In this document: positions 1-64,000 of the stretch, piece after piece
How positions within the stretch are numbered: the first letter of the stretch is position 1
How the letters are laid out: the number at the start of each line of letters is the position of its first letter
Origin: Corynebacterium xerosis NBRC 16721 = ATCC 373
GTDB taxonomy: Bacteria; Actinomycetota; Actinomycetes; Mycobacteriales; Mycobacteriaceae
Direction of reading: 5' to 3'
DNA length: 64,000 nt
Assembly: GCF_001552415.1 (NCBI RefSeq)
Contig: NZ_BCRD01000003.1
Coordinates: 124,001 to 188,000, forward strand
The notes under the pieces: model-generated
The model's input: only the letters and a program-made list of their open reading frames with translations
Database searches by the model: none
Told to the model about the DNA's origin: nothing
Made by a program: the position numbers and the translations under genes

Positions 1-282
1 ACCGACTCCCCCGAGGGCGAGGCGCTGACCACCGAGGACATCCGCGCCCACGTCAAGAATCGACTGGCCCGCCACTCCGTGCCCCGCGAAACCGTGTTCA
101 TGGACGAGCTGCCGCGCAACGCCGTGGGCAAGGTCGTGCCCCGCATGCTGCCGAAGCCGTGGGAGGACGGCGGCGAGGGCGAGGGCGGCTCGAGCGGGGC
201 CGGTTCGAGCGGGGCCGGCACCTCGACCGACGCCGACGGTGCCCAGCTCGTCGGCCAGGATCGCCTCCGCCCGGCCGGATAG
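1..282 (+). CDS. Acyl-CoA ligase/AMP-binding enzyme, C-terminal end (partial)
   Basis: The reading frame is open from base 1 and ends in TAG at 280-282, so only the last 93 residues are visible. The segment carries the C-terminal subdomain signature of adenylate-forming acyl-CoA ligases: a helix ending KNRLARHSVPRE, then a strand, then LPRNAVGKVVPRML, which matches the A10 motif whose lysine contacts the acyl-adenylate. The final 35 residues are a low-complexity Gly/Ser/Asp tail. A fatty-acid or other carboxylic-acid CoA ligase (FadD type) is the likely product. The substrate cannot be judged because the adenylation core lies outside the window. Confidence 0.75.
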   Translation, partial: TDSPEGEALTTEDIRAHVKNRLARHSVPRETVFMDELPRNAVGKVVPRMLPKPWEDGGEGEGGSSGAGSSGAGTSTDADGAQLVGQDRLRPAG

Positions 283-374
283 CGCCGCCCGCCCCGCCTC
301 TCGGGGACACCAGGGCCCACCGGCCGCCCATCCCGCCGTTTCCCCGCCCCATCCCCTCCAGACCCATCGCAGAT

Positions 375-436
375 AGACGTCCAGTGGACAAAAAGACGTG
401 GTCAACCACCTCCTTCTGTCCACTGGGCGTCTTTTT
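375..436 (+). terminator. Long hairpin with T-run, possible switchable terminator
   Basis: Arms 375-390 and 417-432 match at 15 of 16 positions, and TTTTT follows at 432-436. A second, mutually exclusive pairing exists between AAAAAGACG (390-398) and CGTCTTTTT (428-436), with a small GTGGT/ACCAC hairpin (398-409) inside it. It lies 90 bases after the stop of the acyl-CoA ligase and is probably its terminator. The A-run on the other side would let it work on the minus strand too. The rest of 283-612 holds no gene that I can support. Confidence 0.6.
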
Positions 437-612
437 GGCGGCGGGCGGCCGTCGGCAAGCAGGGAAGCACCCGGCGAACGCCAAAATCCGCCCGAAGCTC
501 CCGGCCGAAGGCCGAATGACACCGGACGCGCCACCGAAACGGCGCCGGAACGGCAGCGAAGAGGCAGAGAAGCGGCGCCCCTCGTCGACGACCGGGGTCA
601 CCCGAATGGCTT

Positions 613-1350
613 TTGGCGGATGCGCGGGCGATAATCTCGGGGTTACCCGCCGTCACCCGCACCCGTCATGCGGTTTTCCGGAAAGAGGATCCAGCGCAAA
701 CGGATTCCAGCTCGTCCCGCCGTCTCCGCGCCGACGGAACCACCGATGTCGCCCGCCGGAACCGTTCTTCTCGCCCCTCCCGCCGCATCGCGCTGACCAC
801 TTTGTCCGCCGCGGCGATGGCGCTGGCCGGTTGCGCGCCGCTCGACGACGCGGATGAGGCTCAGACCTCTTCGACCACCTCGGAGACGTCCACCTCCTCG
901 ACTTCCTCGACGACCTCTTCGACCACGTCGTCCACCCCGACTTCCACGTCCGAGGCCGTCCAGGCGATGTTCGCCAATTGCAGCGAGGCCGTCGAGGCCG
1001 GCGCCGCCCCGCTGTACGTGGGCGATCCGGGCTACAGCGAGGAACTCGACTCCAATGGCGACGGCATCGCATGTCCGCTCGAGGACGAGGCCGCGGGCGC
1101 GGGCGCCGTCGTGGCCGCGGATGCGGGAGCCGGGGCCGCCGCCGGCGGCGCGATGGGCATCATGGGCAATCCCGCCCCCGCCCCCGCTCCGGCGTACGAT
1201 CCCGCGCCGGCGCCGGCCCCCGCCGCCGGTGGCGGCTACTACGCGAACTGCAGCGCCGCCCGCGCCGCGGGCGTGGCGCCCATTCCCGCCGGTGCGCCGG
1301 GCTACCGGGCCGGTTTGGACCGCGACAACGACGGATGGGCCTGCGAATAG
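613..1350 (+). CDS. Excalibur calcium-binding domain lipoprotein (start uncertain)
   Basis: The frame encodes an Arg-rich start, a hydrophobic stretch ending in the lipobox LAGC (near residue 75 from the TTG at 613), a Ser/Thr linker, and two excalibur domains. Each domain has an ANCS-type start and ends in a short Ca-binding loop: SNGDGIACP at about residues 150-160 and RDNDGWACE at the C-terminus. A Pro/Ala linker separates them. The product is probably an exported, lipid-anchored cell-surface protein that binds calcium. No convincing ATG precedes the signal peptide in this frame; TTG 613 is only the furthest upstream option and gives an overlong signal region, so the true start is unresolved. 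Confidence 0.7.
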   Translation: MADARAIISGLPAVTRTRHAVFRKEDPAQTDSSSSRRLRADGTTDVARRNRSSRPSRRIALTTLSAAAMALAGCAPLDDADEAQTSSTTSETSTSSTSSTTSSTTSSTPTSTSEAVQAMFANCSEAVEAGAAPLYVGDPGYSEELDSNGDGIACPLEDEAAGAGAVVAADAGAGAAAGGAMGIMGNPAPAPAPAYDPAPAPAPAAGGGYYANCSAARAAGVAPIPAGAPGYRAGLDRDNDGWACE

Positions 1351-1415
1351 CGCCCCGCCCCGCACGGCCGGCGCATCCCTTCGCTCGGTCGCCGCACCCC
1401 TCCCCATCGGCGCGC

Positions 1416-1440
1416 CACCCCTCCCCCGAACGGAGGGGTG
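1416..1440 (+). terminator. Hairpin after the excalibur gene
   Basis: Perfect 9-base arms CACCCCTCC (1416-1424) and GGAGGGGTG (1432-1440) with a 7-base loop lie 66 bases after the stop at 1350. No T-run follows, so termination is inferred from position. Confidence 0.5.
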
Positions 1441-1478
1441 AAAGATCCGCCAAAGAATCGGCCACACAACTTATGGGC

Positions 1479-1571
1479 GCTTGACAACGGCGCGGCCCCA
1501 CATGTTGTGACGGTTCCCGTCGTTAAGCATGATCAATGTCACAATAAGCCGAATCCCATTTATGTGATTCG
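1479..1571 (+). promoter_or_regulatory. nrdD upstream control region
   Basis: This is an AT-richer stretch before nrdD. A TTGACA (1481-1486) could serve as a -35 box. TTGTGAC (1505-1511) and GTCACAA (1538-1544) form a dyad of the TGTGA/TCACA type, and CGAATC (1550-1555)/GATTCG (1566-1571) form a second dyad just upstream of the start. An oxygen- or cAMP-responsive regulator (FNR- or GlxR-like) would make sense for an anaerobic reductase, but the half-site spacing does not match the GlxR consensus, so the regulator is open. Confidence 0.35.
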
Positions 1572-1577
1572 AGTCTT

Positions 1578-3467
1578 ATGGTGAGGGCCATGACGGCCTT
1601 CACCACCCACCACACAGGAACCAACTGCCTCACGGATGCCACGGCCCCCGGGGGCCACGGCACAGGCGCCGCCGTCCCCGACGCGCCCCGCCTCATCGAT
1701 CCGGGCGCGACGATCGACGAGTACCTCGACCACGCCGACTGGCGGATCAACGCCAACGCGAACCAGGACTTCAGCCTGGGCGGCATGATGCTGAACACCT
1801 CCGGCAAAGTCGTGGCGAACTACTGGCTGGACCACGTGTTCACGCCCGAGGCCGGCGCCGCGCACCGCGAAGGCGCCATCCACATCCACGACCTGGACAT
1901 GCTCGCCGGATACTGCGCCGGCTGGTCGCTGCGGGCATTGCTCGAGGAGGGCTTCGGCGGCGTCGCCGGCGCGGTGTCCTCCGCCCCGCCGAAGCACCTC
2001 ACCTCGGCGCTGGGCCAGATGGTCAACTTCCTGGGCACGCTGCAGAACGAATGGGCGGGCGCGCAGTCGTTCTCCAGCTTCGACACGTACCTCGCGCCCT
2101 TCGTCCGGATCGACGGCCTCACGTACGACCAGGTCGAGCAGGCGATCCAGGAGTTCGTGTTCAACCTCAACGTGCCCTCGCGCTGGGGCACGCAGACTCC
2201 GTTCACGAACCTGACCTTCGACTGGGTCTGCCCGCCGGAGCTGCGCGACCAGGTCCCGTTCATCGGCGACGAGCCGGTTGACTTCGCCTACGGCGACCTG
2301 CAGGCGGAGATGGACCTGCTCAACCGCGCGTTCATCGAGGTCATGGGCCGCGGCGACGCATCGGGACGCGCGTTCACGTTCCCCATCCCCACGTACAACA
2401 TCACCGCCGACTTCGACTGGGACCACCCGAACACGCGCCGCCTGTTCGACATGACTGCGCGCTACGGCCTGCCGTACTTCCAGAACTTCATCAACTCCGA
2501 CCTCGACCCGGGCCAGATCCGCTCGATGTGCTGCCGCCTCCAGCTGGACCTGCGGGAGCTGCTGGCCCGCGGCAACGGCCTCTTCGGCTCGGCGGAGCTG
2601 ACCGGTTCCATCGGCGTGGTCACGGTGAACTGCGCGCGGCTGGGCTTCCTCCACGCCGGGGATTTCGACGCCCTGCTGGCGGAACTCGACGAGCTCCTCG
2701 CCCTGGGGGTGGGGGTGCTCGAAGCGCGGCGCCGGACCGTCGCCACGCTCATCGACGCGGGCCTGTACCCGTACACGCAGCGGTGGCTGCCCGGCCTGGA
2801 CAATCACTTTTCCACGCTGGGGGTCAACGGCATCAACGAGATGGTGCGCAATTTCACGGTTGACGCCGACGACATCACCACGGCCCGCGGGCACGCGATG
2901 GCCGTGCGGCTGCTGGACCACATCCGCGCGCGGCTCGTCGAATTCCAGGAGTCCACGGGCCACATGTTCAACCTGGAGGCGACGCCGGCGGAGGGCGCGA
3001 CGTACCGCTTCGCGCGCGAGGATCGCCGCCGCCACCCGGGGATCCTGCAGGCAGGCACGGACGACGAGCCGTATTACACGAACTCGTCGCAGCTGCCCGT
3101 CGGCCACACGGACGACCCTTTCCGCGCGCTGGCCGAGCAGGAAGAGCTGCAGTCGAAATACACCGGCGGCACGGTGCTGCACCTGTACATGGGCGAGGCG
3201 ATCGATGCCGGCGAGGCGTGCGCGACGCTGGTGCGCCGGTCGCTGGAGAATTTCCGCCTGCCCTACGTCACGGTGACGCCGACGTTCTCGGTGTGCGCGG
3301 CGCACGGCTACCACTCCGGCGAGCTGGAGGCGTGCCCCACCTGCGGCGGCGAGGTCGAGGTCTGGACCCGCGTCATGGGCTATTTCCGCCCGGTGTCCTC
3401 CTTCAACACGGGCAAGAAGGGCGAGCACCACGAACGGTTGCCCTTCGCCCAGCGCCATGTCGCCTGA
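1578..3467 (+). CDS. nrdD: Anaerobic ribonucleoside-triphosphate reductase
   Basis: Class III ribonucleotide reductase: a glycyl-radical enzyme that makes dNTPs without oxygen. The 629 residues include the active-site region SMCCRLQLD near 316-324, the GSIGVVTVN stretch near 340-350, a zinc site CAAHGY...CPTCGG near 571-591 (Cys-His-Cys-Cys ligands), and the radical loop RVMGYF with Gly601. There is no N-terminal ATP-cone, so dATP feedback through that domain is absent. ATG 1590 has GTGAGG close upstream and is an alternative start. nrdG overlaps the 3' end by 11 bases, making a two-gene operon. This enzyme is unusual in Corynebacterium, where most species rely on class Ib NrdEF. Confidence 0.95.
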   Translation: MVRAMTAFTTHHTGTNCLTDATAPGGHGTGAAVPDAPRLIDPGATIDEYLDHADWRINANANQDFSLGGMMLNTSGKVVANYWLDHVFTPEAGAAHREGAIHIHDLDMLAGYCAGWSLRALLEEGFGGVAGAVSSAPPKHLTSALGQMVNFLGTLQNEWAGAQSFSSFDTYLAPFVRIDGLTYDQVEQAIQEFVFNLNVPSRWGTQTPFTNLTFDWVCPPELRDQVPFIGDEPVDFAYGDLQAEMDLLNRAFIEVMGRGDASGRAFTFPIPTYNITADFDWDHPNTRRLFDMTARYGLPYFQNFINSDLDPGQIRSMCCRLQLDLRELLARGNGLFGSAELTGSIGVVTVNCARLGFLHAGDFDALLAELDELLALGVGVLEARRRTVATLIDAGLYPYTQRWLPGLDNHFSTLGVNGINEMVRNFTVDADDITTARGHAMAVRLLDHIRARLVEFQESTGHMFNLEATPAEGATYRFAREDRRRHPGILQAGTDDEPYYTNSSQLPVGHTDDPFRALAEQEELQSKYTGGTVLHLYMGEAIDAGEACATLVRRSLENFRLPYVTVTPTFSVCAAHGYHSGELEACPTCGGEVEVWTRVMGYFRPVSSFNTGKKGEHHERLPFAQRHVA

Positions 3468-4443
3468 CGTGCTTGACGACGTCCCGCCCTCCCCGCCGTC
3501 CACCCCTCTCGCCGCGGCGCCGGTGCCCGTGGCGGGCGTGGTGCCCTTTTCCTCCGTCGATTGGCCGGGGAGATTGGCGGCGACCGTGTTCCTGCAGGGG
3601 TGCCCGTGGCGATGCCCGTACTGCCACAACCCGGATCTGCAGGCCGCCGTGGGCACCGTGGGGCGTTGCGCCGGGGCCGGCGCCGGATCCGGTGCCGGTG
3701 TCCCCGAACTCATCGGCGGACGGTGGCGCGAGGTGCTGGACCTGCTGGATTCTCGGCGCGGGCTGCTCGATGGCGTGGTCTTCACCGGCGGCGAGCCCAC
3801 CATGCACCGGGGCCTCGGTGAAGCGATCGAGGTGGTGCGCGCGGCGGGATTCGGCGTCGGCCTGCACACGTCGGACTGCTATCCGGGCGCACTCGAGGAC
3901 GTCCTCCGCGACCACCGCCCCAATTGGATCGGTCTGGACGTCAAGGCCGATCCCCGCGACGCGGAGACCAATGCCGCCGTCGCATATGGAGGCGCGCAGT
4001 TCGGTGGCGCGGAAGGCGGAGGTGCGCAGCTGTCCGCCGGCGACAAGGTGCTGCGGAGCCTGCGGCTGATCGTCGAGGCGCTCGGCGCGCACCAGACCGC
4101 CGGCGACTTCCCGCCGTTGTCGATCGAGGTCCGGACGACGGTGTGGCCGGATTCTCCCGCCGTCACGGGCGTGCCGGGCATCGCGGACATGCTCGCCGAG
4201 ACGCTCGGTGAACTGGCCACCGGGTCTTCCCCCGGTGCAGCCCTCTCGAAACGGCCCGGCGCCGTGCGGCCCGCGCTGACCTGGGCGATTCAGAAGGCCC
4301 GCCCCGACGGGGTCTCCCCCGACGCCGCGGCCGCCGCGAGTTTCCGCGCCGACCGCCCCGGGTGGGCCGCGGAGTTCGACGCCCTCGTCGACGATGCCCG
4401 CGATCGACTCCGTGGAACCCCGGTGACCGTCATCGCCCGGTAG
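3457..4443 (+). CDS. nrdG: Anaerobic ribonucleotide reductase activating protein
   Basis: Radical-SAM activase that generates the glycyl radical on NrdD. The [4Fe-4S] motif CPWRCPYC gives Cys49, Cys53 and Cys56, in the C-x3-C-x2-C pattern. A glycine-rich FTGGEPTMH stretch near 110-118 is the SAM-contact GGE motif. At 328 residues it is long for NrdG; the extra length is in Ala/Gly-rich insertions (about residues 68-84 and 185-200) and in the C-terminal third. It starts inside the nrdD 3' end, so translation is coupled. The second codon pair onward contains the GCTTGACGACG word. Confidence 0.92.
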   Translation: MSPDVLDDVPPSPPSTPLAAAPVPVAGVVPFSSVDWPGRLAATVFLQGCPWRCPYCHNPDLQAAVGTVGRCAGAGAGSGAGVPELIGGRWREVLDLLDSRRGLLDGVVFTGGEPTMHRGLGEAIEVVRAAGFGVGLHTSDCYPGALEDVLRDHRPNWIGLDVKADPRDAETNAAVAYGGAQFGGAEGGGAQLSAGDKVLRSLRLIVEALGAHQTAGDFPPLSIEVRTTVWPDSPAVTGVPGIADMLAETLGELATGSSPGAALSKRPGAVRPALTWAIQKARPDGVSPDAAAAASFRADRPGWAAEFDALVDDARDRLRGTPVTVIAR

Positions 4444-4460
4444 CGCCGCACCTCCGCGCC

Positions 4461-4500
4461 CACGAGATCACGATCGAGGCATCTCATCGCGATCTCGTCG
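4461..4500. repeat. GACGAGATC-family palindromic repeat, single copy
   Basis: A 40-base imperfect palindrome whose outer arms are ACGAGATCACGAT and ATCGCGATCTCGT. The same element recurs three times in tandem at 33479-33639. It sits 18 bases after nrdG in a convergent intergenic gap. Confidence 0.75.
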
Positions 4501-4546
4501 GATGGGGTGGCACGTGGGCGTCGCAAAGCAGAAGAAGCCGGGCCGT

Positions 4547-4621
4547 GAACGACGCAAACTGCAGACGCTTCCGCGATTTCGTTGCATGAAATCGCGGAAG
4601 CGTCTGCAGTTAGCGACGTTC
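4547..4621. repeat. 34-base-arm inverted repeat (cruciform) between convergent genes
   Basis: Arms 4557-4580 and 4588-4611 are perfectly complementary over 24 bases around a 7-base loop. Outward extension to 4547 and 4621 adds 10 bases with 2 mismatches. It lies between nrdG and the convergent acyl-CoA dehydrogenase gene, so a bidirectional terminator is the simplest reading, although no T-run follows. Confidence 0.7.
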
Positions 4622-4678
4622 AGCTCAGGGAATGCGATCCCAGCCCGTTCAACGCGGACCCGGATCGCAGGCGATCCG

Positions 4679-5887
4679 CTACTTCAGCTGCTTCGAGCTC
4701 AGCCCCAGCACGCGGCGGGCGACGACGAGCTGCTGGATCTGCTGCGTGCCCTCGAAGATGTCCAGGATCTTCGCGTCGCGCGACCACTTCTCCAGCAGGT
4801 TGCGCTCCGAGTAGCCGTACGCACCGGCCAGCTCGACGGCGCGCAGGGTCACCTCGGTGCCCATGCGGCCGGCCTTCGCCTTCGACGCCGAGGCCTCGAG
4901 GGTGTTCGGCTGCTTATTGTCGGCCATCCACGCGGCGCGGAGAGCCAGCAGGTACGCGGCCTCCCAATCCGACTCCAGGCGGATGTACTCCGCGACGGCG
5001 GCATGCTGGGCGAACGCGGGCTTGTCGTAGTCGATCTCGACGCCGGCCTCCTCCAGGATGCGGCGCAGCTCCTCCAGCGCCGCACGCGCGACGCCAATGG
5101 CCATGCCCGCCACCAGCGGACGGGTGTTGTCGAAGGTCGCCATGGCGCCGGCGAAGGACTTCTTCACGTCGATGTCCGGCGAACCCAGCAGGTTCTCGGC
5201 CGGCACGCGGACGTTGTCCAGGCGCAGCACCGCGGTGTCGGAGGCGCGGATGCCCAGCTTCTCCTCCAGACGCTCCACGGTGAAGCCCGGGGTGCCCTTC
5301 TTCACCAGGAACGACTTGATGGCCGCGCGGCCCAGCGACTTGTCCAGCGTCGCCCACACGACGACGGAGTCGGCGCGCTCGCCGGAGGTGACGAAGATCT
5401 TCTCGCCGTTGAGGACGTACTCGTCACCGTCCTTGCGGGCGGTCGTCGACACGGCCGAGGAGTCCGAGCCGAACGACGGCTCGGTGATGGCCATGGCGGC
5501 CCACGTCTTGCCGAAGCTCTCCAGCTGCTCGTCGGTGGCGACGGCCGCCAGGGCGGAGTTGCCCAGGCCCTGGAACGGCAGGGACAGCGTCAGGCCGACG
5601 TCGCCCCAGCAGGTCTCGATGACGTTGAGCAGCGACGCCATGTTGCCGCCGTTCTTGATGCCGGGGCGCTGCTTCTTCTCGTCGCCGCGGCCACCGGACG
5701 CACCGGAGAAGGCGTTGCCGCCGTCGGCCATGCCGTCCATCATCGAGGCGAGGGTGTCCAGCTCACGCGGGTACTCGTGCTCGGCGAGGTCGTACTTTCG
5801 GGAAATGGGGCGGAAGATCTCCGCGGCGGCCTGATGCGCCTGCGCGGCGCCCGCCCTGAGGAACTTCGGCAGTTCGAGGTTGATCAT
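4679..5887 (-). CDS. Acyl-CoA dehydrogenase, FadE23-like
   Basis: FAD-dependent acyl-CoA dehydrogenase of 402 residues, close in length and order to M. tuberculosis FadE23 (Rv3140). Visible family features are MAITEPSFGSDSSA (residues about 134-147, FAD/substrate contacts), LNGEKIFVTSG, the RASDTAVLRLDNVRVP segment, and the C-terminal QQLVVARRVLG helix after the IFEGTQQIQ motif that contacts FAD. It follows the larger FadE24-like gene by 36 bases; in mycobacteria such pairs form hetero-oligomers for beta-oxidation. Many corynebacteria lack beta-oxidation genes, so this is informative about lifestyle. The substrate is unknown. Confidence 0.85.
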   Translation of the reverse strand: MINLELPKFLRAGAAQAHQAAAEIFRPISRKYDLAEHEYPRELDTLASMMDGMADGGNAFSGASGGRGDEKKQRPGIKNGGNMASLLNVIETCWGDVGLTLSLPFQGLGNSALAAVATDEQLESFGKTWAAMAITEPSFGSDSSAVSTTARKDGDEYVLNGEKIFVTSGERADSVVVWATLDKSLGRAAIKSFLVKKGTPGFTVERLEEKLGIRASDTAVLRLDNVRVPAENLLGSPDIDVKKSFAGAMATFDNTRPLVAGMAIGVARAALEELRRILEEAGVEIDYDKPAFAQHAAVAEYIRLESDWEAAYLLALRAAWMADNKQPNTLEASASKAKAGRMGTEVTLRAVELAGAYGYSERNLLEKWSRDAKILDIFEGTQQIQQLVVARRVLGLSSKQLK

Positions 5888-5923
5888 TTCGGATCCTCTT
5901 TCAAATCTGAAGTGTCTGGCGGT

Positions 5924-7348
5924 TTACAGGACGACGATGCCCTCGGCGATGCCGATGGCGCGCAGGTCGCGGTACCAGCGCTCGACGGGGTGCTCCTTGA
6001 CGAAGCCGTGGCCGCCGAGCAGCTGCACGCCGTCGGAGCCGATCTTCATGCCCTTCTCGGAGGCGAAGTTCTTGGCCAGGGCGGCCTCGCGGTCGAAGCG
6101 GCGGCCCTGGTCGGCGCGGGAGGTGCCGCGCAGCAGGATCATGCGCAGGCCGTCGAGCTCGATCTTGATGTCGGCGACCATGAAGGCCACGGCCTGGCGG
6201 TGCGAGATCGGCTCGCCGAACGCCTCGCGCTCGTTGACGTAGGGCACGACGTAGTCGAGGACGGCCTGGCAGGTGCCGGCGGCCAGCGCGGCCCAGCCGA
6301 GGCGGGAGCGGCGCAGCACGTCGCGGTACTCGACCTCGGCCTGGTCGGCGGAGATCTGCTCGCCGCCGAGGACGGCGTCGGCGGGGATGCGGACGTCCTT
6401 GAGCACCAGGCGGCCCAGGGCGGCGCCGCGGATGCCCATCGACGGGTCGGCTTCGACGTGGAGGCCCTCGGCGGAGGACTCGACGATGACCAGCGCGGGG
6501 CGGCCGTTGAGGTTGACGCCGACGATGAACAGCTCGGCGGCACCGGCGTTGGGGACCATCGACTTCACGCCGTTGAGGACGATCTCGTTGCCCTCACGGC
6601 GCCCGGTGGCCTCCGGCTTGAGCGGGTCGAACAGCGGGCGCGGCTCGGAGAGCACGACGGCGGCGGCGGGGACGTCCTCGCCGGCGAAGGCCGGGAGGTA
6701 GGTCTTCTGCTGGGCGTCGGAGCCGTGGGCGGTGAGCGTCGCGGCGACGCCGGCGGGGGCCAGCACGGCCAGGGCCAGACCCATGTCGCCGTAGGCCAGC
6801 GCCTCGGCGACGAGCGCGTTGGTGGTGACGTCCTCGCCGGTGGCGATGCCCTCGAAGGACTCCGGCACGTTGATCAGGGCGACGCCGAGCTCGGCGGCCT
6901 CGGACAGGAGCGTCTCCGGCGGGGTCGCGGCGTGGTCGGCGGTGGCGGCGGCGTCGCGCAGGCGGGACTCCGCGAACTCCTTCACCGTCTCGACGATCAT
7001 CTGCTGATCTTCGGTCGGGGTGAGATCGAAGAGCTTCTTCGAGGGAGTCTTCGCCGGCTCGGCCGAGGCCGCGTCGTCGGGTGCGGCGGCCTGCGCCTCG
7101 CGGGCGGGACGCTGCGGCTTGCCGCCGCCGGATACCTTCTTGAACTGGCGGTTCGCGGCGCCCAGGGTCTTGAACCCGGACTTCGTCGACTGGTAGATCA
7201 CGCGGTCGATCGTCGGCTGGAGGTCGTACTTCTGGGCGAAGTCGGAGCCGGTGATGGACGTGATGAACCGCATTGCCGCGCCGATGGCGTCACGGCCCGG
7301 GTTATTGCGGCCGACGGTGGAATCCTGGCGGTTCTTCTTCTCGCTCAT
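5924..7348 (-). CDS. Acyl-CoA dehydrogenase, FadE24-like
   Basis: A 474-residue acyl-CoA dehydrogenase-family protein matching M. tuberculosis FadE24 (Rv3139) in length and position before a FadE23-like gene. It has an N-terminal helical extension of about 110 residues with an Ala/Pro linker, then the core (LTPTEDQQMIVETVKEFAE). The C-terminal motif QLLGGHGFVKEHPVERWYRD is the FAD-contacting helix; the catalytic base is probably supplied by one partner of the pair, which fits a heteromeric enzyme. ATG 7348 has AAAGG 10 bases upstream; longer upstream reading is in the promoter region. Confidence 0.82.
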   Translation of the reverse strand: MSEKKNRQDSTVGRNNPGRDAIGAAMRFITSITGSDFAQKYDLQPTIDRVIYQSTKSGFKTLGAANRQFKKVSGGGKPQRPAREAQAAAPDDAASAEPAKTPSKKLFDLTPTEDQQMIVETVKEFAESRLRDAAATADHAATPPETLLSEAAELGVALINVPESFEGIATGEDVTTNALVAEALAYGDMGLALAVLAPAGVAATLTAHGSDAQQKTYLPAFAGEDVPAAAVVLSEPRPLFDPLKPEATGRREGNEIVLNGVKSMVPNAGAAELFIVGVNLNGRPALVIVESSAEGLHVEADPSMGIRGAALGRLVLKDVRIPADAVLGGEQISADQAEVEYRDVLRRSRLGWAALAAGTCQAVLDYVVPYVNEREAFGEPISHRQAVAFMVADIKIELDGLRMILLRGTSRADQGRRFDREAALAKNFASEKGMKIGSDGVQLLGGHGFVKEHPVERWYRDLRAIGIAEGIVVL

Positions 7349-7650
7349 GGGTTCATGGCCTTTCGAGTCAGAACTGTTACTGGGATAACGATAAAGCCAT
7401 TCGGTGACCGCTGTCACATCTTTCGACAGAACTACCCCAAGATTGGCACTATCGCCGCCCCCGTAACGCACCCCCGCACAAAACACGAGGTCAACGTCAC
7501 ATTTCCCTTTACGATGAAAGTGGAAACAGCGTTATCGCAGGTATGCGCCGTGTTGACGCCGATTGACCCGACGGCGAAGCCTCCGGCACCGCACCGGCCA
7601 TCCCCGTCGAGCCGGGCGGTATGCGGTCTCGACCCCGGAAACGCGAAAAC
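7349..7650. promoter_or_regulatory. Upstream region of the fadE pair
   Basis: About 300 bases with no gene between lysS (3' end) and the FadE24-like start. Reading the minus strand, TGTGACAGCGGTCACC forms an interrupted TGAC/GTCA dyad about 60 bases before the ATG and overlaps a possible -35; TTATCG further downstream could be a -10. A repressor of fatty-acid degradation could bind here, but this is only inference. I see nothing else definite in the remainder. Confidence 0.3.
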
Positions 7651-7678
7651 GACGGACCGCCGCAAACGCCGGCCCGTC
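7651..7678 (-). terminator. lysS: lysS terminator hairpin
   Basis: GACGGACC (7651-7658) pairs with GGCCCGTC (7671-7678) with one mismatch, and the inner GCCG/CGGC bases extend the stem. It lies 13 bases after the lysS stop, and GTTTTCG follows on the minus strand. The GCTTGACGACG word (7675-7685) overlaps the hairpin base. Confidence 0.6.
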
Positions 7679-7690
7679 GTCAAGCGGAAA

Positions 7691-9238
7691 TCAGTTCTGC
7701 TCGGGCTTCACGATCGGGAACAGCACCGTCTCGCGGATGCCCAGGCCCGTGAACGCCATCAGCAGGCGATCGACGCCCATGCCGACGCCGGTGGTCGGGG
7801 GCATGCCCTGCTCCATGGCGTGGAGGAAGTCCTCGTCGAGGACCATCGCCTCGTCGTCGCCGCCGGCGGCCAGGCGGGCCTGGTCCTCGAAACGCTCGCG
7901 CTGGATCACCGGGTCGACCAGCTCCGAGTAGCCCGTGGCCAGCTCGAAGCCGCGGACGTAAAGGTCCCACTTCTCGGTGACGCCCGGCTTCGAGCGGTGC
8001 TGGCGGGTCAGCGGCGAGGTCTCGACCGGGAAGTCGCGGACGAAGACCGGGCCATCGAGCTGGTCCTCGCACAGCAGCTCCCAGATCTCCTCCACGAGCT
8101 TGCCGTGGCCCCAGCCGCCCTTGGCCGGCACGTCCAGGCCGATGACGTCGGCGATCGCCTTGAGCTCGTCGACCGTGGAGTCGACGGTGACCTCCGGCTG
8201 GCCGGGGAACTTGCGGGCCAGCGCCTCGTTGAGCGAGGGGTACATCTCCAGCTGCTTCCACTCGCCGCCGAAGTCGTACTCGGTGCCGTCGGCCAGCGTC
8301 ACCGTCGTCGAGCCGAACACGGCCACGGCGATTTCCTGGATGACCTCCTGCACGGTGCGCGCGGAATCGTCGTAGGTGCCGTAGGCGTCGTAGTACTCGA
8401 GCATGGCGAACTCCGGCGAGTGCGAGGAGTCGATGCCCTCGTTGCGGAAGTTGCGGTTGATCTCGAAGACCTTCTCCATGCCGCCGACGACGCAGCGCTT
8501 CAGGTACAGCTCCGGCGCGATGCGCAGGTACAGGTCCAGGTCCAGGGCATTGGAGTGCGTGACGAACGGGCGGGCCGCCGCGCCACCGTGGAGGGTCTGC
8601 AGCATCGGGGTCTCGACCTCGAGGAAGCCGCGGCGCTCCAGCGCGTGACGCAGCTCGCGGATGACCTTGATGCGGGTGATCGCGTTGTCGCGGGCCTCCG
8701 GGCGCATGATCAGGTCGGTGTAGCGGTGGCGGACGCGCTGGTCCTCGCTCATGTCGGAGTGCGCGAACGGCAGGGGGCGCAGCGACTTCGACGCCATGGT
8801 CCACTCGGTGGCCATGACGGACAGCTCGCCGCGGCGCGACGCGATGACGCGGCCGGTGATGATGACGAAGTCGCCCATGTCCACGTCGGCCTTCCAGGCG
8901 GCCAGCGCGTCCTCGCCGACCTCCTTCAGGCTGAGCATGGCCTGCAGCTGCGTGCCGTCGCCCTCCTGCAGCGTGGCGAAACACAGCTTGCCGGTGTTGC
9001 GCACGAAGATGACGCGGCCGACGACGGTGACGACGTCCTGCGTCTCCTCCCCCGCCTCCAGCTGCCACTGGCTGCGGACCTGCGCCAGCGTGTGCGTGCG
9101 CGGGACCTCGACCGGGTACGCCTCGCCGCCGTCGGCCAGCAGCTTCGCGCGCTTGTCGCGGCGGATGCGCAGCTGCTCCGGCAGGTCGGTGGTGGGCTTC
9201 TGGGCCTGGTTCGGGGCGGGGTTCTTCGCGTCAGTCAC
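7691..9238 (-). CDS. lysS: Lysyl-tRNA synthetase, class II
   Basis: Charges tRNA-Lys. At 515 residues it has the class IIb arrangement: an OB-fold anticodon-binding domain (about 60-180), then the catalytic domain with motif 1 near [10 protein letters not shown], motif 2 [16 protein letters not shown] near 265-280, and motif 3 [13 protein letters not shown] near the C-terminus. The GTG start at 9238 has GAGGA 4 bases upstream. It is monocistronic here. Confidence 0.96.
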
Positions 9239-9276
9239 GGTTCCTCAGGGTAGCCCACTGCTTGACGACGGCATAT

Positions 9277-9299
9277 CCGGCGGGGTTCCGGCCCGCCGG
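9277..9299 (-). terminator. Hairpin after the speE-like gene
   Basis: Perfect 8-base arms CCGGCGGG (9277-9284) and CCCGCCGG (9292-9299) lie 17 bases after the stop at 9316. The GCTTGACGACG word is 6 bases further on (9260-9270), just ahead of lysS. Confidence 0.5.
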
Positions 9300-9315
9300 G
9301 GCGTGCGCGGCGGCC

Positions 9316-10974
9316 CTATTCGCCGGCGCGCCGCCAGCCGCGCCGCAGGTCATCGACGATGGCGGGTTCGCTCAGGGTGCTGGGTTCGAGATCGCGGGGT
9401 GCGGAGTCCGCGCCGAAGACCATGGAGGCGGCGGCGACGTCGTCGGTGAAGTAGCGCAGCGCAGGGGCACCGGGCGGCAGTTCGACGCGCGGGCCGTTGG
9501 TGTCGGGGCGGGTGGCGTCGTCAAGCAAGGGGGCGTCAAGCACAGGCGCACCGCCGAGTTCCGCCAGCCCGAAGCCCCAGTCGCCGAAGGTCGGGACGTG
9601 GACGTGATACGGCGTGGTCGCCCATCCGGCCGCGCGCATGGTGGAGATGGTGCGCCAGTAGGCGTCGGGCGTGGAGAAGGGCGAGCCGGATTGGACGACC
9701 AGGCGTGCACCGGGCGCGGCGACGCCGCGGATGAGGCCGTAGAACTCCTGCGAGTACAGGCGGCCGAGGACCGCCGTGTCGGGGTCGGGCAGGTCGGCGT
9801 AGATGGCGTCGAAACCGCCGGCGGGGATGTTCCGGAGTTCCTTCGAATGGCCGCGCAGCCAGGCGAAGGCGTCGTCGACGACGACGTCGACGCGGGGGTC
9901 GTCCAGCGAGCCGCCGTTGTCGGCCGCCAGCTCGGTGCGGGCCAGCTCGATGACGCGGGGGTCCAGCTCGACCTGGACGATGCGCTCGATGCCGGGCATC
10001 CGCAGCAGCTCGCGGGCGGCCAGCCCGTCGCCGCCGCCGAGGATCAGCGCCGTGCGGGTGGATTCGCGCAGGGCGGGATAGACCAGCGATTCGGTGTAAC
10101 GGTATTCGTCGCGGCTGGAGTACTGCAGCCCACCGTCGAGGAAGAGGCGGGTGTCCTTGCCGGACCGCGTGATGACGATCTCCTGGTAGTCGCTGCGCTC
10201 CGCGTGGACGATCGGCGCGGCGAACAGCGCCTGGCGGGCGGTGACCTCGATGTGGCGGACGGAAAAGAGCAGCGCGACCAGCGCCACAGCTGCCGCGACG
10301 AGGACGGAGACCGCCGTGACCAGCGCCCGGCGCGTGAGCATCCGGCGCAGCAGCAGCACGGCGATGAGCAGCGCCGCGGCGACGTTGATCAGGCCGGTCA
10401 CCGCCGTGCCGCGCAGCATGCCGAACACCGGCAGCACGATGAACGGCCACGACAGGCCGCCGATGAGCGCCCCCAGGTAGTCGGCTGCGTTGAGATTGGC
10501 CACGACCGCGCCCGATTCGGCGGCGGTGGTGCGGCGGCCGTGCTGCAGGAGCGTCATCAGCAGCGGGACCTCCGCACCGACGAGCACGCCGATGGCGATG
10601 GTGGCCACCGTCAGCGCCGCCAGCGAATCGCCGGTGACGGCGAAGGACAGGTACAGCAGCGTCGCGGAGAATCCGCCGACCAGGCCCAGCGCCGCCTCGA
10701 CGCCGAGGAACGACGCCGCCGCCCACTTCACCAGGGGCTTGGCCAGCAGCGCGCCGAGCCCCAGCGCCGCGACGTACCCGGCGACGATGACCGAGGTGGC
10801 CACGACGTCGCCGCGGCCCAGCGAGGCGGACAGCGCCAGCAGCGCGAGCTCGTAGATCAGGCCGCAGGCCGCGCACGCCGCCACCGCCGCCAGCAGCAGC
10901 GCCCGCCAGAGCCTGCCGGGAGGGGCGTCGGCGCCGGATTCGGTGCGGGCTTCTGCGCCGGCACTCACCGTCAC
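9316..10974 (-). CDS. speE: Membrane-anchored spermidine synthase-like aminopropyltransferase
   Basis: A 552-residue protein with about seven hydrophobic segments in residues 20-235 followed by a class I methyltransferase-fold spermidine synthase domain (about 255-520). Family motifs are DGGLQYSSRDEYRYTE, LILGGGDGLAARELL (nucleotide loop), VELDPRVIELAR, DDAFAWL and YADLPDPDT, where the usual active-site DSTDP is DLPDP. The enzyme would transfer an aminopropyl-like group at the membrane face; the acceptor is unknown and may not be a free polyamine. The GTG start at 10974 overlaps the DUF350 stop by 4 bases. It is the last gene of a five-gene operon, and no speD is nearby. Confidence 0.85.
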   Translation of the reverse strand: MTVSAGAEARTESGADAPPGRLWRALLLAAVAACAACGLIYELALLALSASLGRGDVVATSVIVAGYVAALGLGALLAKPLVKWAAASFLGVEAALGLVGGFSATLLYLSFAVTGDSLAALTVATIAIGVLVGAEVPLLMTLLQHGRRTTAAESGAVVANLNAADYLGALIGGLSWPFIVLPVFGMLRGTAVTGLINVAAALLIAVLLLRRMLTRRALVTAVSVLVAAAVALVALLFSVRHIEVTARQALFAAPIVHAERSDYQEIVITRSGKDTRLFLDGGLQYSSRDEYRYTESLVYPALRESTRTALILGGGDGLAARELLRMPGIERIVQVELDPRVIELARTELAADNGGSLDDPRVDVVVDDAFAWLRGHSKELRNIPAGGFDAIYADLPDPDTAVLGRLYSQEFYGLIRGVAAPGARLVVQSGSPFSTPDAYWRTISTMRAAGWATTPYHVHVPTFGDWGFGLAELGGAPVLDAPLLDDATRPDTNGPRVELPPGAPALRYFTDDVAAASMVFGADSAPRDLEPSTLSEPAIVDDLRRGWRRAGE

Positions 10975-11576
10975 GACAGTGCGACGGCGTTGATCAGCCC
11001 GATCACCACGAGCGTCACCCCGGCCATCGCGGCGCGGGGCCGCAGCTTGGCGTCCATGACCACGTCGCGGAACCGCCCGGGCACCAGCGCCTCGAGCACG
11101 AGCAGCGCCAGCGCCTGCGCGGCGATGCCGATGGCGCCGTAGATGAGGGTCTCGGAAATGCCCACCCACAGCCGATCGTCGGAGGCCCGGATGACCGAGA
11201 AGATGATCATGCCCAGCGCGATCTGCTGTGCGGCGGCGAGAGTGGCGGCGCCGGCGCGGTTTTCCACGAAGACCAGCTCGCGGAGTTTGCCGGGGGTCAG
11301 CAGGTCGAGGACGACGAAACCGACCACGAGCACGAGGATGCCCGCCGCGAAGTAGGCGATGGTGGCCGGGACGCCCACCGCCAGCTGGTCGGCGAGCGTC
11401 GGCGCCACGACGTCCTGGGCGGTGAGAAAGCCGGGTGCGTGGCCGGAGTCCTGGGCGATGGAGGTCATGTCGGGATTCCTTGTCTCGAACGGGACGGATT
11501 CTGGGGCCGGTGCCGGGGCGGGTGCTGGGCCGGATTCGGTGACGGATGCCGGCGCGGGAACGTGGGCGGCGGTCAT
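10971..11576 (-). CDS. DUF350 membrane protein
   Basis: A 201-residue integral membrane protein with the DUF350 (YjfL) pattern: two repeats of two transmembrane helices (about 65-85, 110-130, 143-160, 180-198) with a short polar loop after each pair. The first 45 residues are a Pro/Ala-rich extension. ATG 11576 is chosen because it overlaps the DUF4247 stop by 4 bases as in every other junction of this operon; an internal ATG at 11468 would give a family-sized protein. The function is unknown; relatives occur beside PspA and polyamine-type enzymes in other bacteria. Confidence 0.8.
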   Translation of the reverse strand: MTAAHVPAPASVTESGPAPAPAPAPESVPFETRNPDMTSIAQDSGHAPGFLTAQDVVAPTLADQLAVGVPATIAYFAAGILVLVVGFVVLDLLTPGKLRELVFVENRAGAATLAAAQQIALGMIIFSVIRASDDRLWVGISETLIYGAIGIAAQALALLVLEALVPGRFRDVVMDAKLRPRAAMAGVTLVVIGLINAVALS

Positions 11577-12007
11577 TTGGCGCCTCCCCAGGACCCCGAG
11601 TTGCCGCCGGATCCACTGGCCGGGGAGCCCGGCCGGAAGCCGGGGCCGAGGAAGATGTACCCGCCGTTGGAGTAGGTGCGGTCGAGGCTTTCCGCCCGGA
11701 TGGTGCATTCGCCCGCGGTGCGGCCGACGACGATGATGCGGTTCCTGGTGCGCAGGTACGCGGACCCTTCGTGCTCGGCGTAGCTCTGGTGGTTGATGTC
11801 GTCGCGCAGTTCGCGCCCGACCTGCACCGGGTCGGCGGTGCCGCAGCTCCAGGTCGTCATGTCGCCGACCGAGTTGCCGTTGCCGTGCCGGTCGGAGATG
11901 GTCCGCTCCACGGTGGCGGATCCGGCGACGGCTCCGCCGATGATGGTGACGATCCCGAACACGATGAGGATCACGCCGAGAATGCGCATCGGCCCCATGC
12001 CCTTCAT
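11573..12007 (-). CDS. DUF4247 membrane-anchored protein
   Basis: A 144-residue protein with one N-terminal membrane segment (about 8-30) and a soluble DUF4247-type domain containing SCGTADPVQVGREL, RTRNRIIVVGRT and ECTIRAESLDRTYSNGGYIFLGPGF. The tail is Gly/Ser-rich. ATG 12007 overlaps the upstream stop by 4 bases. The membrane segment could act as an uncleaved signal, placing the domain outside; this is inferred. No biochemical role is known to me. Confidence 0.78.
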   Translation of the reverse strand: MKGMGPMRILGVILIVFGIVTIIGGAVAGSATVERTISDRHGNGNSVGDMTTWSCGTADPVQVGRELRDDINHQSYAEHEGSAYLRTRNRIIVVGRTAGECTIRAESLDRTYSNGGYIFLGPGFRPGSPASGSGGNSGSWGGAK

Positions 12008-12558
12008 CGCGTCGCCCCCATCCGCCACGAAGAGGACGTGGACACGACTTCACCGCCACCGCGCGCGTCCGGGTACAGGTGCCACGTCCGCCACCGGTGG
12101 CCGCCGGGCAGCGCTTCACCGTGCACGGCCGTGATCGCCCCGTCGCAGCCGGGGAACTCGGCGACCAGGGCCGACGGGTCCTCGCCGAGGGAACGGACCT
12201 GCTTGACGACGGAACCGAAGCCCGCGACGTCCAGCCTGTCCACGTGCACGCCGGTGCCGCGTTCGGCCGGGTCGACGGCGTGGAGCGCCACTCCGCCGAT
12301 CGCGGTGCACGACAGCTCCTCCACATGGGCGGGAGCGGCGGCGGCGCCGACGTAGGCGACGTGGGAGGAACCGAGGATGCCCAGCGTGAGCGGCGGCGAC
12401 CCCGCCGGGGCGTCCGGATGCGCGGCGATGGTCAGATGCGCGAGCATCGGCGGCACGGCCCCGCCGATGGACAGGCGCAGGTCCGCGGCCGTCACGTCGG
12501 CGAAGGGGACGTCGAGGGCGATCGGCCCGGCCGCCGTCATGGTGGAGGTGGCGCTCAT
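12004..12558 (-). CDS. DUF2617 family protein
   Basis: A 184-residue soluble protein beginning with the family-like segment ALDVPFADVTAADLRLSI and containing LGILGSSHVAYV, GVALHAVDPA and a DGAITAVHGEA segment. It has no signal peptide or membrane helix, so it is probably cytoplasmic. It overlaps both neighbours by 4 bases. The GCTTGACGACG word at 12201 reads as VVK here. DUF2617 proteins have no known activity. Confidence 0.75.
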   Translation of the reverse strand: MSATSTMTAAGPIALDVPFADVTAADLRLSIGGAVPPMLAHLTIAAHPDAPAGSPPLTLGILGSSHVAYVGAAAAPAHVEELSCTAIGGVALHAVDPAERGTGVHVDRLDVAGFGSVVKQVRSLGEDPSALVAEFPGCDGAITAVHGEALPGGHRWRTWHLYPDARGGGEVVSTSSSWRMGATR

Positions 12559-13187
12559 CGTCGCGCCCCTCCGTTGTCCTCCGGGCCGAACCGGCCGTTG
12601 GGGTCCGTCGGCGCGGAGTACACGGTCAACTCGCCGGGCAGGATGCGGTGGCCGAACGATGCCTCCCACGGCCCCTGCGAGGACCACTGCTCCAGACCGA
12701 GCAGGCGACAGTCCGAAGATTCGAAGTCGATGTAGACCATCGACCCCTCCGGCGGCAGGCCGGTGGTGCCCAATGCCCGGTAGCGGGCCTCGCCGCGCTC
12801 CTGCTCCCAGTATTCGACGCCCTCGATGACCATCGGGTTCGTCGGCTGGAAATTGCCCGGGTAGCGGCGCCACCAGGTCAATTCCACCGCACCCTCGTCA
12901 TCCTCGACGCCGAACCACGAACCGTCCGGGCCACCGTCGAGCAGATGCTCCCACCAGCGGAACGGGCCCTGGCTCAGCTCCAGGCTGCCACGCACCACGT
13001 GATCGTGGCCGCCGCGCCCGATGATCGCGCCCGGCGCGATGGACGTCGGCCCGAACTTGCGGAACTCTCCGGTCAGCAGAGGATCGTTGTACCTGGGGCC
13101 GGTCTCGCCGTCCTTCTTCTTGCCCATGACGACCAGCACCACGCCCACGATGACGATGATCACCCCCACCACGATGATGAAGTTCAT
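12555..13187 (-). CDS. DUF4178 domain protein with N-terminal membrane anchor
   Basis: First gene of the operon, 210 residues: a hydrophobic helix at 3-21, a Lys/Asp turn, then a beta-rich DUF4178 domain (about 45-200) with IAPGAIIGRGGHDHVVRG, WWEHLLDGG, SWFGVEDDEG, ELTWWRRYP and a TRP-rich end (LEQWSSQGPWEASFGHR). The domain is expected to face the cytoplasm if the helix is an N-out anchor, but topology cannot be fixed by eye. The ORF starts at ATG 13187, 175 bases after the sugar kinase, so the promoter probably lies in 13188-13362. Confidence 0.78.
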   Translation of the reverse strand: MNFIIVVGVIIVIVGVVLVVMGKKKDGETGPRYNDPLLTGEFRKFGPTSIAPGAIIGRGGHDHVVRGSLELSQGPFRWWEHLLDGGPDGSWFGVEDDEGAVELTWWRRYPGNFQPTNPMVIEGVEYWEQERGEARYRALGTTGLPPEGSMVYIDFESSDCRLLGLEQWSSQGPWEASFGHRILPGELTVYSAPTDPNGRFGPEDNGGARR

Positions 13188-13362
13188 TGTCCGGCCTTCC
13201 TCGCGATCAGGTCACCGCGGCGCTCCCGCGGCAGATGTTTCGCCGCACAGAATACGTGGCCGTGTGGACCGTGTCTCTCCTCGAGCCTCGCCCCGGTGCC
13301 GGACCGATGCCGCCCCAGCGCATGTTCGGTGGCGCCGCGGCGGATGTTCGGTGCCGGTTCCC

Positions 13363-14313
13363 CTACCCCAGTTCCTCCGCAGTGGGCGGATTCGCGCCGG
13401 GCCGCGAGACGGTGATCGCCGCCGCGCGGGTCGCCCGTTCGAGGATCGGCCCCCACTCCCCCGGGCCCCACGCGCGGACGACGTCGGCCGGCGCCGCATG
13501 CGGGGCGTCGGCGAGCCTGCGGTCGATGTCGGCGGCGATGGTCCCCATGACGGTGTCGCCCGCGCCGATGGTGTCGGCGACGTCGACCTTCGGTGCCGCA
13601 GCGGAAACGTTCCCGCGCGCCGTGAACGCCGACGCCCCTCGGCCACCTTCGGTCAGCACGACCGCGCCCCTGGTCTCCATGGCGATCTCGGCGCAGGTGC
13701 GGTGGACGTCGAGGTCGGGGTCGTCGTAAAGCCAGGCGAGATCGGCATCGGAGACCTTCAGCACCGTCACGTGCGGCAACCACGCGCGGAAGCGCTCCCG
13801 GTACAGGCCCGGATCCGCGATGACCGCCGGGCGGATGTTGGGGTCCAGGGCGATGACGCGGCCGCGATCGGCCTCGCGGAACAGGACGGTCTCGTAGACG
13901 CTCGCGCCCGGCTCGAAAACCAGCGAACACGTGCCCAGGCACACCACGTCGGCGTCGATGGGGCCGGGATCGGCGATCAGGCGGTCGGCCGAACCCGCCC
14001 AGTGGAAGTCGTAGGTGGCCGAACCGTCGGGGTCGAGCTGCGTCACCGCCAGCGTCGTCGGCTCCTCGCCGAGCTGCACCTGGGCGACGTCGACGCCGGC
14101 TTCGGCCAACCGCGCCAGCCCGGCGCGCCCGTAGGCGTCGGTGGACAGCCGCGACAGGAACCCCACCTCCGCGCCCTGCCGGCCGGCCGCGATGGCCACG
14201 TTGAACGGGCCGCCGCCCAAGTGCGGGCGCAGGTCCGGCCCGGCCGCGCCCGCGGCTCCCGTACCCGCCACGGGCACCAGGTCGACCAACATTTCTCCGC
14301 CAACGACGATCAT
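13363..14313 (-). CDS. PfkB-family carbohydrate kinase (fructokinase-like)
   Basis: A 316-residue ribokinase-fold sugar kinase. The N-terminal GGPFNVAIAAGRQG (about 33-46) is the PfkB signature 1 region. The C-terminal DTIGAGDTVMGTI (about 250-262) holds the anion hole and the catalytic Asp. The overall sequence (WAGSADRLI, LDPNIRPAVI) is like bacterial fructokinases, but the sugar is not certain. ATG 14313 is the last codon of a 12-base-arm hairpin (14311-14342), and no free ribosome-binding site is visible, so translation may be limited by structure. PhoX lies 48 bases upstream in the same orientation. Confidence 0.88.
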   Translation of the reverse strand: MIVVGGEMLVDLVPVAGTGAAGAAGPDLRPHLGGGPFNVAIAAGRQGAEVGFLSRLSTDAYGRAGLARLAEAGVDVAQVQLGEEPTTLAVTQLDPDGSATYDFHWAGSADRLIADPGPIDADVVCLGTCSLVFEPGASVYETVLFREADRGRVIALDPNIRPAVIADPGLYRERFRAWLPHVTVLKVSDADLAWLYDDPDLDVHRTCAEIAMETRGAVVLTEGGRGASAFTARGNVSAAAPKVDVADTIGAGDTVMGTIAADIDRRLADAPHAAPADVVRAWGPGEWGPILERATRAAAITVSRPGANPPTAEELG

Positions 14314-14342
14314 GGCCCCACCCTAGGGAAGGTGGGGCCATG
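14311..14342 (-). terminator. phoX terminator hairpin overlapping the kinase start codon
   Basis: Perfect 12-base arms CATGGCCCCACC (14311-14322) and GGTGGGGCCATG (14331-14342), with an 8-base loop. On the minus strand the second arm ends in the ATG of the PfkB kinase. It lies 20 bases after the phoX stop. Confidence 0.65.
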
Positions 14343-14361
14343 GGCGGGAGGTTTTTGCGCG

Positions 14362-16500
14362 CTACGCGCCGATCTTGCCGCCGCCGGAGCGTACGACCTG
14401 CACGACGGCCGGGCGCGGCTGGGCGTCGCCGCCGTCGGGCCAGTGGGAGATGATGTTGTCCGGGGTGGCGTCGTCGTCCTCGCCCGGGTGCTGGACGTTG
14501 ACGATCACGCGGTTGCCCTCGACGACCGGGCCGCAGGTCTCGGCGCCGACGGGGACGGTGAGGAAGCACTTGACCTCGCCGCGGCGCTCGCCCTCCACGG
14601 CGACGGCGTAGAGGCCGTCGTTGGAGTCCAGCGCGTTGCCGTCGGTGGAGATCCACAGGTTGCCGTACTCGTCGAAGGCCAAGTTGTCCGGGCAGGAGAT
14701 CGGCGAGACCGAGCCCTTGTCGAAGCCGCCGAAGTACGTCGCCGCCTCCTCCGGGTCACCGCAGACCAGCAGCAGGTTCCACGTGCCGGTGGTGCCCGCG
14801 TGGTCGTCGTCCATCTCCAGGACGAGGCCGTTCTTGTTTTCCACGATCGGGGCGACCTCGGTCGGGCCCTCGTAGGGGCGGCCCGCGCCGTCGGTGGCCT
14901 GGTCGATCTTCTGGTCGATGACGCCCTGCCCGCCCTCGGCCATGCCGCGGTACTTGTTGTTGGTCAGGGCGGCGTAAACCTTGCCGGTCACCGGCGACGC
15001 CTCGACGTCCTCCGGGCGGTCCATGCGGGTCGCGCCGACCTGGTCGCCGGCGAGGCGGGTGTAGACGCACACCTCCGCGGTGTCCATGCCGTCGACGTGG
15101 GACTCGCCGGAGCCGTCGGCGTTGGCGGTCATCAGCGGGATCCACTCGATCTCGCCGTCGAAGGCGCCGTCCTCGGGCAGCTCGCCGGAACCGTCGATCT
15201 GGTCGGCCGGGGAGTTGCCGTTGAACTTGGCCACGTACAGGGTGCCTTCGTTGAGGATGCCCATGTTGTGGGCCATGTCGCCCTCCTTCACCTTGCGGGA
15301 GGAGACGAACTTGTAGATGTACTCGAAGCGCTCGTCGTCGCCCATGTAGCAGACGACCGTGCCGTCGTCGGTGACGTGGATCTGGCCGGCCTCGTGCTTG
15401 AAACGGCCCAGCGCGGTGTGCTTGACCGGCGTCGACTCCGGGTCGAACGGGTCGATTTCGACGATCCAGTAGAAGCGGTTGGGCTCGTTGGGCTCCTTGG
15501 AGACGTCGAAGCGGTCGTGGAACTTCTCCCAGGCGCGGTCGGAGACGTCGTTCTTGATGGAGTAGCGGCCCAGCTTGTCCTCCAGCTCGGCGTCGTCGAG
15601 CTTGTCCACGCCGCCGAAGTACTGGTCGACGTTCTCCTCGCCGGAAAGCATGGTGCCCCACGGGGTGATGCCGCCGGCGCAGTTGTTCAGCGTGCCGATG
15701 ACCTTCGTGCCCGTCGGGTCCTCGTTGGTCTTCAGCAGCTCGTGGCCGGCGGCCGGGCCGGAGACCGTGAACTCGGTGAAGCCGGTGATGCGGCGGTTGA
15801 GCTCGTGGCCCTTGATCGGCTTCAGGAAGCCCTTGTCATCCTCCTCGACCGCCAGCACCGTGTGGCCGTGGGCGGCGAGACCGATGTTGACCTGCTCCTC
15901 GGTGGTGTTCTCCGCGTCCCAGTCGCGGAACATCATCGGCTCGGTGGTGTACTCGTGACTGCAGACGTAGACCAGGGTGCCGTCGGCGACGGTCAGCACG
16001 CCGGCGAAGTCGTTGTTGAAGCCGAACTGCTTGGCCTGGGCATCGGCGGTCTGTCCGTCGAAGTCGAACTCCGGCGCACCGTCCTCGACCGGATCGCCCC
16101 AGGCGATGAGCACGTTCTGCTCGTAGCCTTCGGGGATGACGACCGCGTCGTCGGTGTTCGGCTGCACCGCGGTGAACCGCATGCCCTCGAGCGCCTCGCC
16201 GCCGCCGTTTCCGCCGTCGCCCTCGGCGCCGGTGGTGCCGGTGGCCCCGCCGTTGCCGCCGTCGGTGGTGCAGGCCGCGAGCAGCGATGCGCCGCCGAAG
16301 GCGACGGTGGCCGCGCCGCCGACCTTCAGCGCCTGGCGGCGGCTGTAGGCCCGCTTGGCGACGTCCGCGAAGTACTCGTTCGACGAGAACTCGTTGGGGG
16401 CGTCGTCGCGGCAGGCGTTTCCGCACTTGTACGTGCAGGTCAGGGAGCTGCGGGAAGACGCGAACGGGTTCTTCAGCAGGTTCTTGTGGATCAGCGCCAC
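14362..16500 (-). CDS. phoX: PhoX-family phosphatase, Tat-exported lipoprotein
   Basis: A 712-residue PhoX (DUF839) protein: an extracytoplasmic Ca/Fe-dependent alkaline phosphatase for phosphate scavenging. From the GTG at 16500 there is a conserved 50-residue pre-sequence (ALIHKNLLKNPF, LTCTYKCGNAC), a Tat motif YSRRQALKVGG with Arg54-Arg55, a hydrophobic stretch and a lipobox LAAC at Cys77. The body contains IAWGDPV, EDGAPEFDFDGQ, CSHEYTTEPMMF, HTVLAVEEDD, NNCAGGITPWGT and SGEENVDQYFGG, typical of PhoX. GTG 16500 is preferred over TTG/ATG further up because AAGAGG lies 6 bases upstream. Confidence 0.92.
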   Translation of the reverse strand: MALIHKNLLKNPFASSRSSLTCTYKCGNACRDDAPNEFSSNEYFADVAKRAYSRRQALKVGGAATVAFGGASLLAACTTDGGNGGATGTTGAEGDGGNGGGEALEGMRFTAVQPNTDDAVVIPEGYEQNVLIAWGDPVEDGAPEFDFDGQTADAQAKQFGFNNDFAGVLTVADGTLVYVCSHEYTTEPMMFRDWDAENTTEEQVNIGLAAHGHTVLAVEEDDKGFLKPIKGHELNRRITGFTEFTVSGPAAGHELLKTNEDPTGTKVIGTLNNCAGGITPWGTMLSGEENVDQYFGGVDKLDDAELEDKLGRYSIKNDVSDRAWEKFHDRFDVSKEPNEPNRFYWIVEIDPFDPESTPVKHTALGRFKHEAGQIHVTDDGTVVCYMGDDERFEYIYKFVSSRKVKEGDMAHNMGILNEGTLYVAKFNGNSPADQIDGSGELPEDGAFDGEIEWIPLMTANADGSGESHVDGMDTAEVCVYTRLAGDQVGATRMDRPEDVEASPVTGKVYAALTNNKYRGMAEGGQGVIDQKIDQATDGAGRPYEGPTEVAPIVENKNGLVLEMDDDHAGTTGTWNLLLVCGDPEEAATYFGGFDKGSVSPISCPDNLAFDEYGNLWISTDGNALDSNDGLYAVAVEGERRGEVKCFLTVPVGAETCGPVVEGNRVIVNVQHPGEDDDATPDNIISHWPDGGDAQPRPAVVQVVRSGGGKIGA

Positions 16501-16706
16501 GGCGCACCTCTTCATTTCTTCGATCACGGGCGAGGCCCCGACCCACGGGCTGACGGGGTCGGGGCGGCAACGCCGAAGAGGTTAGGGCGCTCGGGTGGCC
16601 TGGCGGTGAGTGGCGGGTGACGCCAAAGTTAACGGTTGGTGATCATCCGTATCGGCGCACGCTGTCGGCCGGTTTCCGGGCGGTTTTCCCTTTGCGCGCC
16701 TTCGCT

Positions 16707-16928
16707 TTACGACGGTTCCACCGTGAACAAGTCACCCGGGGTGCAGTCCAGGGCGTCGCACAGTGCCGTCAGCGTCGAAAAGCGAACGGCTTTGGCCCTG
16801 TCGTTTTTCATCACCGACAAGTTGACCGTGCTGATGCCCACCATGTCGGACAGCGCCCGCAGGGTCAGGCCGCGATCCTCGAGCAGACGGTCGAGGTGAC
16901 AGACGACGCGGTGCTCGGGGGGCGCCAT
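16707..16928 (-). CDS. Small XRE-family transcriptional regulator
   Basis: A 73-residue Cro/CI-type helix-turn-helix protein of the YozG kind. The HTH spans about residues 10-60 (LDRLLEDRGLTLRALSDMVG, then STVNLSVMKN, then FSTLTALCDALDCTPGDLF). ATG 16928 overlaps the DUF2975 stop by 4 bases. Small regulators of this type commonly accompany DUF2975 membrane proteins; it probably binds the AT-rich palindromes ahead of the operon. The TAA stop is inside the CGTCGTAAAGC word. Confidence 0.85.
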   Translation of the reverse strand: MAPPEHRVVCHLDRLLEDRGLTLRALSDMVGISTVNLSVMKNDRAKAVRFSTLTALCDALDCTPGDLFTVEPS

Positions 16929-17794
16929 CAGACCAGGCCCTCCGTGTCGCGCTCCAGCACGGAGGCGCGGCGGATGGCGACGCCGATCAGCGACAGCGTC
17001 ATGACCAGCACGTACATGACGATGAAGTCGCTCCACTCGATCGCAGGGATGGACACCCAGTGCAGACCGAGGTCGCGCAGCACCATGTTGCCGCCGAGCA
17101 TGCCGACGAAGCCCGGCACGAACATGTAGAAGAACAGCGCCCAGCACATGGCGGACACCCACCGGAACGAACCGAGGGTGAAGAAGTCGCCGAGCAGGAA
17201 ATTACGGGCGAGGCCGGCGCCGCAGAGCACCACCACCAGCAGCGCGGCCACGGCCAACCAGTGCGAGGCCCACAGGAAGCTCGCGGCGCCGTCCGAGATC
17301 AGCTCGCGGGCGACGGCGCGGCCATTGTCCACCGAGGCGTCGCCGGCGACGCGGGCGACCTTGCCGGGAACTCCGTCGGCGCCGATGACCGGGCGCAATG
17401 CGTAGCCGAGCAGCAAAAACAGCGCCAGACCCAGGGCAAAGATCGTTGCGTAGATGTCGGTGCGTTCGCGGCGCGGCGACGCCGGGCTCGGGTAGCGGCG
17501 CTCCCCGACGGCCCCGTCGGCCCGGTCGGCCCGGTCGCCCCGGTCGGCCCGGGGACCGCGGTCAGCTCGGCTGAACCCGAGTGCGCGGAAGGCGCGGCCA
17601 CGCTCGCGGTGGTCGGCACGGCCACGGCCCCGACGGTCGACGCGGTCGGGATAGTCGACGCGATCAGGACCACCAGGACGATCGGCGCCGCGGGGGCGAT
17701 CGGGGCGCGCGGCACCATCACCGGCAACGCGGTCGGATGAGCCAGTGCGGCCAGATGGGTCTGTGCGGTCGGGGTTGTCGTTCCAGGCGGACAT
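16928..17794 (-). CDS. DUF2975 membrane protein with Arg/Asp-rich N-terminus
   Basis: A 288-residue protein. Residues 1-110 are low complexity, dominated by Arg, Asp and Gly (repeated DR/DRAD units). The rest is a DUF2975 domain with four membrane helices (about 113-132, 178-198, 213-238, 255-275). ATG 17794 has a GAGGAGG site 5 bases upstream; reading further up only reaches a TTG. Co-transcribed with the XRE gene. The charged N-terminus is much longer than usual for the family. Function unknown. Confidence 0.8.
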   Translation of the reverse strand: MSAWNDNPDRTDPSGRTGSSDRVAGDGAARPDRPRGADRPGGPDRVDYPDRVDRRGRGRADHRERGRAFRALGFSRADRGPRADRGDRADRADGAVGERRYPSPASPRRERTDIYATIFALGLALFLLLGYALRPVIGADGVPGKVARVAGDASVDNGRAVARELISDGAASFLWASHWLAVAALLVVVLCGAGLARNFLLGDFFTLGSFRWVSAMCWALFFYMFVPGFVGMLGGNMVLRDLGLHWVSIPAIEWSDFIVMYVLVMTLSLIGVAIRRASVLERDTEGLV

Positions 17795-17825
17795 GGCGGC
17801 CTCCTCGGACCTCGGGACTGAGGGC

Positions 17826-17856
17826 AACGAATCTCGATACCCTATCGATATTCGTT
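17826..17856. promoter_or_regulatory. Near-perfect 31-base palindrome, likely XRE operator
   Basis: AACGAAT-C-TCGATA / TATCGA-T-ATTCGTT surround a CCC centre, with one mismatch over 14-base arms, in an otherwise GC-rich region 32 bases ahead of the DUF2975 start. A smaller related palindrome, AACGATTTTCGTT, is at 17884-17896. TAGGGT on the minus strand within or beside the palindrome could be the -10, so binding would block transcription. Autoregulation by the downstream XRE protein is inferred. Confidence 0.6.
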
Positions 17857-17927
17857 ACCCTAGCGCCCGCCATTGAGAAGCGCAACGATTTTCGTTGTGT
17901 TTTTCACGGCCAGACCACGGGACCGCA

Positions 17928-18113
17928 CGTAAACCCCGAGATCGATATGCCCGGGCTTCGACCCCACACGCGCAGGTCCCTCCCTTTTCCCAAACCCCGA
18001 AATCAAAACCCCGAAATGAGCCGCTTAACCGACCTCAAACCCCGATATCACCGGTGATCTCGGGGTTTTGATTTCGGGGTTTGGAAATGACGCAGCTGAA
18101 GTCGGGGTTTACG
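17928..18113. repeat. Nested inverted repeats of a CCCCGA unit
   Basis: Seven copies of AAACCCCGA are arranged as four forward (about 17931, 17992, 18004, 18037) then three reverse (18060, 18075, 18102). The main stem, 17990-18014 with 18060-18084, is a perfect 25-base match. A competing hairpin, 18037-18052 with 18053-18068, uses the same right-hand unit. Outer arms 17928-17939 and 18102-18113 also match. The 449-base gap 17795-18243 holds no gene. Confidence 0.75.
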
Positions 18114-18197
18114 GCGGCCGCAGCGACGAAACACGGGGCGGCCGGGCCGAAGACCAGGACCCCGGACCGGGCAGCGGCCCCACCGGAAACGGCGAAA

Positions 18198-18220
18198 CCC
18201 GCCGACCAGGGGCCGGCGGG
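18198..18220 (-). terminator. panD: panD terminator hairpin
   Basis: CCCGCCG (18198-18204) pairs with CGGCGGG (18214-18220), 23 bases after the panD stop. The word GCTTTACGACG (18221-18231) directly abuts the hairpin on the panD side. Confidence 0.5.
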
Positions 18221-18243
18221 CGTCGTAAAGCGAAAAAGCGGGC

Positions 18244-18669
18244 CTAGCCCGAGAACTCGTCGGGCTTGCGGGGATCCCACAGGCCGGAACCGACCGGCAC
18301 GTTGGCGGGATCGTCGCCCTCGGTGACGATGGCGTTGTTCTCGTCGACGAAGACGACATTGGGCTTGCGGGTGCGGGCCTCTTCGTCGGTCATGGTGCCG
18401 TAGCCGATGATGATCACCAGGTCACCGGGCGAAATCAGGCGCGCGGCGGCACCGTTGATGGAAATGATGCCCGAGCCGCGCTCGCCGGTGATGCAGTACG
18501 TGGTCAGGCGATTGCCGTTGTCGATGTCGACGATGTCGACCTGCTCGCCCTCGAGCAGATCGGCGGCCTCCATCAGATCGGCGTCGATGGTGCAGGACCC
18601 GACGTAGTGCAGGTCCGCCTGCGTCACGGTGGCGCGGTGGATCTTGGACTTCAGCATGGTGCGGAACAT
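18244..18669 (-). CDS. panD: Aspartate 1-decarboxylase
   Basis: Makes beta-alanine from aspartate for pantothenate. The 141-residue proenzyme has the self-cleavage site Gly24-Ser25 (YVGSCTID), which yields the pyruvoyl group, plus Lys9, Arg54-region NGNRLTTY and the GAAARL segment. The start overlaps the panC stop by one base (TGATG), so the two are translationally coupled. Length is normal for the family. Confidence 0.96.
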
Positions 18670-19880
18670 CAGCGGCCCCCTTCGGTGGCGGAGTCTGAGT
18701 CGGTGGCGGAGGTGGAATCGGTGGTCCCGGCACTGCCGCCCTCCGAAACCGGACGACGCACCGTATCACCATCAACGCCGTCGACGCGAGAATCCATTCC
18801 CCCCGCGGACCCCGCGGACCCCGCCGTGCCCGCCCCGGACCCCGCCGCGAACCCGGCGCCGCGCAGACCGTCGCGCGCTTCGCGGGCCTCGCGCTCGGCT
18901 CGGACCTCGTCGACGCGGGCCTTGAGCTTCTTCAACTCGGCCATTTCCTCTTCGGTCAGCGGCTGATCGTCGAGGCCGGCGGCGGACAGCGCGGCCTGGG
19001 CGATCTCGCGCTCGCGCATGTCGCCGAGCAGCACGCCGACGTTGTCGATCAACCGAGTCGTCCCCACGCGCGCCGCCACGAGCAGGCGCGCCTCGCCCTC
19101 CTCCGGCACGGGGCCCAAGCCGGGGCCGCGCAGCTCCAGGTAGTCGACGTCGACCTCGGGACGCTCGGCCAGCACGGCCCGCGCAGTGGACAGCACCGCG
19201 TCCGCGCCATGGTCGCCGACGTGCGCGCCGGCGGTCAGCGCCGCCGACAACGTCACGGCCAGCTCGCGCTCCTCGGCGGAGAGGTAGCGGTTGCGCGAGC
19301 TCATGGCCAGGCCATCGGTCTCGCGGATGACGGGCACGCCGTGCAGCTGCACCGGCATGTTCAGGTCGGTGACCATCTGCTGCATCAGCGCCAGCTGCTG
19401 GTAGTCCTTTTCGCCGAAGATGGCGTCGGTGCAGTTGGTGATGTTGAACAGCTTGTTCACCACGGTCAGCGCCCCGGCGAAATGCCCGGGCCGGGTGGCG
19501 CCCTCCAGCTCGTCGGCCAGCGGCCCCGGCTGGACCGTGGAGCGGAACCCGTTGGGGTACATCTCGCGGGCGTTGGGCGCGAAGACGAGTTCGCAGCCGA
19601 CGGCCTTGAGCTTGGCCACGTCGTCGTCGAGGGTGCGCGGGTAGGCCTCGAAGTCCTCGCCCTCGCCGAACTGCAGCGGGTTGACGAAGATCGACGCGAC
19701 CACCACGGCGCGCGGCAGCGACTGCGCGGCCCGCACCAGTTCGAGGTGCCCCTCGTGCAGGGCGCCCATGGTGGGCACGAGGACGACGGGCCGGCCGGTC
19801 TTGCGCATGGCGCGCGTGACCTGGGCGATCCCCGCGATCGTGTCGTGGACGGTGATGTCTCCGGCGGTGTAGCCGCTCAC
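18669..19880 (-). CDS. panC: Pantoate--beta-alanine ligase with long C-terminal extension
   Basis: ATP-dependent ligase that forms pantothenate. It shows [10 protein letters not shown] (36-45, the HxGH-type motif), [33 protein letters not shown] and SSRNRYLS (KMSKS-like). The GTG at 19880 has GGAGG 4 bases upstream. The enzyme core ends near residue 285. About 115 more residues follow: a charged helix ([20 protein letters not shown]) and then a Gly/Ala/Ser/Thr/Asp-rich tail. Usual PanC length is about 280-310, so the tail is an added feature; its role is unknown. Confidence 0.93.
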
Positions 19881-19986
19881 TTTTCCTCCGAAAATGCGCG
19901 AACGCCCGTCTGACGTTCGTCGTGTCCCCCGGTCGTTTCCCCGGGGCAATTCCCGATAGACGGTAGTCCCCGGGCCCCGGCCGATC

Positions 19987-20871
19987 CTAGTCGGCCCCGT
20001 GGGGGCGGTCCCCCAGTTCGCGCAGGACGTCGGTGGAGCCCTTCATCTCGGCGATGCGCCGCGACAGTGCGCGGTAGGCGGGCGCGGCGTGGGGCAGTTC
20101 GCCGCCGATGACCTCGAGATGCTTTGCGACGGTGCCCGCGTCATCGCGGGCCGCCGGCCCCGTCAGTGCGCGGGGGCCCCATTTCAGGGCGTTGTCCAGC
20201 GAGGCTTCCAGCAGCGGGCCGAGCAGGGCCGCGGCCTGGTCGCGGGCGGTGGCGTCCGCCCCTTCCCCGATGGCGCCGGCGAGCAGTTCGACGGCGTCGG
20301 CGACGACGGCGCCGAGGTGGTTCGAGCCGTGCGCCATGGCGGCGTGGTACAGCGGGCGGCTGGCTTCGGGGATGGGGATGGCGCGTCCGCCGAGTTCGGA
20401 GATGAGCAGCTCGGCGACGGTGCGCGACAGTTCGTCGCCGACGGTGACGCCCCACGGGCAGCCGGCGAGGCGGTCGGTGTCCTCGGCCGAGCCTGCGAAG
20501 GTCATGGCCGGGTGGGCGGCGATGGTCAGGGCCCCGGTCAGCGCCACCGGGTCGAGCACGGCGCGGCCCCGGGAACCGGCGACGTGGACGATGATGCGCC
20601 CCGGGCCGACGTGCGGGGCGATCTGCTCGACGACGCCGGGCAGTTCCGGGTCGGGGACGGCGAGGATGATCAGTTCGGCGTCTCGCGCGGCCGATTCGGC
20701 GTCGGTGAGGCGGGCCTGCGGCAGCCGCAGTGCGGCGCGGGCCCGGGAGGCGTCGGACCGGGCAACGGCGGCGGTGACCGCGTGGCCGGCGCGCGCGAGC
20801 GCTTCGCCGACGGCGGTGCCGACGGCTCCGGCGGAGATCACCGCGACGGTGAGGCGGGGCGCTCCCGGCAC
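19987..20871 (-). CDS. Rossmann-fold DUF2520 oxidoreductase-like protein
   Basis: A 294-residue protein with an N-terminal NAD(P)-binding fold (VISAGAVGTAVGEALARAGH, residues 11-30) and a C-terminal helical DUF2520 domain with the MAHGSNHLGAVVADA segment. Such proteins precede panC in actinobacteria (Rv3603c in M. tuberculosis). A ketopantoate-reductase-like role in pantothenate synthesis is plausible from context but unproven. The GTG start at 20871 lies 8 bases after the DUF6779 stop; panC follows after 106 bases. Confidence 0.82.
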   Translation of the reverse strand: MPGAPRLTVAVISAGAVGTAVGEALARAGHAVTAAVARSDASRARAALRLPQARLTDAESAARDAELIILAVPDPELPGVVEQIAPHVGPGRIIVHVAGSRGRAVLDPVALTGALTIAAHPAMTFAGSAEDTDRLAGCPWGVTVGDELSRTVAELLISELGGRAIPIPEASRPLYHAAMAHGSNHLGAVVADAVELLAGAIGEGADATARDQAAALLGPLLEASLDNALKWGPRALTGPAARDDAGTVAKHLEVIGGELPHAAPAYRALSRRIAEMKGSTDVLRELGDRPHGAD

Positions 20872-20879
20872 CGCGGCGC

Positions 20880-22154
20880 CTACTCCCCGGAGTCCTTGCG
20901 CGCGCGCATCTGGGCGAGGAGCTCGGCGACGGTCAGGCCGCCCTCGTGGTCCTCGGCGCGGCGGCGGCCGTGGCGGGAGCGACGGCCGGCGTCGTCGGCG
21001 GTGTCGGCGTCGGCGGCGTCAGCGTCGGCGGCGCTGTCTGCATCGGCATCATCAGCGTCGGCGTCGGTGTCCGGGAACCCCTTGCGCACGGTCGGCGCGG
21101 TTTCCGCCGGAGCGTCCGATTCGTCGACGGCCGGGAAATCGGCGGTGTGGGCGGCCTGCTCGTCGGCGGCGATGCGCGGCAGCACGGCCGTCGGGCGGGA
21201 CTCGGCGGCGTCGGGTTCCGGCGCCGACGTGGCCGGCTCCGGGTCGCTCTCCCACGGCACGGCCTTGAAGGAACCGGTGTTGAAACCGCCGCCGTAGGCG
21301 TGGCCGGGCACGCCGGCCCCGGCGTCGGAATCGGAATCGGTGCCGTTGTCCACGACGGGCACGTCGACGGGCTCGTGGTCGACGTCGTCATGCGGCTCGA
21401 AAGCCTCGTTCTCGTCCCATTCCTCCGGGACACCCTGCACGGTCGGGCCGTGGGGGCCGTGGTTGGTGTGGGTGCCCACCGAACCGTTGGCGGTCGCCTC
21501 GGCGCGGTGCGCGGTGGCCCGCGGCTTCGGGCGCTGATGGGACTCGGGGTCCTTCAGCGGCGACGACGACGGCGGGGCGTCGAGCTCGCGGAGGCGCTCC
21601 GCGCGGGCGCGCAGGGCGATGCGCTCCTCGTCCAGATCGGCGCCGAGCAGCTCGGCCAGGTGCTCGCGCAGCGCGGTGATCTCCGCGCGCAGCTGGGAGA
21701 TGGTGTCGTCCGACTTCGCGTCGAGCGAATCCAGGTAGTTCTGCTCGAGGATGAGCTCCTGCTCCCGGTGCGTGGACAACTCGCGGTCGAGCTCCAGACT
21801 GTGCATGACCTCGAGGTCTGCGATGCGCTCGCGCTCGGAGGCGAGCTGGCGGCGGTACCGCGTCACCAGCAGCGCGCCGATGACCGCGGCCCACAGGCCG
21901 GCGAGCACGGCGATCTTCATCCACCCGGTGGAGTCGGTGAACAGCATGACCACGCTGGCGATGACGGCCAGCGCGATCAGCGCCGCCATCATCGCGGTGG
22001 CCACCTTGTCGGTGGCGTCGCCGTCGCCCGCCGCGGTGCGGGGCCTATCGCGGCCCGGCTCGTCCCGCCCGTCCCACTGGTCGACGGGCCCGGACCCGGC
22101 TGCGTCGGGGTCCTGTCCGTTTCGATCCACGTCGAAGTCCTCCGGTTGCGTCAT
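20880..22154 (-). CDS. DUF6779-type membrane/coiled-coil protein
   Basis: Position and architecture match M. tuberculosis Rv3604c. The 424 residues comprise an acidic N-terminus, two membrane helices (about 52-75 and 78-98), a coiled coil (about 100-195, ERERIADLEVMHSLELDREL and onward), a long disordered Pro/Asp/Ala region with Asp-Ala repeats near 375-400, and a conserved C-terminal peptide GGLTVAELLAQMR. That short C-terminal motif recurs in several mycobacterial envelope proteins. It overlaps DUF3180 by 4 bases. Function unknown; an envelope role is likely. Confidence 0.75.
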   Translation of the reverse strand: MTQPEDFDVDRNGQDPDAAGSGPVDQWDGRDEPGRDRPRTAAGDGDATDKVATAMMAALIALAVIASVVMLFTDSTGWMKIAVLAGLWAAVIGALLVTRYRRQLASERERIADLEVMHSLELDRELSTHREQELILEQNYLDSLDAKSDDTISQLRAEITALREHLAELLGADLDEERIALRARAERLRELDAPPSSSPLKDPESHQRPKPRATAHRAEATANGSVGTHTNHGPHGPTVQGVPEEWDENEAFEPHDDVDHEPVDVPVVDNGTDSDSDAGAGVPGHAYGGGFNTGSFKAVPWESDPEPATSAPEPDAAESRPTAVLPRIAADEQAAHTADFPAVDESDAPAETAPTVRKGFPDTDADADDADADSAADADAADADTADDAGRRSRHGRRRAEDHEGGLTVAELLAQMRARKDSGE

Positions 22155-22666
22155 GTGCCCCAGCCTACCGACGGCGGCACCGGTTCCCCTCCCGACGCGG
22201 CGGGCGGTTCGTCATCCGGGGGAAGCCGGCACGACTTCTCCAGCCACGCGCCCGCCGCCGCCAGGGCCACGCCGGACAGTGCGCCCACCGCGAGGACGGG
22301 GCCGTCCTCGGCGGCCGCGGCCAGCTCCGACCAGCGGGGCAACGCCCAGACCAGGGCCCCCGCGTACAGCCCCGCCAGCACCGCGCCCAGCCATGCCGAC
22401 GCGGTGCCGATGACCAGCCACCGCGCCATGGTCAGCGGTTGCACCTGGCTGGAATCCTGCCCCACGCGACCGTCGTCGAGCGCGGACCGGATCCAACGCG
22501 CGGCCGCGGCGCACACGAGGGTGAGCACCCAGGGAAACAGCAGATCCCACCAGCTGCGGGCCCCCAGGTCGCCGTAAAATCGCCCGTAGAGCAGGAATCC
22601 GGCCACCGCCAGCACGACCGCCACGAGAGCCAGGGAGGAGATGGGGGTCGGTTTCATCGGCGTCAT
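22151..22666 (-). CDS. DUF3180 membrane protein
   Basis: A 171-residue protein with four predicted membrane helices (about 8-26, 40-58, 80-100, 118-140), equivalent in position to Rv3605c. ATG 22666 overlaps the folK stop by 4 bases and is preferred over the GTG three codons up. It sits between folK and the DUF6779 gene in an unbroken chain of overlaps. No function is known. Confidence 0.8.
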   Translation of the reverse strand: MTPMKPTPISSLALVAVVLAVAGFLLYGRFYGDLGARSWWDLLFPWVLTLVCAAAARWIRSALDDGRVGQDSSQVQPLTMARWLVIGTASAWLGAVLAGLYAGALVWALPRWSELAAAAEDGPVLAVGALSGVALAAAGAWLEKSCRLPPDDEPPAASGGEPVPPSVGWGT

Positions 22667-23205
22667 CGCCCCCACCCGGCGGGGTCGCGCCGCACGGCGG
22701 ACACCTCATCCGGGTCCAGCTTTGCGACGATGCCCGCCACCCGGATTCCCCCCAGTTCCGCGTCGGGGTCGGCGTCGAGCCACGGCACGAGCACGAAGGC
22801 CCGCTCGTGGGCGAAGGGGTGGGGCAACGTCAGGACGGGGTCGTCGGACGTGATTTCGGTGGCACTTGAATCGGCGGCATCGGAATCGGCGGCCGGGCCG
22901 TCGTCAAGCGAAAGAACCTGCACCACGTCGACGTCGAGGGTCCGGGGCCCCCAATGCACCTCCCGGACGCGGCCGGCGGCATTTTCCAGGGCCTGGCCCC
23001 TGCGCAGCAGCTCGAGGGGCGACTGGTCGACCTCCACGATGAGGACGGCGTTGAGGAAATCGCCCTGCTCGACGCCTCCCCACGGCGGGGTGGCGAAAAC
23101 CGCCGAGCGGGCGATGGTCTCGCCGGCGAACTCGTCGGCCACGGTCCGCAGCGCCGCCCGGGCGTCGCCGAGGTTCGCGCCGATGGACAGCACCGCGCGG
23201 ATCAT
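22663..23205 (-). CDS. folK: HPPK, 6-hydroxymethyl-7,8-dihydropterin pyrophosphokinase
   Basis: Third visible step of folate synthesis: pyrophosphate transfer from ATP to the pterin. The 180 residues show [13 protein letters not shown] (N-terminal ATP loop), NAVLIVEVD, and the signature [12 protein letters not shown] with its Mg-binding Asp pair near 90-95. An Asp/Ser/Ala insertion of about 20 residues follows this motif. [16 protein letters not shown] is the C-terminal family segment. It overlaps folB by 4 bases. Confidence 0.95.
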
Positions 23206-23630
23206 CGCGCGTCCCTCCGGGCGCCGGCGCGCTGCGTCTTGCGCGAGCGGCGGGCGGTGACGGCGACGTCGCCGAACTCCAGCGGGATCGGCGCCTGCGG
23301 CTTGTGGATGGTCACCTCGACGGCGTGGAGCAGCGGCGGGCGGGATGCGGCTGCTGCAGCTGTGTCGTCGGCGGCCAGCAACTTCTCGGCGATCTCCACC
23401 GCCACCGTCTCGATGAGGTCGCGGGCGGGCCCGGCGATGACGTCGTGGGCGATCTGGGCGACCGCGCCGTAGTCGACGGTGTCGTCCAGATCATCGCTGG
23501 CGGCGGCCGCGCCGAAATCCAGCCACAGCGTGACGTCGCAGGTGAAGTCCTGCCCGTCGCGCTTCTCGTGGTCGAAGACCCCGTGGTTGCCGCGGACCTT
23601 CAGCCCGGTCAATGCGATGCGGTCGGCCAT
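23202..23630 (-). CDS. folB: Dihydroneopterin aldolase
   Basis: Converts dihydroneopterin to 6-hydroxymethyl-dihydropterin. The 142 residues show [20 protein letters not shown] at the N-terminus with the conserved Gly-Val-Phe and Glu22, [21 protein letters not shown] and the C-terminal [11 protein letters not shown] with the catalytic Lys. An Ala-rich loop (DTAAAAASR) and a basic tail are small additions. One base separates it from the folP stop. Confidence 0.95.
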
Positions 23631-23631
23631 G

Positions 23632-24582
23632 TCAGCGCGCTCCCCCGGCTCGTTCGCCCGGTCGCCCCGGGTCCTCGGACATCGGCTTGTTGCCGCCGCC
23701 GACCGGATAGTCCCCGTCGGCGGTCACGCCCTCCGGCGCACGGCCGGAAGTCCAGGCCGCGGCGACGTGCACGGCGTCGCGGCTGGCGGAGACCTCGTGG
23801 ACCCGCACCGCCCACGCCCCGGCGGCGGCGGACAGGGCGGATATCGCGGCGGTGGCGTCGTCGGCGTCGCGCGGCGGGCGCGGGGACCCGTCGACGACGG
23901 TGGCGGTGAAACGTTTGCGGCTGGCGCCGACCAGCACCGGGTACCCCTCGGCGACCAACTCCGGCAGCGCGTGCAGCAGCGCCCAGTTGTCGTCGGCGTT
24001 CTTGGCGAAGCCCAGCCCCGGATCGAGGATGGTCCGCTCGGCGGGGATGCCGGCGGCCGCCGCCCGCTCCGCGAGGGACAGCAGGTGCCCGCGGACCTCG
24101 GCGACGATGCCCTCGGCCGACGGTTCGGCGCGGCCGGAAGCGGATCCGAAACGGTCGGTGCGCCAGTGCATCAGGCACACGGCGACGTCGGCCGCGGCGC
24201 AGACCTCGAGCATCCGCGGGTCGGCCATGCCGCCGGAGACGTCGTTGATCATCACCGCCCCGGCCTCGATGGAGGCCTCCGCCACCGTCGCGCGCATGGT
24301 GTCGACGCTGACTGGGATCCCCGCCGCCGCCAACTCGCGCACGACGGGCACCACGCGGCCCAGTTCCTCGTCGGCGGAGACGCGCACCGCGCCGGGGCGG
24401 GTCGATTCGCCGCCGACGTCGATGAGGTCGGCGCCGTCGGCCATGAGCCGCCGGGCGAGGGCGACCGCGACGGCCGGATCGTTCCAGCGGCCGCCGTCGG
24501 AAAAGCTGTCTTCGGTGACGTTGACGATGCCCATGACCAGGCAACGGTCGGCCACCGGCAGCACGGGATCGGGCGCGGCCAC
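23632..24582 (-). CDS. folP: Dihydropteroate synthase
   Basis: Joins pABA to the pterin; the sulfonamide target. The core motifs are [15 protein letters not shown] (with Glu where many enzymes have Pro), [48 protein letters not shown] and [11 protein letters not shown] 24582, 5 bases after the folE stop, gives a 316-residue protein. About 45 residues after the barrel form a Gly/Pro-rich tail, longer than usual. Confidence 0.94.
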
Positions 24583-24587
24583 GGCGA

Positions 24588-25219
24588 TCAGCGCCCCGTG
24601 ATCAGCGACATCGCCTCGGCGCGGGACCGTGCGTCGGACTTGAAGCCGCCGCGCACCGCGGAGGTGATGGTCGTGGCGCCCGGCTTGCGGATGCCGCGCA
24701 TGGCCATGCACAGATGCTCGCATTCGATGACCACGATCGCCGACGTCGGCTGCAGCTTGTCGACGAGGGCGTCCGCCACCTGACCGGTCAAACGTTCCTG
24801 GACCTGGGGGCGCTTGGCGTACAGGTCGACGAGGCGGGCCAGCTTGGACAGGCCGGTCACGCGACCTTCGGGGCCGGGGATGTAGCCGATGTGGGCCTTG
24901 CCGAAGAAGGGCACCAGGTGGTGCTCGCACGTCGAGTAGATCGGGATGTCCTTGACCAGGACCAGTTCCTGATGGCCCTCGTCGAAGGTCTTCTCCAGCA
25001 CCTCCGTCGGGTCGACGTGGAGCCCGGCGAACACCTCGCGGTAGGCCCGGGCGACGCGGGCGGGCGTCTCGCGCAGGCCCTCGCGCTCGGGGTCCTCGCC
25101 GACGGCGAGCAGCAGCTCGCGCACGGCCGCCTCGGCACGCGCGTGGTCGAAGGGGCCCAGGTCCTCGCCGCGGTCGGCGGCGATGTCCGGGTGCACCTCA
25201 TCGTCGCGGTGGTCGTACA

Positions 25220-25223
<4 letters not shown>
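24588..25223 (-). CDS. folE: GTP cyclohydrolase I
   Basis: First folate step, GTP to dihydroneopterin triphosphate. The 211 residues contain [18 protein letters not shown] (Zn Cys and catalytic His), [19 protein letters not shown], and [15 protein letters not shown] with the second Zn Cys. The ATG at 25223 overlaps the ftsH stop by 4 bases. The order ftsH-folE-folP-folB-folK is the conserved actinobacterial folate cluster. Confidence 0.97.
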
Positions 25224-27931
<2,708 letters not shown>

Positions 27932-27988
27932 GGAGGGGCTTGGCCTTGGCTTTCTCGGGTGTCGGGGTTAGGCCCATTCGACGCGAGC

Positions 27989-28009
27989 GCCGCGGTCGTC
28001 GACCGCGGC
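27989..28009 (-). terminator. hpt: hpt 3'-end hairpin
   Basis: GCCGCGGTCG (27989-27998) and CGACCGCGGC (28000-28009) are perfectly complementary around a single base; in RNA a 3-5 base loop would form. The GCTTCACGACG variant (28015-28025) lies between the hpt stop and the hairpin. ftsH begins 57 bases further on, so the hairpin may only attenuate. Confidence 0.45.
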
Positions 28010-28030
28010 GGGATCGTCGTGAAGCGGGGT

Positions 28031-28615
28031 TCAGCTCTGGTAGACGCGCGGGTGCAGCGTGCCGACGTACGGCAGGTCGCGGTAGCGCTCGGCGTAATCC
28101 AGGCCGTAGCCGATGACGAACTCGTTGGGGATGTCGAATCCGACGTCGGCGATGTCGAGCTTGGCGCGCAGTGCGTCGGGCTTGCGCAGCAGCGTGACGA
28201 CCTCGAGGGAGCGCGGGTTGCGGTTGCGCAGGTTCTTCATCAGCCACGACAGCGTCAGGCCGGAGTCGATGATGTCCTCGAGGATGATGACGTCGCGGCC
28301 CTCGATGTCGCGGTCCAGGTCCTTCAGGATCCGCACCACGCCGGACGACGACGTCGAGTTGCCGTAGGACGACACGGCCATGAACTCCATCTGCGTCGGG
28401 CACTTGAGCTCGCGGGCGAAGTCCGTCATGAAGAACACCGCGCCCTTGAGCACGCCCACCAGGATCAGGTCCTCGTCGGCGCCGGCGTGGCGCTCGTTGA
28501 CGCGGGCGGCCATTTCGGCGATGCGCGCGCGCAGCTCGTCCTCGGGGATCAGGATGGCTTCGACATCGGCCCCGTACGGGTTGTCCGGAACGTTGAAGTC
28601 CTTGACGTCATGCAT
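28031..28615 (-). CDS. hpt: Hypoxanthine phosphoribosyltransferase
   Basis: Purine salvage enzyme of 194 residues. Visible motifs are [15 protein letters not shown] (base/PPi loop), [15 protein letters not shown] (flexible loop), and the PRPP signature [14 protein letters not shown] near 110-123, plus the C-terminal [23 protein letters not shown] 28615 has AAAGGA 8 bases upstream. tilS ends 56 bases before it, the usual tilS-hpt-ftsH order. Confidence 0.96.
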
Positions 28616-28671
28616 GCGGTCGTCCTTTCCGCGCGGGCGCGCCGGCGGTTCGTGCCTGGGATCGCTTCGGA

Positions 28672-29814
28672 TCACTTCGGGTCACTTCGGGGTTCACTTC
28701 GTGATCGCGGCGGGGCGGTGAAACCCCGCGACACTGCCAGAGTGCCACCTTTTCGGTGCGCCACCAACCTGCTTCCGGGGTGACCGGGGGTTTCGGCGGA
28801 GGGCAGCGCCACGGGTCCGCGGCCGCGATGGTTTCCGACCAGCTTATCCAGGGCGGTGACGTGGGCGGCGGCCAGCGGGGCGGATCCGTTGGCTTCGGCC
28901 CAGTTTTTCAGCACGCGGGTGCGCACGGCATCGGGAAGCGTGACGACGTCGCCGACGTCCAATTCGTCCGCCGTGCGCAGTGCGTCGTCGGCCAGGGCAT
29001 CGAGGGCGCGGGCGTCGGCGCGGAGCAGGTCCGCCGTGCGCGCCAGATTTTCGGCGATGCCCGGGCCGAGCAGTTCCTCGAGCATGGGCAACGCGGTGGC
29101 GCGGGCGCGGACGCGGGCGAAACGGGGATCGGCGTTGTGCGGGTCGTGCCAGGGTTCCAGGCCCAGCTCGTCGCAGACGGCCTCGGTGTCGGCGCGGCGC
29201 AGCCCTAGCAACGGCCGAACCACCCGCACGCCGTCGTCCCACGTGCGGTCCGGGTCCATGCCGGACAATGCGGTGGCGCCGGCGCCGCGGGCGAGACCCA
29301 GCAGCACGGTCTCCGCCTGGTCGTCGAGGGTGTGCGCGAGCAGCAGCGGGCGGCCCAGGCGCAGCGCCGCGCCGTGGAGGGCGGCGTGCCGGGCGGTGCG
29401 GGCGGCGGCCTCGGGCCCCTCCCCCGCGCCGTCGCCGCCACCGGGTACGTCGACGCGGATGATTTCGGCCGTCGCCCCGAGCCCGCGCGCGGTCGTGGCG
29501 GCCTTTTCCGCGACCGCGGCGGACCCCTCCTGCAGGCCGTGGTCGACGACGACGGCGTGGACCACGGCGCAGCCATGCGGATCTTCCCCGCACTCCCCCG
29601 CCGCCATGGCCTCGGCCACGCAGGCCGCGGTCAACGCCAGCGAATCCGCCCCTCCGGACAACCCGACCACCACTCCCGGCGCACGGCGATGATGGGTGCG
29701 CGGGCCGTCGTCAAGCAACTCGCCCACGACGCCCCGCACCGCCCGGCGCGCCCGCAGGAACGCGGGGCTGCGGCGCGGCCAAAACGGGCGGCGATCGGCG
29801 GGGGCTTCGGTCAT
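28672..29814 (-). CDS. tilS: tRNA(Ile)-lysidine synthetase
   Basis: Modifies C34 of tRNA-Ile to lysidine so that it reads AUA. The 380 residues hold the PP-loop [13 protein letters not shown] (about 47-59), [29 protein letters not shown] and [15 protein letters not shown], then a C-terminal helical domain. ATG 29814 has no strong ribosome-binding site, but the sequence from [11 protein letters not shown] fits the family. The 3' end contains a short tandem TCACTTCGG repeat in the coding DNA. Confidence 0.94.
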
Positions 29815-29839
29815 GCCGGACAGGCTACCGGCGCGGGCG

Positions 29840-31111
29840 CTACGTCCCGACGACACCGCCGGCGGCGATGCGGTCCATCGCCGTGAGCAGCACGCGCTCC
29901 TGCGTCATGCGCGCGACGACCTGCACCGGCACGCCGGTGACCGGCTCGACGACGACGCCCGCAGGGAAGCCCAGCAGATTCCACACCGACACGTACGGGG
30001 CGTAGCGCATGTTGGTCAGCATGTTCGCCGACCACGGGCGCGAGTTCCACGGCCCATCCGACGGCGGCTCGGTGGCCAGCGCCGGGGTGATCAGGACGTT
30101 GTCGCCCTCGAGGAACTTCTCCATCTTCGACCGCGCGCGGATGACCTGCCGGTCCGAGATCGACCAGCGCAGCGAACGGCCGATGCGGGCGTGGACGCGG
30201 TTGCGCCACTCCAGGTGGTCGGGCAGGCCCTCGTCGCGCAGCGAATCGGCGACGCCGGCGGACCAGCGCGCCAGCATCGGCAACGGGTTGAGCGGGTACG
30301 GGGCCTTGGCCTCGCGGACGGGCAGATCGGCGTCGGCCAGCGTCTTCGCCGCCTGGCGCGCCGCCTCCTTCCACTCCGGCTTGGCGCCGAAGCCCGCCAC
30401 CGGCGACGACAGGTCCAGCACGGCGCCGAACCGGCGGGGCAGCGGGGCGTCGACGGCGTCGACGTGGCCGCGGGTGATCTCTTTCATCAGCAGCGTCAGG
30501 TCGTCGTTGTCCTGCGCGATGACGCCCTGCACGGCCATGCCGTACCAATCGTTGCCTCCGACGTGGCCGGGCACGATGCCGGGCGTGGCCTTGATCGTCG
30601 ACAGGTTGCAGGCCGCCGCCGGGATGCGCAGCGAGCCCATGCCGTCGTTGCCCTGCGCGAACGGCACCATGCCGGCCGCCACGGCGGCCGCGGCGCCACC
30701 GGAGGAACCGCCCGGCGTGCGGCCCGGGCGGACCGGGTTGCGGGTGATGCGCCCGGGGATGTCCGTGGTGCCCCACGTGCAGAACTGCGGGTTGGCGGTC
30801 GCGCCCACGGGGATCGCGCCGGCCTCCTCCAGCCGCTTCACGATCGGATTGTCCCGCGCCGTGTTCTCCTTCAGCGCGAACGGCACGCCCGCCAGCCCCA
30901 TCCCGTCCAGGCCGGGGTTCTTGCCCAGCTCGCGGGCGTCGGAGATCGCGCGGTCCGCCCACACCTCGGCGAAGGCGTTGACCGCACCGTCGGTCGCGGC
31001 GATGCGGTCGAGTGCGGCGCGCACGGATTCCTCCGGCGTCATCTCGCCCGCTCGGACCCGCGCGGCGATCTCGCGGACGGTGGGCTGGGTGGGCGGCTGG
31101 ATGTCGTCCAT
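29840..31111 (-). CDS. Amidase-signature hydrolase
   Basis: A 423-residue amidase-signature enzyme. The triad is visible: Lys in PFALKENTARD (about 82), cis-Ser in GGSSGGAAAAVAAG, and the nucleophilic Ser in MGSLRIPAAACN, where GGS of most members is MGS. This would hydrolyse a carboxamide; the substrate is not predictable, and the absence of gatC/gatB argues against GatA. ATG 31111 follows AGGAG by 6 bases. The gene ends 25 bases before the tilS start codon, so it is probably co-transcribed with tilS. Confidence 0.88.
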   Translation of the reverse strand: MDDIQPPTQPTVREIAARVRAGEMTPEESVRAALDRIAATDGAVNAFAEVWADRAISDARELGKNPGLDGMGLAGVPFALKENTARDNPIVKRLEEAGAIPVGATANPQFCTWGTTDIPGRITRNPVRPGRTPGGSSGGAAAAVAAGMVPFAQGNDGMGSLRIPAAACNLSTIKATPGIVPGHVGGNDWYGMAVQGVIAQDNDDLTLLMKEITRGHVDAVDAPLPRRFGAVLDLSSPVAGFGAKPEWKEAARQAAKTLADADLPVREAKAPYPLNPLPMLARWSAGVADSLRDEGLPDHLEWRNRVHARIGRSLRWSISDRQVIRARSKMEKFLEGDNVLITPALATEPPSDGPWNSRPWSANMLTNMRYAPYVSVWNLLGFPAGVVVEPVTGVPVQVVARMTQERVLLTAMDRIAAGGVVGT

Positions 31112-31210
31112 CATCACTCCTGGCTATCGGCGTTTGGGGCCACCGTAGACCAGATCGTTTCGCCGCAGATCGCTTTTCGACGGATCGGCGGCCCCATGAC
31201 CGCCGCCGGA

Positions 31211-32695
31211 TCAGGCGATGGCGTGCAGCTTCGCGGCGGCGGCGTCGGCCGCCGCTCGGGCCGGCAGGAGCGAGGCTTCGTTGGACAGCATGACGAAGGT
31301 CAGGACGTCGCCGCCCTCGGTGACCGTGTAGCCCGCCAGCGCAGACGTGCCGTCGAGGGTGCCGGTCTTGGCGCGGACCCAGCCGGCGCCGCCGGAATCG
31401 CCGTAGCGGCCGGTGAGCGTGCCGGAGACGCCGCCGACCGGCATCGAATCGAGTAGCGGACGCAGCGTCGCGGCGACGCCGGGGCCGTCGGCGTCCCCGG
31501 AGCCGACGGAGTCTTCGGAGCCGCCGGACTGCCCGCCGGCCGCGGCGAGCAGCACGCGGTCGAGCTGCGCCGGGGTGACGCGGTTGTCCACGCTCAGGCC
31601 GCTGGAATCGGCGAGGTTCGCGGCACTGGCCCCGGAGTCCTCCAGCCCCAGGCCGTGCTCGGCCAAGGTGTCGCGCACGGCCTTCGCGGCCCCGGCGAAA
31701 TCGGGCGCCAGGCCGCGGTCCATCGCGACCTCGCGGGCCAGGGACTCGGCCAGGACGTTGTCCGACTGCGTCATCATCTGGCGCACGCGCTCCGACAGCG
31801 GCGCAGACTCGACCTCGGCGAGCACCTGAGGCTCGGCGGCCACCCCATCGTCGCCGGCGCCGAACTTCGACTGTGCCGACTCCTCCGGCGCCAACACGTC
31901 GACCTTGCCGGCACCCAGCGCCGAGGCCAGGGCCTGACCTGCACCTGCGGCGGGCTCCGGCGTGCGGCGGGCATCCTCGCGGTCCAACGACAACCGGGCG
32001 CCGTCGACCATCACCGGCTCGACGGGGGCAATGTAACCGTCCTCGATGCCCGAGCGGTCCCACGTGGAATGGAACGTGTCGCGGAACAGGGACCGGTCGA
32101 CGTGCACCGTCGGCGCCGCCTGGCCCTCGGGCACGCCGAGCGAGGCGCGCACCTCCTCCGCGATCTCCGCGATCGACGCGGACCCCGGGTAGAAACCCTT
32201 GCCATCGACGCTCAGCGTCGGATCCCCCGCGCCGACCAAAACGACCCCGTCCTGCCCCGGGTACCGCACCACGCGGGTGACGACGGTCTTGTCGTGATCC
32301 AGCTGCAGCAGCGCCGCCGCAGCGGTGAGGATCTTCAACGACGACGCCGGCCGCGACGGCGCCCCCGCCCCCTGCTCCCACAACGTCGCGCCAGTCCGCG
32401 CCGACGACACCACGGCCGTCAGCTCCCCCAGCGCCGGATCCTTCGCCGCACCATCCATCACGGCGGCGACCTGCGCCCTCAACTCGGATTCGTCGGCGGA
32501 CGGCGCGGGCGACGAGCCGTCGTCAAGCACCTGCACCGCCCCCGCCGGCCGCAACGGGCCCTGCACGCCCGGGACCTGCGGCGCATCGGCGACCGTGACC
32601 CGATTCGCGTTCACGGCCAGCCCCGCCACCACGATGACGCACACGACGACGGCGAACGCGGCGACGGACAACATCCACCCGACGGTGCGGCTCAC
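31211..32695 (-). CDS. dacB: D-alanyl-D-alanine carboxypeptidase, PBP4/DacB type (S13)
   Basis: Penicillin-binding protein that trims or cleaves peptidoglycan peptides outside the membrane. From GTG 32695 (GGAGGAG 4 bases upstream) there is a membrane anchor at about 7-29, then SxxK (Ser118-Lys121 in PASSLKIL), the inserted domain typical of S13 enzymes, SDN in TQSDNVLAESLAREV, and KTG in RAKTGTLDGTSALAGY. The 494-residue length is normal. ppa is divergent, 104 bases away. Confidence 0.93.
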   Translation of the reverse strand: MSRTVGWMLSVAAFAVVVCVIVVAGLAVNANRVTVADAPQVPGVQGPLRPAGAVQVLDDGSSPAPSADESELRAQVAAVMDGAAKDPALGELTAVVSSARTGATLWEQGAGAPSRPASSLKILTAAAALLQLDHDKTVVTRVVRYPGQDGVVLVGAGDPTLSVDGKGFYPGSASIAEIAEEVRASLGVPEGQAAPTVHVDRSLFRDTFHSTWDRSGIEDGYIAPVEPVMVDGARLSLDREDARRTPEPAAGAGQALASALGAGKVDVLAPEESAQSKFGAGDDGVAAEPQVLAEVESAPLSERVRQMMTQSDNVLAESLAREVAMDRGLAPDFAGAAKAVRDTLAEHGLGLEDSGASAANLADSSGLSVDNRVTPAQLDRVLLAAAGGQSGGSEDSVGSGDADGPGVAATLRPLLDSMPVGGVSGTLTGRYGDSGGAGWVRAKTGTLDGTSALAGYTVTEGGDVLTFVMLSNEASLLPARAAADAAAAKLHAIA

Positions 32696-32799
32696 GGGGC
32701 TCCTCCCACGGCAACGGCTACGGCAACGACTAAGCTGGAACCACTGTAGGCGCCTGCGCCGACGCAACGCACGACACCACCACCAGAGGAGCAATCCAC

Positions 32800-33273
32800 A
32801 TGACCATCGAGGTCACCATCGAGATCCCGAAGGGCCAGCGCAACAAGTACGAGGTCGACCACGAGACCGGCAAGGTCTACCTCGACCGCTACCTGTTCAC
32901 CCCGATGGCCTACCCGGCCGACTACGGCTACATCGAGGACACCCTCGGCGAGGACGGCGACCCGCTGGACGCCCTCGTGGTGCTGCCGGAGCCGGTGTAC
33001 CCGGGCGTGATCGTCAAGGCGCGCCCGGTCGGCGTGTTCAAGATGGTCGACGAGGCCGGCGGCGACGACAAGCTGCTGTGCGTCCTCGACGACCCGCGTT
33101 TCGAGGATTTCCAGGACGTCGGCGACATCTCGCAGTTCACCCTGGACGAGATCGAGCACTTCTTCGTGCACTACAAGGATCTCGAGCCGGGCAAGGAGGT
33201 CAAGGGTTCCGGCTGGGGCGACAAGGCCGAGGCCGAGCGCATCCTGCAGGAAGCCATCGACCGCCACAAGTAG
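32800..33273 (+). CDS. ppa: Inorganic pyrophosphatase, family I
   Basis: Hydrolyses pyrophosphate. The 157 residues show [37 protein letters not shown] (metal-binding Asps in the [10 protein letters not shown] signature) and [29 protein letters not shown] lies 7 bases ahead of ATG. The ppa-dac-tilS-hpt-ftsH order is conserved in corynebacteria. Confidence 0.97.
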
Positions 33274-33825
33274 GGCGTTCGCCGGAGCGCCGCGAGGGGG
33301 GCGCCTCTCCGGGCACCGCGAGTCCGCGCACCCGTCGTCTGACTCCCACCTCCCGCGCACCCCTCGTCTGCCCCCACCCCCGCACACCCGTCACCCGTCA
33401 TCCGCTTTTCGGCAGGTGGCGGGTTTTCGCTTGTCCTGGTGCAGTTGCTTGGCGACGGCCCCCGCTCCCCGCTTCCACGACGAGATCACGATCCAGGCCC
33501 TCAATCGCGATCTCGTCAGATGCACGCCCCGCCCGGCGCGACGAGATCACGATCCAGGCCCTCGATCGCGATCTCGTCAGATGCACGCCCCGCCCGGTGC
33601 GACGAGATCACGATCCAGGCCCCCAATCGCGATCTCGTCAACGGCCGGGGCAGCGCAGCCACCGAGGGGCGAGGGCGTAGAGGCGGGGGCACCCGGATCC
33701 TGCCGCGACACGCGCCCGGAATAATGCCCCGAGGGGTATAGTTGGGGAAGGTGACGGCGCCGGTCACGAGCGATGATCGAGGATGACGCGCCACCGATTT
33801 CCCCACAACCCGAAAGGACCCCGCG
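33274..33825. other. 552-base intergenic region with tandem palindromes
   Basis: No gene is supported here. It contains three 61-base tandem repeats (separate entry) and, at 33737-33742, TATAGT, a good -10 box for the AhpD-like gene with a 77-base leader. No convincing -35 is visible. Open frames across the repeats are repeat-driven (DHDPGPQSRS-type peptides) and lack ribosome-binding sites. Confidence 0.6.
33479..33639. repeat. Three tandem 61-base GACGAGATC palindromic units
   Basis: Units start at 33479, 33540 and 33601. Each has a 39-base imperfect palindrome bounded by GACGAGATC and GATCTCGTC. The first two are followed by a near-identical 22-base spacer beginning AGATGCACGCCCC; the third lacks it. 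A fourth dispersed relative is at 4461-4500. Mismatches between arms (A/C) become G-U pairs if the minus strand is transcribed. Confidence 0.85.
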
Positions 33826-34296
33826 ATGAGCGACGACACCATGGACCGCCTCCCCCTCGGCGACGTTTTCAAGGAGGCGTGGAAGGCCCAGGCCGCACAG
33901 ACCCAGGCGATCTGGAAGAAGGCCGAGGAGCTCGGCGTCGGCCGCGACCTCATCGAGCTGGTGTACGTCCGCGCATCGCAGATCAACGGCTGCGCGTTCT
34001 GCCTGGACGTCCACGTTCGCGAGGGTCTCAAGGCTGGCCTGAGCACCCTGAAGCTGTCCGTCACCCCGGCGTGGCGCGAGGCCGGCGCGGTCTACGACGA
34101 CGTCGAACGCGCGGCCCTGGCCATCGCCGAAAACGCCACCGATCCGGTCGCGGCGCACGAGAACACCGCGGAATACGACGCGGCGCGCAAGGTCCTCGGC
34201 GACGACAAGACGGCGCTGCTGGCGTGGGCCGCGATCTGCATCAACGGCTGGAACCGCATGCACGCGCTCAGCCACACCCCGGTCGAGGGCGCGTAA
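33826..34296 (+). CDS. AhpD-like/carboxymuconolactone decarboxylase family protein
   Basis: A 156-residue all-helical peroxidase-related protein. The redox motif INGCAFCLDVHVREG (Cys-x-x-Cys with downstream His, about residues 50-64) is the AhpD active site, so alkylhydroperoxidase activity or a thiol-relay role is likely. It lacks an adjacent ahpC. RBS AAAGGA is 8 bases before ATG 33826. The rhodanese gene follows after 67 bases with its own promoter. Confidence 0.85.
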   Translation: MSDDTMDRLPLGDVFKEAWKAQAAQTQAIWKKAEELGVGRDLIELVYVRASQINGCAFCLDVHVREGLKAGLSTLKLSVTPAWREAGAVYDDVERAALAIAENATDPVAAHENTAEYDAARKVLGDDKTALLAWAAICINGWNRMHALSHTPVEGA

Positions 34297-34328
34297 GAAC
34301 CAAGGGCGCGCACGAGACCGACCGCCCC

Positions 34329-34356
34329 TTGCCCGCCCGCGCCCTTTCCCTACAAT
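34329..34356 (+). promoter_or_regulatory. Promoter of rhodanese gene, leaderless layout
   Basis: TTGCCC (34329-34334), a 16-base spacer and TACAAT (34351-34356). The expected start of transcription falls at the ATG (34364). Confidence 0.5.
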
Positions 34357-34363
34357 CGTCGCC

Positions 34364-34657
34364 ATGGAATTCATCCCGGTTTCAGAGGTTCCCGACGACG
34401 CCCAGATCATCGACGTCCGCTCGAAGATGGAGTGGGACGAGGGCCATCCCGTGGGCGCGGTGCACATCCCCATGGAGGAGATCCCCTCCCGCTACGGCGA
34501 GTTCGATTTCGATCGCGACATTTACCTCATGTGCAAGTCCGGCGGCCGGTCGGCGCAGGTGTGCCAGTGGCTGGAGATGAACGGCATCGACGCCATCAAC
34601 ATCTCCGGCGGCATGATCGACTGGGAGCACAACGGCCGTCCGATCGAAAAAGGCTGA
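34364..34657 (+). CDS. Single-domain rhodanese-like protein
   Basis: A 97-residue rhodanese domain. IIDVRSKMEWDEGHPVGAVH (N-terminal half) and the active-site loop MCKSGGRSAQV with the catalytic Cys near residue 57 are present, so sulfurtransferase activity is expected. It has no signal peptide. No ribosome-binding site precedes the ATG, consistent with a leaderless mRNA. No sulfur-metabolism gene is adjacent, so the partner is unknown. Confidence 0.9.
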   Translation: MEFIPVSEVPDDAQIIDVRSKMEWDEGHPVGAVHIPMEEIPSRYGEFDFDRDIYLMCKSGGRSAQVCQWLEMNGIDAINISGGMIDWEHNGRPIEKG

Positions 34658-34720
34658 GGCCCTTCGCTTTTGGCCCCCACGCACGATCCCGGCGCACGCC
34701 CGCCGTCCGCAACAGCGGCG

Positions 34721-34780
34721 TACGTTCCCGCACGCGCCCGGACGTTCCCGGACGTTCCCGGACGTACCCGCACGTCACGC
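34721..34780. repeat. Six tandem 10-base units, consensus GACGTTCCCG
   Basis: Six units with an exact 10-base period at 34721-34780; units 3 and 4 are identical and the others differ at one to five positions. They lie between the rhodanese stop and the terminator hairpin, about 70 bases before the marR start. Confidence 0.7.
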
Positions 34781-34809
34781 AGCCCCCACCGCAGGATTCG
34801 GTGGGGGCT
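34781..34809 (+). terminator. Hairpin ahead of the marR-pls operon
   Basis: Perfect 11-base arms AGCCCCCACCG (34781-34791) and CGGTGGGGGCT (34799-34809) with a 7-base loop, followed by TCCCCATTATT. It probably ends the rhodanese transcript. Confidence 0.65.
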
Positions 34810-34818
34810 TCCCCATTA

Positions 34819-34846
34819 TTGGTGTAAATGCCAGTGTGCCTATGAT
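34819..34846 (+). promoter_or_regulatory. Promoter of marR-pls, leaderless layout
   Basis: TTGGTG (34819-34824), 16-base spacer, TATGAT (34841-34846), with the ATG at 34853 seven bases after the -10. A MarR-type autoregulator could bind this AT-rich 40-base stretch, but no clear long dyad is visible. Confidence 0.6.
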
Positions 34847-34852
34847 GGGTAC

Positions 34853-35416
34853 ATGCCAACGAAAGATTCTTCCCCGGCCCCGCGCCCGGAACCGACGCTG
34901 CCCGAGGCGGTGACGTCCTCGGCGACGTGGGTCGTCCAGCAGCTCGACGACCTGCTGCGCGACGCCGTCGACGACCTGCTCGACGAGCGTTCGCTGTCGC
35001 TGCGGGGTTACTGGCTGCTCGAGTCCATCGGCGCCGCCCCGGCCCACTCGCAGCGCGAGCTGTGCGATCTCCTCGGCGTCGATCGCTCCGACATGGTCCG
35101 CCTCGTCGACGTCCTCGAAGGCGCCGGTCTGGTCGAGCGCGTCCGCGACACCGAGGACCGCCGTCGCCAGCTGATCGGCCCGACTCCGGCCGGCGTGAGG
35201 CTGCGCGACGCGATCCGCGCCGACATCGCCACCGCCGAGGCCCGCGTTTTCGCCTCCGCCCCCGCGCCCATGCGGGAGGCCCTGTCCTCCGTGCTGAGCG
35301 CGAATCCTCCGGAGGACGGACAATCGCTTGACGACGATCCCGGCCGCACCGGCAAGGCGCCGAAGAAGTCGAAGAAGAAGCGGAAGAACAAGAAGAAGGG
35401 CGGCAAGCGTCAGTGA
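34853..35416 (+). CDS. MarR-family regulator with Lys-rich tail
   Basis: A 187-residue winged-helix regulator. Residues about 20-140 give the MarR fold (SLSLRGYWLLESIG, HSQRELCDLLGVDRSDMVRL recognition helix, wing RVRDTEDRRRQLIGPT). The C-terminus ends in a polybasic tail, KKSKKKRKNKKKGGKRQ, that could bind nucleic acid or anionic lipid. The stop overlaps the GTG of the Pls-type synthetase by 4 bases, so it is the probable regulator of that enzyme. The word GCTTGACGACG is in the sequence before the tail. Confidence 0.85.
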   Translation: MPTKDSSPAPRPEPTLPEAVTSSATWVVQQLDDLLRDAVDDLLDERSLSLRGYWLLESIGAAPAHSQRELCDLLGVDRSDMVRLVDVLEGAGLVERVRDTEDRRRQLIGPTPAGVRLRDAIRADIATAEARVFASAPAPMREALSSVLSANPPEDGQSLDDDPGRTGKAPKKSKKKRKNKKKGGKRQ

Positions 35417-38400
35417 CCGACATGGCTGATCCGATCGCGTCGTCGTACCTGCGCGGTGACCTGGCCGCGCCGGAGCGCACGCTCATGGACGTGCTGCGGT
35501 CCACCGCCGCCGAGCACCCCGAGGCGGCGGCGCTCGACGACGGCGACGTGGTGATGACCTATTCCGACCTCATCGCCGAAGTCGACGAGACCGCCCGCTG
35601 GCTCGGCGCCAAGGGCATCGGCGCCGGCGATCGCGTGGGCGTGCGCATGCCCTCGGGCAACCGGGAGCTCTACGTCGCCATCTTGTCGATCCTCGCCGCC
35701 GGCGCGGCCTACGTGCCCGTCGACGCCGACGACCCCGACGAGCGCGCCGAGATGGTCTTCGGCGAGGCCGGCATCGCCGGCTGGTTCGGCGCCGACGGCC
35801 TGCACCTGACTCCCGGCCACGTGGCGAAGGAACCGGCCCGCGAGCCGACCCCCGACGACGACGCGTGGATCATCTTCACCTCCGGATCGACGGGCAAGCC
35901 GAAGGGCGTGGCGGTCACCCACCGCAGCGCCGCCGCGTTCGTCGACGCCGAGTCGCGGCTGTTCCTGGCGAACCACCCCGACGGCCCGCTGGGCCCGGAG
36001 GACCGCGTGCTCGCCGGCCTGTCCGTCGCATTCGACGCCTCCTGCGAGGAGATGTGGATCGCGTGGGGGCACGGTTCCTGCCTGGTGCCCGCGCCGCGTT
36101 CGCTGGTGCGCTCCGGCATGGACCTGGGCCCGTGGCTGATCTCGCGCAGCATCACCGCGGTGTCCACGGTGCCGACGCTGGCGGGCCTGTGGCCGGCGGA
36201 GGCGTTGGATTCGGTGCGCTTGCTCATCGTCGGCGGCGAAGCCTGCCCGGCCGAGCTGGTCGAGCGCCTGTCCACCCCGGAACGCGAGGTGTGGAACACC
36301 TACGGCCCCACCGAGGCGACGGTCGTGGCCTGCGCCGCGGAGCTCAAGCCCGGCGAGCCGGTGACCATCGGCATGTCGCTGGACGGCTGGGATCTGGTGG
36401 TCGTGGACAAGGACGAAAAGCCCGTGGCGGCCGGCGAGGTCGGCGAGCTGGTCATCGGCGGCGTCGGACTGGCCCGATACCTGGACCCGGCGAAGGACGC
36501 CGAGAAGTACGCCCCCATGCCGACCATCGGCTGGGACCGCGCGTACCGCACCGGCGATCACGTGCGCCTGGAGCCGGAGGGCCTGCATTTCGTGGGCCGC
36601 GTCGACGATCAGGTGAAGATCGGCGGCCGCCGCATCGAGCTCGGCGAGGTCGAGGCGCACCTGGCCGCGCTGCCCGGGGTCACCCAGGCCTGCGTGCAGG
36701 TCCGCCAGACCGCCGGCGGCCAGGACATCCTGGTCGGTTACGTCGGCGCGGGCGGAGACGCCGCCAACGTCGACGCCGATGCCGCGATGGACCGCCTGCG
36801 CGCGGAGATGCCCGCCGCGATGGTCCCGCGCCTGCACGTCATGGACGAGCTGCCGGTGCGCACCTCCGGCAAGGTCGACAAGGCCGGGCTGCCCTGGCCG
36901 TTGCCGATCGACGCCGGCGCCGCCGACGATTCCGCCCTCGAGGGCCTGTCCCCCATCGAGGCGTGGTTGTCCGGCATTTGGGCGGAGGTCCTCGCCGTGC
37001 CCGCCCCGGGGGCGGCCGCTGATTTCTTCGCCCTGGGCGGCACGTCGCTGGCCGCGGCCACGGTCGTCGCGCGCATGCGCGAGCGCGCCCCGCACGTCGC
37101 GGTCCGCGATCTCTACGACCATCCGCGCCTGGGCAGGCTCGCCGAGGAACTGGAGTCGCGTGGGCTGTCGCTTGACGACGCTTCCGAGGACGAGGCCACC
37201 GCGAAGAAGAACAGGCGCGTCGTCAAGCCGGTCCCGCGCTCGACCCGCCACGCGCAGTCACTTGCCATGGTCCCGCTGCAGACGATCCGGGCGGCGAAGT
37301 GGATGACGTGGCTGGCGGTGCTCAATGCCATCGCCCATGGCCTGGGTTCGCCGTTCGCGCTGCCCGTGCCGTGGTGGCTGGCGGTGGTGCTGGCGCTGCT
37401 GTTCATCACGCCGCTGGGCACGCTGCCGCTGACGGCGCTGGCCACGCGCATGCTGATGCGCGGCGTCACGCCCGGTGATCACCCGCGCGGCGGCCGCGTC
37501 CACATGAAGCTGTGGGCCGCCGAACGCTTGGCCGACGCCTCCGGCGCGCGCGGCGTCGGCGGTGCGCCGTGGATGCTGTGGTTCGCCCGCGCGATGGGTG
37601 CGAAGGTGGGCAAGGGCGTGTCCCTGCACACGTTGCCGCCGGTCACTGGGTTCGTGGAGCTCGGCGACTACTGCTCCGTCGAACCGGAGACCGACATTTC
37701 CGGCTACTGGGTCGACGGCGACGTGGTGCACGTCGGGTCGATCACCATCGGCTCCGAGGCCCGCATCGGCGCGCGCTGCACGCTGATGCCCGGCACCGTG
37801 GTCGGCGACGGCGCCCACGTCGAGGCCGGTTCGTGCGTCACCGGAGTGAAGAAGGTCAAGGCCGGCGCCCGCTGGTCGGGCTCCCCCGCCCGGAAGGTCG
37901 GCCGCCCGAAGCGCCGCTTCCCGGTGGAGGCCCCGCCGCGCCGCCCGTACTGGCTGCCGGTCTACGGCGTCTCCGCGCTGGTGCTGGCGCTGGTGCCGGT
38001 GGCGGCGCTGGCGACGGCCGCCGCGATCATCGGGTTCGGCGCGGCCTCGGCGACGACCTGGCCCGGCGCCATCGGGCTGGCCCTGGCATGGACCGTCCCC
38101 GCCGCCATCGCCGCGGTCGCGGTGTACGCGCTGCTGACGCTGATCCTGGTGCGGTTGCTGTCCATCGGGCTCAAGGCCGGCGTCCATCCCGTCCGCTCGC
38201 GGGTGGGCTGGCAGGCATGGGCGACCGAGCGTCTGATGGACGCCGCCCGCACCGACCTGTTCCCGCTGTACGCCTCGCAGCTGACGCCGTGGTGGCTGCG
38301 GGCGCTGGGAGCGAAGGTCGGCCGCGACGCGGAGATCTCCACGGCCGTGGTGCTGCCGAAGTTCACCGACATCCGCGAGGGCTCCTTCCTCGCCGACGAC

Positions 38401-39396
38401 ACCATGGTCGGCGGCTACGAGCTCGGCGGCGGTTGGCTGCTGCTGGAAGAGACCCGCATCGGCCGCCGGTCCTTCCTGGGCAACTCCGGCATCGCCGGCC
38501 CCGGCCGCAAGCTGGGCAAAAACTCCCTGGTCGCGGTGCTGTCGTCGACGCCGAAGAAGGCGAAGGCCGGCTCGAACTGGTGGGGTTCCCCGCCGGAGCG
38601 CCTGCGCCGCGTGGCCGTCGAGGTCGACGGCGGCGAGGATCTGACCTATCGCCCGGGCGCCGGCGTGAAGGCCGCCCGCGGCGCGGTGGAGACGCTGCGC
38701 CTGCTGGCGCCGATCACCTCGCTGTTGCTGGCCGTGCTGGTCCTGCTGGCCATGCAGGGCGCGGCGGTGGGCGTCGTGACGCTTGCCGACGGCATGGTCG
38801 GCGTGGACGATGACGTTCTACTCGTGACCGTGCTCGGCCTGGCGGCGGCGTGGTTCGTCGGCTCGCCGGTGCTGCTGATCGCGGGCATGCTGGCGATGCT
38901 GATCACCGTGGCCATGAAGTGGATCTGCGTGGGCACGCACAAGAAGGGCGAGCACGCCCTGTGGAGCCGCTTCGTGTGGCTCGACGAGCTGCAGGACACC
39001 TTCGTCGAGACAGTCGCCGCGCCCTGGTACCTGGTGCCCGGCACCGGCACCGGCGGACTCAACCGGGCGATGCGCTGGCTCGGCGCCGACGTCGCCCACG
39101 GCGTGTGGCTCGAGTCCTACTGGCTGCCGGAGACGGACCTGATCCGCATCGGCGAAGGCGCCACCGTCGGCCGCGGCTGCGTGGTGCAGACGCACCTGTT
39201 CCAGGACCGCGTCATGAGCCTCGACACCGTCGAAATCGCCCCGGGCGCCACCCTCGGCCCCCACTCCGTGGCGCTGCCTGCTTCCCGCCTCGGCGAGTCG
39301 ACCACGATCGGCCCGGCGTCGCTGGTCATGCGCGGCGACGTCGTCCCCGCCGGCACCCGCTGGCAGGGCAACCCCATCGAGCCGATGAAGGAATAG
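35413..39396 (+). CDS. Pls/PosA-type non-ribosomal peptide synthetase with membrane domains
   Basis: A 1327-residue protein with the architecture of Streptomyces epsilon-poly-L-lysine synthetase (Pls, about 1320 residues): adenylation domain (about 1-510; FTSGSTGKPKGV, FDASCEEMW with the Asp that holds the amino group, NTYGPTEATV, GRVDDQVKIGGRRIELGE), a carrier domain with Ser545 in LGGTSL, then six or so membrane helices separating three related soluble segments with hexapeptide-repeat character (about 700-825, 900-1055, 1190-1325). There is no condensation or thioesterase domain. It should polymerise an amino acid at the membrane; which one cannot be read safely by eye. Expressed with the MarR regulator. 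Confidence 0.88.
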   Translation: MTDMADPIASSYLRGDLAAPERTLMDVLRSTAAEHPEAAALDDGDVVMTYSDLIAEVDETARWLGAKGIGAGDRVGVRMPSGNRELYVAILSILAAGAAYVPVDADDPDERAEMVFGEAGIAGWFGADGLHLTPGHVAKEPAREPTPDDDAWIIFTSGSTGKPKGVAVTHRSAAAFVDAESRLFLANHPDGPLGPEDRVLAGLSVAFDASCEEMWIAWGHGSCLVPAPRSLVRSGMDLGPWLISRSITAVSTVPTLAGLWPAEALDSVRLLIVGGEACPAELVERLSTPEREVWNTYGPTEATVVACAAELKPGEPVTIGMSLDGWDLVVVDKDEKPVAAGEVGELVIGGVGLARYLDPAKDAEKYAPMPTIGWDRAYRTGDHVRLEPEGLHFVGRVDDQVKIGGRRIELGEVEAHLAALPGVTQACVQVRQTAGGQDILVGYVGAGGDAANVDADAAMDRLRAEMPAAMVPRLHVMDELPVRTSGKVDKAGLPWPLPIDAGAADDSALEGLSPIEAWLSGIWAEVLAVPAPGAAADFFALGGTSLAAATVVARMRERAPHVAVRDLYDHPRLGRLAEELESRGLSLDDASEDEATAKKNRRVVKPVPRSTRHAQSLAMVPLQTIRAAKWMTWLAVLNAIAHGLGSPFALPVPWWLAVVLALLFITPLGTLPLTALATRMLMRGVTPGDHPRGGRVHMKLWAAERLADASGARGVGGAPWMLWFARAMGAKVGKGVSLHTLPPVTGFVELGDYCSVEPETDISGYWVDGDVVHVGSITIGSEARIGARCTLMPGTVVGDGAHVEAGSCVTGVKKVKAGARWSGSPARKVGRPKRRFPVEAPPRRPYWLPVYGVSALVLALVPVAALATAAAIIGFGAASATTWPGAIGLALAWTVPAAIAAVAVYALLTLILVRLLSIGLKAGVHPVRSRVGWQAWATERLMDAARTDLFPLYASQLTPWWLRALGAKVGRDAEISTAVVLPKFTDIREGSFLADDTMVGGYELGGGWLLLEETRIGRRSFLGNSGIAGPGRKLGKNSLVAVLSSTPKKAKAGSNWWGSPPERLRRVAVEVDGGEDLTYRPGAGVKAARGAVETLRLLAPITSLLLAVLVLLAMQGAAVGVVTLADGMVGVDDDVLLVTVLGLAAAWFVGSPVLLIAGMLAMLITVAMKWICVGTHKKGEHALWSRFVWLDELQDTFVETVAAPWYLVPGTGTGGLNRAMRWLGADVAHGVWLESYWLPETDLIRIGEGATVGRGCVVQTHLFQDRVMSLDTVEIAPGATLGPHSVALPASRLGESTTIGPASLVMRGDVVPAGTRWQGNPIEPMKE

Positions 39397-39417
39397 CCCT
39401 TTCATCGGACACGGCGA

Positions 39418-39453
39418 AACCGGCCCCCGCACCGAATGGTGCGGGGGCCGGTT
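39418..39453. terminator. 16-base-arm bidirectional terminator between pls-type gene and ppk2
   Basis: Perfect arms 39418-39433 and 39438-39453 around GAAT. It serves convergent genes ending at 39396 and 39498. The word CGTCGTAAAGC starts at 39454, directly against the second arm. Confidence 0.75.
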
Positions 39454-39497
39454 CGTCGTAAAGCGAAGTGCCGGATCCGCGACGGACCCGGGCGAAA

Positions 39498-40397
39498 CTA
39501 GTCGCCGATCTGATCGCGACCGCGCAGCACGATCTTCGGATCCGGCTCGCCGACGAGCTCATGATCCTTGTTCGTGTACTCGAACTTCGACAGCACATAG
39601 CGGATCGCGTTGATGCGGGCCCGCTTCTTGTCGTTGGACTTGATGGTGATCCACGGCGACTCGTCGGTGTCCGTGTAGCGGAACTGCTCCTCCTTGGCGC
39701 GGGTGTAATCGTCCCAACGGTCCAGCGAAGCGAGGTCCATCGGCGACAGCTTCCACTGGCGCACCGGGTCGACCTGGCGGATGGCGAAGCGGGTGCGCTG
39801 CTCCTTCTGCGTCACCGAGAACCACAGCTTGGTCACCGAAATGCCCGAACCGAGCAGCATGTTCTCCAGCATCGGCACCTCGCGCAGGAACTCCGCGTGC
39901 TGGGACTCCGTGCAGAAGCCCATCACGCGCTCCACGCCCGAGCGGTTGTACCAGGAGCGGTCGAAGAACACGATCTCGCCCGCCGACGGGAAGTGCTGGA
40001 TGTAGCGCTGAAAGTACCACGACGTCGACTCGCGCGGCGACGGCTTCTCCAGCGCCACGGTGCGCGCGCCACGGGGATTGAGGTGCTCGTTGAAGCGCTT
40101 GATTGTGCCGCCCTTGCCGGCGGCGTCGCGGCCCTCGAAGAGGATGATGTGCTTCTGGCCGGTTTCCTTGGTCCAGTTCTGCCACTTCAGCAGCTCGATC
40201 TGGAGGGCGCGCTTGGTCTTCTCGTACTCCTTGCGCGTCATGCGCTCCTCGTACGGGTAGTTCTCGCGCCACGTCTCCACCGGATCGCCGGACGGGGTGA
40301 CCAGCACCGGATCGTCCTCGTCGGAGTCGTCCACGACGTACCCCTCGGTCGCCGCCAGATCGACGATGTGGAAGTCCTCTTCGTTCGTGTCAGCCAT
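39498..40397 (-). CDS. ppk2: Polyphosphate kinase 2
   Basis: PPK2-family P-loop kinase of 299 residues that exchanges phosphate between polyphosphate and nucleotides. Walker A is FEGRDAAGKGG (about 87-97), Walker B FFDRSWYNRSGVERVMGF (about 143-160), and the lid module IRQVDPVRQWKLSPMD is present. The protein has an acidic N-terminus. A single PPK2 domain of this kind usually favours ADP/GDP phosphorylation by polyP. It faces the Pls-type gene convergently. Confidence 0.94.
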   Translation of the reverse strand: MADTNEEDFHIVDLAATEGYVVDDSDEDDPVLVTPSGDPVETWRENYPYEERMTRKEYEKTKRALQIELLKWQNWTKETGQKHIILFEGRDAAGKGGTIKRFNEHLNPRGARTVALEKPSPRESTSWYFQRYIQHFPSAGEIVFFDRSWYNRSGVERVMGFCTESQHAEFLREVPMLENMLLGSGISVTKLWFSVTQKEQRTRFAIRQVDPVRQWKLSPMDLASLDRWDDYTRAKEEQFRYTDTDESPWITIKSNDKKRARINAIRYVLSKFEYTNKDHELVGEPDPKIVLRGRDQIGD

Positions 40398-40602
40398 GCC
40401 TCAAGCCTACCTGCGCAACGCCCCCGATTCGGGGCGGCGAGCAGTGGCTCCGGCCACCTTTCGCCGGTGAAGGCGCTTTTCACGGAGTGTCCGGGGGATG
40501 GACGGGGGACCTTTCGCCGTGCGGCCGGTGTCCCCGGGTGCGCGGTCCGCGGATCACGGGCGGGGCCGGGCGTCGATGAGCCGAGTGGGGCGGCGGCGAT
40601 TC

Positions 40603-40702
40603 TTGATCCGCATCGAGTCGGTCGATTCGCGGCAATTCGCACCCGAAAACCCCCGATTTCACGCCGTTCATGCCACGAATCGACCGACTCGATGCGAATC
40701 AA
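40603..40702. repeat. 32-base-arm inverted repeat
   Basis: Arms 40603-40634 and 40671-40702 match at 30 of 32 positions; the core 21 bases centred on GAGTCGGTCGATTCG are perfect. Both mismatches would be G-U pairs in a minus-strand RNA. The 36-base loop contains a CCCCGATTTC similar to the 18 kb repeat unit. Confidence 0.75.
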
Positions 40703-40705
40703 CGT

Positions 40706-40745
40706 GCTTGACGACGCCCACGGGGAACGCGGGCCGTCGCAAAGC
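40706..40745. repeat. Inverted pair of the 11-base word
   Basis: GCTTGACGACG (40706-40716) and CGTCGCAAAGC (40735-40745) face each other 18 bases apart and can pair into a hairpin. It follows the groEL terminator on the minus strand. Confidence 0.6.
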
Positions 40746-40752
40746 AAAGAAG

Positions 40753-40791
40753 AAGGCCCCGCACCCACGTGAACGTGGTGTGCGGGGCCTT
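40753..40791 (-). terminator. groEL: groEL terminator
   Basis: Arms AAGGCCCCGCAC (40753-40764) and GTGCGGGGCCTT (40780-40791) are perfect, with an inner CCACGT/ACGTGG stem. On the minus strand CTTCTTTG follows. It lies 51 bases after the groEL stop. Confidence 0.8.
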
Positions 40792-40842
40792 CCCGAAAAG
40801 ATGGCGGCGCCCGGAGCGAACCAGGCGACGGGGGCGCGGGGG

Positions 40843-42555
<1,713 letters not shown>

Positions 42556-42599
42556 TCACCCGCGGCCTCGACCGGCCCAGCTGTTTTCGTTTCACGTTG

Positions 42600-42626
42600 T
42601 TGGCACTTGCTCAACGCGAGTGCTAA
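42600..42626 (-). promoter_or_regulatory. CIRCE operator 1 (HrcA)
   Basis: On the minus strand TTAGCACTC-N9-AAGTGCCAA, with seven of nine bases paired, matches the CIRCE consensus. It lies about 130 bases before the groEL start. Confidence 0.88.
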
Positions 42627-42635
42627 CCCCTGTTT

Positions 42636-42662
42636 CTAGCACTCGACCCCGGCGAGTGCAAG
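42636..42662 (-). promoter_or_regulatory. CIRCE-like operator 2 (HrcA)
   Basis: CTAGCACTC (42636-42644), a 9-base spacer and GAGTGCAAG (42654-42662) repeat the CIRCE pattern 9 bases away from the first copy. This copy lies between groEL and the divergent M20 peptidase, so heat-shock control might reach both genes. Confidence 0.78.
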
Positions 42663-42709
42663 ATATGGCGCCCGGCACCGCATCCGGGCCCGCGCCTATG
42701 CTGGCGCCC

Positions 42710-44176
42710 ATGAGCGACGCCCCGCTGCAGACCCAGCACACCCAGCACACCGACCAGACCCAGCACACCGCGCACACCCGGCACACCGCCGCCGGCATCT
42801 CCCCCGACCTGGTCACCGCGATCCGCGAGAAGGTCGCGGCGGACGGCGCCACCATCAAGAAGGAACTGGCGGACCTCGTCGCCTTCCCGTCGGTGCACGG
42901 GGAAGAGGACACGAAGGACGCCTGCCGCAACGCCGCGGCCCGCGTGGCCGAGTTGTTCGCGGAGGCCGGCGTCGACCTCGATTCGCATGTCACGGTCGAC
43001 GGTTCCATCGCGTTGACCGGGCACATCCCCGCCCCGGAGGGCCGCCCGACGGTTCTCCTCTATTCCCACTACGACGTCCAGCCGGCGGGCGACGTCTCCG
43101 CCTGGACCGCCGATCCCTGGACGCTCGACGAGCGCGACGGCCGCTGGTACGGCCGCGGCACCGCGGACTGCAAGGGCAACGTGGTCATGCATCTGGCGGC
43201 TTTGCGGGCGCTGAAGGAGCTTGACGACGACCCGGCGTCGGGCATCGAGCTGCCGGGCATCCGGATCGTGGTGGAGGGCTCCGAGGAGCGCGGCTCCGCC
43301 GGCCTGGAGGACCTGACTCGCACGCGGCCGGAGTTGTTCGCCGCCGACGTCATCCTCATCGCCGACGTGGGCAACGTCGCGGTGGGCCGGCCGACGCTGG
43401 TGACCACGCTGCGCGGCACCGCCGACGTCGACGTGCGGGTGGACACGCTGGCCGGCCCGGTGCACTCGGGCATGTTCGGTGGCGCGGCGCCCGATGCGCT
43501 GGCCGCGCTGATGCGGCTGCTGGATTCGCTGCGCGACGACGACGGGGTCACGCGCATCGACGGCCTCGACTGCGATCAGACGTGGGAGGGCCTGGGCTAC
43601 GACGCGGAAACGTTCCGCTCCGACGCCGGCGTGCTCGACGGCGTCGGCCTCGTCTCCGACGGCGCGGGCGCTTCGGTGGCGGACCTGACGTGGGCACGGC
43701 CGGCACTGATCGTCACCGGCATCGACTGCCCGCCGGCCACCAACGCCGTCAACGCCATCCCGTCGACGGCGACCGCACACCTCAATCTCCGCGTGCCCCC
43801 GGGCATGGACCCGAAGGAGGCGCAGGACAAGCTCGTCGCCCATCTGGAGTCCCATGTGCCGTGGAACGCGCGGGTGGAGATCACGCGGGACGTGCTCGCG
43901 TCGTCGTTCAGTGCCGACGTCGAAGGAGACGTCGTCAAGCATGTCGAAGCCTGCCTGGCCGCGTCCTACGGGCGTGAAACGGAGCGGATGGGCGAAGGCG
44001 CGTCGATCCCGCTGTGCGCCACCCTGCTCGAGGCCGTGCCCGGCGCCGACATCGTGCTCTACGGCGTGGAGGAGCCGCAGTGCCGCATCCACTCGTCCGA
44101 CGAGTCCGTCGACCCCCGCGAGATCCGCGACATCGCCGTGGCCGAGGCGCTCATCCTGGCGACCATCGGCCGCTGA
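42710..44176 (+). CDS. M20-family dipeptidase/metallopeptidase
   Basis: A 488-residue M20 zinc peptidase of the cytosolic dipeptidase group. Metal ligands are visible in [11 protein letters not shown] (His), GTADCKGN (bridging Asp), [10 protein letters not shown] (Glu-Glu), and a C-terminal RIHSSDESV region (His); the dimerisation domain is in between. The N-terminus carries a His/Thr/Gln repeat (QHT units, residues about 5-24) not part of the fold. TATGCT at 42697-42702 would put transcription start at or near ATG 42710; ATG 42698 is an alternative. Confidence 0.88.
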
Positions 44177-44193
44177 CCGCCCGGACGGGACCC

Positions 44194-44223
44194 CACCCGG
44201 GCACGTGCGGGCACGCCCGGGTG
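44194..44223 (+). terminator. M20 peptidase terminator hairpin
   Basis: Perfect 9-base arms CACCCGGGC (44194-44202) and GCCCGGGTG (44215-44223), 17 bases after the stop. Confidence 0.6.
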
Positions 44224-44266
44224 TGAATCGGGTGTGATGTGGAGCACCCCAATCGCGGCCGAATTC

Positions 44267-44296
44267 TTGCGATGGACATATGCCTTGTTCTACGGT
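44267..44296 (+). promoter_or_regulatory. Promoter of the upstream peptide, leaderless layout
   Basis: TTGCGA (44267-44272), 18-base spacer, TACGGT (44291-44296). The predicted transcription start coincides with the ATG at 44304. Confidence 0.55.
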
Positions 44297-44303
44297 GGCC
44301 GAC

Positions 44304-44369
44304 ATGCAGAAGAACATTCGACTTAGGCGAGTAGCCGAGGCTACGAACCCCGGTGGAGGCATGGACTGA
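44304..44369 (+). CDS. Leaderless 21-residue upstream peptide (attenuator candidate)
   Basis: ATG 44304 starts a 22-codon frame (MQKNIRLRRVAEATNPGGGMD, broken here as MQKNIRLRRV then AEATNPGGGMD) ending in TGA at 44367. It sits where transcription should begin, and its last codons form the left arm of a stem (44348-44384), so ribosome position would decide whether the stem forms. The larger gene starts 110 bases downstream. No run of Leu codons is present, unlike classic leu leaders. Existence is inferred from layout only. Confidence 0.45.
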   Translation: MQKNIRLRRVAEATNPGGGMD

Positions 44370-44384
44370 CCCCTCCACACGGGG
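44348..44384 (+). promoter_or_regulatory. Attenuator-like stem overlapping the upstream peptide stop
   Basis: CCCCGGTGGAGG (44348-44359) pairs with CCTCCACACGGGG (44372-44384) with a one-base bulge. The TGA at 44367 is in the loop. GTAGCCGAGGCTAC upstream and ACCCA/TGGGT downstream could make alternative hairpins. No T-run follows, so control might be translational or factor-dependent. Confidence 0.45.
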
Positions 44385-44479
44385 TCTCTGGCCGCTACGC
44401 ACCCACGCATCCATGGGTCGGTCCACCACAATTCTTCTCACCGGGACGATTCCCGGACCTCACCGAAGGACCACTCTGA

Positions 44480-45028
44480 ATGTTCACCACCCGCACGCAC
44501 AAGAACACTTCCACCACGATGACGTATAGCGGGAAGCGTCCCTCCGCCAAGGCGGAGGCGACCTCCCGGACGTTCACCGAGGACCCCTTCCGCGCCCGGT
44601 TCGGACACCGCCTCCCCCGCGGCCTGCGCCAGGAGGCGCGCGGCATGGACTGGCGCACGTTCATGACCACGTACTCGCCGACCAGTGGCTCGCTGGCCAT
44701 CCGCGAGTTCACGTCGACCAAGGGCCTGGCGGGCCGCTCGACGTTCCGCGCGACCATCACCACCAACCGCGGCACCGACGCCGAGCGCACCGATTTCCGC
44801 GAGGTCACCGCGATGGGCCCCGTGTCCGCGGTCACGAACCTGATGGCGGATTCCGGCTACCGCATCGAGATCCTGGAATTCCACCAGTTCGAGATCTTCG
44901 AGGCCACCGCGACGTTCCTGTACGCGACGCACAACAACAGCTCCGTCTGGGCGATGGGCTTCGGCACCACCCCCGAGGCCGCGACCATGACCGCGATGAC
45001 GTGCGCGGCCAACCGCCTCCACGGCTAG
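44480..45028 (+). CDS. Orphan LeuA-type allosteric (dimerisation) domain protein
   Basis: A 182-residue protein without a catalytic TIM barrel, whose residues about 75-175 resemble the C-terminal regulatory domain of 2-isopropylmalate synthase (REFTSTKGLAGRSTFRATIT, MGPVSAVTNLMADSGYRIEI, and a C-terminal AATMTAMTCAANRL). The domain binds leucine in LeuA, so this may be a stand-alone leucine sensor or a partner of a separate synthase. AGGA 9 bases before ATG is the probable ribosome-binding site. A terminator follows at 45067. Confidence 0.75.
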   Translation: MFTTRTHKNTSTTMTYSGKRPSAKAEATSRTFTEDPFRARFGHRLPRGLRQEARGMDWRTFMTTYSPTSGSLAIREFTSTKGLAGRSTFRATITTNRGTDAERTDFREVTAMGPVSAVTNLMADSGYRIEILEFHQFEIFEATATFLYATHNNSSVWAMGFGTTPEAATMTAMTCAANRLHG

Positions 45029-45066
45029 TTTCCGGCGGTCGAATCCGCTTCACGTCTGCTGCCTCC

Positions 45067-45094
45067 ATCACCCTCGGCGTTCGCCGAGGGTGAT
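45067..45094. terminator. Perfect hairpin before mrpA
   Basis: 13-base arms ATCACCCTCGGCG (45067-45079) and CGCCGAGGGTGAT (45082-45094) around TT, then CCTTGTT. It ends the LeuA-domain transcript. Confidence 0.75.
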
Positions 45095-45099
45095 CCTTG

Positions 45100-45129
45100 T
45101 TGCGGACACGTACACCTTTTCAGCATTAT
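45100..45129 (+). promoter_or_regulatory. mrp operon promoter, leaderless layout
   Basis: TTGCGG (45100-45105), 18-base spacer, CATTAT (45124-45129); transcription would start at GTG 45137. Confidence 0.45.
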
Positions 45130-45136
45130 TGGAGAG

Positions 45137-48115
45137 GTGACCGTCCTCCTGTGCCTCCTCATCGCCACCGCGGCGCTGGCACCATGGACGATTAGCCGGC
45201 TCGGCAGGCGCGGATTCCCGTTGCTCGCCGTCCCCCTTGCGGCGGGTGCCGCCTGGACCGGCTCGCATCTGGTGCGTCATGCGCTGGGCGAATCCGGGGC
45301 CGCGCACCCGACCCTCGTCGAGCACTACGAGTGGATGCCCGCCGTCCACTTGGACATCATGCTCCGGCTGGGCCCGCTGGAATCGCTGTTCGGCACCCTG
45401 GTGCTGACCGTCGGCGTACTCGTCCTGGTGTACTGCGGCGGATACTTCCACGACCCGCCGGCCGGCCAACGCCGCCGCCTGGGCTCTTTCGCGGCCCAGA
45501 TGGTGCTGTTCGCCGCGGCCATGTACGGCCTGGTCGTGGCCGACAACATGCTGCTCATGTACGTGTTCTGGGAGATCACGTCCGTGCTGTCGTTCCTGTT
45601 GGTCGGCTACTACGCCGAACGCGCGTCGTCGCGCCGCTCCGCCGGACAGGCGCTGCTTGTGACCACCATGGGCGGCCTGGCCATGCTGGTCGGCATCGTG
45701 CTCATGGGCCACACCACGGGGCACTGGGAGTTCTCGGCGCTGACCGAGCCGGGCGCCCTGACGCTGGAGCAGCTGCACACGCCGGCGATCGCCACCGCCG
45801 TGGTCCTGCTGGTGGTCGGCGCGCTGACCAAGTCGGCCATCGCCCCGTTCCACTTCTGGCTGCCGGGCGCCATGGCCGCGCCTACCCCGGTGTCGGCGTT
45901 CCTGCATTCGGCGGCGATGGTGAAGGCCGGCGTCTTCCTGGTCGCCCGCCTGTCGCCGACCTTCGGTGCCACGGACACGTGGCATTTGGCCATCATCCCG
46001 CTGGGCCTGGTGACCATGGTCATGGGCGGCTGGATGGCCCTGCGGCAGAAGGACCTCAAGCTGGTCCTGGCCTACGGCACCGTGTCGCAGCTGGGCTTCA
46101 TCATCACGGTGACGTCCATCGGCACCCGCGCGGCGATGCTCGCCGCCCTGGCCCTGACCCTGGGCCACGCGATGTTCAAGGCGACCCTGTTCATGATCGT
46201 CGGCGCCATCGACCACACCACCGGCACCCGCGACGTGCGGCAGTTGTCGGGCCTGGGCGAACGCCGCCCGCAGATGTTCATCATCGCCGGCCTGGCCGCC
46301 GCGTCGATGGCGGGCGTGCCGCCGCTGTTCGGGTTCGTGGCCAAGGAGGCCGCGCTGGAGGCCGTGCTCGACGCCGAGCCCCTGCGCGGCATGCCGGGCG
46401 TGTTCACCGCCATCGGTCTGGTCGTCGGTTCGATCCTCACCGTCGCGTACTCGCTGTATCTGATGCACGCGGCGTTCGCCACGAAGCCGTCGTCGCACGC
46501 GTCGGGCGGCGGGGTGTCGCAGCCGGTCGCCGACATGCAGCCCCCGTCCCGCCTGATGCTCGCCCCTGCGTGGATCCTCGCGGGTGCGGGCCTGGTGACG
46601 GGTCTGGCACCGAAGCTTTACGACGCCGCCATCACGCCGTACCTTTCGCAGGCGTTCCCGGACTCCGGCGATGATTCGTACCTGGCCCTGTGGCACGGAT
46701 TCACCGTTCCCCTGCTGCTGACGGGCGTGATCCTGCTGACCGGCCTCATCTTGCATTGGCAGCGGAAGCTGGTGCGCGAGCTGCAGTTCGAGCAGCCCGC
46801 CCTCGGCGACGCCGACGACGCCTACGACTGGGTGCTGGACATGGCCCGCCGCCTGTCGCTGCGGGTCACCGCCGCGACGCAGCGCGGTTCGCTGCCGTTG
46901 ACCGAGGCGACGATTTTGGGCGTCTTCATCCTCCTTCCCATCGCGGCGCTGGTGATGGGCGGCCGCAACGACCTGCGCATGGAGCTGTGGGGCACCGCAC
47001 CGCAGGGAGCGGCGGCGCTGCTGATCATCATCGCGGCGCTGGCGGCCACGCGGATGCGCAACCGCCTGTCCGGCGTGATCATGGTCGGTGTGACGGGCTA
47101 CGGCCTGGCGCTGGTGTTCGCGCTGTACGGTGCCCCGGACCTGGCGCTGACGCAGCTTCTGGTCGAGACGGTCACCATGGTCGTGTTCGTCCTGGTGCTG
47201 CGCACCCTGCCGGCGAAGACCACGAACCAGCCCACGGGCCTGGAACGGGCCCGCGCCTGGCTCGCCGTCGCCGTCGGCGCCACCGCCGCGGTCGTCGGCG
47301 CCTTCGCCATGGCCGCTCGGTCGTCGGACCCGGTTTCCGAGGCGATCCCGCAGATCGCGCTGGACGAGGGCCACGGCGCCAACGCCGTCAACGTCCTGCT
47401 CGTGGACATCCGCGCGTGGGACACCTTCGGCGAGATCTCCGTCCTGGTCATCGTGGCCGTGGGCATCGCGTCGCTGGTGTTCCGCACGCACACCGTGCAC
47501 AACCTGCCGCGCGTGACCACGCGCCGCACCCGCCGGGAACGCAACCCGCGCTGGCTGACCACGTCGGGCTCCAAGGTCGACGCAGGCCGCCGACCGCTGA
47601 TGGTGGTCGTGGCCACGCGCTTCCTGTTCCCGTCGATGATGGCGCTGTCGCTGTACCTGTTCTTCGCGGGCCACAACGCCCCCGGCGGCGGTTTCGCCGG
47701 CGGTCTGGTGGCGTCGCTGGCGATCACCCTGCGCTACCTGGCGGGCGGCCGCTACGAGCTGGCGGAGACCATCCCGTGGTCCACCGACAAGGTGCTCGGC
47801 TCCGGCCTCGCCGCCGCGGCGCTCGCCGTGTTCTGGCCGATGATCCTCGGCTGGCCGCCCCTGGCCAGCGCGGTCGTCGACCTGGAGGTGCCGCTGATCG
47901 GCGACATGCACCTGGTGTCGCCGCTGCTGTTCGACCTCGGCGTGTACCTCATCGTCATCGGCACGGTCACCTACATCCTGCGCAGCCTCGGCGGCCGCAT
48001 CGACGTCGAAACGGACCGCCGCGCCGAGCGCGCGCGTTCCCGCCGCGTCACCCTGACCAAGCTGGGGCGCACGCGCCAGTTCCGCTACAAGTCCGGGAAG
48101 GAGGCCGCGAAGTGA
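45137..48115 (+). CDS. mrpA: Na+/H+ antiporter subunit MrpA fused to MrpB
   Basis: A 992-residue polytopic protein. Residues 1-500 are NuoL-like with the proton-channel segments LLMYVFWEITSVLSFLLVGY, ALTKSAIAPFHFWLPGAMAAPTPVSA and LVLAYGTVSQLGFI (conserved Glu and Lys residues). Residues about 580-780 are the MrpA C-terminal module (GAPDLALTQLLVETVTMVV), and residues about 830-960 are an MrpB domain (YLFFAGHNAPGGGFAGGLV). The fusion explains why no separate mrpB exists. This is the largest subunit of the heteromeric Mrp complex for Na+ and pH homeostasis. It overlaps mrpC by 4 bases. Confidence 0.95.
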   Translation: MTVLLCLLIATAALAPWTISRLGRRGFPLLAVPLAAGAAWTGSHLVRHALGESGAAHPTLVEHYEWMPAVHLDIMLRLGPLESLFGTLVLTVGVLVLVYCGGYFHDPPAGQRRRLGSFAAQMVLFAAAMYGLVVADNMLLMYVFWEITSVLSFLLVGYYAERASSRRSAGQALLVTTMGGLAMLVGIVLMGHTTGHWEFSALTEPGALTLEQLHTPAIATAVVLLVVGALTKSAIAPFHFWLPGAMAAPTPVSAFLHSAAMVKAGVFLVARLSPTFGATDTWHLAIIPLGLVTMVMGGWMALRQKDLKLVLAYGTVSQLGFIITVTSIGTRAAMLAALALTLGHAMFKATLFMIVGAIDHTTGTRDVRQLSGLGERRPQMFIIAGLAAASMAGVPPLFGFVAKEAALEAVLDAEPLRGMPGVFTAIGLVVGSILTVAYSLYLMHAAFATKPSSHASGGGVSQPVADMQPPSRLMLAPAWILAGAGLVTGLAPKLYDAAITPYLSQAFPDSGDDSYLALWHGFTVPLLLTGVILLTGLILHWQRKLVRELQFEQPALGDADDAYDWVLDMARRLSLRVTAATQRGSLPLTEATILGVFILLPIAALVMGGRNDLRMELWGTAPQGAAALLIIIAALAATRMRNRLSGVIMVGVTGYGLALVFALYGAPDLALTQLLVETVTMVVFVLVLRTLPAKTTNQPTGLERARAWLAVAVGATAAVVGAFAMAARSSDPVSEAIPQIALDEGHGANAVNVLLVDIRAWDTFGEISVLVIVAVGIASLVFRTHTVHNLPRVTTRRTRRERNPRWLTTSGSKVDAGRRPLMVVVATRFLFPSMMALSLYLFFAGHNAPGGGFAGGLVASLAITLRYLAGGRYELAETIPWSTDKVLGSGLAAAALAVFWPMILGWPPLASAVVDLEVPLIGDMHLVSPLLFDLGVYLIVIGTVTYILRSLGGRIDVETDRRAERARSRRVTLTKLGRTRQFRYKSGKEAAK

Positions 48116-48609
48116 TCATCAACTTCGTGCTGCTGGCCACGGTGGCCGTGCTCATCGCCACGGGCGTGTACCTGTTCCTGGACCGTGCCCTGACCAAGAT
48201 GCTCATGGGTGCCCTGCTGATGGGCAACGGCATCAACCTGCTCATCCTCATCGGCGGCGGCGGTCCCGGCGACCCGCCGATCTGGGGCCGCGATTCCATC
48301 CCCTACGCCGAGGGCGCGGATCCGCTGCCGCAGGCGTTCATCCTGACGGCCATCGTCATCACCATGGGCGTTGCGGCGTTCCTGCTGGCGCTGGCGTACC
48401 GCCAGCACCGCTACCGCGTCGGCGACCACGTGCAGGACGACCGCGAGGACCAGTTCGTCGCCAAGCGCAGGCCCGACGACCCGTCGGCCGCCCCGGACCA
48501 CGACCGCTCCGACGACCCGACCACGGGCCGTCCCACGGAAGCCGGCGACCGGTTCGGGCCGGAGAGCTTCGAAAAGCCCGTGGAGGAGGACGATTCCGGT
48601 GACGACTGA
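48112..48609 (+). CDS. mrpC: Na+/H+ antiporter subunit MrpC
   Basis: NuoK-like subunit with three membrane helices (about 3-22, 28-50, 75-98) and the conserved GALLMGNGINLLIL and LPQAFILTAIVITMG segments. The last 60 residues form an acidic, Arg/Asp/Pro-rich cytoplasmic tail that makes it longer (165 residues) than the usual 110-125. The GTG start overlaps the mrpA stop. Confidence 0.94.
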   Translation: MIINFVLLATVAVLIATGVYLFLDRALTKMLMGALLMGNGINLLILIGGGGPGDPPIWGRDSIPYAEGADPLPQAFILTAIVITMGVAAFLLALAYRQHRYRVGDHVQDDREDQFVAKRRPDDPSAAPDHDRSDDPTTGRPTEAGDRFGPESFEKPVEEDDSGDD

Positions 48610-50287
48610 GCAACTGATTCTCTTCCTCATCCCCATGCCGGTGCTCATCCCGGCGGTCACCGCGGGCCTGGCGCTGCTGTTCTCGCGGCGCCCGCGCGTG
48701 CAGCAGGTACTGAGCATGGCCGCGCTGATCGTGCTGCTGATCCTGTCGGTGTGGCTGGTGTACCTGGTGCAGGACAACGGCATCCACACGGTCCAGGTGG
48801 GCGGCTGGAATTCGCCGATCGGCATCACGCTCGTCGCCGATGGCTTGTCGACGATCATGATCGCAGTCTCCCAACTCGTGCTCTTCGCCGTCCACTGGTT
48901 CGGCATCGGGCAGGGCATCCGCGACGGCGACGACGACGACCCGATCTCCGTGTTCGTGCCGACGTACATGCTGCTGAACATGGGCGTGTCCATGGCCTTC
49001 CTGGCCGGCGACCTGTTCAACATGTACGTGGGTTTCGAGGTGCTGCTGCTGGCCTCCTACGTGCTGCTGACGCTGGGCGCCTCGGCGTCGCGCATCCGCG
49101 CGGGCGTGAGCTACGTGATGGTCAACCTGCTGTCGTCGATGGTGTTCCTCATGGCCATCGGCTTCGTCTACGCGTCGGTGGGCACCGTCAACTTCGCGCA
49201 CGTGTCCATCCGCATGGAGGAGCTGCCGTCGGGCACCCGCACCGCGATCTTCGCCGTGCTGCTCGTCGCGTTCTCCGTGAAGGCGGCCGTGTTCCCGCTG
49301 TCGTCGTGGCTGCCGGACTCCTACCCCACCGCCCCGTCGATGGTCACCGCCGTGTTCGCGGGCCTGCTGACGAAGGTCGGCGTGTACGCCATCATCCGCT
49401 CGCGGTCGGTGATGTTCCCCGACGGCGCGCTGGACGAAGTGCTCATGTGGGCCGGCCTGGCCACCATGATCATGGGCATCCTCGGCGCCATGGCCCAGAA
49501 CGACATCAAACGATTGCTGTCGTTCACCCTGGTGTCGCACATCGGATACATGATCTTCGGCATCGCCCTGGGCAACGAGCTCGGGCTGTCCGGCGCGATC
49601 TTCTACATGGTCCACCACATTCTGGTGCAGACCGCGCTGTTCCTGGTGGTCGGGCTGATCGAGCGCCAGGCCGGATCGTCGTCGCTGCGCAGACTGGGCG
49701 GACTGGCCAAGGCCTCTCCCCTGCTGGCGCTGCTGTACCTGGTGCCCGCGCTGAACCTGGGCGGCATCCCGCCGTTCTCAGGGTTCCTGGGCAAGATCAT
49801 GCTCATCGAGGCCGGCGCGCAGTCCGGCACCCTCACCGCGTGGGTGCTCGTCGGCGGCGCCGTGGTCACCTCGCTGCTGACCCTGTACACCATGGTCATC
49901 GTGTGGTCGAAGGCGTTCTGGCGCGACCGCTCCGACGCCCCCGAGGGCGACACCGCCCTGGCGCGCGTCTCGCCGCTGCGCGAGGACACCCGCGTCGTGT
50001 CGCTCGAGGAGCGCGAGGACGTCGGCCGCATGCCCTTCGGCATGGTCGCCCCGACGGTCTTCCTCGTCGCCGCGTCCGTCGCCGTCACGGTGCTCGCCGG
50101 CCCGTTGTCCATCGTCTCCGACCGCGCCGCCGCCAACGTCTCCGACGTCGCCGGCTACCGCGCGGCCGTGCTCGGCGTGCGCAACGCCGACGACCAGAGC
50201 GGGCTGCCCGACCCGGGGCGCACGCTCAACCCCGCCGACGACCCCAGCGCCGGCGGCGACTCCGTCGAACGGGAGGAGGAACGATGA
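48599..50287 (+). CDS. mrpD: Na+/H+ antiporter subunit MrpD
   Basis: NuoM/N-like channel subunit, 562 residues and about 14 helices. Conserved parts include DLFNMYVGFEVLLLASYVLL (channel Glu), FSVKAAVFPLSSWLPDSYPT (channel Lys), FAGLLTKVGVYAIIR, RLLSFTLVSHIGYMIFG and LNLGGIPPFSGFLGKIML. A C-terminal charged tail of about 55 residues follows the last helix. GTG 48599 lies 11 bases inside mrpC. Confidence 0.95.
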   Translation: MTTEQLILFLIPMPVLIPAVTAGLALLFSRRPRVQQVLSMAALIVLLILSVWLVYLVQDNGIHTVQVGGWNSPIGITLVADGLSTIMIAVSQLVLFAVHWFGIGQGIRDGDDDDPISVFVPTYMLLNMGVSMAFLAGDLFNMYVGFEVLLLASYVLLTLGASASRIRAGVSYVMVNLLSSMVFLMAIGFVYASVGTVNFAHVSIRMEELPSGTRTAIFAVLLVAFSVKAAVFPLSSWLPDSYPTAPSMVTAVFAGLLTKVGVYAIIRSRSVMFPDGALDEVLMWAGLATMIMGILGAMAQNDIKRLLSFTLVSHIGYMIFGIALGNELGLSGAIFYMVHHILVQTALFLVVGLIERQAGSSSLRRLGGLAKASPLLALLYLVPALNLGGIPPFSGFLGKIMLIEAGAQSGTLTAWVLVGGAVVTSLLTLYTMVIVWSKAFWRDRSDAPEGDTALARVSPLREDTRVVSLEEREDVGRMPFGMVAPTVFLVAASVAVTVLAGPLSIVSDRAAANVSDVAGYRAAVLGVRNADDQSGLPDPGRTLNPADDPSAGGDSVEREEER

Positions 50288-50997
50288 ACCCGGACAAGAA
50301 CCACGCGGGCGTCGCAAAGCCCGACAAGCGCGAGGAACGCCGCAAGAGCCGGCCCTCGTTCATCCTCTTCCTGTGGATCGTGGTCATGTGGCAGCTCCTG
50401 TGGGGCGAGGTCACCTGGGCCAACATCTTCGGCGGCATCGGCGTCGGACTGCTGATCTCGATCTTCGTGCCCATGCCGCGCGTGCCCGTCAGCGACATCG
50501 ACGTCCACTGGCCGTCGATGATCAAGCTGTTCGCCACGTTCTTCGTCGACTTCATCGTCGCGTCGTTCACCGTCGCGTGGCTTGCCGTCCGCCGCCAGGA
50601 CCCGCCGCCCAGCGCCGTGGTCGAGATCCCCATGCGCACCCGCGACGACCTGTCGCTCGCGTCGGCGATCGCCCTGATCAACCTGCAGCCCGGTGGCCTG
50701 GCCATCGACATCGACAACCGCCGCAAGACCGTCACCATGCACCTGCTCGACGGCTCGTCGACCGGGCGCATCGACAAGACCATCCGCCAGCTCGGGCGCC
50801 TGGAGTGGCAGGTGATCCGGGCCTTCGAAAGCCGCGACATCCACGAGGAGGACGCGGCCGCCGCCGTGCCCCTCGGCCACGACCACGCGGACGTGCAGGA
50901 CGATGTGGCGGCGGATGCGCAGGCCGATGTTCAGGCCGATTCACGAGCCGACGCGCACACCGAGGCCGGCACCCCCGACGTCCGGAAGGAGGACTGA
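50284..50997 (+). CDS. mrpE: Na+/H+ antiporter subunit MrpE
   Basis: MrpE/MnhE subunit, 237 residues. A basic N-terminal stretch is followed by two close membrane helices (about 25-60) and a third near 75-98, then the soluble domain with the conserved ALINLQPGGLAIDID and the C-terminal GRIDKTIRQLGRLEWQVIRAF. The last 55 residues are His/Asp/Ala-rich and unusual for the family; metal binding is conceivable. CGTCGCAAAGC (50310) falls in the N-terminal codons. Confidence 0.93.
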   Translation: MNPDKNHAGVAKPDKREERRKSRPSFILFLWIVVMWQLLWGEVTWANIFGGIGVGLLISIFVPMPRVPVSDIDVHWPSMIKLFATFFVDFIVASFTVAWLAVRRQDPPPSAVVEIPMRTRDDLSLASAIALINLQPGGLAIDIDNRRKTVTMHLLDGSSTGRIDKTIRQLGRLEWQVIRAFESRDIHEEDAAAAVPLGHDHADVQDDVAADAQADVQADSRADAHTEAGTPDVRKED

Positions 50998-51392
50998 TGG
51001 ATCCGCAGATCTACACCACGCTGCTGGGCGTCGCCGCGGGCATCTACTTCATCGCGGCGCTGACCGCGCTGGGGCGCCTGCTCGCCGGGCCGAATTCGAT
51101 GGATCGGCTGGTGTCCCTGGAGTCCATGATCGCCATGTCGCAGGGCATGCTCGCCGCGTACATCGCGTGGTCCATGGACACGTCGGTGGCGTATGCGATG
51201 CTGGTCATCGCGCTGCTCGGCTTCATTTCCTCGCTGTCGGTCGCGCGCTTCCGCGTGCCGGACAAGCGGCCGAAGGTCACGGTCCGCGCCAGTTCGCGGG
51301 AAGCGACCCGCGAGGCGTCGCGCGACGCCGCCCAGGAGGCCGCCCGCCAGGAGGACCTCAAGCACGTCGATCAGAAGGAGGATCACTTCTGA
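50997..51392 (+). CDS. mrpF: Na+/H+ antiporter subunit MrpF
   Basis: A 131-residue subunit with three membrane helices (about 5-28, 38-60, 64-84) and the family segment LLAGPNSMDRLVSLESMIA. A charged C-terminal tail of about 40 residues (REATREASRDAAQEAARQED) is likely helical. One-base TGATG overlaps join it to mrpE and mrpG. Confidence 0.94.
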   Translation: MDPQIYTTLLGVAAGIYFIAALTALGRLLAGPNSMDRLVSLESMIAMSQGMLAAYIAWSMDTSVAYAMLVIALLGFISSLSVARFRVPDKRPKVTVRASSREATREASRDAAQEAARQEDLKHVDQKEDHF

Positions 51393-51748
51393 TGCTCTTC
51401 GTGGACATCATCTCCATCACCCTCATCCTCGCGGGCGCGTTGTTCTGCCTGGCCACGGCGATCGGATTGGCGCGTTTCCGCGACACCATCGGCCGCATGC
51501 ACGCGTCGACGAAGCCGCAGACGCTCGGCCTGTCGCTGACGCTGCTGGGCACGGTGCTGCACATCTTCGCCAACGGCGGCGGTGGCGTGACCGTCAACGG
51601 CGACCTGAGCATGCTGGTGCTCATCATGCTGTTCGCCCTGATGACGTCGCCGATCATCGGCAACCGCCTGGGCCACGTGTCACAGAAGGAGGGGCTCATC
51701 GACCGGGACGCGCTGTCCCGCGACGACGAGCTCGAGCCGCGGCAGTAG
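51392..51748 (+). CDS. mrpG: Na+/H+ antiporter subunit MrpG
   Basis: A 118-residue last subunit with three helices and the conserved GLARFRDTIGRMHASTKPQTLG and LIMLFALMTSPIIGNRLG segments. With A(B), C, D, E, F and G present, the operon encodes a complete Mrp antiporter. Confidence 0.95.
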   Translation: MLFVDIISITLILAGALFCLATAIGLARFRDTIGRMHASTKPQTLGLSLTLLGTVLHIFANGGGGVTVNGDLSMLVLIMLFALMTSPIIGNRLGHVSQKEGLIDRDALSRDDELEPRQ

Positions 51749-51973
51749 GCGCGGGCAGGCAGCGGTATGCGGGGCGCGGGCGCCGCTTTCGCTTTACGAC
51801 GGCCCGCCGACGAAACCGGAGTTTCGTGCCATATAGATGCCACCGCGGCGTCGATGAACGCGTTTGCCCAGGTCGGCAAAATCGGTGGCACCCATATGGC
51901 ACGGGAATGTCATAAGCGGCGAAAGGCGACGGCAGCGAACAACGGCAACCGGCGACGGCGCCCCGCCCCTCCC
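51749..51973. repeat. Intergenic region with 21-base-arm inverted repeat (51825-51903)
   Basis: Arms 51825-51845 and 51883-51903 (CGTGCCATAT...TGCCACCG) match at 19 of 21 positions; both mismatches are G-U in minus-strand RNA. An inner stem TTTGCC (51863-51868)/GGCAAA (51875-51880) and a small ACGAAAC/GTTTCGT hairpin at 51810-51827 are also present. The word TTCGCTTTACGACG ends at 51801. No gene is present. Confidence 0.7.
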
Positions 51974-53170
51974 CTACCCCTCCAGCGGGGTGCCGGCCTC
52001 CATCTCGCGCACGGCGAGGTCCACGGCCGCGACCCACGGGCTGTGCCCCTGCTCGGCCTCGACGGCGAGCACGTCCTCTTCTTCGGCCAGCGACGGCAGC
52101 GCCCCCGCCCGGCCGGCGGCGCGGCGCTGGCGCTCGTACCCCGCCCCGCCGCGGATGATGTCGCGCACGCCGTCGAGCTCCTCGGCGCACCCCAACCGCT
52201 CCGCGATGGGCGCGAGAGTCACCAGCAGAACCTCCAGGTCGTCCTTGACCCAGCGCTCGTTGGTGTCGCGGTCGACGATGATCAGCGCGTCCATGCCGTA
52301 TCGGCTGGCGCGCCACTTGTTTTCGTCGTTGTGCCAGTACTGCATGGAGGGCAGGTCGGCGCCGCGGTCGAGCATGTCGTCGTAATGCACCACCAGGCAG
52401 TGGGTCAGCGCGACGATGGCGGCGAGCTCGCGGGTGTTGGACACCGCGTCGGCGACGCGCACCTCGATGGTCCCGTACTTCGACGCCGGGCGGATGTCGA
52501 TGTGCATGGAGCCGGTGTGGTTGATGACGCCGGATTTCCACTGGTCGGCCATGTACGCCTGCCAGGATTCCCAGTCGCGCACGTCCGGCGGCAGCCCGGC
52601 GGTGGGCAGCTGGCGGTACAGCAGGGTGCGGTTGGAGGCGTAGCCGGTGTCTTCGCCGTTCCAGGCGGGCGACGACGCCGACAGGGCGAGCATGTGCGGC
52701 AGGTTGACCAGCAACGCGTTGATGATGGGCCAGACGCGGTCGGCGGACCGCACGCCGACGTGGACGTGGATGCCCCAGATGATCATCTGCCGGCCCCACC
52801 ACTGGGTGCGGTTGATGATCTCCGAGTAGGAGGTCTTTTCGCTGACGCGCTGCCCGGTGCCGCGGGAGAAGGGGTGCGATCCGGAGGACCACACGTCGAC
52901 GCCGAGTTCGCCGGCGGCGGTGCGGATCATCTCCAGCTGTTCGCCGAGGTCCTCCATCGCGTCGGGCACGGTGTCGTGGACGCCGGTGACCAGTTCGAGG
53001 GTGTTGGCGAGGAATTCGCGCTGGATGCGGTGGTCCGGGTGGTCGCGCTCGATGATTTCGAGCGCTTCGGCCGCGCACGGCACGAGGTGGCGGGTGTCGC
53101 GGTCGACGAACGCGACCTCCCATTCCACTCCCAGCGTGTGTCGGGGCGAGCCGGCGAATTCTTCGGTCAT
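51974..53170 (-). CDS. Glutamate--cysteine ligase-like (YbdK/GCS2 family) enzyme
   Basis: A 398-residue carboxylate-amine ligase of the GCS2 family. The sequence begins [11 protein letters not shown] (substrate-binding Glu residues) and contains [42 protein letters not shown] and [18 protein letters not shown]. The family catalyses ATP-dependent gamma-glutamyl bond formation. Mycolata make mycothiol, so the product may be gamma-glutamylcysteine for ergothioneine-like chemistry or something else; no partner gene is adjacent. Confidence 0.88.
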
Positions 53171-53249
53171 TGGCCCATTTCATCACACGGAGAGGTGTGC
53201 CGGGGGTGCGACCCGGGCGGGTGGGGGCCCATTTCGCTTTACGACGGGG

Positions 53250-53268
53250 CCGGCGTGGCGGCCGCCGG
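53250..53268 (-). terminator. Lipoprotein 3'-end hairpin
   Basis: CCGGCG (53250-53255) and CGCCGG (53263-53268), directly after the stop at 53275 on the minus strand, with the word GCTTTACGACG (53236-53246) adjoining it. Confidence 0.4.
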
Positions 53269-53274
53269 GGTGGC

Positions 53275-53838
53275 CTACGTCGAAGTGGTGGCGGAGGACG
53301 AGGAGGTGGACGGTTCGGTCCAGTTGACGCTCTTGCCGCAGGACAGGACGGTGTCGTCGGAGTCGGCGAGGACGACGGTGGAGAAGGAATCGATGTCGGC
53401 CTCGACGGGCGTGCCCCAGACCTTGGCGGCGCCGTCGGCGGCGTGGATTTCGCCGATGACGCCGAGGCCCTCGTCGGTGTCTTCGCCGACGCCGGGGCAT
53501 CCGGAGGCGCCGCGGGCGATGACGCGGTACTCGCCGTCGTCGAGGGCGGTGAAGGCGATGTCCTCGTCGGCCAGGCCCAGCCAACCGTCGGCGGAGAGGA
53601 CCTTGACGTGGCCGAGGATGTGGGAGCGGCCGTCGTCGTCGAGCCGCAGGAAGTTGTAGGAGCCCTCGCGGTCCTCGAGCTCGGGGGCGTCGGGGTCGAC
53701 GCTGACCGCGGCAGTGGAGGTGGTCGCTTCCCCGCCGTCGCCGCCGCCCTCGCCGTCGGCGCCGCACGCCGCCAGTGCCAGCGCCGACGCGGCCAGTGCG
53801 ATGAGGGCGGGGGCGGTGCGGCTGGTGCGGGGCTTCAT
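53275..53838 (-). CDS. Exported lipoprotein of unknown function
   Basis: A 187-residue protein with a basic start (MKPRTSR), a hydrophobic segment and lipobox LAAC at about residue 25, a Gly/Glu/Thr linker, then a beta-rich domain with two Cys residues (near 114 and 166, GASGCPGVG and TVLSCGKSVNW) that may form a disulphide. I do not recognise the family. The start could be MMENPH (53859), but the Lys/Arg-first MKPRTSR is the normal form of a signal peptide. Confidence 0.7.
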   Translation of the reverse strand: MKPRTSRTAPALIALAASALALAACGADGEGGGDGGEATTSTAAVSVDPDAPELEDREGSYNFLRLDDDGRSHILGHVKVLSADGWLGLADEDIAFTALDDGEYRVIARGASGCPGVGEDTDEGLGVIGEIHAADGAAKVWGTPVEADIDSFSTVVLADSDDTVLSCGKSVNWTEPSTSSSSATTST

Positions 53839-53929
53839 GGCGTGGGGGTTCTCCATCATTTCGGTGCGTCGACGCCCGGCGCGCGAGGGCGGCCGGGCGT
53901 GAACAGACTACTAGGGGGCTGGGCGGATA

Positions 53930-54676
53930 TCAGCGTCGGGCATCGACCGCGGTGACCACCACGACCCCGCCCGGAGCGTCGGCGAGACGCTCGTCGCGGG
54001 CCTCGACGGCCCAGCCGTTGTCGCGGGCGATTTCCTCGGCGGCGGCCTTCTCCGCGGCGTTGCCCGGGGTGTAGACGACGGTAGTCGCCGGCCAGACGCC
54101 GAACTGTCCCTCGGGGGCGTTGCCGGTTTCGCCGCGGCCCCAACCTTCGCCACCCAGGCGCTCGGAGACCTCGGCCGCGAGGCCCTGCTCCGGGGAGTTG
54201 TTCAGGACGGTGACGCGGAAGTCCGCGCGGCGGACCTCGCCATCGCCGGTGGCACCGTCGGCACCCTCGCCGGCGGCGGGCGGTGCGGCGGGGGCCTCGG
54301 CGTCGGGGCGGCCGTCGGCGTTGCCGCCGGGGGCGACTGCGGGCTGCTCGCCGGCGGGACGGTCGCCCGCGCCGTCGGCGGGGGCCTCGGCCACGGTGCC
54401 GGAGCCGTCGCCCGCACCGTCGGCGGAGCCGGAGCCGTCGTTGCCGGAGCTCCAGGCGTAGAGGCCCCAGCCCATCAGGCAGACGCCGATGAAGATGCAG
54501 ATCATGGCCAGGCCGCGCAGGGGCATCCCACCGCCGGAGTCGGCGGGGGCGGCCTCGCGGCGGTCGTCGCGGTAATCGTCGCGGAAGTCGTCGTCGACGG
54601 GGGCGTCAACCCTGTCGTCGGCGCTGCGGTGGCGGCCGGGGCGGGGGAAGTTGCTCTGGTCATGTACGTCGGTCAC
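53930..54676 (-). CDS. LytR C-terminal domain membrane protein
   Basis: A 248-residue protein: a charged N-terminus, one membrane helix (about 53-73), a Gly/Ala/Pro linker, and a LytR_C domain (about 150-245; RVTVLNNSPEQGLAAEVSER, TVVYTPGNAAEKAAAEEIAR) outside the membrane. Such proteins flank DUF3263 genes in actinobacteria and are thought to act at the cell wall. The GTG start has no ribosome-binding site; the promoter places transcription start on it. Confidence 0.85.
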   Translation of the reverse strand: MTDVHDQSNFPRPGRHRSADDRVDAPVDDDFRDDYRDDRREAAPADSGGGMPLRGLAMICIFIGVCLMGWGLYAWSSGNDGSGSADGAGDGSGTVAEAPADGAGDRPAGEQPAVAPGGNADGRPDAEAPAAPPAAGEGADGATGDGEVRRADFRVTVLNNSPEQGLAAEVSERLGGEGWGRGETGNAPEGQFGVWPATTVVYTPGNAAEKAAAEEIARDNGWAVEARDERLADAPGGVVVVTAVDARR

Positions 54677-54682
54677 GCCCCC

Positions 54683-54712
54683 ATCGTAACGACCAACGCC
54701 CCTAACTGTTAA
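54683..54712 (-). promoter_or_regulatory. Promoter of LytR_C gene, leaderless layout
   Basis: On the minus strand TTAACA (54712-54707), 18-base spacer, TACGAT (54688-54683), then GTG at 54676. Confidence 0.6.
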
Positions 54713-54800
54713 GTAGAGGTTGAGACATGCTCCGCCGGCCCCTCTGCCGGAGCCTCCGTCGAACCATTTGTCGGCTCCTCTACCGGCCCCTCCGCCTGGC

Positions 54801-55064
54801 CTACGCCGACCCGTCGCGAAGCCTCTGCAACCTGTGCACGGTGACGGGGTCCGCGGCCTCCGCCTCTGCGGTGTCCAACAGCAGGTTCAGGCGCTGGTGG
54901 TACCGCACGGCGCCCATGCCGAACTCGGCGCGGATCGCCTCCTCGCGGCGTCCGGCCTGCCTGGGCCCGCGCCGCACGCTCGCCGACCACCGGCGCTCGA
55001 AGGCCAGCGCGCGGCGGAGGAAATCCTCGGCGGCGCTGGTCCCGTCCCTGTCGTCCCCGTCCAT
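54801..55064 (-). CDS. DUF3263 protein (small HTH-like)
   Basis: An 87-residue protein with the DUF3263 pattern: FLRRALAFERRWSAS, then REEAIRAEFGMGAVRYHQRLNLLL, which resembles a helix-turn-helix, and a C-terminal VHRLQRLRD. It commonly neighbours LytR_C and def genes and is probably a regulator. ATG 55064 has GGAGGG directly against it, so the real mode of initiation is unclear. It diverges from def (58 bases). Confidence 0.78.
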   Translation of the reverse strand: MDGDDRDGTSAAEDFLRRALAFERRWSASVRRGPRQAGRREEAIRAEFGMGAVRYHQRLNLLLDTAEAEAADPVTVHRLQRLRDGSA

Positions 55065-55110
55065 CCCTCCACTAAAGCACGGGGCGTCCGGGCGGCCGGA
55101 ACCCGCCGCG

Positions 55111-55116
55111 TAGAAT
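55111..55116 (+). promoter_or_regulatory. def: def -10 box
   Basis: TAGAAT at 55111-55116 places the transcription start at or next to the ATG at 55123, again leaderless. No clear -35. Confidence 0.45.
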
Positions 55117-55122
55117 TTCCCC

Positions 55123-55740
55123 ATGACCATCCTGCCCATCGTCGTCTGCGGCGATCCCGTCCTGCACAATCCGACCCGCCCCGTCACCGGCGACGTGTCG
55201 GAGCTGTCGGAGCTGATCGCCGACATGTACGAGACCATGGACGCCGCCAACGGCGTCGGCCTGGCCGCCAATCAGGTGGGCGTCGATCTGCGCCTGTTCG
55301 TCTACGACTGCCCGGACGAGTCGGGCGAGTTCCGCCGCGGCTGCGTGATCAACCCGGTGCTGGACACCTCGGAGATCCCCAAGGGCATGCCGGAGGACGA
55401 CGGTTCCGACGACGAGGGCTGCCTGTCCGTCCCGGGACTGAGCTTTCCGACGGCCCGCGCCACCCACGCCACGGTGTCCGGATTGGATGAAAACGGGGAG
55501 CCCGTCACGGTCGTCGGCACCGGCCTGCTGGCCCGCTGCCTGCAGCACGAGGTCGGCCACCTCGACGGTTTCCTGTACACCGACGTGCTGACGGGCCGGT
55601 GGAAGCGCCGGGCGAAGAAGGAGATCAAGCACGAGGGATGGACGGTCGCGGGCATTACATGGACGCCCGGCGTCGACGAGGATCCCTTCGGCCACGACGA
55701 GCCGGATTCGCTGGACAAGGGTCGGGAGGACGACGCGTGA
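55123..55740 (+). CDS. def: Peptide deformylase
   Basis: Removes the formyl group from nascent proteins. The 205 residues show motif 1 [10 protein letters not shown] (44-53), motif 2 EGCLSVPG (Cys100 metal ligand) and motif 3 QHEVGHLDG (His142, Glu143, His146). An acidic loop precedes motif 2, and a C-terminal extension of about 25 acidic residues is present. The stop overlaps the next gene's GTG by 4 bases. Confidence 0.96.
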
Positions 55741-56810
55741 GCCTTCCCGAATACCCGGAACAACCGGGCCTGCCCACTTCCCGCTGGGGCGTCGGCGACG
55801 TGGCGGTGGGCCGCCGCGTCATCGTGCGCCGCGAGCTGACGGCCGAGGAGGCCGCCGCGTCGGGCAAGAAGGTCACCGACGTCATCGGCCACGTGGAGTC
55901 GCTGGATCCGCTGATCGTGCGACCGTCGTCGAAAAGCCACTCCGGCCCCGGCGAGGAACCGGGCGCGATCGACTTCACCCCGTACAAGGTCCTGGTGGTC
56001 AAGGCGCTGCCGGACCAGGTGGTGCGCAACTCCGACATCCGCGCGGTGGAAACCGCCACGGCGAAGGCGTTTCCAGGCATCGAGCACACGTGGGCGGGCC
56101 AGTGGCTGATGCGAGCCGGCGACGGCATCACCGAGCGGTCCAATTCGGCGCTGCCCATCGGCCCGGGCGCGGGGACGTCGCCGGTGCCGCTCGACGACAT
56201 CCGCGCCTTCTACGCCCGGCATGATCTGCCGGTGCGCATCGCCGTGCCCGACCGCATCTGCCGGCCCGCCGAGCAGCTGGTGGCGGGCGAGGGCTGGGAA
56301 ATCGGGCCGGACATCATCGTCATGACGCGCTCGGCCGCCGACCTGCCGGAGCCCACCGCGCCGGAGTCGCTGCCGGGCATCCGGGCCGAGGTCCTCGACC
56401 AGCCCGACGAGGCCTGGCTGGACCTGTACCACTTCCGCGGCAAGGCCCTGCCCCGCCGGGCGCTGCAGCTGCTGCGCGAGGACATCGACGGCCGGATGTC
56501 CTTCGGGCGGCTGGTCGTCGACGGCGAAGCGGGGGAATCCCGCACCGTCGCCATCACCCGCGGCACCCTCACCGAATCCGGCGACAGCCGGCGCTGGCTG
56601 GGCTTTTCCGCCGTAGAGGTCGCCCCGGACCTCCGCCGCCGCGGCCTGGGCACGCTGATGGGCCTGCACATGATGCATTGGGGCGCGGCCAACGGCGCCG
56701 ACGAGTGCTACCTGCAGGTCGTATCGGGCAACGACGCCGGCGTCGCCCTGTACCGCAGCCTCGGGTTCACCGAGCACCACCGCCACCGCTACGCGGTGTG
56801 GAACGGGTGA
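55737..56810 (+). CDS. N-acetylglutamate synthase, CG3035 family
   Basis: A 357-residue GNAT acetyltransferase. The N-terminal ~90 residues form a beta-rich module ([18 protein letters not shown]) and the rest a GNAT fold with the acetyl-CoA loop [19 protein letters not shown] (about 300-318) and the C-terminal [15 protein letters not shown]. Length, N-terminal module and location behind def match C. glutamicum Cg3035, which supplies N-acetylglutamate for arginine synthesis. Co-translated with def. Confidence 0.82.
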
Positions 56811-56918
56811 GGCGGGAACATTCCGCGTTCCCGCCGCATCTCACCGGCGACAGGCCATGAACCGCGTTCCCTCCGGGCGCGGACCATGGAATAATCCCCC
56901 ACCAGAAAGGGAGGTGCC

Positions 56919-57371
56919 ATGTTCGACGACAACCATCCGGATCTGAATCTGGCCGAGACCGCGCCGATGCACCTCGACGACGACGTCTTCGACGGGCTGC
57001 TGGACTACGCCGTCAGCGCCGACGCCCACGACGTCGACGATTCGATCGTGCCAGCCGACTCCCCCGCCGATGCGATGGCCGACGACGACCTCGATTCCAT
57101 CGCCCTGGCCGACGACGCCGACGACCCCCTCGACTCCCCCGCCGATGATTCGCCCGTCACCGCCGATGATTCACCCGCCGGCAATGGTTACGGCGACCTC
57201 GACGATTTCGCCGGTGACCTCCCCGATGATCTGCCCGGCGACCTGACCGACGACCCGACGGCCGCGCCCCACGCCGACGACCTCGACGGTTTCGGCGCGG
57301 GCACTGTGGACGATGGGGTGGCCGATCCGTCGTCGAGCATCGGCGAAGCCGACCCCGAAATGGAGTGGTGA
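56919..57371 (+). CDS. Asp-rich acidic hypothetical protein
   Basis: A 150-residue protein with Asp as roughly a third of residues after position 30 and no Cys. The first 32 residues (NHPDLNLAETAPMHLDDDVF then DGLLDYAVSAD) are more ordinary. A strong ribosome-binding site (AAAGGGAGG, 5 bases before ATG) and an AATAAT-like -10 around 56889 support expression. It ends 7 bases before the sigma factor and may regulate it, but no anti-sigma fold is visible. No function assigned. Confidence 0.6.
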   Translation: MFDDNHPDLNLAETAPMHLDDDVFDGLLDYAVSADAHDVDDSIVPADSPADAMADDDLDSIALADDADDPLDSPADDSPVTADDSPAGNGYGDLDDFAGDLPDDLPGDLTDDPTAAPHADDLDGFGAGTVDDGVADPSSSIGEADPEMEW

Positions 57372-57378
57372 CCCGCCC

Positions 57379-57921
57379 ATGAGCCGCGACCGCGATGTGG
57401 AACTCGACCTGGTGGCCCGCGCCCGCGAGGGCGATTCGGGGGCGTTCCGGGAATTGGTGGCTCCGCACCGCGATCACCTGTGGGCCGTGTGCCTGTCCAT
57501 CACGTCGCACCGGCAGGACGCCGAGGACGCGCTGCAGGACGCGCTCATCGCCGGGTGGCGCAATCTCGAGCGGTTCGAGGGCCACGCGCGGTTTTCCACC
57601 TGGATGCACCGCATCGCCGCCAACGCGGCCCTGATGCTGGTGCGCAAGCGCCGCGACACCCCCGACGCCGATGCCGGCGACGACGAGGTGGACCGGGCGC
57701 CGGGCGTCTCCGAACGCGTCACCACCGTCGACGTGGTCCGCTCCGCGCTGGCGGCGCTGCCGCCGGAGTTCCGCGAGGCCGTGGTGCTGCGCGAATACGC
57801 CGACTTCACCTACCAGGACATCGCCGACCATCAGGGCGTCGCCGTGGCGACGGTGAAAACCCGCCTCAACCGCGGCCGCGCGAAACTGAAGGCGGCGCTG
57901 GTGGAGGCGGGCGTCGGCTGA
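57379..57921 (+). CDS. ECF-type RNA polymerase sigma factor
   Basis: A 180-residue sigma-70 family group 4 factor. Region 2 is ARAREGDSGAFRELVAPHRD through QDAEDALQDALIAGWRNLERF (about 12-70); region 4 is PPEFREAVVLREYADFTYQD then IADHQGVAVATVKTRLNRGRAKL (about 125-172). No zinc anti-sigma factor gene is adjacent; the acidic gene upstream is the only linked candidate. It converges on the Hsp70-like gene. Confidence 0.9.
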   Translation: MSRDRDVELDLVARAREGDSGAFRELVAPHRDHLWAVCLSITSHRQDAEDALQDALIAGWRNLERFEGHARFSTWMHRIAANAALMLVRKRRDTPDADAGDDEVDRAPGVSERVTTVDVVRSALAALPPEFREAVVLREYADFTYQDIADHQGVAVATVKTRLNRGRAKLKAALVEAGVG

Positions 57922-57977
57922 GCGAAAAGCTCGGCGAAGAACCGGGCGAAGGCCCGGGCCGGGAGCCTGGATCAGGC

Positions 57978-60023
57978 CTAGATCAGGCCCCGGTCCCGCA
58001 GGAACGCCCGGGCGTCGTCGGCCGTTTCGAAGTGGCCGGACTCGTACACGTACCCGCCGGCGTCGTCGACGTAGTAGAAGTACGCGAACGAATCACGGTC
58101 GTGGAGGTAGATGGCCTTCCCGTCCTCGTTGAGCAGCTCCTCGAGCTCGCTGGTGGAGCGCTTTCCGGCGCTGCGCACCACCTCGATGATGTCGGGGTTC
58201 GGCATCACGTCGAAGATGTTCGGGCCCCGGCCGTTTCCGACGTCGGACTCGTAGCCGCACAGGTACCCGGGCACCCGCTCGCCGCCCATTCCGATGCTCA
58301 ACGACGTATCCGTGGCGCTGCACTGCTGCAGGCCATCGGTCAGGCCATCGGGCAGGCGCTCATCGACGGCCGCCGTGGCCTCCTTGTAGTCCGACGGGCC
58401 AGGCATCGGGTTCGGCCACGGTGCGCCGGTCATGGCGACGCCGCCATCGTCCCCCGGGGAGGTGCTTTCCGACGCCCCCGTGGAGGTTCCACCGCCGTTG
58501 CCGTTGCCTTCGCCGCCTTCGTCGCCGCCGGACATGGCGGCCCAGGCGATGCCTCCGACCAGTAGCAGCGCGGCGATCGCGCCGATGGCGATCAGCGGCG
58601 TCTTCGAGTTCCCGGACTTGGTGCCGGAGGAGCTGGGCACCGCCGCGAACTGCTGCGGCTGGGATTGGTGCTGCTGGGCATTCTGCGGCCCGGGCTGCTG
58701 CCCGTAGGGATTCGACACCGGGCGGTACGGCTGCTGCGACATCTGCGGCTGCGACTGCTGGAACTGCTGGGGCTGGAACTGCTGCTGCGGCTGGGGCTGA
58801 GTCGGCGGTTGTGCCGGCGCCGGAGACTGCGCCGACGAGTGCGGCCCGGCCGGCGGCATCGGCGACACCGCCATCGGGCCGGCGCCCGCCGCGATGGCGT
58901 CGGGGGCGATCCACGTTGTGACGCCGGCGACGACGTCATCGGCCCGGCGCGTCGGCCCCATCAGGGCGCCGCGGCTGACCACGGTCTTCGGGTCGTCGAG
59001 GGTGGCCACCTGGCACAGCTCGCCCAGGCGGTCCTGGACGTAGGGGACGCGGGCGGAACCGCCGGTGAGGTACAGCGGCGTCGACGGGTCGGGGCGCAGT
59101 CCGGCGTCGAGCATCGTCGCGCGGGTGACGTCCAGGGCACGGTCGATGTCGGGCTTGATCAGCTCCTCGAACTCGCCGCGGGTGAGCATCAGCGTGGTCT
59201 CGCGGCCCTTGGCCGCCACGGTGATGGTGGCCCGCGGAGCCTCCGACAGGACCTCCTTGGCCGTCCTGATCGACCGGTCCAGGGACAGCGACGGCCCCGT
59301 CGCACCGGACTGCAGCGCGCGCAGCAGCTCGGTGTCGTTCTCCTCCAGCTCCGACTCCACCCACGAACGGATGCGGGCGTCGAGGGTGCGGCCGCCCAGC
59401 GAATTGTCGCCGCGCGCCGCCACGACCTGCAGCGACCCATCGGCGGCCGGGGTCAGCACCGCGACGTCGAGGGTGCCGCCGCCGAGGTCGAACACCGCGA
59501 CCTTTTGGCCCGGCGACAGCGGCCGCTTGAACGAGTACCAGTACGTCGCGGCACGCGGCTCGGAGACCAGCGACAGGCGGCGACGCTCGATGCCGGCGCG
59601 CTCCGCGCCCTCGATCAGGCGCACCAGCTCCGCCTGGCCCCAACCCTCCGGGTGCGTCAGCACGACGTCGTCGGGCATGGTCCCGCCCGCGAAACGCCGC
59701 GCCCGCTCGAGCACCGACCCGATCACCGCGGCGACGACCTCGACCACCGGCATGCGCGAGCCCGCCAACAGCACGGTTTCCGAACCGATGGCCCGCTTCG
59801 GCTCCGGCAGGAACGCGTCGGGGCGGGATTCCGCCTGGTTCATGGCCACATGGCCGACCAGCAGGCCCTGGCCGTCGGCGAACACCGCCGACGGCAGCAG
59901 ATTGCCGTGGTGCGACAGCGCCAGCGCCTCCGCCGCCGGGCCGCCGTGCCCGGCGCCGGCCGCGCGGTGGGCGGCGGCAGTGTTCGACGTGCCGAAATCG
60001 ATGGCCAATCGCCAACCGGACAT
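57978..60023 (-). CDS. Hsp70-like ATPase with membrane anchor and external domain
   Basis: A 681-residue chimera. Residues about 1-375 are an actin/Hsp70-type nucleotide-binding domain (IDFGTSNTAAA, phosphate 2 loop FDLGGGTLDVAVL, adenosine motif LTGGSARVPYV). There is no Hsp70 substrate-binding domain. A Gln/Pro-rich linker (about 395-465) leads to one membrane helix (about 474-496) and a C-terminal domain of about 150 residues that should lie outside the cell membrane (paired Cys in LQQCSATDT and GYLCGYESD). ATG 60023 follows AAAGGA by 8 bases. It is the last gene of the dynamin operon. Confidence 0.85.
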   Translation of the reverse strand: MSGWRLAIDFGTSNTAAAHRAAGAGHGGPAAEALALSHHGNLLPSAVFADGQGLLVGHVAMNQAESRPDAFLPEPKRAIGSETVLLAGSRMPVVEVVAAVIGSVLERARRFAGGTMPDDVVLTHPEGWGQAELVRLIEGAERAGIERRRLSLVSEPRAATYWYSFKRPLSPGQKVAVFDLGGGTLDVAVLTPAADGSLQVVAARGDNSLGGRTLDARIRSWVESELEENDTELLRALQSGATGPSLSLDRSIRTAKEVLSEAPRATITVAAKGRETTLMLTRGEFEELIKPDIDRALDVTRATMLDAGLRPDPSTPLYLTGGSARVPYVQDRLGELCQVATLDDPKTVVSRGALMGPTRRADDVVAGVTTWIAPDAIAAGAGPMAVSPMPPAGPHSSAQSPAPAQPPTQPQPQQQFQPQQFQQSQPQMSQQPYRPVSNPYGQQPGPQNAQQHQSQPQQFAAVPSSSGTKSGNSKTPLIAIGAIAALLLVGGIAWAAMSGGDEGGEGNGNGGGTSTGASESTSPGDDGGVAMTGAPWPNPMPGPSDYKEATAAVDERLPDGLTDGLQQCSATDTSLSIGMGGERVPGYLCGYESDVGNGRGPNIFDVMPNPDIIEVVRSAGKRSTSELEELLNEDGKAIYLHDRDSFAYFYYVDDAGGYVYESGHFETADDARAFLRDRGLI

Positions 60024-60057
60024 GGTCATGTTCCTTTCGGGGGCCTCATCAACCCGG

Positions 60058-61488
60058 TCAGCTTAACAGCGCCGACACCATCGCGATGAGGCGAACTCGC
60101 GAGTCTTCTTCCGCCGCGGATCGTCCCAGAAGCGTCATCCTCTGCAACTCGTCGTACATCTCCCGCGCCCGACGGGACACCTGCGCCGGATCCGCGGCGG
60201 CCGGAAGCCCCAGCCGCTCGGCGTCGTTTCCGCCGGACAAGGCGTCGTAAAGCATGGGCATCAGAGGGGAATTCGGCGACGTCGCCGCCAACCCGCGGTA
60301 GGCGGTGAAGAGCATCACCGGCACCATCGCCGGCTGATTCGCCAGCACCCCGTGGATGTGGCGCACGTGCGCGGAAAGCTGGTGCGAATAACCGAGCTGC
60401 TCCAGCTGCTGCAGCAATCGCGCCGCCCGGCCCAACGCCGCGTAGCGCAGCAACCCGCCCTCCAGGACGCGGCGCAGGCGGGCGATGCCGGAGCGCTCCT
60501 CCAGCCACTCGTTGAGCGCCACCGCGCCCTGCCCCGCGATACCCGCGCCGCGCACCACCCCGTACTCGCCGAGCAGATCCAGCGCCCGGTCGCGCAACTG
60601 CGCGTCGATGAGGGCCGGGGACGCGGATTCGAGCTCCTCGACCAGATCCTCCGGGGCCAGCCGCCCCAGTTCCGCGACGGCGCGCGCCACCGGCTCGGTC
60701 ACCCGCCCCGTCGCCGCCGACTCCGCCATCAGGCCGGACACCGGCACGACGGCGCCCATCAGCGAACCGAGACGCCCGCGCAGCACCCCGCAGTAGCGTT
60801 CGGCGTGGTCGAGCGGATCGCGCCGGCCGAAGGCCCCCTCGCCGAAGGAGTCCGCGCGCGCCAGCACGCCGACGGTGTTCAGCGGCGTGAAACCGAGCTT
60901 GCCGACGAACTCGCGTTCGTCGATCCGCGGCGACGAATCGAACAGGAACACCGCGGCATCGGCGTCCACCGACGCCTCGCGCGTCTGGGCGTAGCCGTCG
61001 ATGAGGGCACGCTCGGTGGCGTCGCGGTTCTCCACCGTCAGCGTGGCGATGCCGGGGGTGTCGATGATGGTCATCCGCTCCACCGCCGCCGACGGCAGGA
61101 ACCGGTCGACGTAGGCGACCTCCGGCACGGGGCGGCCGACGTCGACCAGCACGCCGTCGTCGAGCACTCCCCTGCTGCGGCGGCCGTCGTTGCCCACGAC
61201 CTCCGCCCGCGAGGGGGCGCCGTGGCGGAAGACGGTGACGGCGTTGGTGGTCTCCAGGGCGCCCGTCGCCGCGACGTTCTCGCCGATCAGGGCGTTGACC
61301 AGCGTCGACTTGCCCGCCTTGAGCCTGCCGACGACCAGCACCCGCGGCGGCGAGAACAGGATCCCGCCCAGCCGGTTGGCGTGGTCCGGCAGATCGCCGC
61401 CGCCGGAGGCCAGCGCGTGCAGCGCCCGGTCGATTTCCCGCGTGACGGGGTCCATGGTCTCGGCGTTCACGTTCGCGCGGTCCTCCAT
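60058..61488 (-). CDS. Dynamin-like GTPase, IniC-like
   Basis: A 476-residue dynamin-superfamily GTPase, close in size to mycobacterial IniC (about 493). G1 is GRLKAGKST (54-62), with Thr at VTTN-like ALETTNAV for G2, IIDTPG for G3 and LARAD for G4. Helical regions after about 270 form the bundle/stalk. No membrane helix is evident. It overlaps the larger GTPase by one base (TGATG), so the pair is made together. Confidence 0.85.
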   Translation of the reverse strand: MEDRANVNAETMDPVTREIDRALHALASGGGDLPDHANRLGGILFSPPRVLVVGRLKAGKSTLVNALIGENVAATGALETTNAVTVFRHGAPSRAEVVGNDGRRSRGVLDDGVLVDVGRPVPEVAYVDRFLPSAAVERMTIIDTPGIATLTVENRDATERALIDGYAQTREASVDADAAVFLFDSSPRIDEREFVGKLGFTPLNTVGVLARADSFGEGAFGRRDPLDHAERYCGVLRGRLGSLMGAVVPVSGLMAESAATGRVTEPVARAVAELGRLAPEDLVEELESASPALIDAQLRDRALDLLGEYGVVRGAGIAGQGAVALNEWLEERSGIARLRRVLEGGLLRYAALGRAARLLQQLEQLGYSHQLSAHVRHIHGVLANQPAMVPVMLFTAYRGLAATSPNSPLMPMLYDALSGGNDAERLGLPAAADPAQVSRRAREMYDELQRMTLLGRSAAEEDSRVRLIAMVSALLS

Positions 61489-63344
61489 CAGCGCCCCACT
61501 CCCCTCAACGTGCCCGCGGACGTGGCCAGGTCCCCGCGGATCTTCGCCACGATCTCCTTGTTCCGGTTCAGCCGCGCCAGCGTTTGGCGGCGCTCCTCCT
61601 CGGAGGCCCGGGCGGCGGCGCGGGCGTCTTCGATGCGCCGTTTGAGTTCGTCGCCGTCGCGCCGCAGCCGGGCTCGGTAGCGCAGCACGATTTCGGTGCG
61701 CACCGTGGTCACCAGCGTGTCCACGTTGCGGTTGACGCTCATGCGCAGCGCCGCCACCGTTTCGCGGGTCCACGTGACCAGATGCTGCTTGCCGTTGCGC
61801 ATGGCCCGGTAGGCCATGTTGACGCCCAGCCAGCCGCCGCCGATGACCGCCGCGGGCAGCGCGATGGTGGCCAGACCCATCGCCGCCAGCGCACCGCCGC
61901 CGGCCGAGGCGATGGCGGGCCCGGAAATGATGCCCAACGTCACCATGCCCGGGTCGATGAGGTTCTCGGTCTTCGACGCGACGGAGTGCCGCCCGTCGCC
62001 GGAACCGCCGGGGGCGATGCTCATCAGCGCGGCGCCGGCCATGGCCTCCCATTCGTGGTCGTCGCCGAACAGGGCGTTGGCCTCGCGGCGCAGCACCTCC
62101 AGCTGGCGGTTGACGGCCGTCTCCGCCGCCGCCGACAGTTCGTCCTCGATGCGCGAAGTGAACACCTGCGGCTTCGAACGCAGCACCTTCATGCCCGAGG
62201 AGTTGATGGTCCGGATCCACTGCTCGCGGATGCGGTCCGTTTCGGCGTCGAAGCCCGCCATGATCGATTGCCGTGCGACCGTGATGTTGCGCGCCAGGAT
62301 CTGCTCCCATTCCTGGCCATGGTCGCGCAGCCGGCGCAGTTCGTCGCGGCGCGCCTCCAGCTCGGGGACCACTTCTTCGGCGCGGTCGACGGCGGCGAGA
62401 TCGGCGGCGATGGTGGCGGCGACGCCCTCCAGCGCGGTTTCGGCCATCGACAGCGCCGCGACCTTGGACAGCAGGGCACCGCGGGCCATTTCCGCGGCGA
62501 TGCGCCCGCGCAGCTCCGCGATCCCGGAGGTCCGCTCGACGCGGGCGCGGCGCTCCGGGTCCTCCATTTCGGCGGCATCGACGGCCCGCAGGCTGGAGAC
62601 GCCGATGACGGGCACGTCGCGGCCCAGGTGCTCGCGGATCAGCCGGCGGTCGTCGTCGACGATCGCGCGCCACCGGCGCAGGTTCTTGTCGGTCTTGGTC
62701 ACGGCGACGATGACCGATCCCGCCGCCTGCGCCGCCCGGCCCAGGATCTCCATTTCGGGCGCGGTGATCGGCGTCGTCGCGTCGCACACCATGAGCAGCA
62801 CGCCGGCGCCGCGGGCGCGTTCCAACGCGACGTCGATGGCCGCCCGGTCCAGGCCGCCGGCACCCGGGGTGTCGATGAACAGCGCCTTGGGCACGTGCTC
62901 ACCCGACACCCGCACGGTGACGCCGGTGGGCAGCTCCGGGGTATCGGGATCGGCCACGCGGGCGCCGTTCATGGTCGCCCATTCGCGCAGCTCCGACAGC
63001 GGCGCCCGTTCGATGCGGTCACCGAAGTTCAGGTCGATGACGTCGGTGTTCTCCTCCGACCGCAGCACCTGCACCGGGGCGGAGGTGCACACGTCGACGT
63101 CGACGGGCAGCAGGTCCCGGGCGCCCGCGATGGCGTTGATCACCGAGCTCTTCCCCCGCTTGACCTCGCCGACGACCACGACGGTGCCTCGCAGCGCCGT
63201 GTCCCCCCAGGTGCGCCGGATCGCCGCCGCCACGTCCTTGTGGCCGTAGCGGTCGAGGATCTTCAGGGCCGACGACAGCGTTTTCGCCGCGGTCTCGACT
63301 TCACGGCGCAGGGTGGCGCGCGCGTCGGCGGGGGTCGTCGTCAT
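61488..63344 (-). CDS. Dynamin-like GTPase, IniA-like
   Basis: A 618-residue dynamin-superfamily protein close to mycobacterial IniA (about 640), a membrane-fission GTPase linked to drug tolerance. G1 is GEVKRGKSS (59-67), G3 IDTPGAGG, G4 VTKTDK. Residues about 300-470 are a long helical stalk, and a hydrophobic pair of segments near 495-530 (GMVTLGIISGPAIASAGGGA and neighbouring residues) should insert in the membrane. ATG 63344 has AAGGAA 6 bases upstream. First gene of a three-gene operon. Confidence 0.87.
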   Translation of the reverse strand: MTTTPADARATLRREVETAAKTLSSALKILDRYGHKDVAAAIRRTWGDTALRGTVVVVGEVKRGKSSVINAIAGARDLLPVDVDVCTSAPVQVLRSEENTDVIDLNFGDRIERAPLSELREWATMNGARVADPDTPELPTGVTVRVSGEHVPKALFIDTPGAGGLDRAAIDVALERARGAGVLLMVCDATTPITAPEMEILGRAAQAAGSVIVAVTKTDKNLRRWRAIVDDDRRLIREHLGRDVPVIGVSSLRAVDAAEMEDPERRARVERTSGIAELRGRIAAEMARGALLSKVAALSMAETALEGVAATIAADLAAVDRAEEVVPELEARRDELRRLRDHGQEWEQILARNITVARQSIMAGFDAETDRIREQWIRTINSSGMKVLRSKPQVFTSRIEDELSAAAETAVNRQLEVLRREANALFGDDHEWEAMAGAALMSIAPGGSGDGRHSVASKTENLIDPGMVTLGIISGPAIASAGGGALAAMGLATIALPAAVIGGGWLGVNMAYRAMRNGKQHLVTWTRETVAALRMSVNRNVDTLVTTVRTEIVLRYRARLRRDGDELKRRIEDARAAARASEEERRQTLARLNRNKEIVAKIRGDLATSAGTLRGVGR

Positions 63345-63526
63345 GCGGATTTCCTTCGTGGCGGTCGCCGTTTCGGTGGGTCCCCGCAATCATAAGGGTC
63401 ACCTCGGAAAAACAGTTCGTGGATAATTTCGCTTGGACGGGAACATTCGGCGCCACCCGGCGCATCACATCGTCGACCAACGCGGAAAGCCAACCGCGCG
63501 ACACACGCCCCGAGAGGAACGACATC

Positions 63527-64000
63527 ATGTCCGGAAACGACGACCGCACCGCCGACAAGAACCAGAACGCGCCCCAGGAGACGGATCAGAACATGGATGA
63601 GAACACCATGGACCAGAACACGGACAAGACGGCCCCGGCCCCCGAGGATTCCCCGGCCCCCGCCCCCGAGTCCGGCCTGGGCATCAGCCTCGACGAGGTG
63701 CTGGAGGAGTCCGCCGCCGACGTCATGTCCGCCTCGGACCTCGACGGCGACGGCGAGGTCGATCAGATCGTGCTGGACCTGGACAAGGACGGTTACATCG
63801 ACACCATCGTCACGGACATCGACGGCGACGGCGAGGTGGATTCCATCCAGTTCGACACCACCGACGACGCCGTCCTGGACACGACGCTGTCCAACAAGGA
63901 AGAGGTCGACGCCTTCATGGACGGGCATGGCTCCGGCGCCCCCGATGGTTCCACCGCCCCCGATGCCGCCGCTCCCCCGGCCGCGGCACCGGCTCCGGCC
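63527..64000 (+). CDS. Asp-repeat acidic protein (partial, runs off window)
   Basis: Open from ATG 63527 (GAGAGG 9 bases upstream) to the end of the window, 158 codons with no stop. The N-terminus is Asn/Asp/Gln-rich and disordered. Residues about 62-110 hold repeated DLDGDGEVDQI, DLDKDGYIDTI and DIDGDGEVDSI units that look like calcium-binding DxDxDG loops. A Pro/Ala linker follows. It is divergent from the dynamin operon (182 bases) and may share its regulation. The family is not certain (DUF6802-like is possible). Confidence 0.75.
   Translation, partial: MSGNDDRTADKNQNAPQETDQNMDENTMDQNTDKTAPAPEDSPAPAPESGLGISLDEVLEESAADVMSASDLDGDGEVDQIVLDLDKDGYIDTIVTDIDGDGEVDSIQFDTTDDAVLDTTLSNKEEVDAFMDGHGSGAPDGSTAPDAAAPPAAAPAPA

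Follow-up and report, generated by a model that had tools for sequence, protein, structure and literature searches.

DUF2617 as a candidate supplier of the aminopropyl donor in a PspA-less 7TM-SpeE operon of Corynebacterium xerosis

Relation to described operons

A block without PspA that combines the families DUF4178, DUF2617, DUF4247, DUF350 and 7TM-fused SpeE has been described as the DUF4247/DUF2617 variant (mSystems 2024, PMC11237479; CCP45394.1, CCP45395.1). Tuberculosis bacteria and species related to them were already known to have the five-gene operon, and according to that study DUF4247 and DUF2617 replace a CesT/Tir-PspA pair alongside DUF350, DUF4178 and SpeE. The Corynebacterium xerosis block fits this variant and its gene order is one more example of it, so the operon itself is not new. 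The same text treats DUF2617 as a predicted beta-sandwich enzyme, and does not, in the part available, propose it as a replacement for AdoMet decarboxylase.

The 7TM-SpeE operons of Proteobacteria with speD, found for instance in Novosphingobium (L244) and Alteromonas (L246), share 7TM-SpeE, DUF350 and DUF4178 with the C. xerosis block, but carry speD, SPFH or TelA and an FAD oxidoreductase, and have neither DUF2617 nor DUF4247. Soluble spermidine synthase (TIGR00417; PDB 7xif, 1uir and others) has its catalytic domain and motifs in common with the C. xerosis SpeE. However, the latter has a membrane region fused to it and scores only 108 bits against the TIGR00417 model, for which the cut-off is 250. 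DUF2617 resembles SpeD (PF02675) in its place in the operon and in its complementary occurrence, and may resemble it in local patterns of Ser-His and a later His-x-x-Pro, whereas neither family nor fold match.

The PSP envelope-stress system is recognised by a PspA encoded in the operon, and none is encoded in the C. xerosis block. An earlier reading of this DNA from sequence only had described the block as lacking a PspA partner, which holds at the locus but not genome-wide, given that two PspA homologues are encoded elsewhere. No genes of the block lie beside either of these copies, and a single phmmer query gave no PspA match at any of the block loci inspected. The same reading rightly tied DUF350, DUF4178 and SpeE-like genes to PspA-type operons, a link that the available text of PMC11237479 already makes.

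The five-gene block and its SpeE

The block occupies positions 13187..9316 of the minus strand within the window (the whole 64-kb stretch of DNA analysed), as five consecutive genes in the order DUF4178-DUF2617-DUF4247-DUF350-SpeE (Table 1). All five products lie well above their Pfam cut-offs (DUF4178 89 bits, DUF2617 101, DUF4247 57, DUF350 72 and Spermine_synth 92), and the four 4-base overlaps that had been proposed are present: ATGA at the first junction, at 12004-12007 and at 11573-11576, and GTGA at 10971-10974. The overlap at the start of DUF350 depends on the start chosen, since the 201-aa form places a Pro/Ala-rich stretch of about 60 aa ahead of the domain. An alternative start at an internal Met, residue 37, is possible. 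Membrane segments had been assigned to three of the products; a simple hydropathy scan instead gives four, with one segment in DUF4178, one in DUF4247, four in DUF350 and about seven to eight in SpeE, and leaves DUF2617 as the only product of the five that has none. An Rfam scan of the window returned no match. The gene order is conserved far beyond chance: DUF350 adjoins SpeE in 95 of 95 actinobacterial loci inspected and DUF4247 adjoins in nearly all of them.

Table 1. Positions of the operon genes and selected sequence features in the window.
Feature	Coordinates	Strand	Basis
DUF4178 protein, 210 aa, first operon gene, one N-terminal membrane segment	12555..13187	-	PF13785 E 3e-25; hydropathy
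ATGA overlap DUF4178/DUF2617	12555..12558	-	sequence
Soluble DUF2617 protein of 184 aa, an enzyme proposed to supply the donor instead of SpeD	12004..12558	-	PF10936 E 1e-28; complementary to SpeD; AF2 pLDDT 93
Invariant Ser65-His66 codons of DUF2617 (LG[AS]SH motif)	12361..12366	-	alignment of 47 members; 12 further members
Invariant His160 codon of DUF2617 (WxTWHxYP motif)	12079..12081	-	alignment of 47 members; 12 further members
DUF4247 protein of 144 aa with a single membrane segment at the N terminus and no visible lipobox Cys	11573..12007	-	PF14042 E 3e-15; hydropathy
DUF350 membrane protein of the YjfL type, 201 aa if started at the overlapping ATG; the domain covers residues 65-200	10971..11576	-	PF03994 E 9e-20; four membrane segments
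SpeE-like protein (552 aa, GTG start) with a multi-helix membrane region at the N terminus, fused to an aminopropyltransferase domain	9316..10974	-	NF002956; PF01564 residues 293-470
GGGDG motif of SpeE	10024..10038	-	sequence; conserved in relatives
DLPDP motif of SpeE (DxxDP in the form usual for this family)	9781..9795	-	sequence; relatives

SpeE has, as first proposed, a spermidine synthase domain fused to a multi-helix membrane region; it is a standard 7TM-fused aminopropyltransferase and matches NF002956 (PRK03612) with 579 bits (cut-off 472) over profile positions 11-520 of 522. We reject the accompanying suggestion that DLPDP is an unusual motif in place of the normal active site. The form D[LMFY]PDP retains both acids of DxxDP and is the norm of the family, being found in nearly all 7TM-SpeE members, including the proteobacterial copies that adjoin speD. 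The active-site motifs are identical whether a SpeE copy adjoins speD or DUF2617. In characterised synthases the Asp of GGGDG favours decarboxylated AdoMet (PMC3725402), and because this donor-site Asp and the DxxDP acids are retained, aminopropyl transfer by the C. xerosis SpeE is plausible. The SpeE clade that includes the C. xerosis copy has YTE where most others have YHE.

Occurrence and structure of DUF2617

No speD had been seen near the operon, and there is in fact no recognisable SpeD (AdoMet decarboxylase) match anywhere in the 2.68-Mb genome, which is listed as 100% complete. This rejects the idea that SpeD simply lies elsewhere in the genome, and the aminopropyl donor therefore has no known source. 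SpeD is also absent from most genomes that carry the block. What had been called a stand-alone system is better read as an operon with DUF2617 instead of speD.

The two proteins were compared in two Actinomycete samples, a class sample of 148 genomes (30 with 7TM-SpeE) and a family sample of 151 genomes (56 with 7TM-SpeE). The 30 carriers of the class sample comprise 27 with DUF2617 and three with SpeD only; in the family sample, the seven of 56 carriers without DUF2617 are exactly the seven with SpeD. Carriers with neither protein number 0 of 30 and 0 of 56, and DUF2617 does not occur without 7TM-SpeE in either sample. Even outside DUF4247 blocks, DUF2617 adjoins 7TM-SpeE at 12 of 12 loci. 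DUF2617 has been cleanly lost from the operon in Nocardia, G078 and Mycolicibacterium lyk4, as seen when these loci are set beside SpeD-free sister loci, and these three separate lineages all have SpeD. Independent pairs agree in three of three cases, or four of four once other phyla are included, although a sign test cannot reach significance with only three to four events. In other phyla, speD lies within 7 kb of 7TM-SpeE at nine of 11 loci and DUF2617 at none of the 11. Among the control genomes, those with SpeE and without SpeD (C. glutamicum and Haloferax volcanii) are exactly those with DUF2617, the exception being a weak Lactococcus SpeE match. Against replacement, both proteins are present in two Streptomyces genomes, and the core DUF2617-SpeE pairs of Streptomyces combine an intact DUF2617 with an adjoining SpeE whose motifs are partly eroded. 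A scan of genome contigs with a single DUF2617 sequence found no relatives, and was redone with a SpeE alignment as query; DUF2617 had no match in plasmids.

Within DUF2617, Cys84 is nearly, but not strictly, invariant, which also counts against replacement, as do the low hhalign probability and the lack of a fold match described below. The protein matches PF10936 alone and not the SpeD family model PF02675. By hhalign, the probability of a relationship to SpeD is only 2-3%, and the comparison with human AdoMetDC is no better than shuffled; the alignment of the C-terminal half with SpeD beats every one of 100 column shuffles, while the N-terminal half aligns at chance level. Two confident AF2 models (pLDDT 93 and 92) found nothing in the PDB by Foldseek at E <= 0.001, with AdoMetDC absent among the 50 matches listed, and one model found nothing significant among viral models. 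PR-10 and thioesterase were rejected as fold relatives, as noise at TM ~0.2. An hmmsearch of DUF2617 against the PDB gave a single chance match (E 0.58).

A possible membrane aminopropyl-transfer module

We suspect that the operon specifies a self-contained module for aminopropyl transfer at the cytoplasmic membrane. In this scenario, SpeE would be anchored by its own membrane region, probably held together with DUF350, and would use decarboxylated AdoMet (dcAdoMet) as the donor in aminopropylating an acceptor. DUF2617 would do the job of SpeD in the related operons of other phyla by supplying dcAdoMet, most likely via decarboxylation of AdoMet. The invariant Ser65, His66, Glu80 and His160 are candidates for its active site, and DUF4178 and DUF4247 may be accessory parts. 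From sequence analysis, we give this view as a whole a probability of about 0.5; what we infer in it is the decarboxylase role of DUF2617, the use of dcAdoMet as donor and the membrane as the site of transfer. More tentatively, and at slightly less than an even chance, DUF2617 (PF10936) could be a new AdoMet decarboxylase, structurally unrecognised or extremely diverged, that replaces SpeD as the donor source for aminopropyltransferases of Actinomycetes and maybe also of haloarchaea.

The complementarity of DUF2617 and SpeD could instead be largely a product of chance and shared ancestry, with DUF2617 serving as an accessory of 7TM-SpeE in another role and the donor source unrelated or missing. 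The few independent events, the Streptomyces pairs and the two genomes with both proteins fit this explanation, but it sits poorly with the complete lack of "neither" genomes in both samples, the clean excisions relative to SpeD-free sister loci, the presence of speD in equivalent operons of other phyla, and the C. glutamicum and H. volcanii controls, and we consider it unlikely. It is also conceivable, though improbable, that in organisms without SpeD the 7TM-SpeE takes AdoMet as its direct donor, for methyl or 3-amino-3-carboxypropyl transfer, and that DUF2617 is a partner that, for example, decarboxylates the product. Most carriers do lack SpeD, and the change from YHE to YTE in the clade of the C. 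xerosis SpeE parallels a Gln-to-Thr change toward putrescine N-methyltransferase. However, YTE is independent of SpeD status (Mycolicibacterium lyk4 has both SpeD and YTE, and many YHE carriers are without SpeD), the Asp that favours dcAdoMet is retained, and the motifs are those of copies adjoining speD.

Taken as a whole, the sequence-only reading seems rather unlikely to us; it casts the operon as a system for envelope stress in which a membrane lipid, peptide or protein would receive the aminopropyl group. The membrane fusion of SpeE and the co-conserved DUF350 are consistent with it, as are the PspA-containing relatives described in PMC11237479, a study that had also suggested possible aminopropylation of other substrates, and it is compatible with donor supply by DUF2617, which leaves the acceptor open. 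Against it stand the lack of PspA matches at the inspected block loci in the one phmmer query and of block genes near the PspA copies of the C. xerosis genome, and ordinary polyamine synthesis at the membrane could take place instead. For this operon, an envelope-stress role, a membrane acceptor and a lipid, peptide or protein target are conjecture.

Many mycobacteria and corynebacteria, including C. glutamicum, as well as Haloferax volcanii, have a spermidine-synthase-like protein and no recognisable AdoMet decarboxylase, which raises the question of how, or whether, that protein works. Naming DUF2617 as a candidate for the missing enzyme makes this question directly testable. If the proposal is true, a conserved family would gain a function, and an enzyme would have been swapped for an unrelated-looking one within a conserved operon.

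The operon and its published relatives

All five products of the minus-strand row score over the Pfam cut-offs and every junction is a 4-base overlap, as the sequence-only reading had it, but membrane segments occur in four of the five rather than the three claimed, DUF2617 being the soluble one. Gaps of about 175 and 77 bases separate the block from the upstream sugar kinase gene and downstream lysS, respectively, in a 2.68-Mb genome listed as complete. The adjoining lysine--tRNA ligase (7691-9238) also gives a high score with the model for LysX, a lysylphosphatidylglycerol synthetase fusion, but the match covers the C-terminal half and leaves out the N-terminal half.

Genes of the block in the window
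Product	Position	Strand	Match
DUF4178	13187..12555	-	over Pfam cut-off
DUF2617	12558..12004	-	over Pfam cut-off
DUF4247	12007..11573	-	over Pfam cut-off
DUF350	11576..10971	-	over Pfam cut-off
SpeE-like protein	10974..9316	-	over Pfam cut-off

A PSP-system survey (mSystems 2024; PMC11237479) reports operons that combine a 7TM-fused spermidine synthase with DUF350 and DUF4178, and a variant in which DUF4247 (CCP45395.1) and DUF2617 (CCP45394.1) stand in place of the CesT/Tir-PspA pair. Given this published variant, a block without PspA is a described state, and the earlier observation was essentially right but not new. The lack of a PspA partner holds for the block but not for the genome, which has two PspA homologues elsewhere, with no block genes found near them. 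We take CCP45395.1 and CCP45394.1 to be Rv2599 and Rv2598 of the M. tuberculosis H37Rv Rv2597-Rv2601 operon.

With DUF4247 as the marker, the block is present in 16 of 148 Actinomycete genomes (class sample) and, within the family, in 56 of 151, with DUF350 and SpeE adjoining DUF4247 in the loci inspected. Inside the genus it is patchy (2 of 11 sampled genomes, G000 and G252 versus nine others).

The aminopropyltransferase and its donor

On its sequence, the window SpeE (579 bits, cut-off 472) is a member of the membrane-fused aminopropyltransferase family NF002956 (7TM-SpeE), with nearest relatives in C. lactis and C. amycolatum (~70% identity), which on this one gene would probably place the genome in Corynebacterium. 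DLPDP, previously regarded as standing in place of the usual motif, is ordinary: D[LMFY]PDP is the family's DxxDP form, with both acids kept. The Asp of GGGDG is also retained; in plant spermidine synthase it favours decarboxylated AdoMet (dcAdoMet), and its change to Ile abolished synthase activity while slight methyl transfer was gained (PMC3725402). Because these residues are kept, and proteobacterial 7TM-SpeE copies in speD-containing operons have identical motifs, the simplest reading is that dcAdoMet would be the donor.

A well-supported SpeE clade has YTE at the donor site, versus YHE in most SpeE, independently of SpeD status; its members come from mycobacteria, corynebacteria, Rhodococcus, Pseudonocardia, Blastococcus and Frankia (the window SpeE and loci L024-L026, L030 and L041-L089).

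The usual maker of dcAdoMet is SpeD. The mechanism first suggested came without a donor, and its remark that no speD is near extends to the whole genome, where PF02675 has no match. The same model detected no SpeD in 13 of the 16 carriers from the class sample, 49 of the 56 from the family sample and 36 of 40 named carriers. Several examined Nocardia SpeD copies form fusions with a small SpeE of their own, with an ornithine decarboxylase (ODC)-like gene adjoining, apparently a separate classical spermidine pathway. This compact cassette is shared by Nocardia and Mycolicibacterium lyk4 (loci L018, L253, L254, L255).

DUF2617 and SpeD across genomes

In the family sample, the seven carriers without DUF2617 are exactly the seven with SpeD. 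Among 30 class-sample genomes with 7TM-SpeE over the cut-off, 27 have DUF2617 and the other three all have SpeD. By our own pooled count from both lists (n=79), 69 genomes have DUF2617 only, 8 SpeD only, 2 both and 0 neither. No DUF2617 genome without 7TM-SpeE was found in the samples, G190, whose 7TM-SpeE is split by a frameshift, being counted as having it, and outside DUF4247 blocks 7TM-SpeE adjoins DUF2617 at 12 of 12 loci.

The Fisher value for this pattern (1.7e-9) ignores kinship and is not to be taken at face value. The SpeE tree has four changes of DUF2617/SpeD state: Actinomycetes versus other phyla, Nocardia, genome G078 (sister Nocardioides luteus) and Mycolicibacterium lyk4-40 (sister Mycobacterium OTB74), the lyk4 genome carrying a cassette of ODC plus SpeD-SpeE fusion. 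Independent pairs agree in 3 of 3 cases (4 of 4 when other phyla are included), a number too small to support a sign test. DUF2617 is cleanly absent between DUF4178 and DUF4247 in Nocardia, G078 and lyk4-40, the DUF4178 flank not being seen in Nocardia sp. AG03.

At 11 non-actinobacterial 7TM-SpeE loci from plasmid or chromid records (one a fragment), SpeD lies within 7 kb in nine and DUF2617 in none. The order is DUF4178-DUF4178-hypothetical-DUF350-SpeE-FAD oxidoreductase-speD in Novosphingobium and SpeE-speD-hypothetical-TelA-DUF4178-hypothetical-DUF350 in Alteromonas; in Burkholderia, speD is on the opposite strand. Among 14 control genomes, SpeE matches without SpeD occur in C. glutamicum, Haloferax volcanii and, weakly and with no NF002956 match, Lactococcus; DUF2617 is found in exactly C. 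glutamicum and Haloferax.

DUF2617 as a candidate stand-in for SpeD

The invariant residues of DUF2617 (Asp21, Ser65, His66, Glu80, Trp156, His160, Tyr162) form a set like that of an enzyme, and Cys84 is nearly invariant. Its C-terminal half scores 17.4 against the SpeD profile (column-shuffled, 10.0 +/- 1.7, 0 of 100 as high), with His160-x-x-Pro163 set on His-Thr-Trp-Pro of SpeD; as a yardstick, human AdoMetDC, a true relative compared with SpeD as a single sequence, gives 18.3 in the same region. On the other side, the probability reported for the alignment is no higher than 2-3%, the N-terminal half stays at chance level, three control families score 12.6-15.2 against SpeD, and two AF2 models (pLDDT 93 and 92) matched no solved structure; for these reasons we did not file DUF2617 under SpeD, and homology to SpeD is only a possibility.

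Several observations count against replacement. Neither SpeD nor DUF2617 lies near 7TM-SpeE in Tritonibacter and Rhodovulum, and two Streptomyces genomes have both, the SpeD from one (L020) being without the usual Cys. In Streptomyces core DUF2617-SpeE pairs (L210-L213, L220, L221) the SpeE motifs are partly eroded (Q to R, ELDP changed, DxxDP damaged in two cases) and the partner DUF2617 retains all conserved residues, a state not easily accounted for if DUF2617 feeds that SpeE alone. The Streptomyces-type SpeD homologue (L020, 1489-1869; L019), with LLAYG and the usual Cys missing, adjoins an apparent phosphopantetheinyl transferase and is possibly not an AdoMet decarboxylase.

In the portions consulted of the open-access literature naming DUF2617, this role is not proposed. 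We suggest, with moderate confidence, that DUF2617 is a functional replacement of SpeD; the new and testable point is its genomic behaviour, which is that of a SpeD substitute.

Follow-up and report, generated by a model that had tools for sequence, protein, structure and literature searches.

A predicted MarR-controlled epsilon-poly-L-lysine operon in Corynebacterium xerosis and a PldII-like peptidase that co-occurs with its synthetase

The window, a stretch of 64,000 nucleotides from Corynebacterium xerosis NBRC 16721, contains an overlapping marR-pls gene pair that is best explained, with good confidence, as a MarR-controlled epsilon-poly-L-lysine operon of Corynebacterium. Judged by its sequence, the locus encodes an enzyme of an established class whose likely product is known, and what is added here is the regulatory arrangement together with a tie between pls and an unlinked peptidase gene; no paper describing the marR-pls operator arrangement or this tie was found in a search that covered few subscription papers. 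The protein family, the domain order, the pocket identity, the conservation of the operator and the co-occurrence with the peptidase were computed directly.

From these we infer a pathway in which Pls would activate L-lysine with ATP and load it on Ser545, after which three membrane-anchored beta-helix C domains would extend a lysine isopeptide chain that would then be exported. MarR, translated from the same mRNA, would bind an inverted repeat at the marR promoter and hold the operon low until some signal releases it, and the translation of pls would be coupled to that of marR through their overlap. An unlinked PldII-like M1 peptidase may trim the polymer for self-protection, a function that has been suggested for the Streptomyces gene coupled to pls.

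The Pls synthetase

The pls gene (35413..39396, + strand) encodes a 1327-aa homologue of epsilon-poly-L-lysine synthetase and starts with GTG, sharing the tetranucleotide GTGA with the TGA stop of marR in a 4 nt overlap. The protein scored 738.6 bits over residues 614-1322 against the NCBIfam model TIGR02353 ('Pls/PosA family NRPS'), whose curated cut-off is 423.1. Pfam placed AMP-binding at residues 29-355 and AMP-binding_C at 412-487, which mark the adenylation (A) domain (35464..36891, + strand), followed by PP-binding at 518-579 and Hexapep at 777-811. The carrier (T/PCP) domain (36964..37149, + strand; PP-binding, 3.8e-11) bears the phosphopantetheine serine as residue 545 in a GGTS motif, and neither condensation nor thioesterase models were among the Pfam matches of the protein.

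The C-terminal Pls/PosA region (37252..39378, + strand), delimited by TIGR02353, by modelling and by fold search, is composed of three units, each with a transmembrane hairpin and an acyltransferase-like beta-helix. Residues 598-1327 were modelled with AlphaFold from a 26-sequence alignment (pLDDT 79.7, pTM 0.84); in this model six transmembrane helices form three pairs with a soluble domain after each pair, and all three membrane-separated domains are of the left-handed-beta-helix type. The closest PDB folds to the modelled part were hexapeptide acetyltransferases, namely galactoside and serine acetyltransferases, in agreement with the published description of Pls C domains as acetyltransferase-related (PMC8117764). 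The overall layout is thus that of the family, A-T-(TM pair + C domain) x3 with six transmembrane helices and without canonical C or TE domains. The preliminary description, made from the letters and translations, had read a 1327-residue protein with an adenylation domain, a carrier at Ser545 and three membrane-separated soluble domains, devoid of condensation and thioesterase domains, and Pfam, NCBIfam and the AlphaFold model bear this out; its assignment of a Pls-type isopeptide homopolymer synthetase is likewise supported by TIGR02353, the domain order and the pocket.

Adenylation pocket and predicted product

The best solved relative of the A domain is 7WEW, the A domain of the Streptomyces albulus epsilon-poly-L-lysine synthetase (E 1e-187, 63.9% identity), which comes from an enzyme of the same domain order. 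The window pocket, DAESIGTVVK, equals that of 7WEW at 10/10 specificity positions, and mapping of these ten positions in 170 aligned pls-type proteins showed it to be invariant in all 170 Mycobacteriales homologues. Coryneform Pls pockets have been reported as identical or highly similar to that of Pls, and the C. variabile Pls, which shares genus, family and architecture with the window protein, produced epsilon-poly-lysine of 26-35 residues when expressed in S. coelicolor (PMC8117764). Because the pocket is identical to that of S. albulus Pls and the C. variabile homologue makes epsilon-poly-lysine, the product of the window Pls is probably, and most simply, epsilon-poly-L-lysine, a known antimicrobial polymer.

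A polymer built from a different diamino acid (ornithine, diaminobutyrate, diaminopropionate or beta-lysine) would be new for corynebacteria and is very unlikely. Such polymers are produced within the Pls/PosA family (PMC10522769) and pocket codes predict a substrate only statistically, but the complete identity to the Pls pocket speaks against this, as does the co-occurrence of pls with a peptidase that is coupled elsewhere to lysine-type pls. The ornithine-polymerizing PosA of Acinetobacter baumannii, a delta-poly-L-ornithine synthetase, belongs to the same TIGR02353 family with a different pocket, DMEHNGTVSK (PMC10522769), in which Met takes the second place where the window Pls has Ala. 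This is the chain-length position, occupied by Met in PosA and by Phe in the PDAP/PDAB synthetases, and replacement of Met218 by Ala in PosA raised the use of lysine nearly ten-fold; the C-terminal part of PosA shares only 20% identity with S. albulus Pls (PMC10522769). The polymer had been called unidentified in the preliminary description, which proposed an adenylation-pocket prediction; that prediction returned the lysine code DAESIGTVVK and hence a known polymer, and with the C. variabile precedent and the peptidase homologue in the genome it does not support an unidentified polymer.

Distribution and locus arrangements

TIGR02353 was found above its cut-off in 136 of the 151 genomes sampled across the family (31 genera) and in 152 of the 201 genomes of the genus. 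In print, pls is carried by 10/12 cheese or skin Corynebacterium isolates; the gene has been found in many corynebacteria, yet no polymer was detectable from C. variabile itself, nor from C. glutamicum expressing the C. variabile gene, for which a regulatory trigger, so far unknown, has been suggested (PMC8117764). The absence of free polymer from these two species, the near-universal presence in the family and the embedding of Corynebacterium pls in a conserved block that includes dacB, ppa and rhodanese genes would also suit a housekeeping envelope role, with short lysine oligomers or envelope lysinylation in place of a free secreted polymer. This alternative is considered unlikely, as the C. 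variabile enzyme made 26-35-mers in S. coelicolor (PMC8117764) and the Pls domain order is unchanged.

The arrangement of the locus differs between lineages. In about 50 of ~73 non-Corynebacterium loci an M1-family peptidase gene lies directly 3' of pls, often with a 4 nt overlap, which fits the pls-pldII arrangement of Streptomyces. In 69 of the 80 other Corynebacterium loci read, marR lies next to pls and has the same orientation, so the window locus, of the marR-pls type, shows the usual arrangement of the genus: its pls appears coupled to the upstream marR and its peptidase homologue is unlinked, whereas pls of S. albulus and other Streptomyces is coupled to pldII and that of C. variabile stands in an operon with a peptidase. 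Five Corynebacterium loci (L172, L182-L185), which form a separate branch in the tree, carry pls followed by the M1 peptidase without marR beside pls, and they look like the operon published for C. variabile. The position of S. albulus in the tree, represented by its A domain only, is unreliable. Among the loci read, only L049 of Antrihabitans cavernicola combined an adjacent upstream marR with a downstream M1 peptidase.

The unlinked PldII-like peptidase

No PldII-type peptidase is adjacent to the window pls, an adjacency that is typical context for the family and no requirement for membership. The genome has one clear M1 peptidase relative outside the window, unlinked to pls, at G000:C4:170295-171659 (L210:4293-5660, - strand), which is 46% identical to a pls-coupled Mycolicibacterium enzyme. 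Other Mycobacteriales, like the C. variabile-type loci, have M1 homologues coupled to pls, and the gene found here is designated PldII-like by its homology to such pls-coupled genes rather than to the S. albulus PldII sequence.

The peptidase was present in 145 of 146 full-score pls-positive genomes of the genus against 1 of 47 pls-negative ones, a count over 201 genomes from which eight with intermediate TIGR02353 scores (three with and five without the peptidase) were set aside; both exceptions to the pairing, G238 and G224, are 77% complete. At the family level it accompanied pls in 136/136 pls-positive genomes against 1/15 pls-negative ones. The corresponding p-values, 3e-42 and 8e-19, ignore shared ancestry and are not to be read literally. 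The tie also holds where the two genes are unlinked, and the co-occurrence supports a common pathway, which in turn supports the lysine assignment.

G026 was the only sampled family genome with a PldII-like peptidase and without pls above the cut-off. Five genomes with intermediate TIGR02353 scores and without the peptidase (G153, G179, G303, G245 and G316) possibly encode synthetases for other substrates.

The MarR regulator and its predicted operator

The upstream gene (34853..35416, + strand) encodes a winged-helix regulator of 187 aa (Pfam MarR_2, 9.7e-13), with a MarR winged-helix domain scoring 48.5 bits for PF12802 against a cut-off of 27, while all named MarR models of NCBIfam fell far below their cut-offs. 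It shares with MarR-type local autoregulators the winged helix, invariant residues such as D77, S79, D80 and D102-R105, and, by prediction, an inverted-repeat site covering the promoter of its gene; it differs from them in a Lys-rich tail confined to one clade and in lacking a match near the cut-off of any named NCBIfam model. The regulator gene was found as described, and its arrangement with pls is operon-like.

The predicted MarR operator, the inverted repeat TTCGGTGGG-GGCTTC-CCCATTATT (34797..34820, no strand assigned), has three mismatches to AATNRTGGG-N6-CCCAYNATT and is the only match to this motif in the window, where the mean by chance is 0.23. With up to four mismatches the motif occurred in 49 of 71 marR-pls loci as against 22 of 1329 random regions of those loci, figures that describe conservation and are no independent test, as the motif was derived from the marR-pls loci themselves. 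The window locus lies outside the 49, its scan having begun from an over-long ORF. Nine genomes, picked among those with good sites, were scanned whole, and each had a single site with at most one mismatch, located at marR-pls; the genome of the window has seven further sites with at most three mismatches. The conserved palindrome over the promoter of marR is accordingly predicted as a site for MarR itself. The -10-like hexamer TATGAT (34841..34846, + strand), a weak candidate placed 6 nt 5' of the marR ATG with similar spacing in tail-clade relatives, suggests a leaderless-type marR transcript; a sigma-70 scan of the + strand upstream of marR returned no site.

Membership of the peptidase in the MarR regulon was rejected, as its region has no operator with three or fewer mismatches.

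With a predicted one-site MarR switch before pls and a hydrolase homologue that tracks pls across genomes, the silence of corynebacterial pls becomes directly testable, and a membrane-active polymer may prove to be common among actinobacteria of skin, cheese and soil. A broader reading, rated well below even chance, is that lysine-type pls and the PldII-like peptidase are an inherited pair, kept or lost jointly though unlinked, in Corynebacterium and most Mycobacteriales; epsilon-poly-lysine would then be a common conserved product of mycolic-acid bacteria and not a rare antibiotic, and its silence in Corynebacterium would be explained by a single-operator MarR switch.

The Lys-rich tail of MarR

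The last 17 codons of marR (35363..35413, + strand) encode the Lys/Arg-rich tail KKSKKKRKNKKKGGKRQ, in which 12 residues are basic, so the 17-residue polybasic tail reported earlier is real. A Shine-Dalgarno-like sequence for pls, AAGAAGGG (35393..35400, + strand), appears to be embedded in the tail codons, and every tail-bearing locus has AAGAAGGG ahead of its pls start. Among marR-pls loci the tail is restricted to one Corynebacterium clade, comprising seven other genomes besides the window and C. halotolerans, and it is missing in the sister, earliest-branching L174; no marR was found in L157, which belongs to the tail clade. Since the tail is conserved among tail-clade MarR proteins while the linker differs in length and sequence, the tail is probably functional.

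The proposal that the tail senses the charge of polymer, membrane or polyphosphate, or that its Lys codons sense lysine supply in coupling to pls translation, concerns the regulator only and is compatible with a MarR-controlled epsilon-poly-L-lysine operon. It would draw on the retention of the tail beside a variable linker in all marR-bearing tail-clade relatives except L174 and on the Lys run directly 5' of the overlapping pls start, the abutment for which an attenuator was considered. It is nevertheless quite unlikely: the majority of marR-pls pairs have a MarR without the tail, pls-less genomes also have MarR orthologues with Lys-rich tails, and some relatives have additional Lys-rich N-termini distant from the pls start, which point to protein charge, for instance as a DNA anchor. 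Both the lysine attenuator and the polymer sensor were set aside on the tail-less majority and the tailed pls-less orthologues, and the earlier suggestion of a polymer sensor does not hold as a general feature. A role in DNA contact is a modest guess. The tails of the MarR orthologues of L218 and L221, loci of genomes without pls, are rich in Lys, Gly and Ser (GKSGKSGKSGKSK and SKSGSKSKSKSK).

Genomic neighbourhood and pls-less genomes

The rhodanese-like gene upstream of marR (34364..34657, + strand) is a conserved neighbour in 68 of 80 Corynebacterium loci, and ppk2, convergent with pls (39498..40397, - strand), is nearby in 57 of 80. Orthologues of marR were found in 14 of 20 genomes without pls and in each of the five peptidase-type genomes examined; in the pls-less genomes they lie mostly within the same rhodanese-marR-ppk2-groEL block, and in the L172 and L182-L185-type genomes marR stands elsewhere, without pls. 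By gene order, then, pls appears to have been lost from a standing block. The persistence of marR in these 14 genomes weakens the idea of a regulator exclusive to pls, and MarR may therefore have a wider or different role beyond the control of pls.

The preliminary description had also suggested that ppk2 and the nearby Mrp antiporter would bear on polyanion and ion balance. The ppk2 gene is kept beside marR also where pls is absent, so its presence reflects synteny background and was rejected as evidence of a functional partnership; in S. albulus, PPK2B of C. glutamicum raised the titre of epsilon-poly-lysine (PMC10012588).

In G149, which was scored pls-negative, a decayed Pls A domain follows marR (L230:3915-6418), with the pocket, the ATP-binding core and the C-terminal region lost. 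Elsewhere in the window, an ORF beyond groEL (48751-50997, + strand) contains an Mnh/Mrp-type antiporter subunit E domain, and a gene at 7691-9238 (- strand), ~26 kb upstream of pls, encodes a D/K/N-group class II aminoacyl-tRNA synthetase and may be lysS.

Follow-up and report, generated by a model that had tools for sequence, protein, structure and literature searches.

A conserved leader peptide and pseudoknot upstream of an orphan LeuA-type domain gene in Corynebacterium

An orphan LeuA-type gene and its protein

The window analysed here, a stretch of 64,000 nucleotides from Corynebacterium xerosis NBRC 16721 = ATCC 373, carries a short gene that encodes linker subdomain II and the regulatory domain of LeuA, preceded by a promoter, a short open reading frame and several potential RNA helices (Table 1). 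A terminator-like hairpin lies directly behind the gene, which suggests a single-gene transcript.

Table 1 Features of the orphan gene and its upstream region (positions in the window)
Feature	Position	Strand	Remarks
-35 element TTGCGA	44267..44272	+	Sequence; TTG conserved in relatives
-10 element TACGGT	44291..44296	+	7 nt before leader ATG 44304
Leader-peptide frame, predicted leaderless, MQKNIRLRRVAEATNPGGGMD, 21 codons followed by stop	44304..44369	+	Conserved in relatives
Six consecutive rare codons ATT CGA CTT AGG CGA GTA (Ile Arg Leu Arg Arg Val)	44316..44333	+	Candidate stall region
Closing helix, 5' strand GTAGC, holds Val codon	44331..44335	+	Pairs with 44394-44398; sequence and fold
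P1 hairpin, 5' strand CCCCGGTGGAGG	44348..44359	+	Fold, comparison
P2, loop strand GGACTGACC, includes leader stop codon	44363..44371	+	Pairs with 44416-44424
P1 hairpin, 3' strand CCTCCACACGGGG, A44379 bulged	44372..44384	+	Fold, comparison
Closing helix, 3' strand GCTAC	44394..44398	+	Sequence and fold
P2, downstream strand GGTCGGTCC (switch strand)	44416..44424	+	Pairs with loop or Shine-Dalgarno region
Shine-Dalgarno region AAGGACC; GGACC complementary to switch strand	44466..44472	+	43/66 sequences with GGACC here
Orphan gene for linker subdomain II and the regulatory domain of LeuA, without the catalytic barrel	44480..45028	+	
Terminator-like hairpin, 11 bp, T-rich tail	45069..45092	+	Directly after orphan gene

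Relatives and structure were required to assign the family, because the window protein alone gave no Pfam match, including PF08502; it matches LeuA models weakly. Among 53 relatives, 8 match the PF08502 profile (best 5.5e-8). The AlphaFold model of the orphan protein (pLDDT 86) superimposes on residues 434-643 of Mycobacterium tuberculosis LeuA (1SR9, 3FIG) with a Z of 17 over 146 residues, and Foldseek matches it to the same protein at 1e-8; these residues comprise linker subdomain II and the regulatory domain, according to the domain limits given in PMC2704214. The orphan protein therefore shares with the LeuA allosteric (dimerisation) domain PF08502 its fold and an alignment over both parts, whereas it differs from LeuA as seen in 1SR9/3FIG in having no catalytic barrel and an altered leucine site.

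The leucine-contact residues of LeuA were taken from PMC2704214. In the sequence alignment (PMC2704214 numbering), the GDDA loop with A565 is deleted in the orphan, A536 is replaced by Ser, Y554 by Phe, and G531 is also replaced. Since these contact residues are deleted or replaced, leucine binding should not be assumed for the orphan domain. The original prediction, that the gene encodes only the leucine-binding regulatory domain of isopropylmalate synthase, was thus right in placing it in LeuA, more specifically in the linker and regulatory part, but "leucine-binding" has to be dropped, as the contact loop is missing. The domain may have another ligand or may act by pairing with LeuA. A genome with several LeuA-like matches (L273, G287) has a full LeuA with the motifs HQQ and GND, where YxQH and GDD are found elsewhere; these are partly like the FHQ of the orphan, and this LeuA is possibly an intermediate.

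Predicted leaderless start and leader frame

The two promoter elements are separated by an 18-nt spacer, and a further 7 nt lead to the ATG at 44304. This arrangement is conserved: of 66 relatives, 62 have TAnnnT 6-9 nt ahead of the first leader codon, and TTG occurs 17-18 nt ahead of the -10 element in 55 of 64. A generic promoter scanner gave the TTGCGA/TACGGT pair no score. The conserved -35/-10 spacing predicts a transcript 5' end at or near the leader ATG, and it backs the leaderless start that had been proposed from the window sequence, with the +1 on this ATG.

The comparison set consists of the upstream regions of 66 non-redundant relatives, all with the same leader. The leader stop TGA (44367-44369) lies within the 12-nt loop of the P1 stem, in agreement with the earlier description of a 21-residue frame stopping in the loop of a 12-base stem, and a frame ending in the loop is found in 65 of the 66 leaders. 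When the start was set only by the -35 and -10 elements (6-9 nt after the -10, unique in 62 relatives), the end of frame 0 fell within the loop in 62 of 62, and the frames shifted by +1 and +2 ended there in 0 and 13, respectively. Lack of frame conservation in relatives, which had been named as grounds for abandoning the original prediction, is thus contradicted. Within the limits of this comparison, the pattern is that of a coding constraint combined with a predicted leaderless start. Leader lengths vary from about 10 to over 30 codons across relatives; the leader of L027 (G065:C1) reads VTKNIDLKRVAKATYPTAG.

RNA structure and pairing with the Shine-Dalgarno region

P1 has 12 pairs and one bulged A and is more stable than dinucleotide shuffles (z = -4.0; whole leader fold, z = -2.5). 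Its loop forms with a downstream strand the pseudoknot P2, for which 95% of the cells are paired over 62 sequences. Three of the nine P2 pairs show two-sided changes, with forms such as TGACC/GGTCG, TAACC/GGTTG and TGGCC/GCCGG, and parts of the loop and of P2 are nearly invariant among the aligned leaders. Over the whole structure we count 55 double-change cells (18.8 in shuffles), and the structure beats all 500 shuffles in paired cells, double-change cells and covariation score, in a control that ignores relatedness. In the window species, GTAGC/GCTAC takes the part of a base helix in the fold, and other species have a base helix at a comparable place. Such a base helix, P0, was rejected as a universal part of the element: it is significant only in 29 of 66 species, the window species not being one of them.

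The switch strand of P2 can also pair with the Shine-Dalgarno region. The base following GGACC tracks the switch strand, GGACCG occurring with GTCGGTCC and GGACCA with GTTGGTCC (C-G in 32, T-A in 5; Fisher p = 1.8e-4, with no correction for relatedness). In the window species this pairing has only 5 bp. Modelled Shine-Dalgarno accessibility rises only slightly, from a mean of 0.32 to 0.45, when the switch strand is blocked (control blocks, 0.41), and from 0.25 to 0.31 in the window species; this modelling, made without pseudoknots, gave a mixed outcome and was set aside as support. The alternative hairpins suspected around the stem have thereby found concrete form: P2, a GTAGC/GCTAC helix that encloses the stem, and a GGTCC/GGACC pairing that involves the Shine-Dalgarno region.

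Codon content of the leader

Leader codons 5-10 each make up 0.5-3.4% of synonymous use in five genes of the window, a small sample; the GTA codon, at 0.5% of the Val codons in these five genes, is among them. Val occurs in all 78 leaders of orphan genes in relatives, and 27 of the 28 leaders outside Corynebacterium contain VV. GTA accounts for 99 of the 169 Val codons of the orphan leaders. The Ile and Leu content varies among these leaders, and LLL is found in 0 of 78. GTA codons also sit in helices, and helix pairing could account for part of their conservation, although some species have GTT or GTG at the same place.

These observations change the view of the regulatory codons. The leader had been said to contain no repeated regulatory codon, a statement that misses both the run of rare codons and the Val present in 78 of 78 leaders. 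An obvious leucine signal is not supported, Val being the universal leader residue.

Distribution and relation to known systems

At E <= 0.001, 207 of the 242 genomes of the genus contain a relative of the orphan protein, but many of the weak matches counted here correspond to the C-terminal end of a full LeuA. Many other genera of the same family have true orphans as well; outside the family, only full-length LeuA and no orphan was found among the genomes searched. The leader element is present in most Corynebacterium and in other genera of its family, almost only before the orphan gene. Indeed, a covariance model of the orphan leader, applied to 151 Corynebacterium genomes, gave 82 matches, 79 of which lie at most 285 nt upstream of an orphan on the same strand. 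Some Corynebacterium genomes (e.g. G147, G095 and G174) have the orphan with no detected element. Weak model matches at secA-like loci outside the family (L253, L257) were taken as chance.

The closest known system is the LEU element before leuA, which combines a leucine-run leader with a pseudoknot and whose mechanism is unexplained (Seliverstov et al. 2005, PMC1262725). The window genome has its own LEU element before its own leuA, with the peptide MQRALLLLCRGGARL. At 30 leuA loci, all 8 further weak matches of the covariance model fall, by position, on leuA leaders (LEU elements), and searches of whole genomes across the order gave one more before leuA in G335 and one more before leuA in G415, outside the family. 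In nine genomes, the orphan leader aligns with the leuA leader of its own genome at z values of 7.6-16.3, with 0 of 300 shuffles as high; the corresponding peptides are VQRVLLLGRRDGV before leuA and MKRVLVVHRRSGV or VRLFERVVVASTRSGV before the orphan. A simple helix search found a pseudoknot topology like that of the orphan leader in 42 of 47 leuA leaders. In G091 (G091:C12:54267-55954), leuA appears as two overlapping frames (55169-55954 and 54267-55175), perhaps a frameshift or an assembly error.

Both elements thus have a short frame with aliphatic regulatory codons, a stop in the hairpin loop, a loop-to-downstream pseudoknot and no terminator. Nevertheless, the orphan leader would control an orphan LeuA-type domain instead of leuA, its leucine run is replaced by valine, and the partner of the Shine-Dalgarno region is the P2 strand, whereas it is the regulatory codons in the LEU element. 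Because it lacks three of the features that define the LEU element sensu stricto, we file the orphan leader as a related variant and not as a member. The ilvB/ilvBNC leader of Corynebacterium and mycobacteria has a leaderless start, as predicted for the orphan leader, and likewise a mixed Ile/Leu/Val leader, but the orphan leader differs from it in its target gene, in its pseudoknot architecture and in having no terminator hairpin with a U tract.

A search of 4227 Rfam models at gathering and permissive thresholds gave no credible match to the leader. In the literature covered, the orphan leader is not among the leader peptides reported for C. glutamicum (trpE, leuA, ilvB, aroF), nor among those reported for C. 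diphtheriae (trp, ilvB, leu); an earlier mention in a supplement or a subscription paper is possible. Literature searches with guessed locus tags of the region gave no report on the orphan gene.

Proposed mechanism and alternatives

We favour, with moderate confidence, a reading in which this region is a ribosome-controlled leader of the LEU kind, probably a LEU paralog, most likely stemming from a leuA duplicate, and in which the orphan is made in valine or branched-chain shortage. Comparison among relatives underlies the elements of this reading, namely the predicted leaderless start, the frame, P1, P2, the Shine-Dalgarno complementarity, the similarity to LEU and the identity of the domain; from these we infer the order of events, the signal and the translational output. 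A leuA duplicate would have lost its catalytic part and retained its leader together with the linker and regulatory end. Transcription would begin at the leader ATG, and a ribosome finishing the leader would halt in the P1 loop and cover GGACUGACC, so that GGUCGGUCC would be freed to pair with the Shine-Dalgarno region and the gene would be off. A ribosome delayed further upstream, at the rare Ile, Leu and Val codons, of which Val GTA is the constant one, would let P1 and the pseudoknot form; these would hold GGUCGGUCC, leaving the Shine-Dalgarno region free and the gene on. Scarcity of valine, or of the branched-chain amino acids as a group, would thus switch on production of the orphan LeuA-type domain. 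Translational attenuation by ribosome position is the most economical model.

Other explanations differ in the step at which they place control. In transcription attenuation, as in ilvBNC of Corynebacterium glutamicum, the leader would decide whether transcription reads through or terminates, by an intrinsic or a Rho-dependent route. Related branched-chain amino acid leaders of the genus have been discussed in these terms (PMC11857589, PMC4046766), and the stretches between P2 and the gene could admit Rho in some species. However, the + strand of the leader contains no intrinsic terminator, i.e. no stem followed by a T run, none is found after P1 in 62 aligned leaders, and the conserved complement targets the Shine-Dalgarno region, so that we consider this explanation somewhat unlikely. 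Since the leader yielded no intrinsic terminator, control at the level of translation is more probable than attenuation of the classical, transcriptional type. The ribosome-mediated attenuation put forward in the original prediction keeps its attenuator-like, mutually exclusive pairings, which comparison supports.

The leader might instead report translation rate, or provide general translational coupling, with no amino-acid specificity. Six rare codons in a row, three of them for Arg, would slow any ribosome, and leaders differ in their Ile and Leu content; nevertheless, every leader contains Val and Leu runs persist in the related leuA leaders, which makes this explanation unlikely. It is quite improbable that the peptide matters little and that a regulator recognises the pseudoknot, even if a helicase-like family, ML1624, was suggested for the LEU element (PMC1262725) and parts of the loop and of P2 hardly vary: a role for translation is indicated by the strict frame, a stop codon that always falls in the loop or close to it, the leaderless spacing and a Val common to all leaders. 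Stalling caused by the nascent peptide and not by uncharged tRNA, for which the original prediction had pointed to Arg-Leu-Arg-Arg or the NPGGG end, seems highly improbable. NPGGG or HPGGG ends and an RV motif are conserved within much of Corynebacterium, but neither proposed stall point is conserved outside the genus, where the leader ends in RRSGV or TRSGV and NPGGG is absent. Moreover, NPGGG is encoded in the P1 stem, and pairing can explain it.

LeuA consumes 2-ketoisovalerate, the shared precursor of valine and leucine. A LeuA-type domain made in valine shortage could therefore restrain LeuA, and we infer, as a tentative and rather unlikely extension of the ribosome-position model, that a leuA duplicate without its enzyme part had its leader re-aimed from leucine to valine, and that the domain joins LeuA and restrains it in trans, sparing 2-ketoisovalerate for valine. 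If true, this would be a branch-point regulator for which the enzyme itself had supplied both the allosteric domain and the attenuator, and it points to a coupling of valine and leucine synthesis at the precursor common to both. Corynebacterium is a genus used in industrial amino-acid production. For a protein family that is so far uncharacterised, the analysis also offers a first hint at function.

The orphan leader would represent a second, widespread branch of the still unexplained actinobacterial RNA switch class LEU, with another codon signal and another target. In Streptomyces coelicolor, mutations of the ilvB leader codons had no effect, and the effects of leuA leader-codon mutations were inconsistent with classical attenuation (PMC1262725); because of these results, codon sensing is unproven even for the LEU prototype. 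With this second branch, natural variation can be used to tell the sensing of codons from the binding of a protein, an issue that dates back to 1999-2005.

Five Corynebacterium relatives (L031, L104, L105, L111 and L112) form a clade in which the element is degenerate and the orphan gene is kept. The switch strand is CGTCAGTCC in all five, and L031 lacks a leader frame with its stop in the loop. This clade provides a natural test of switch loss.
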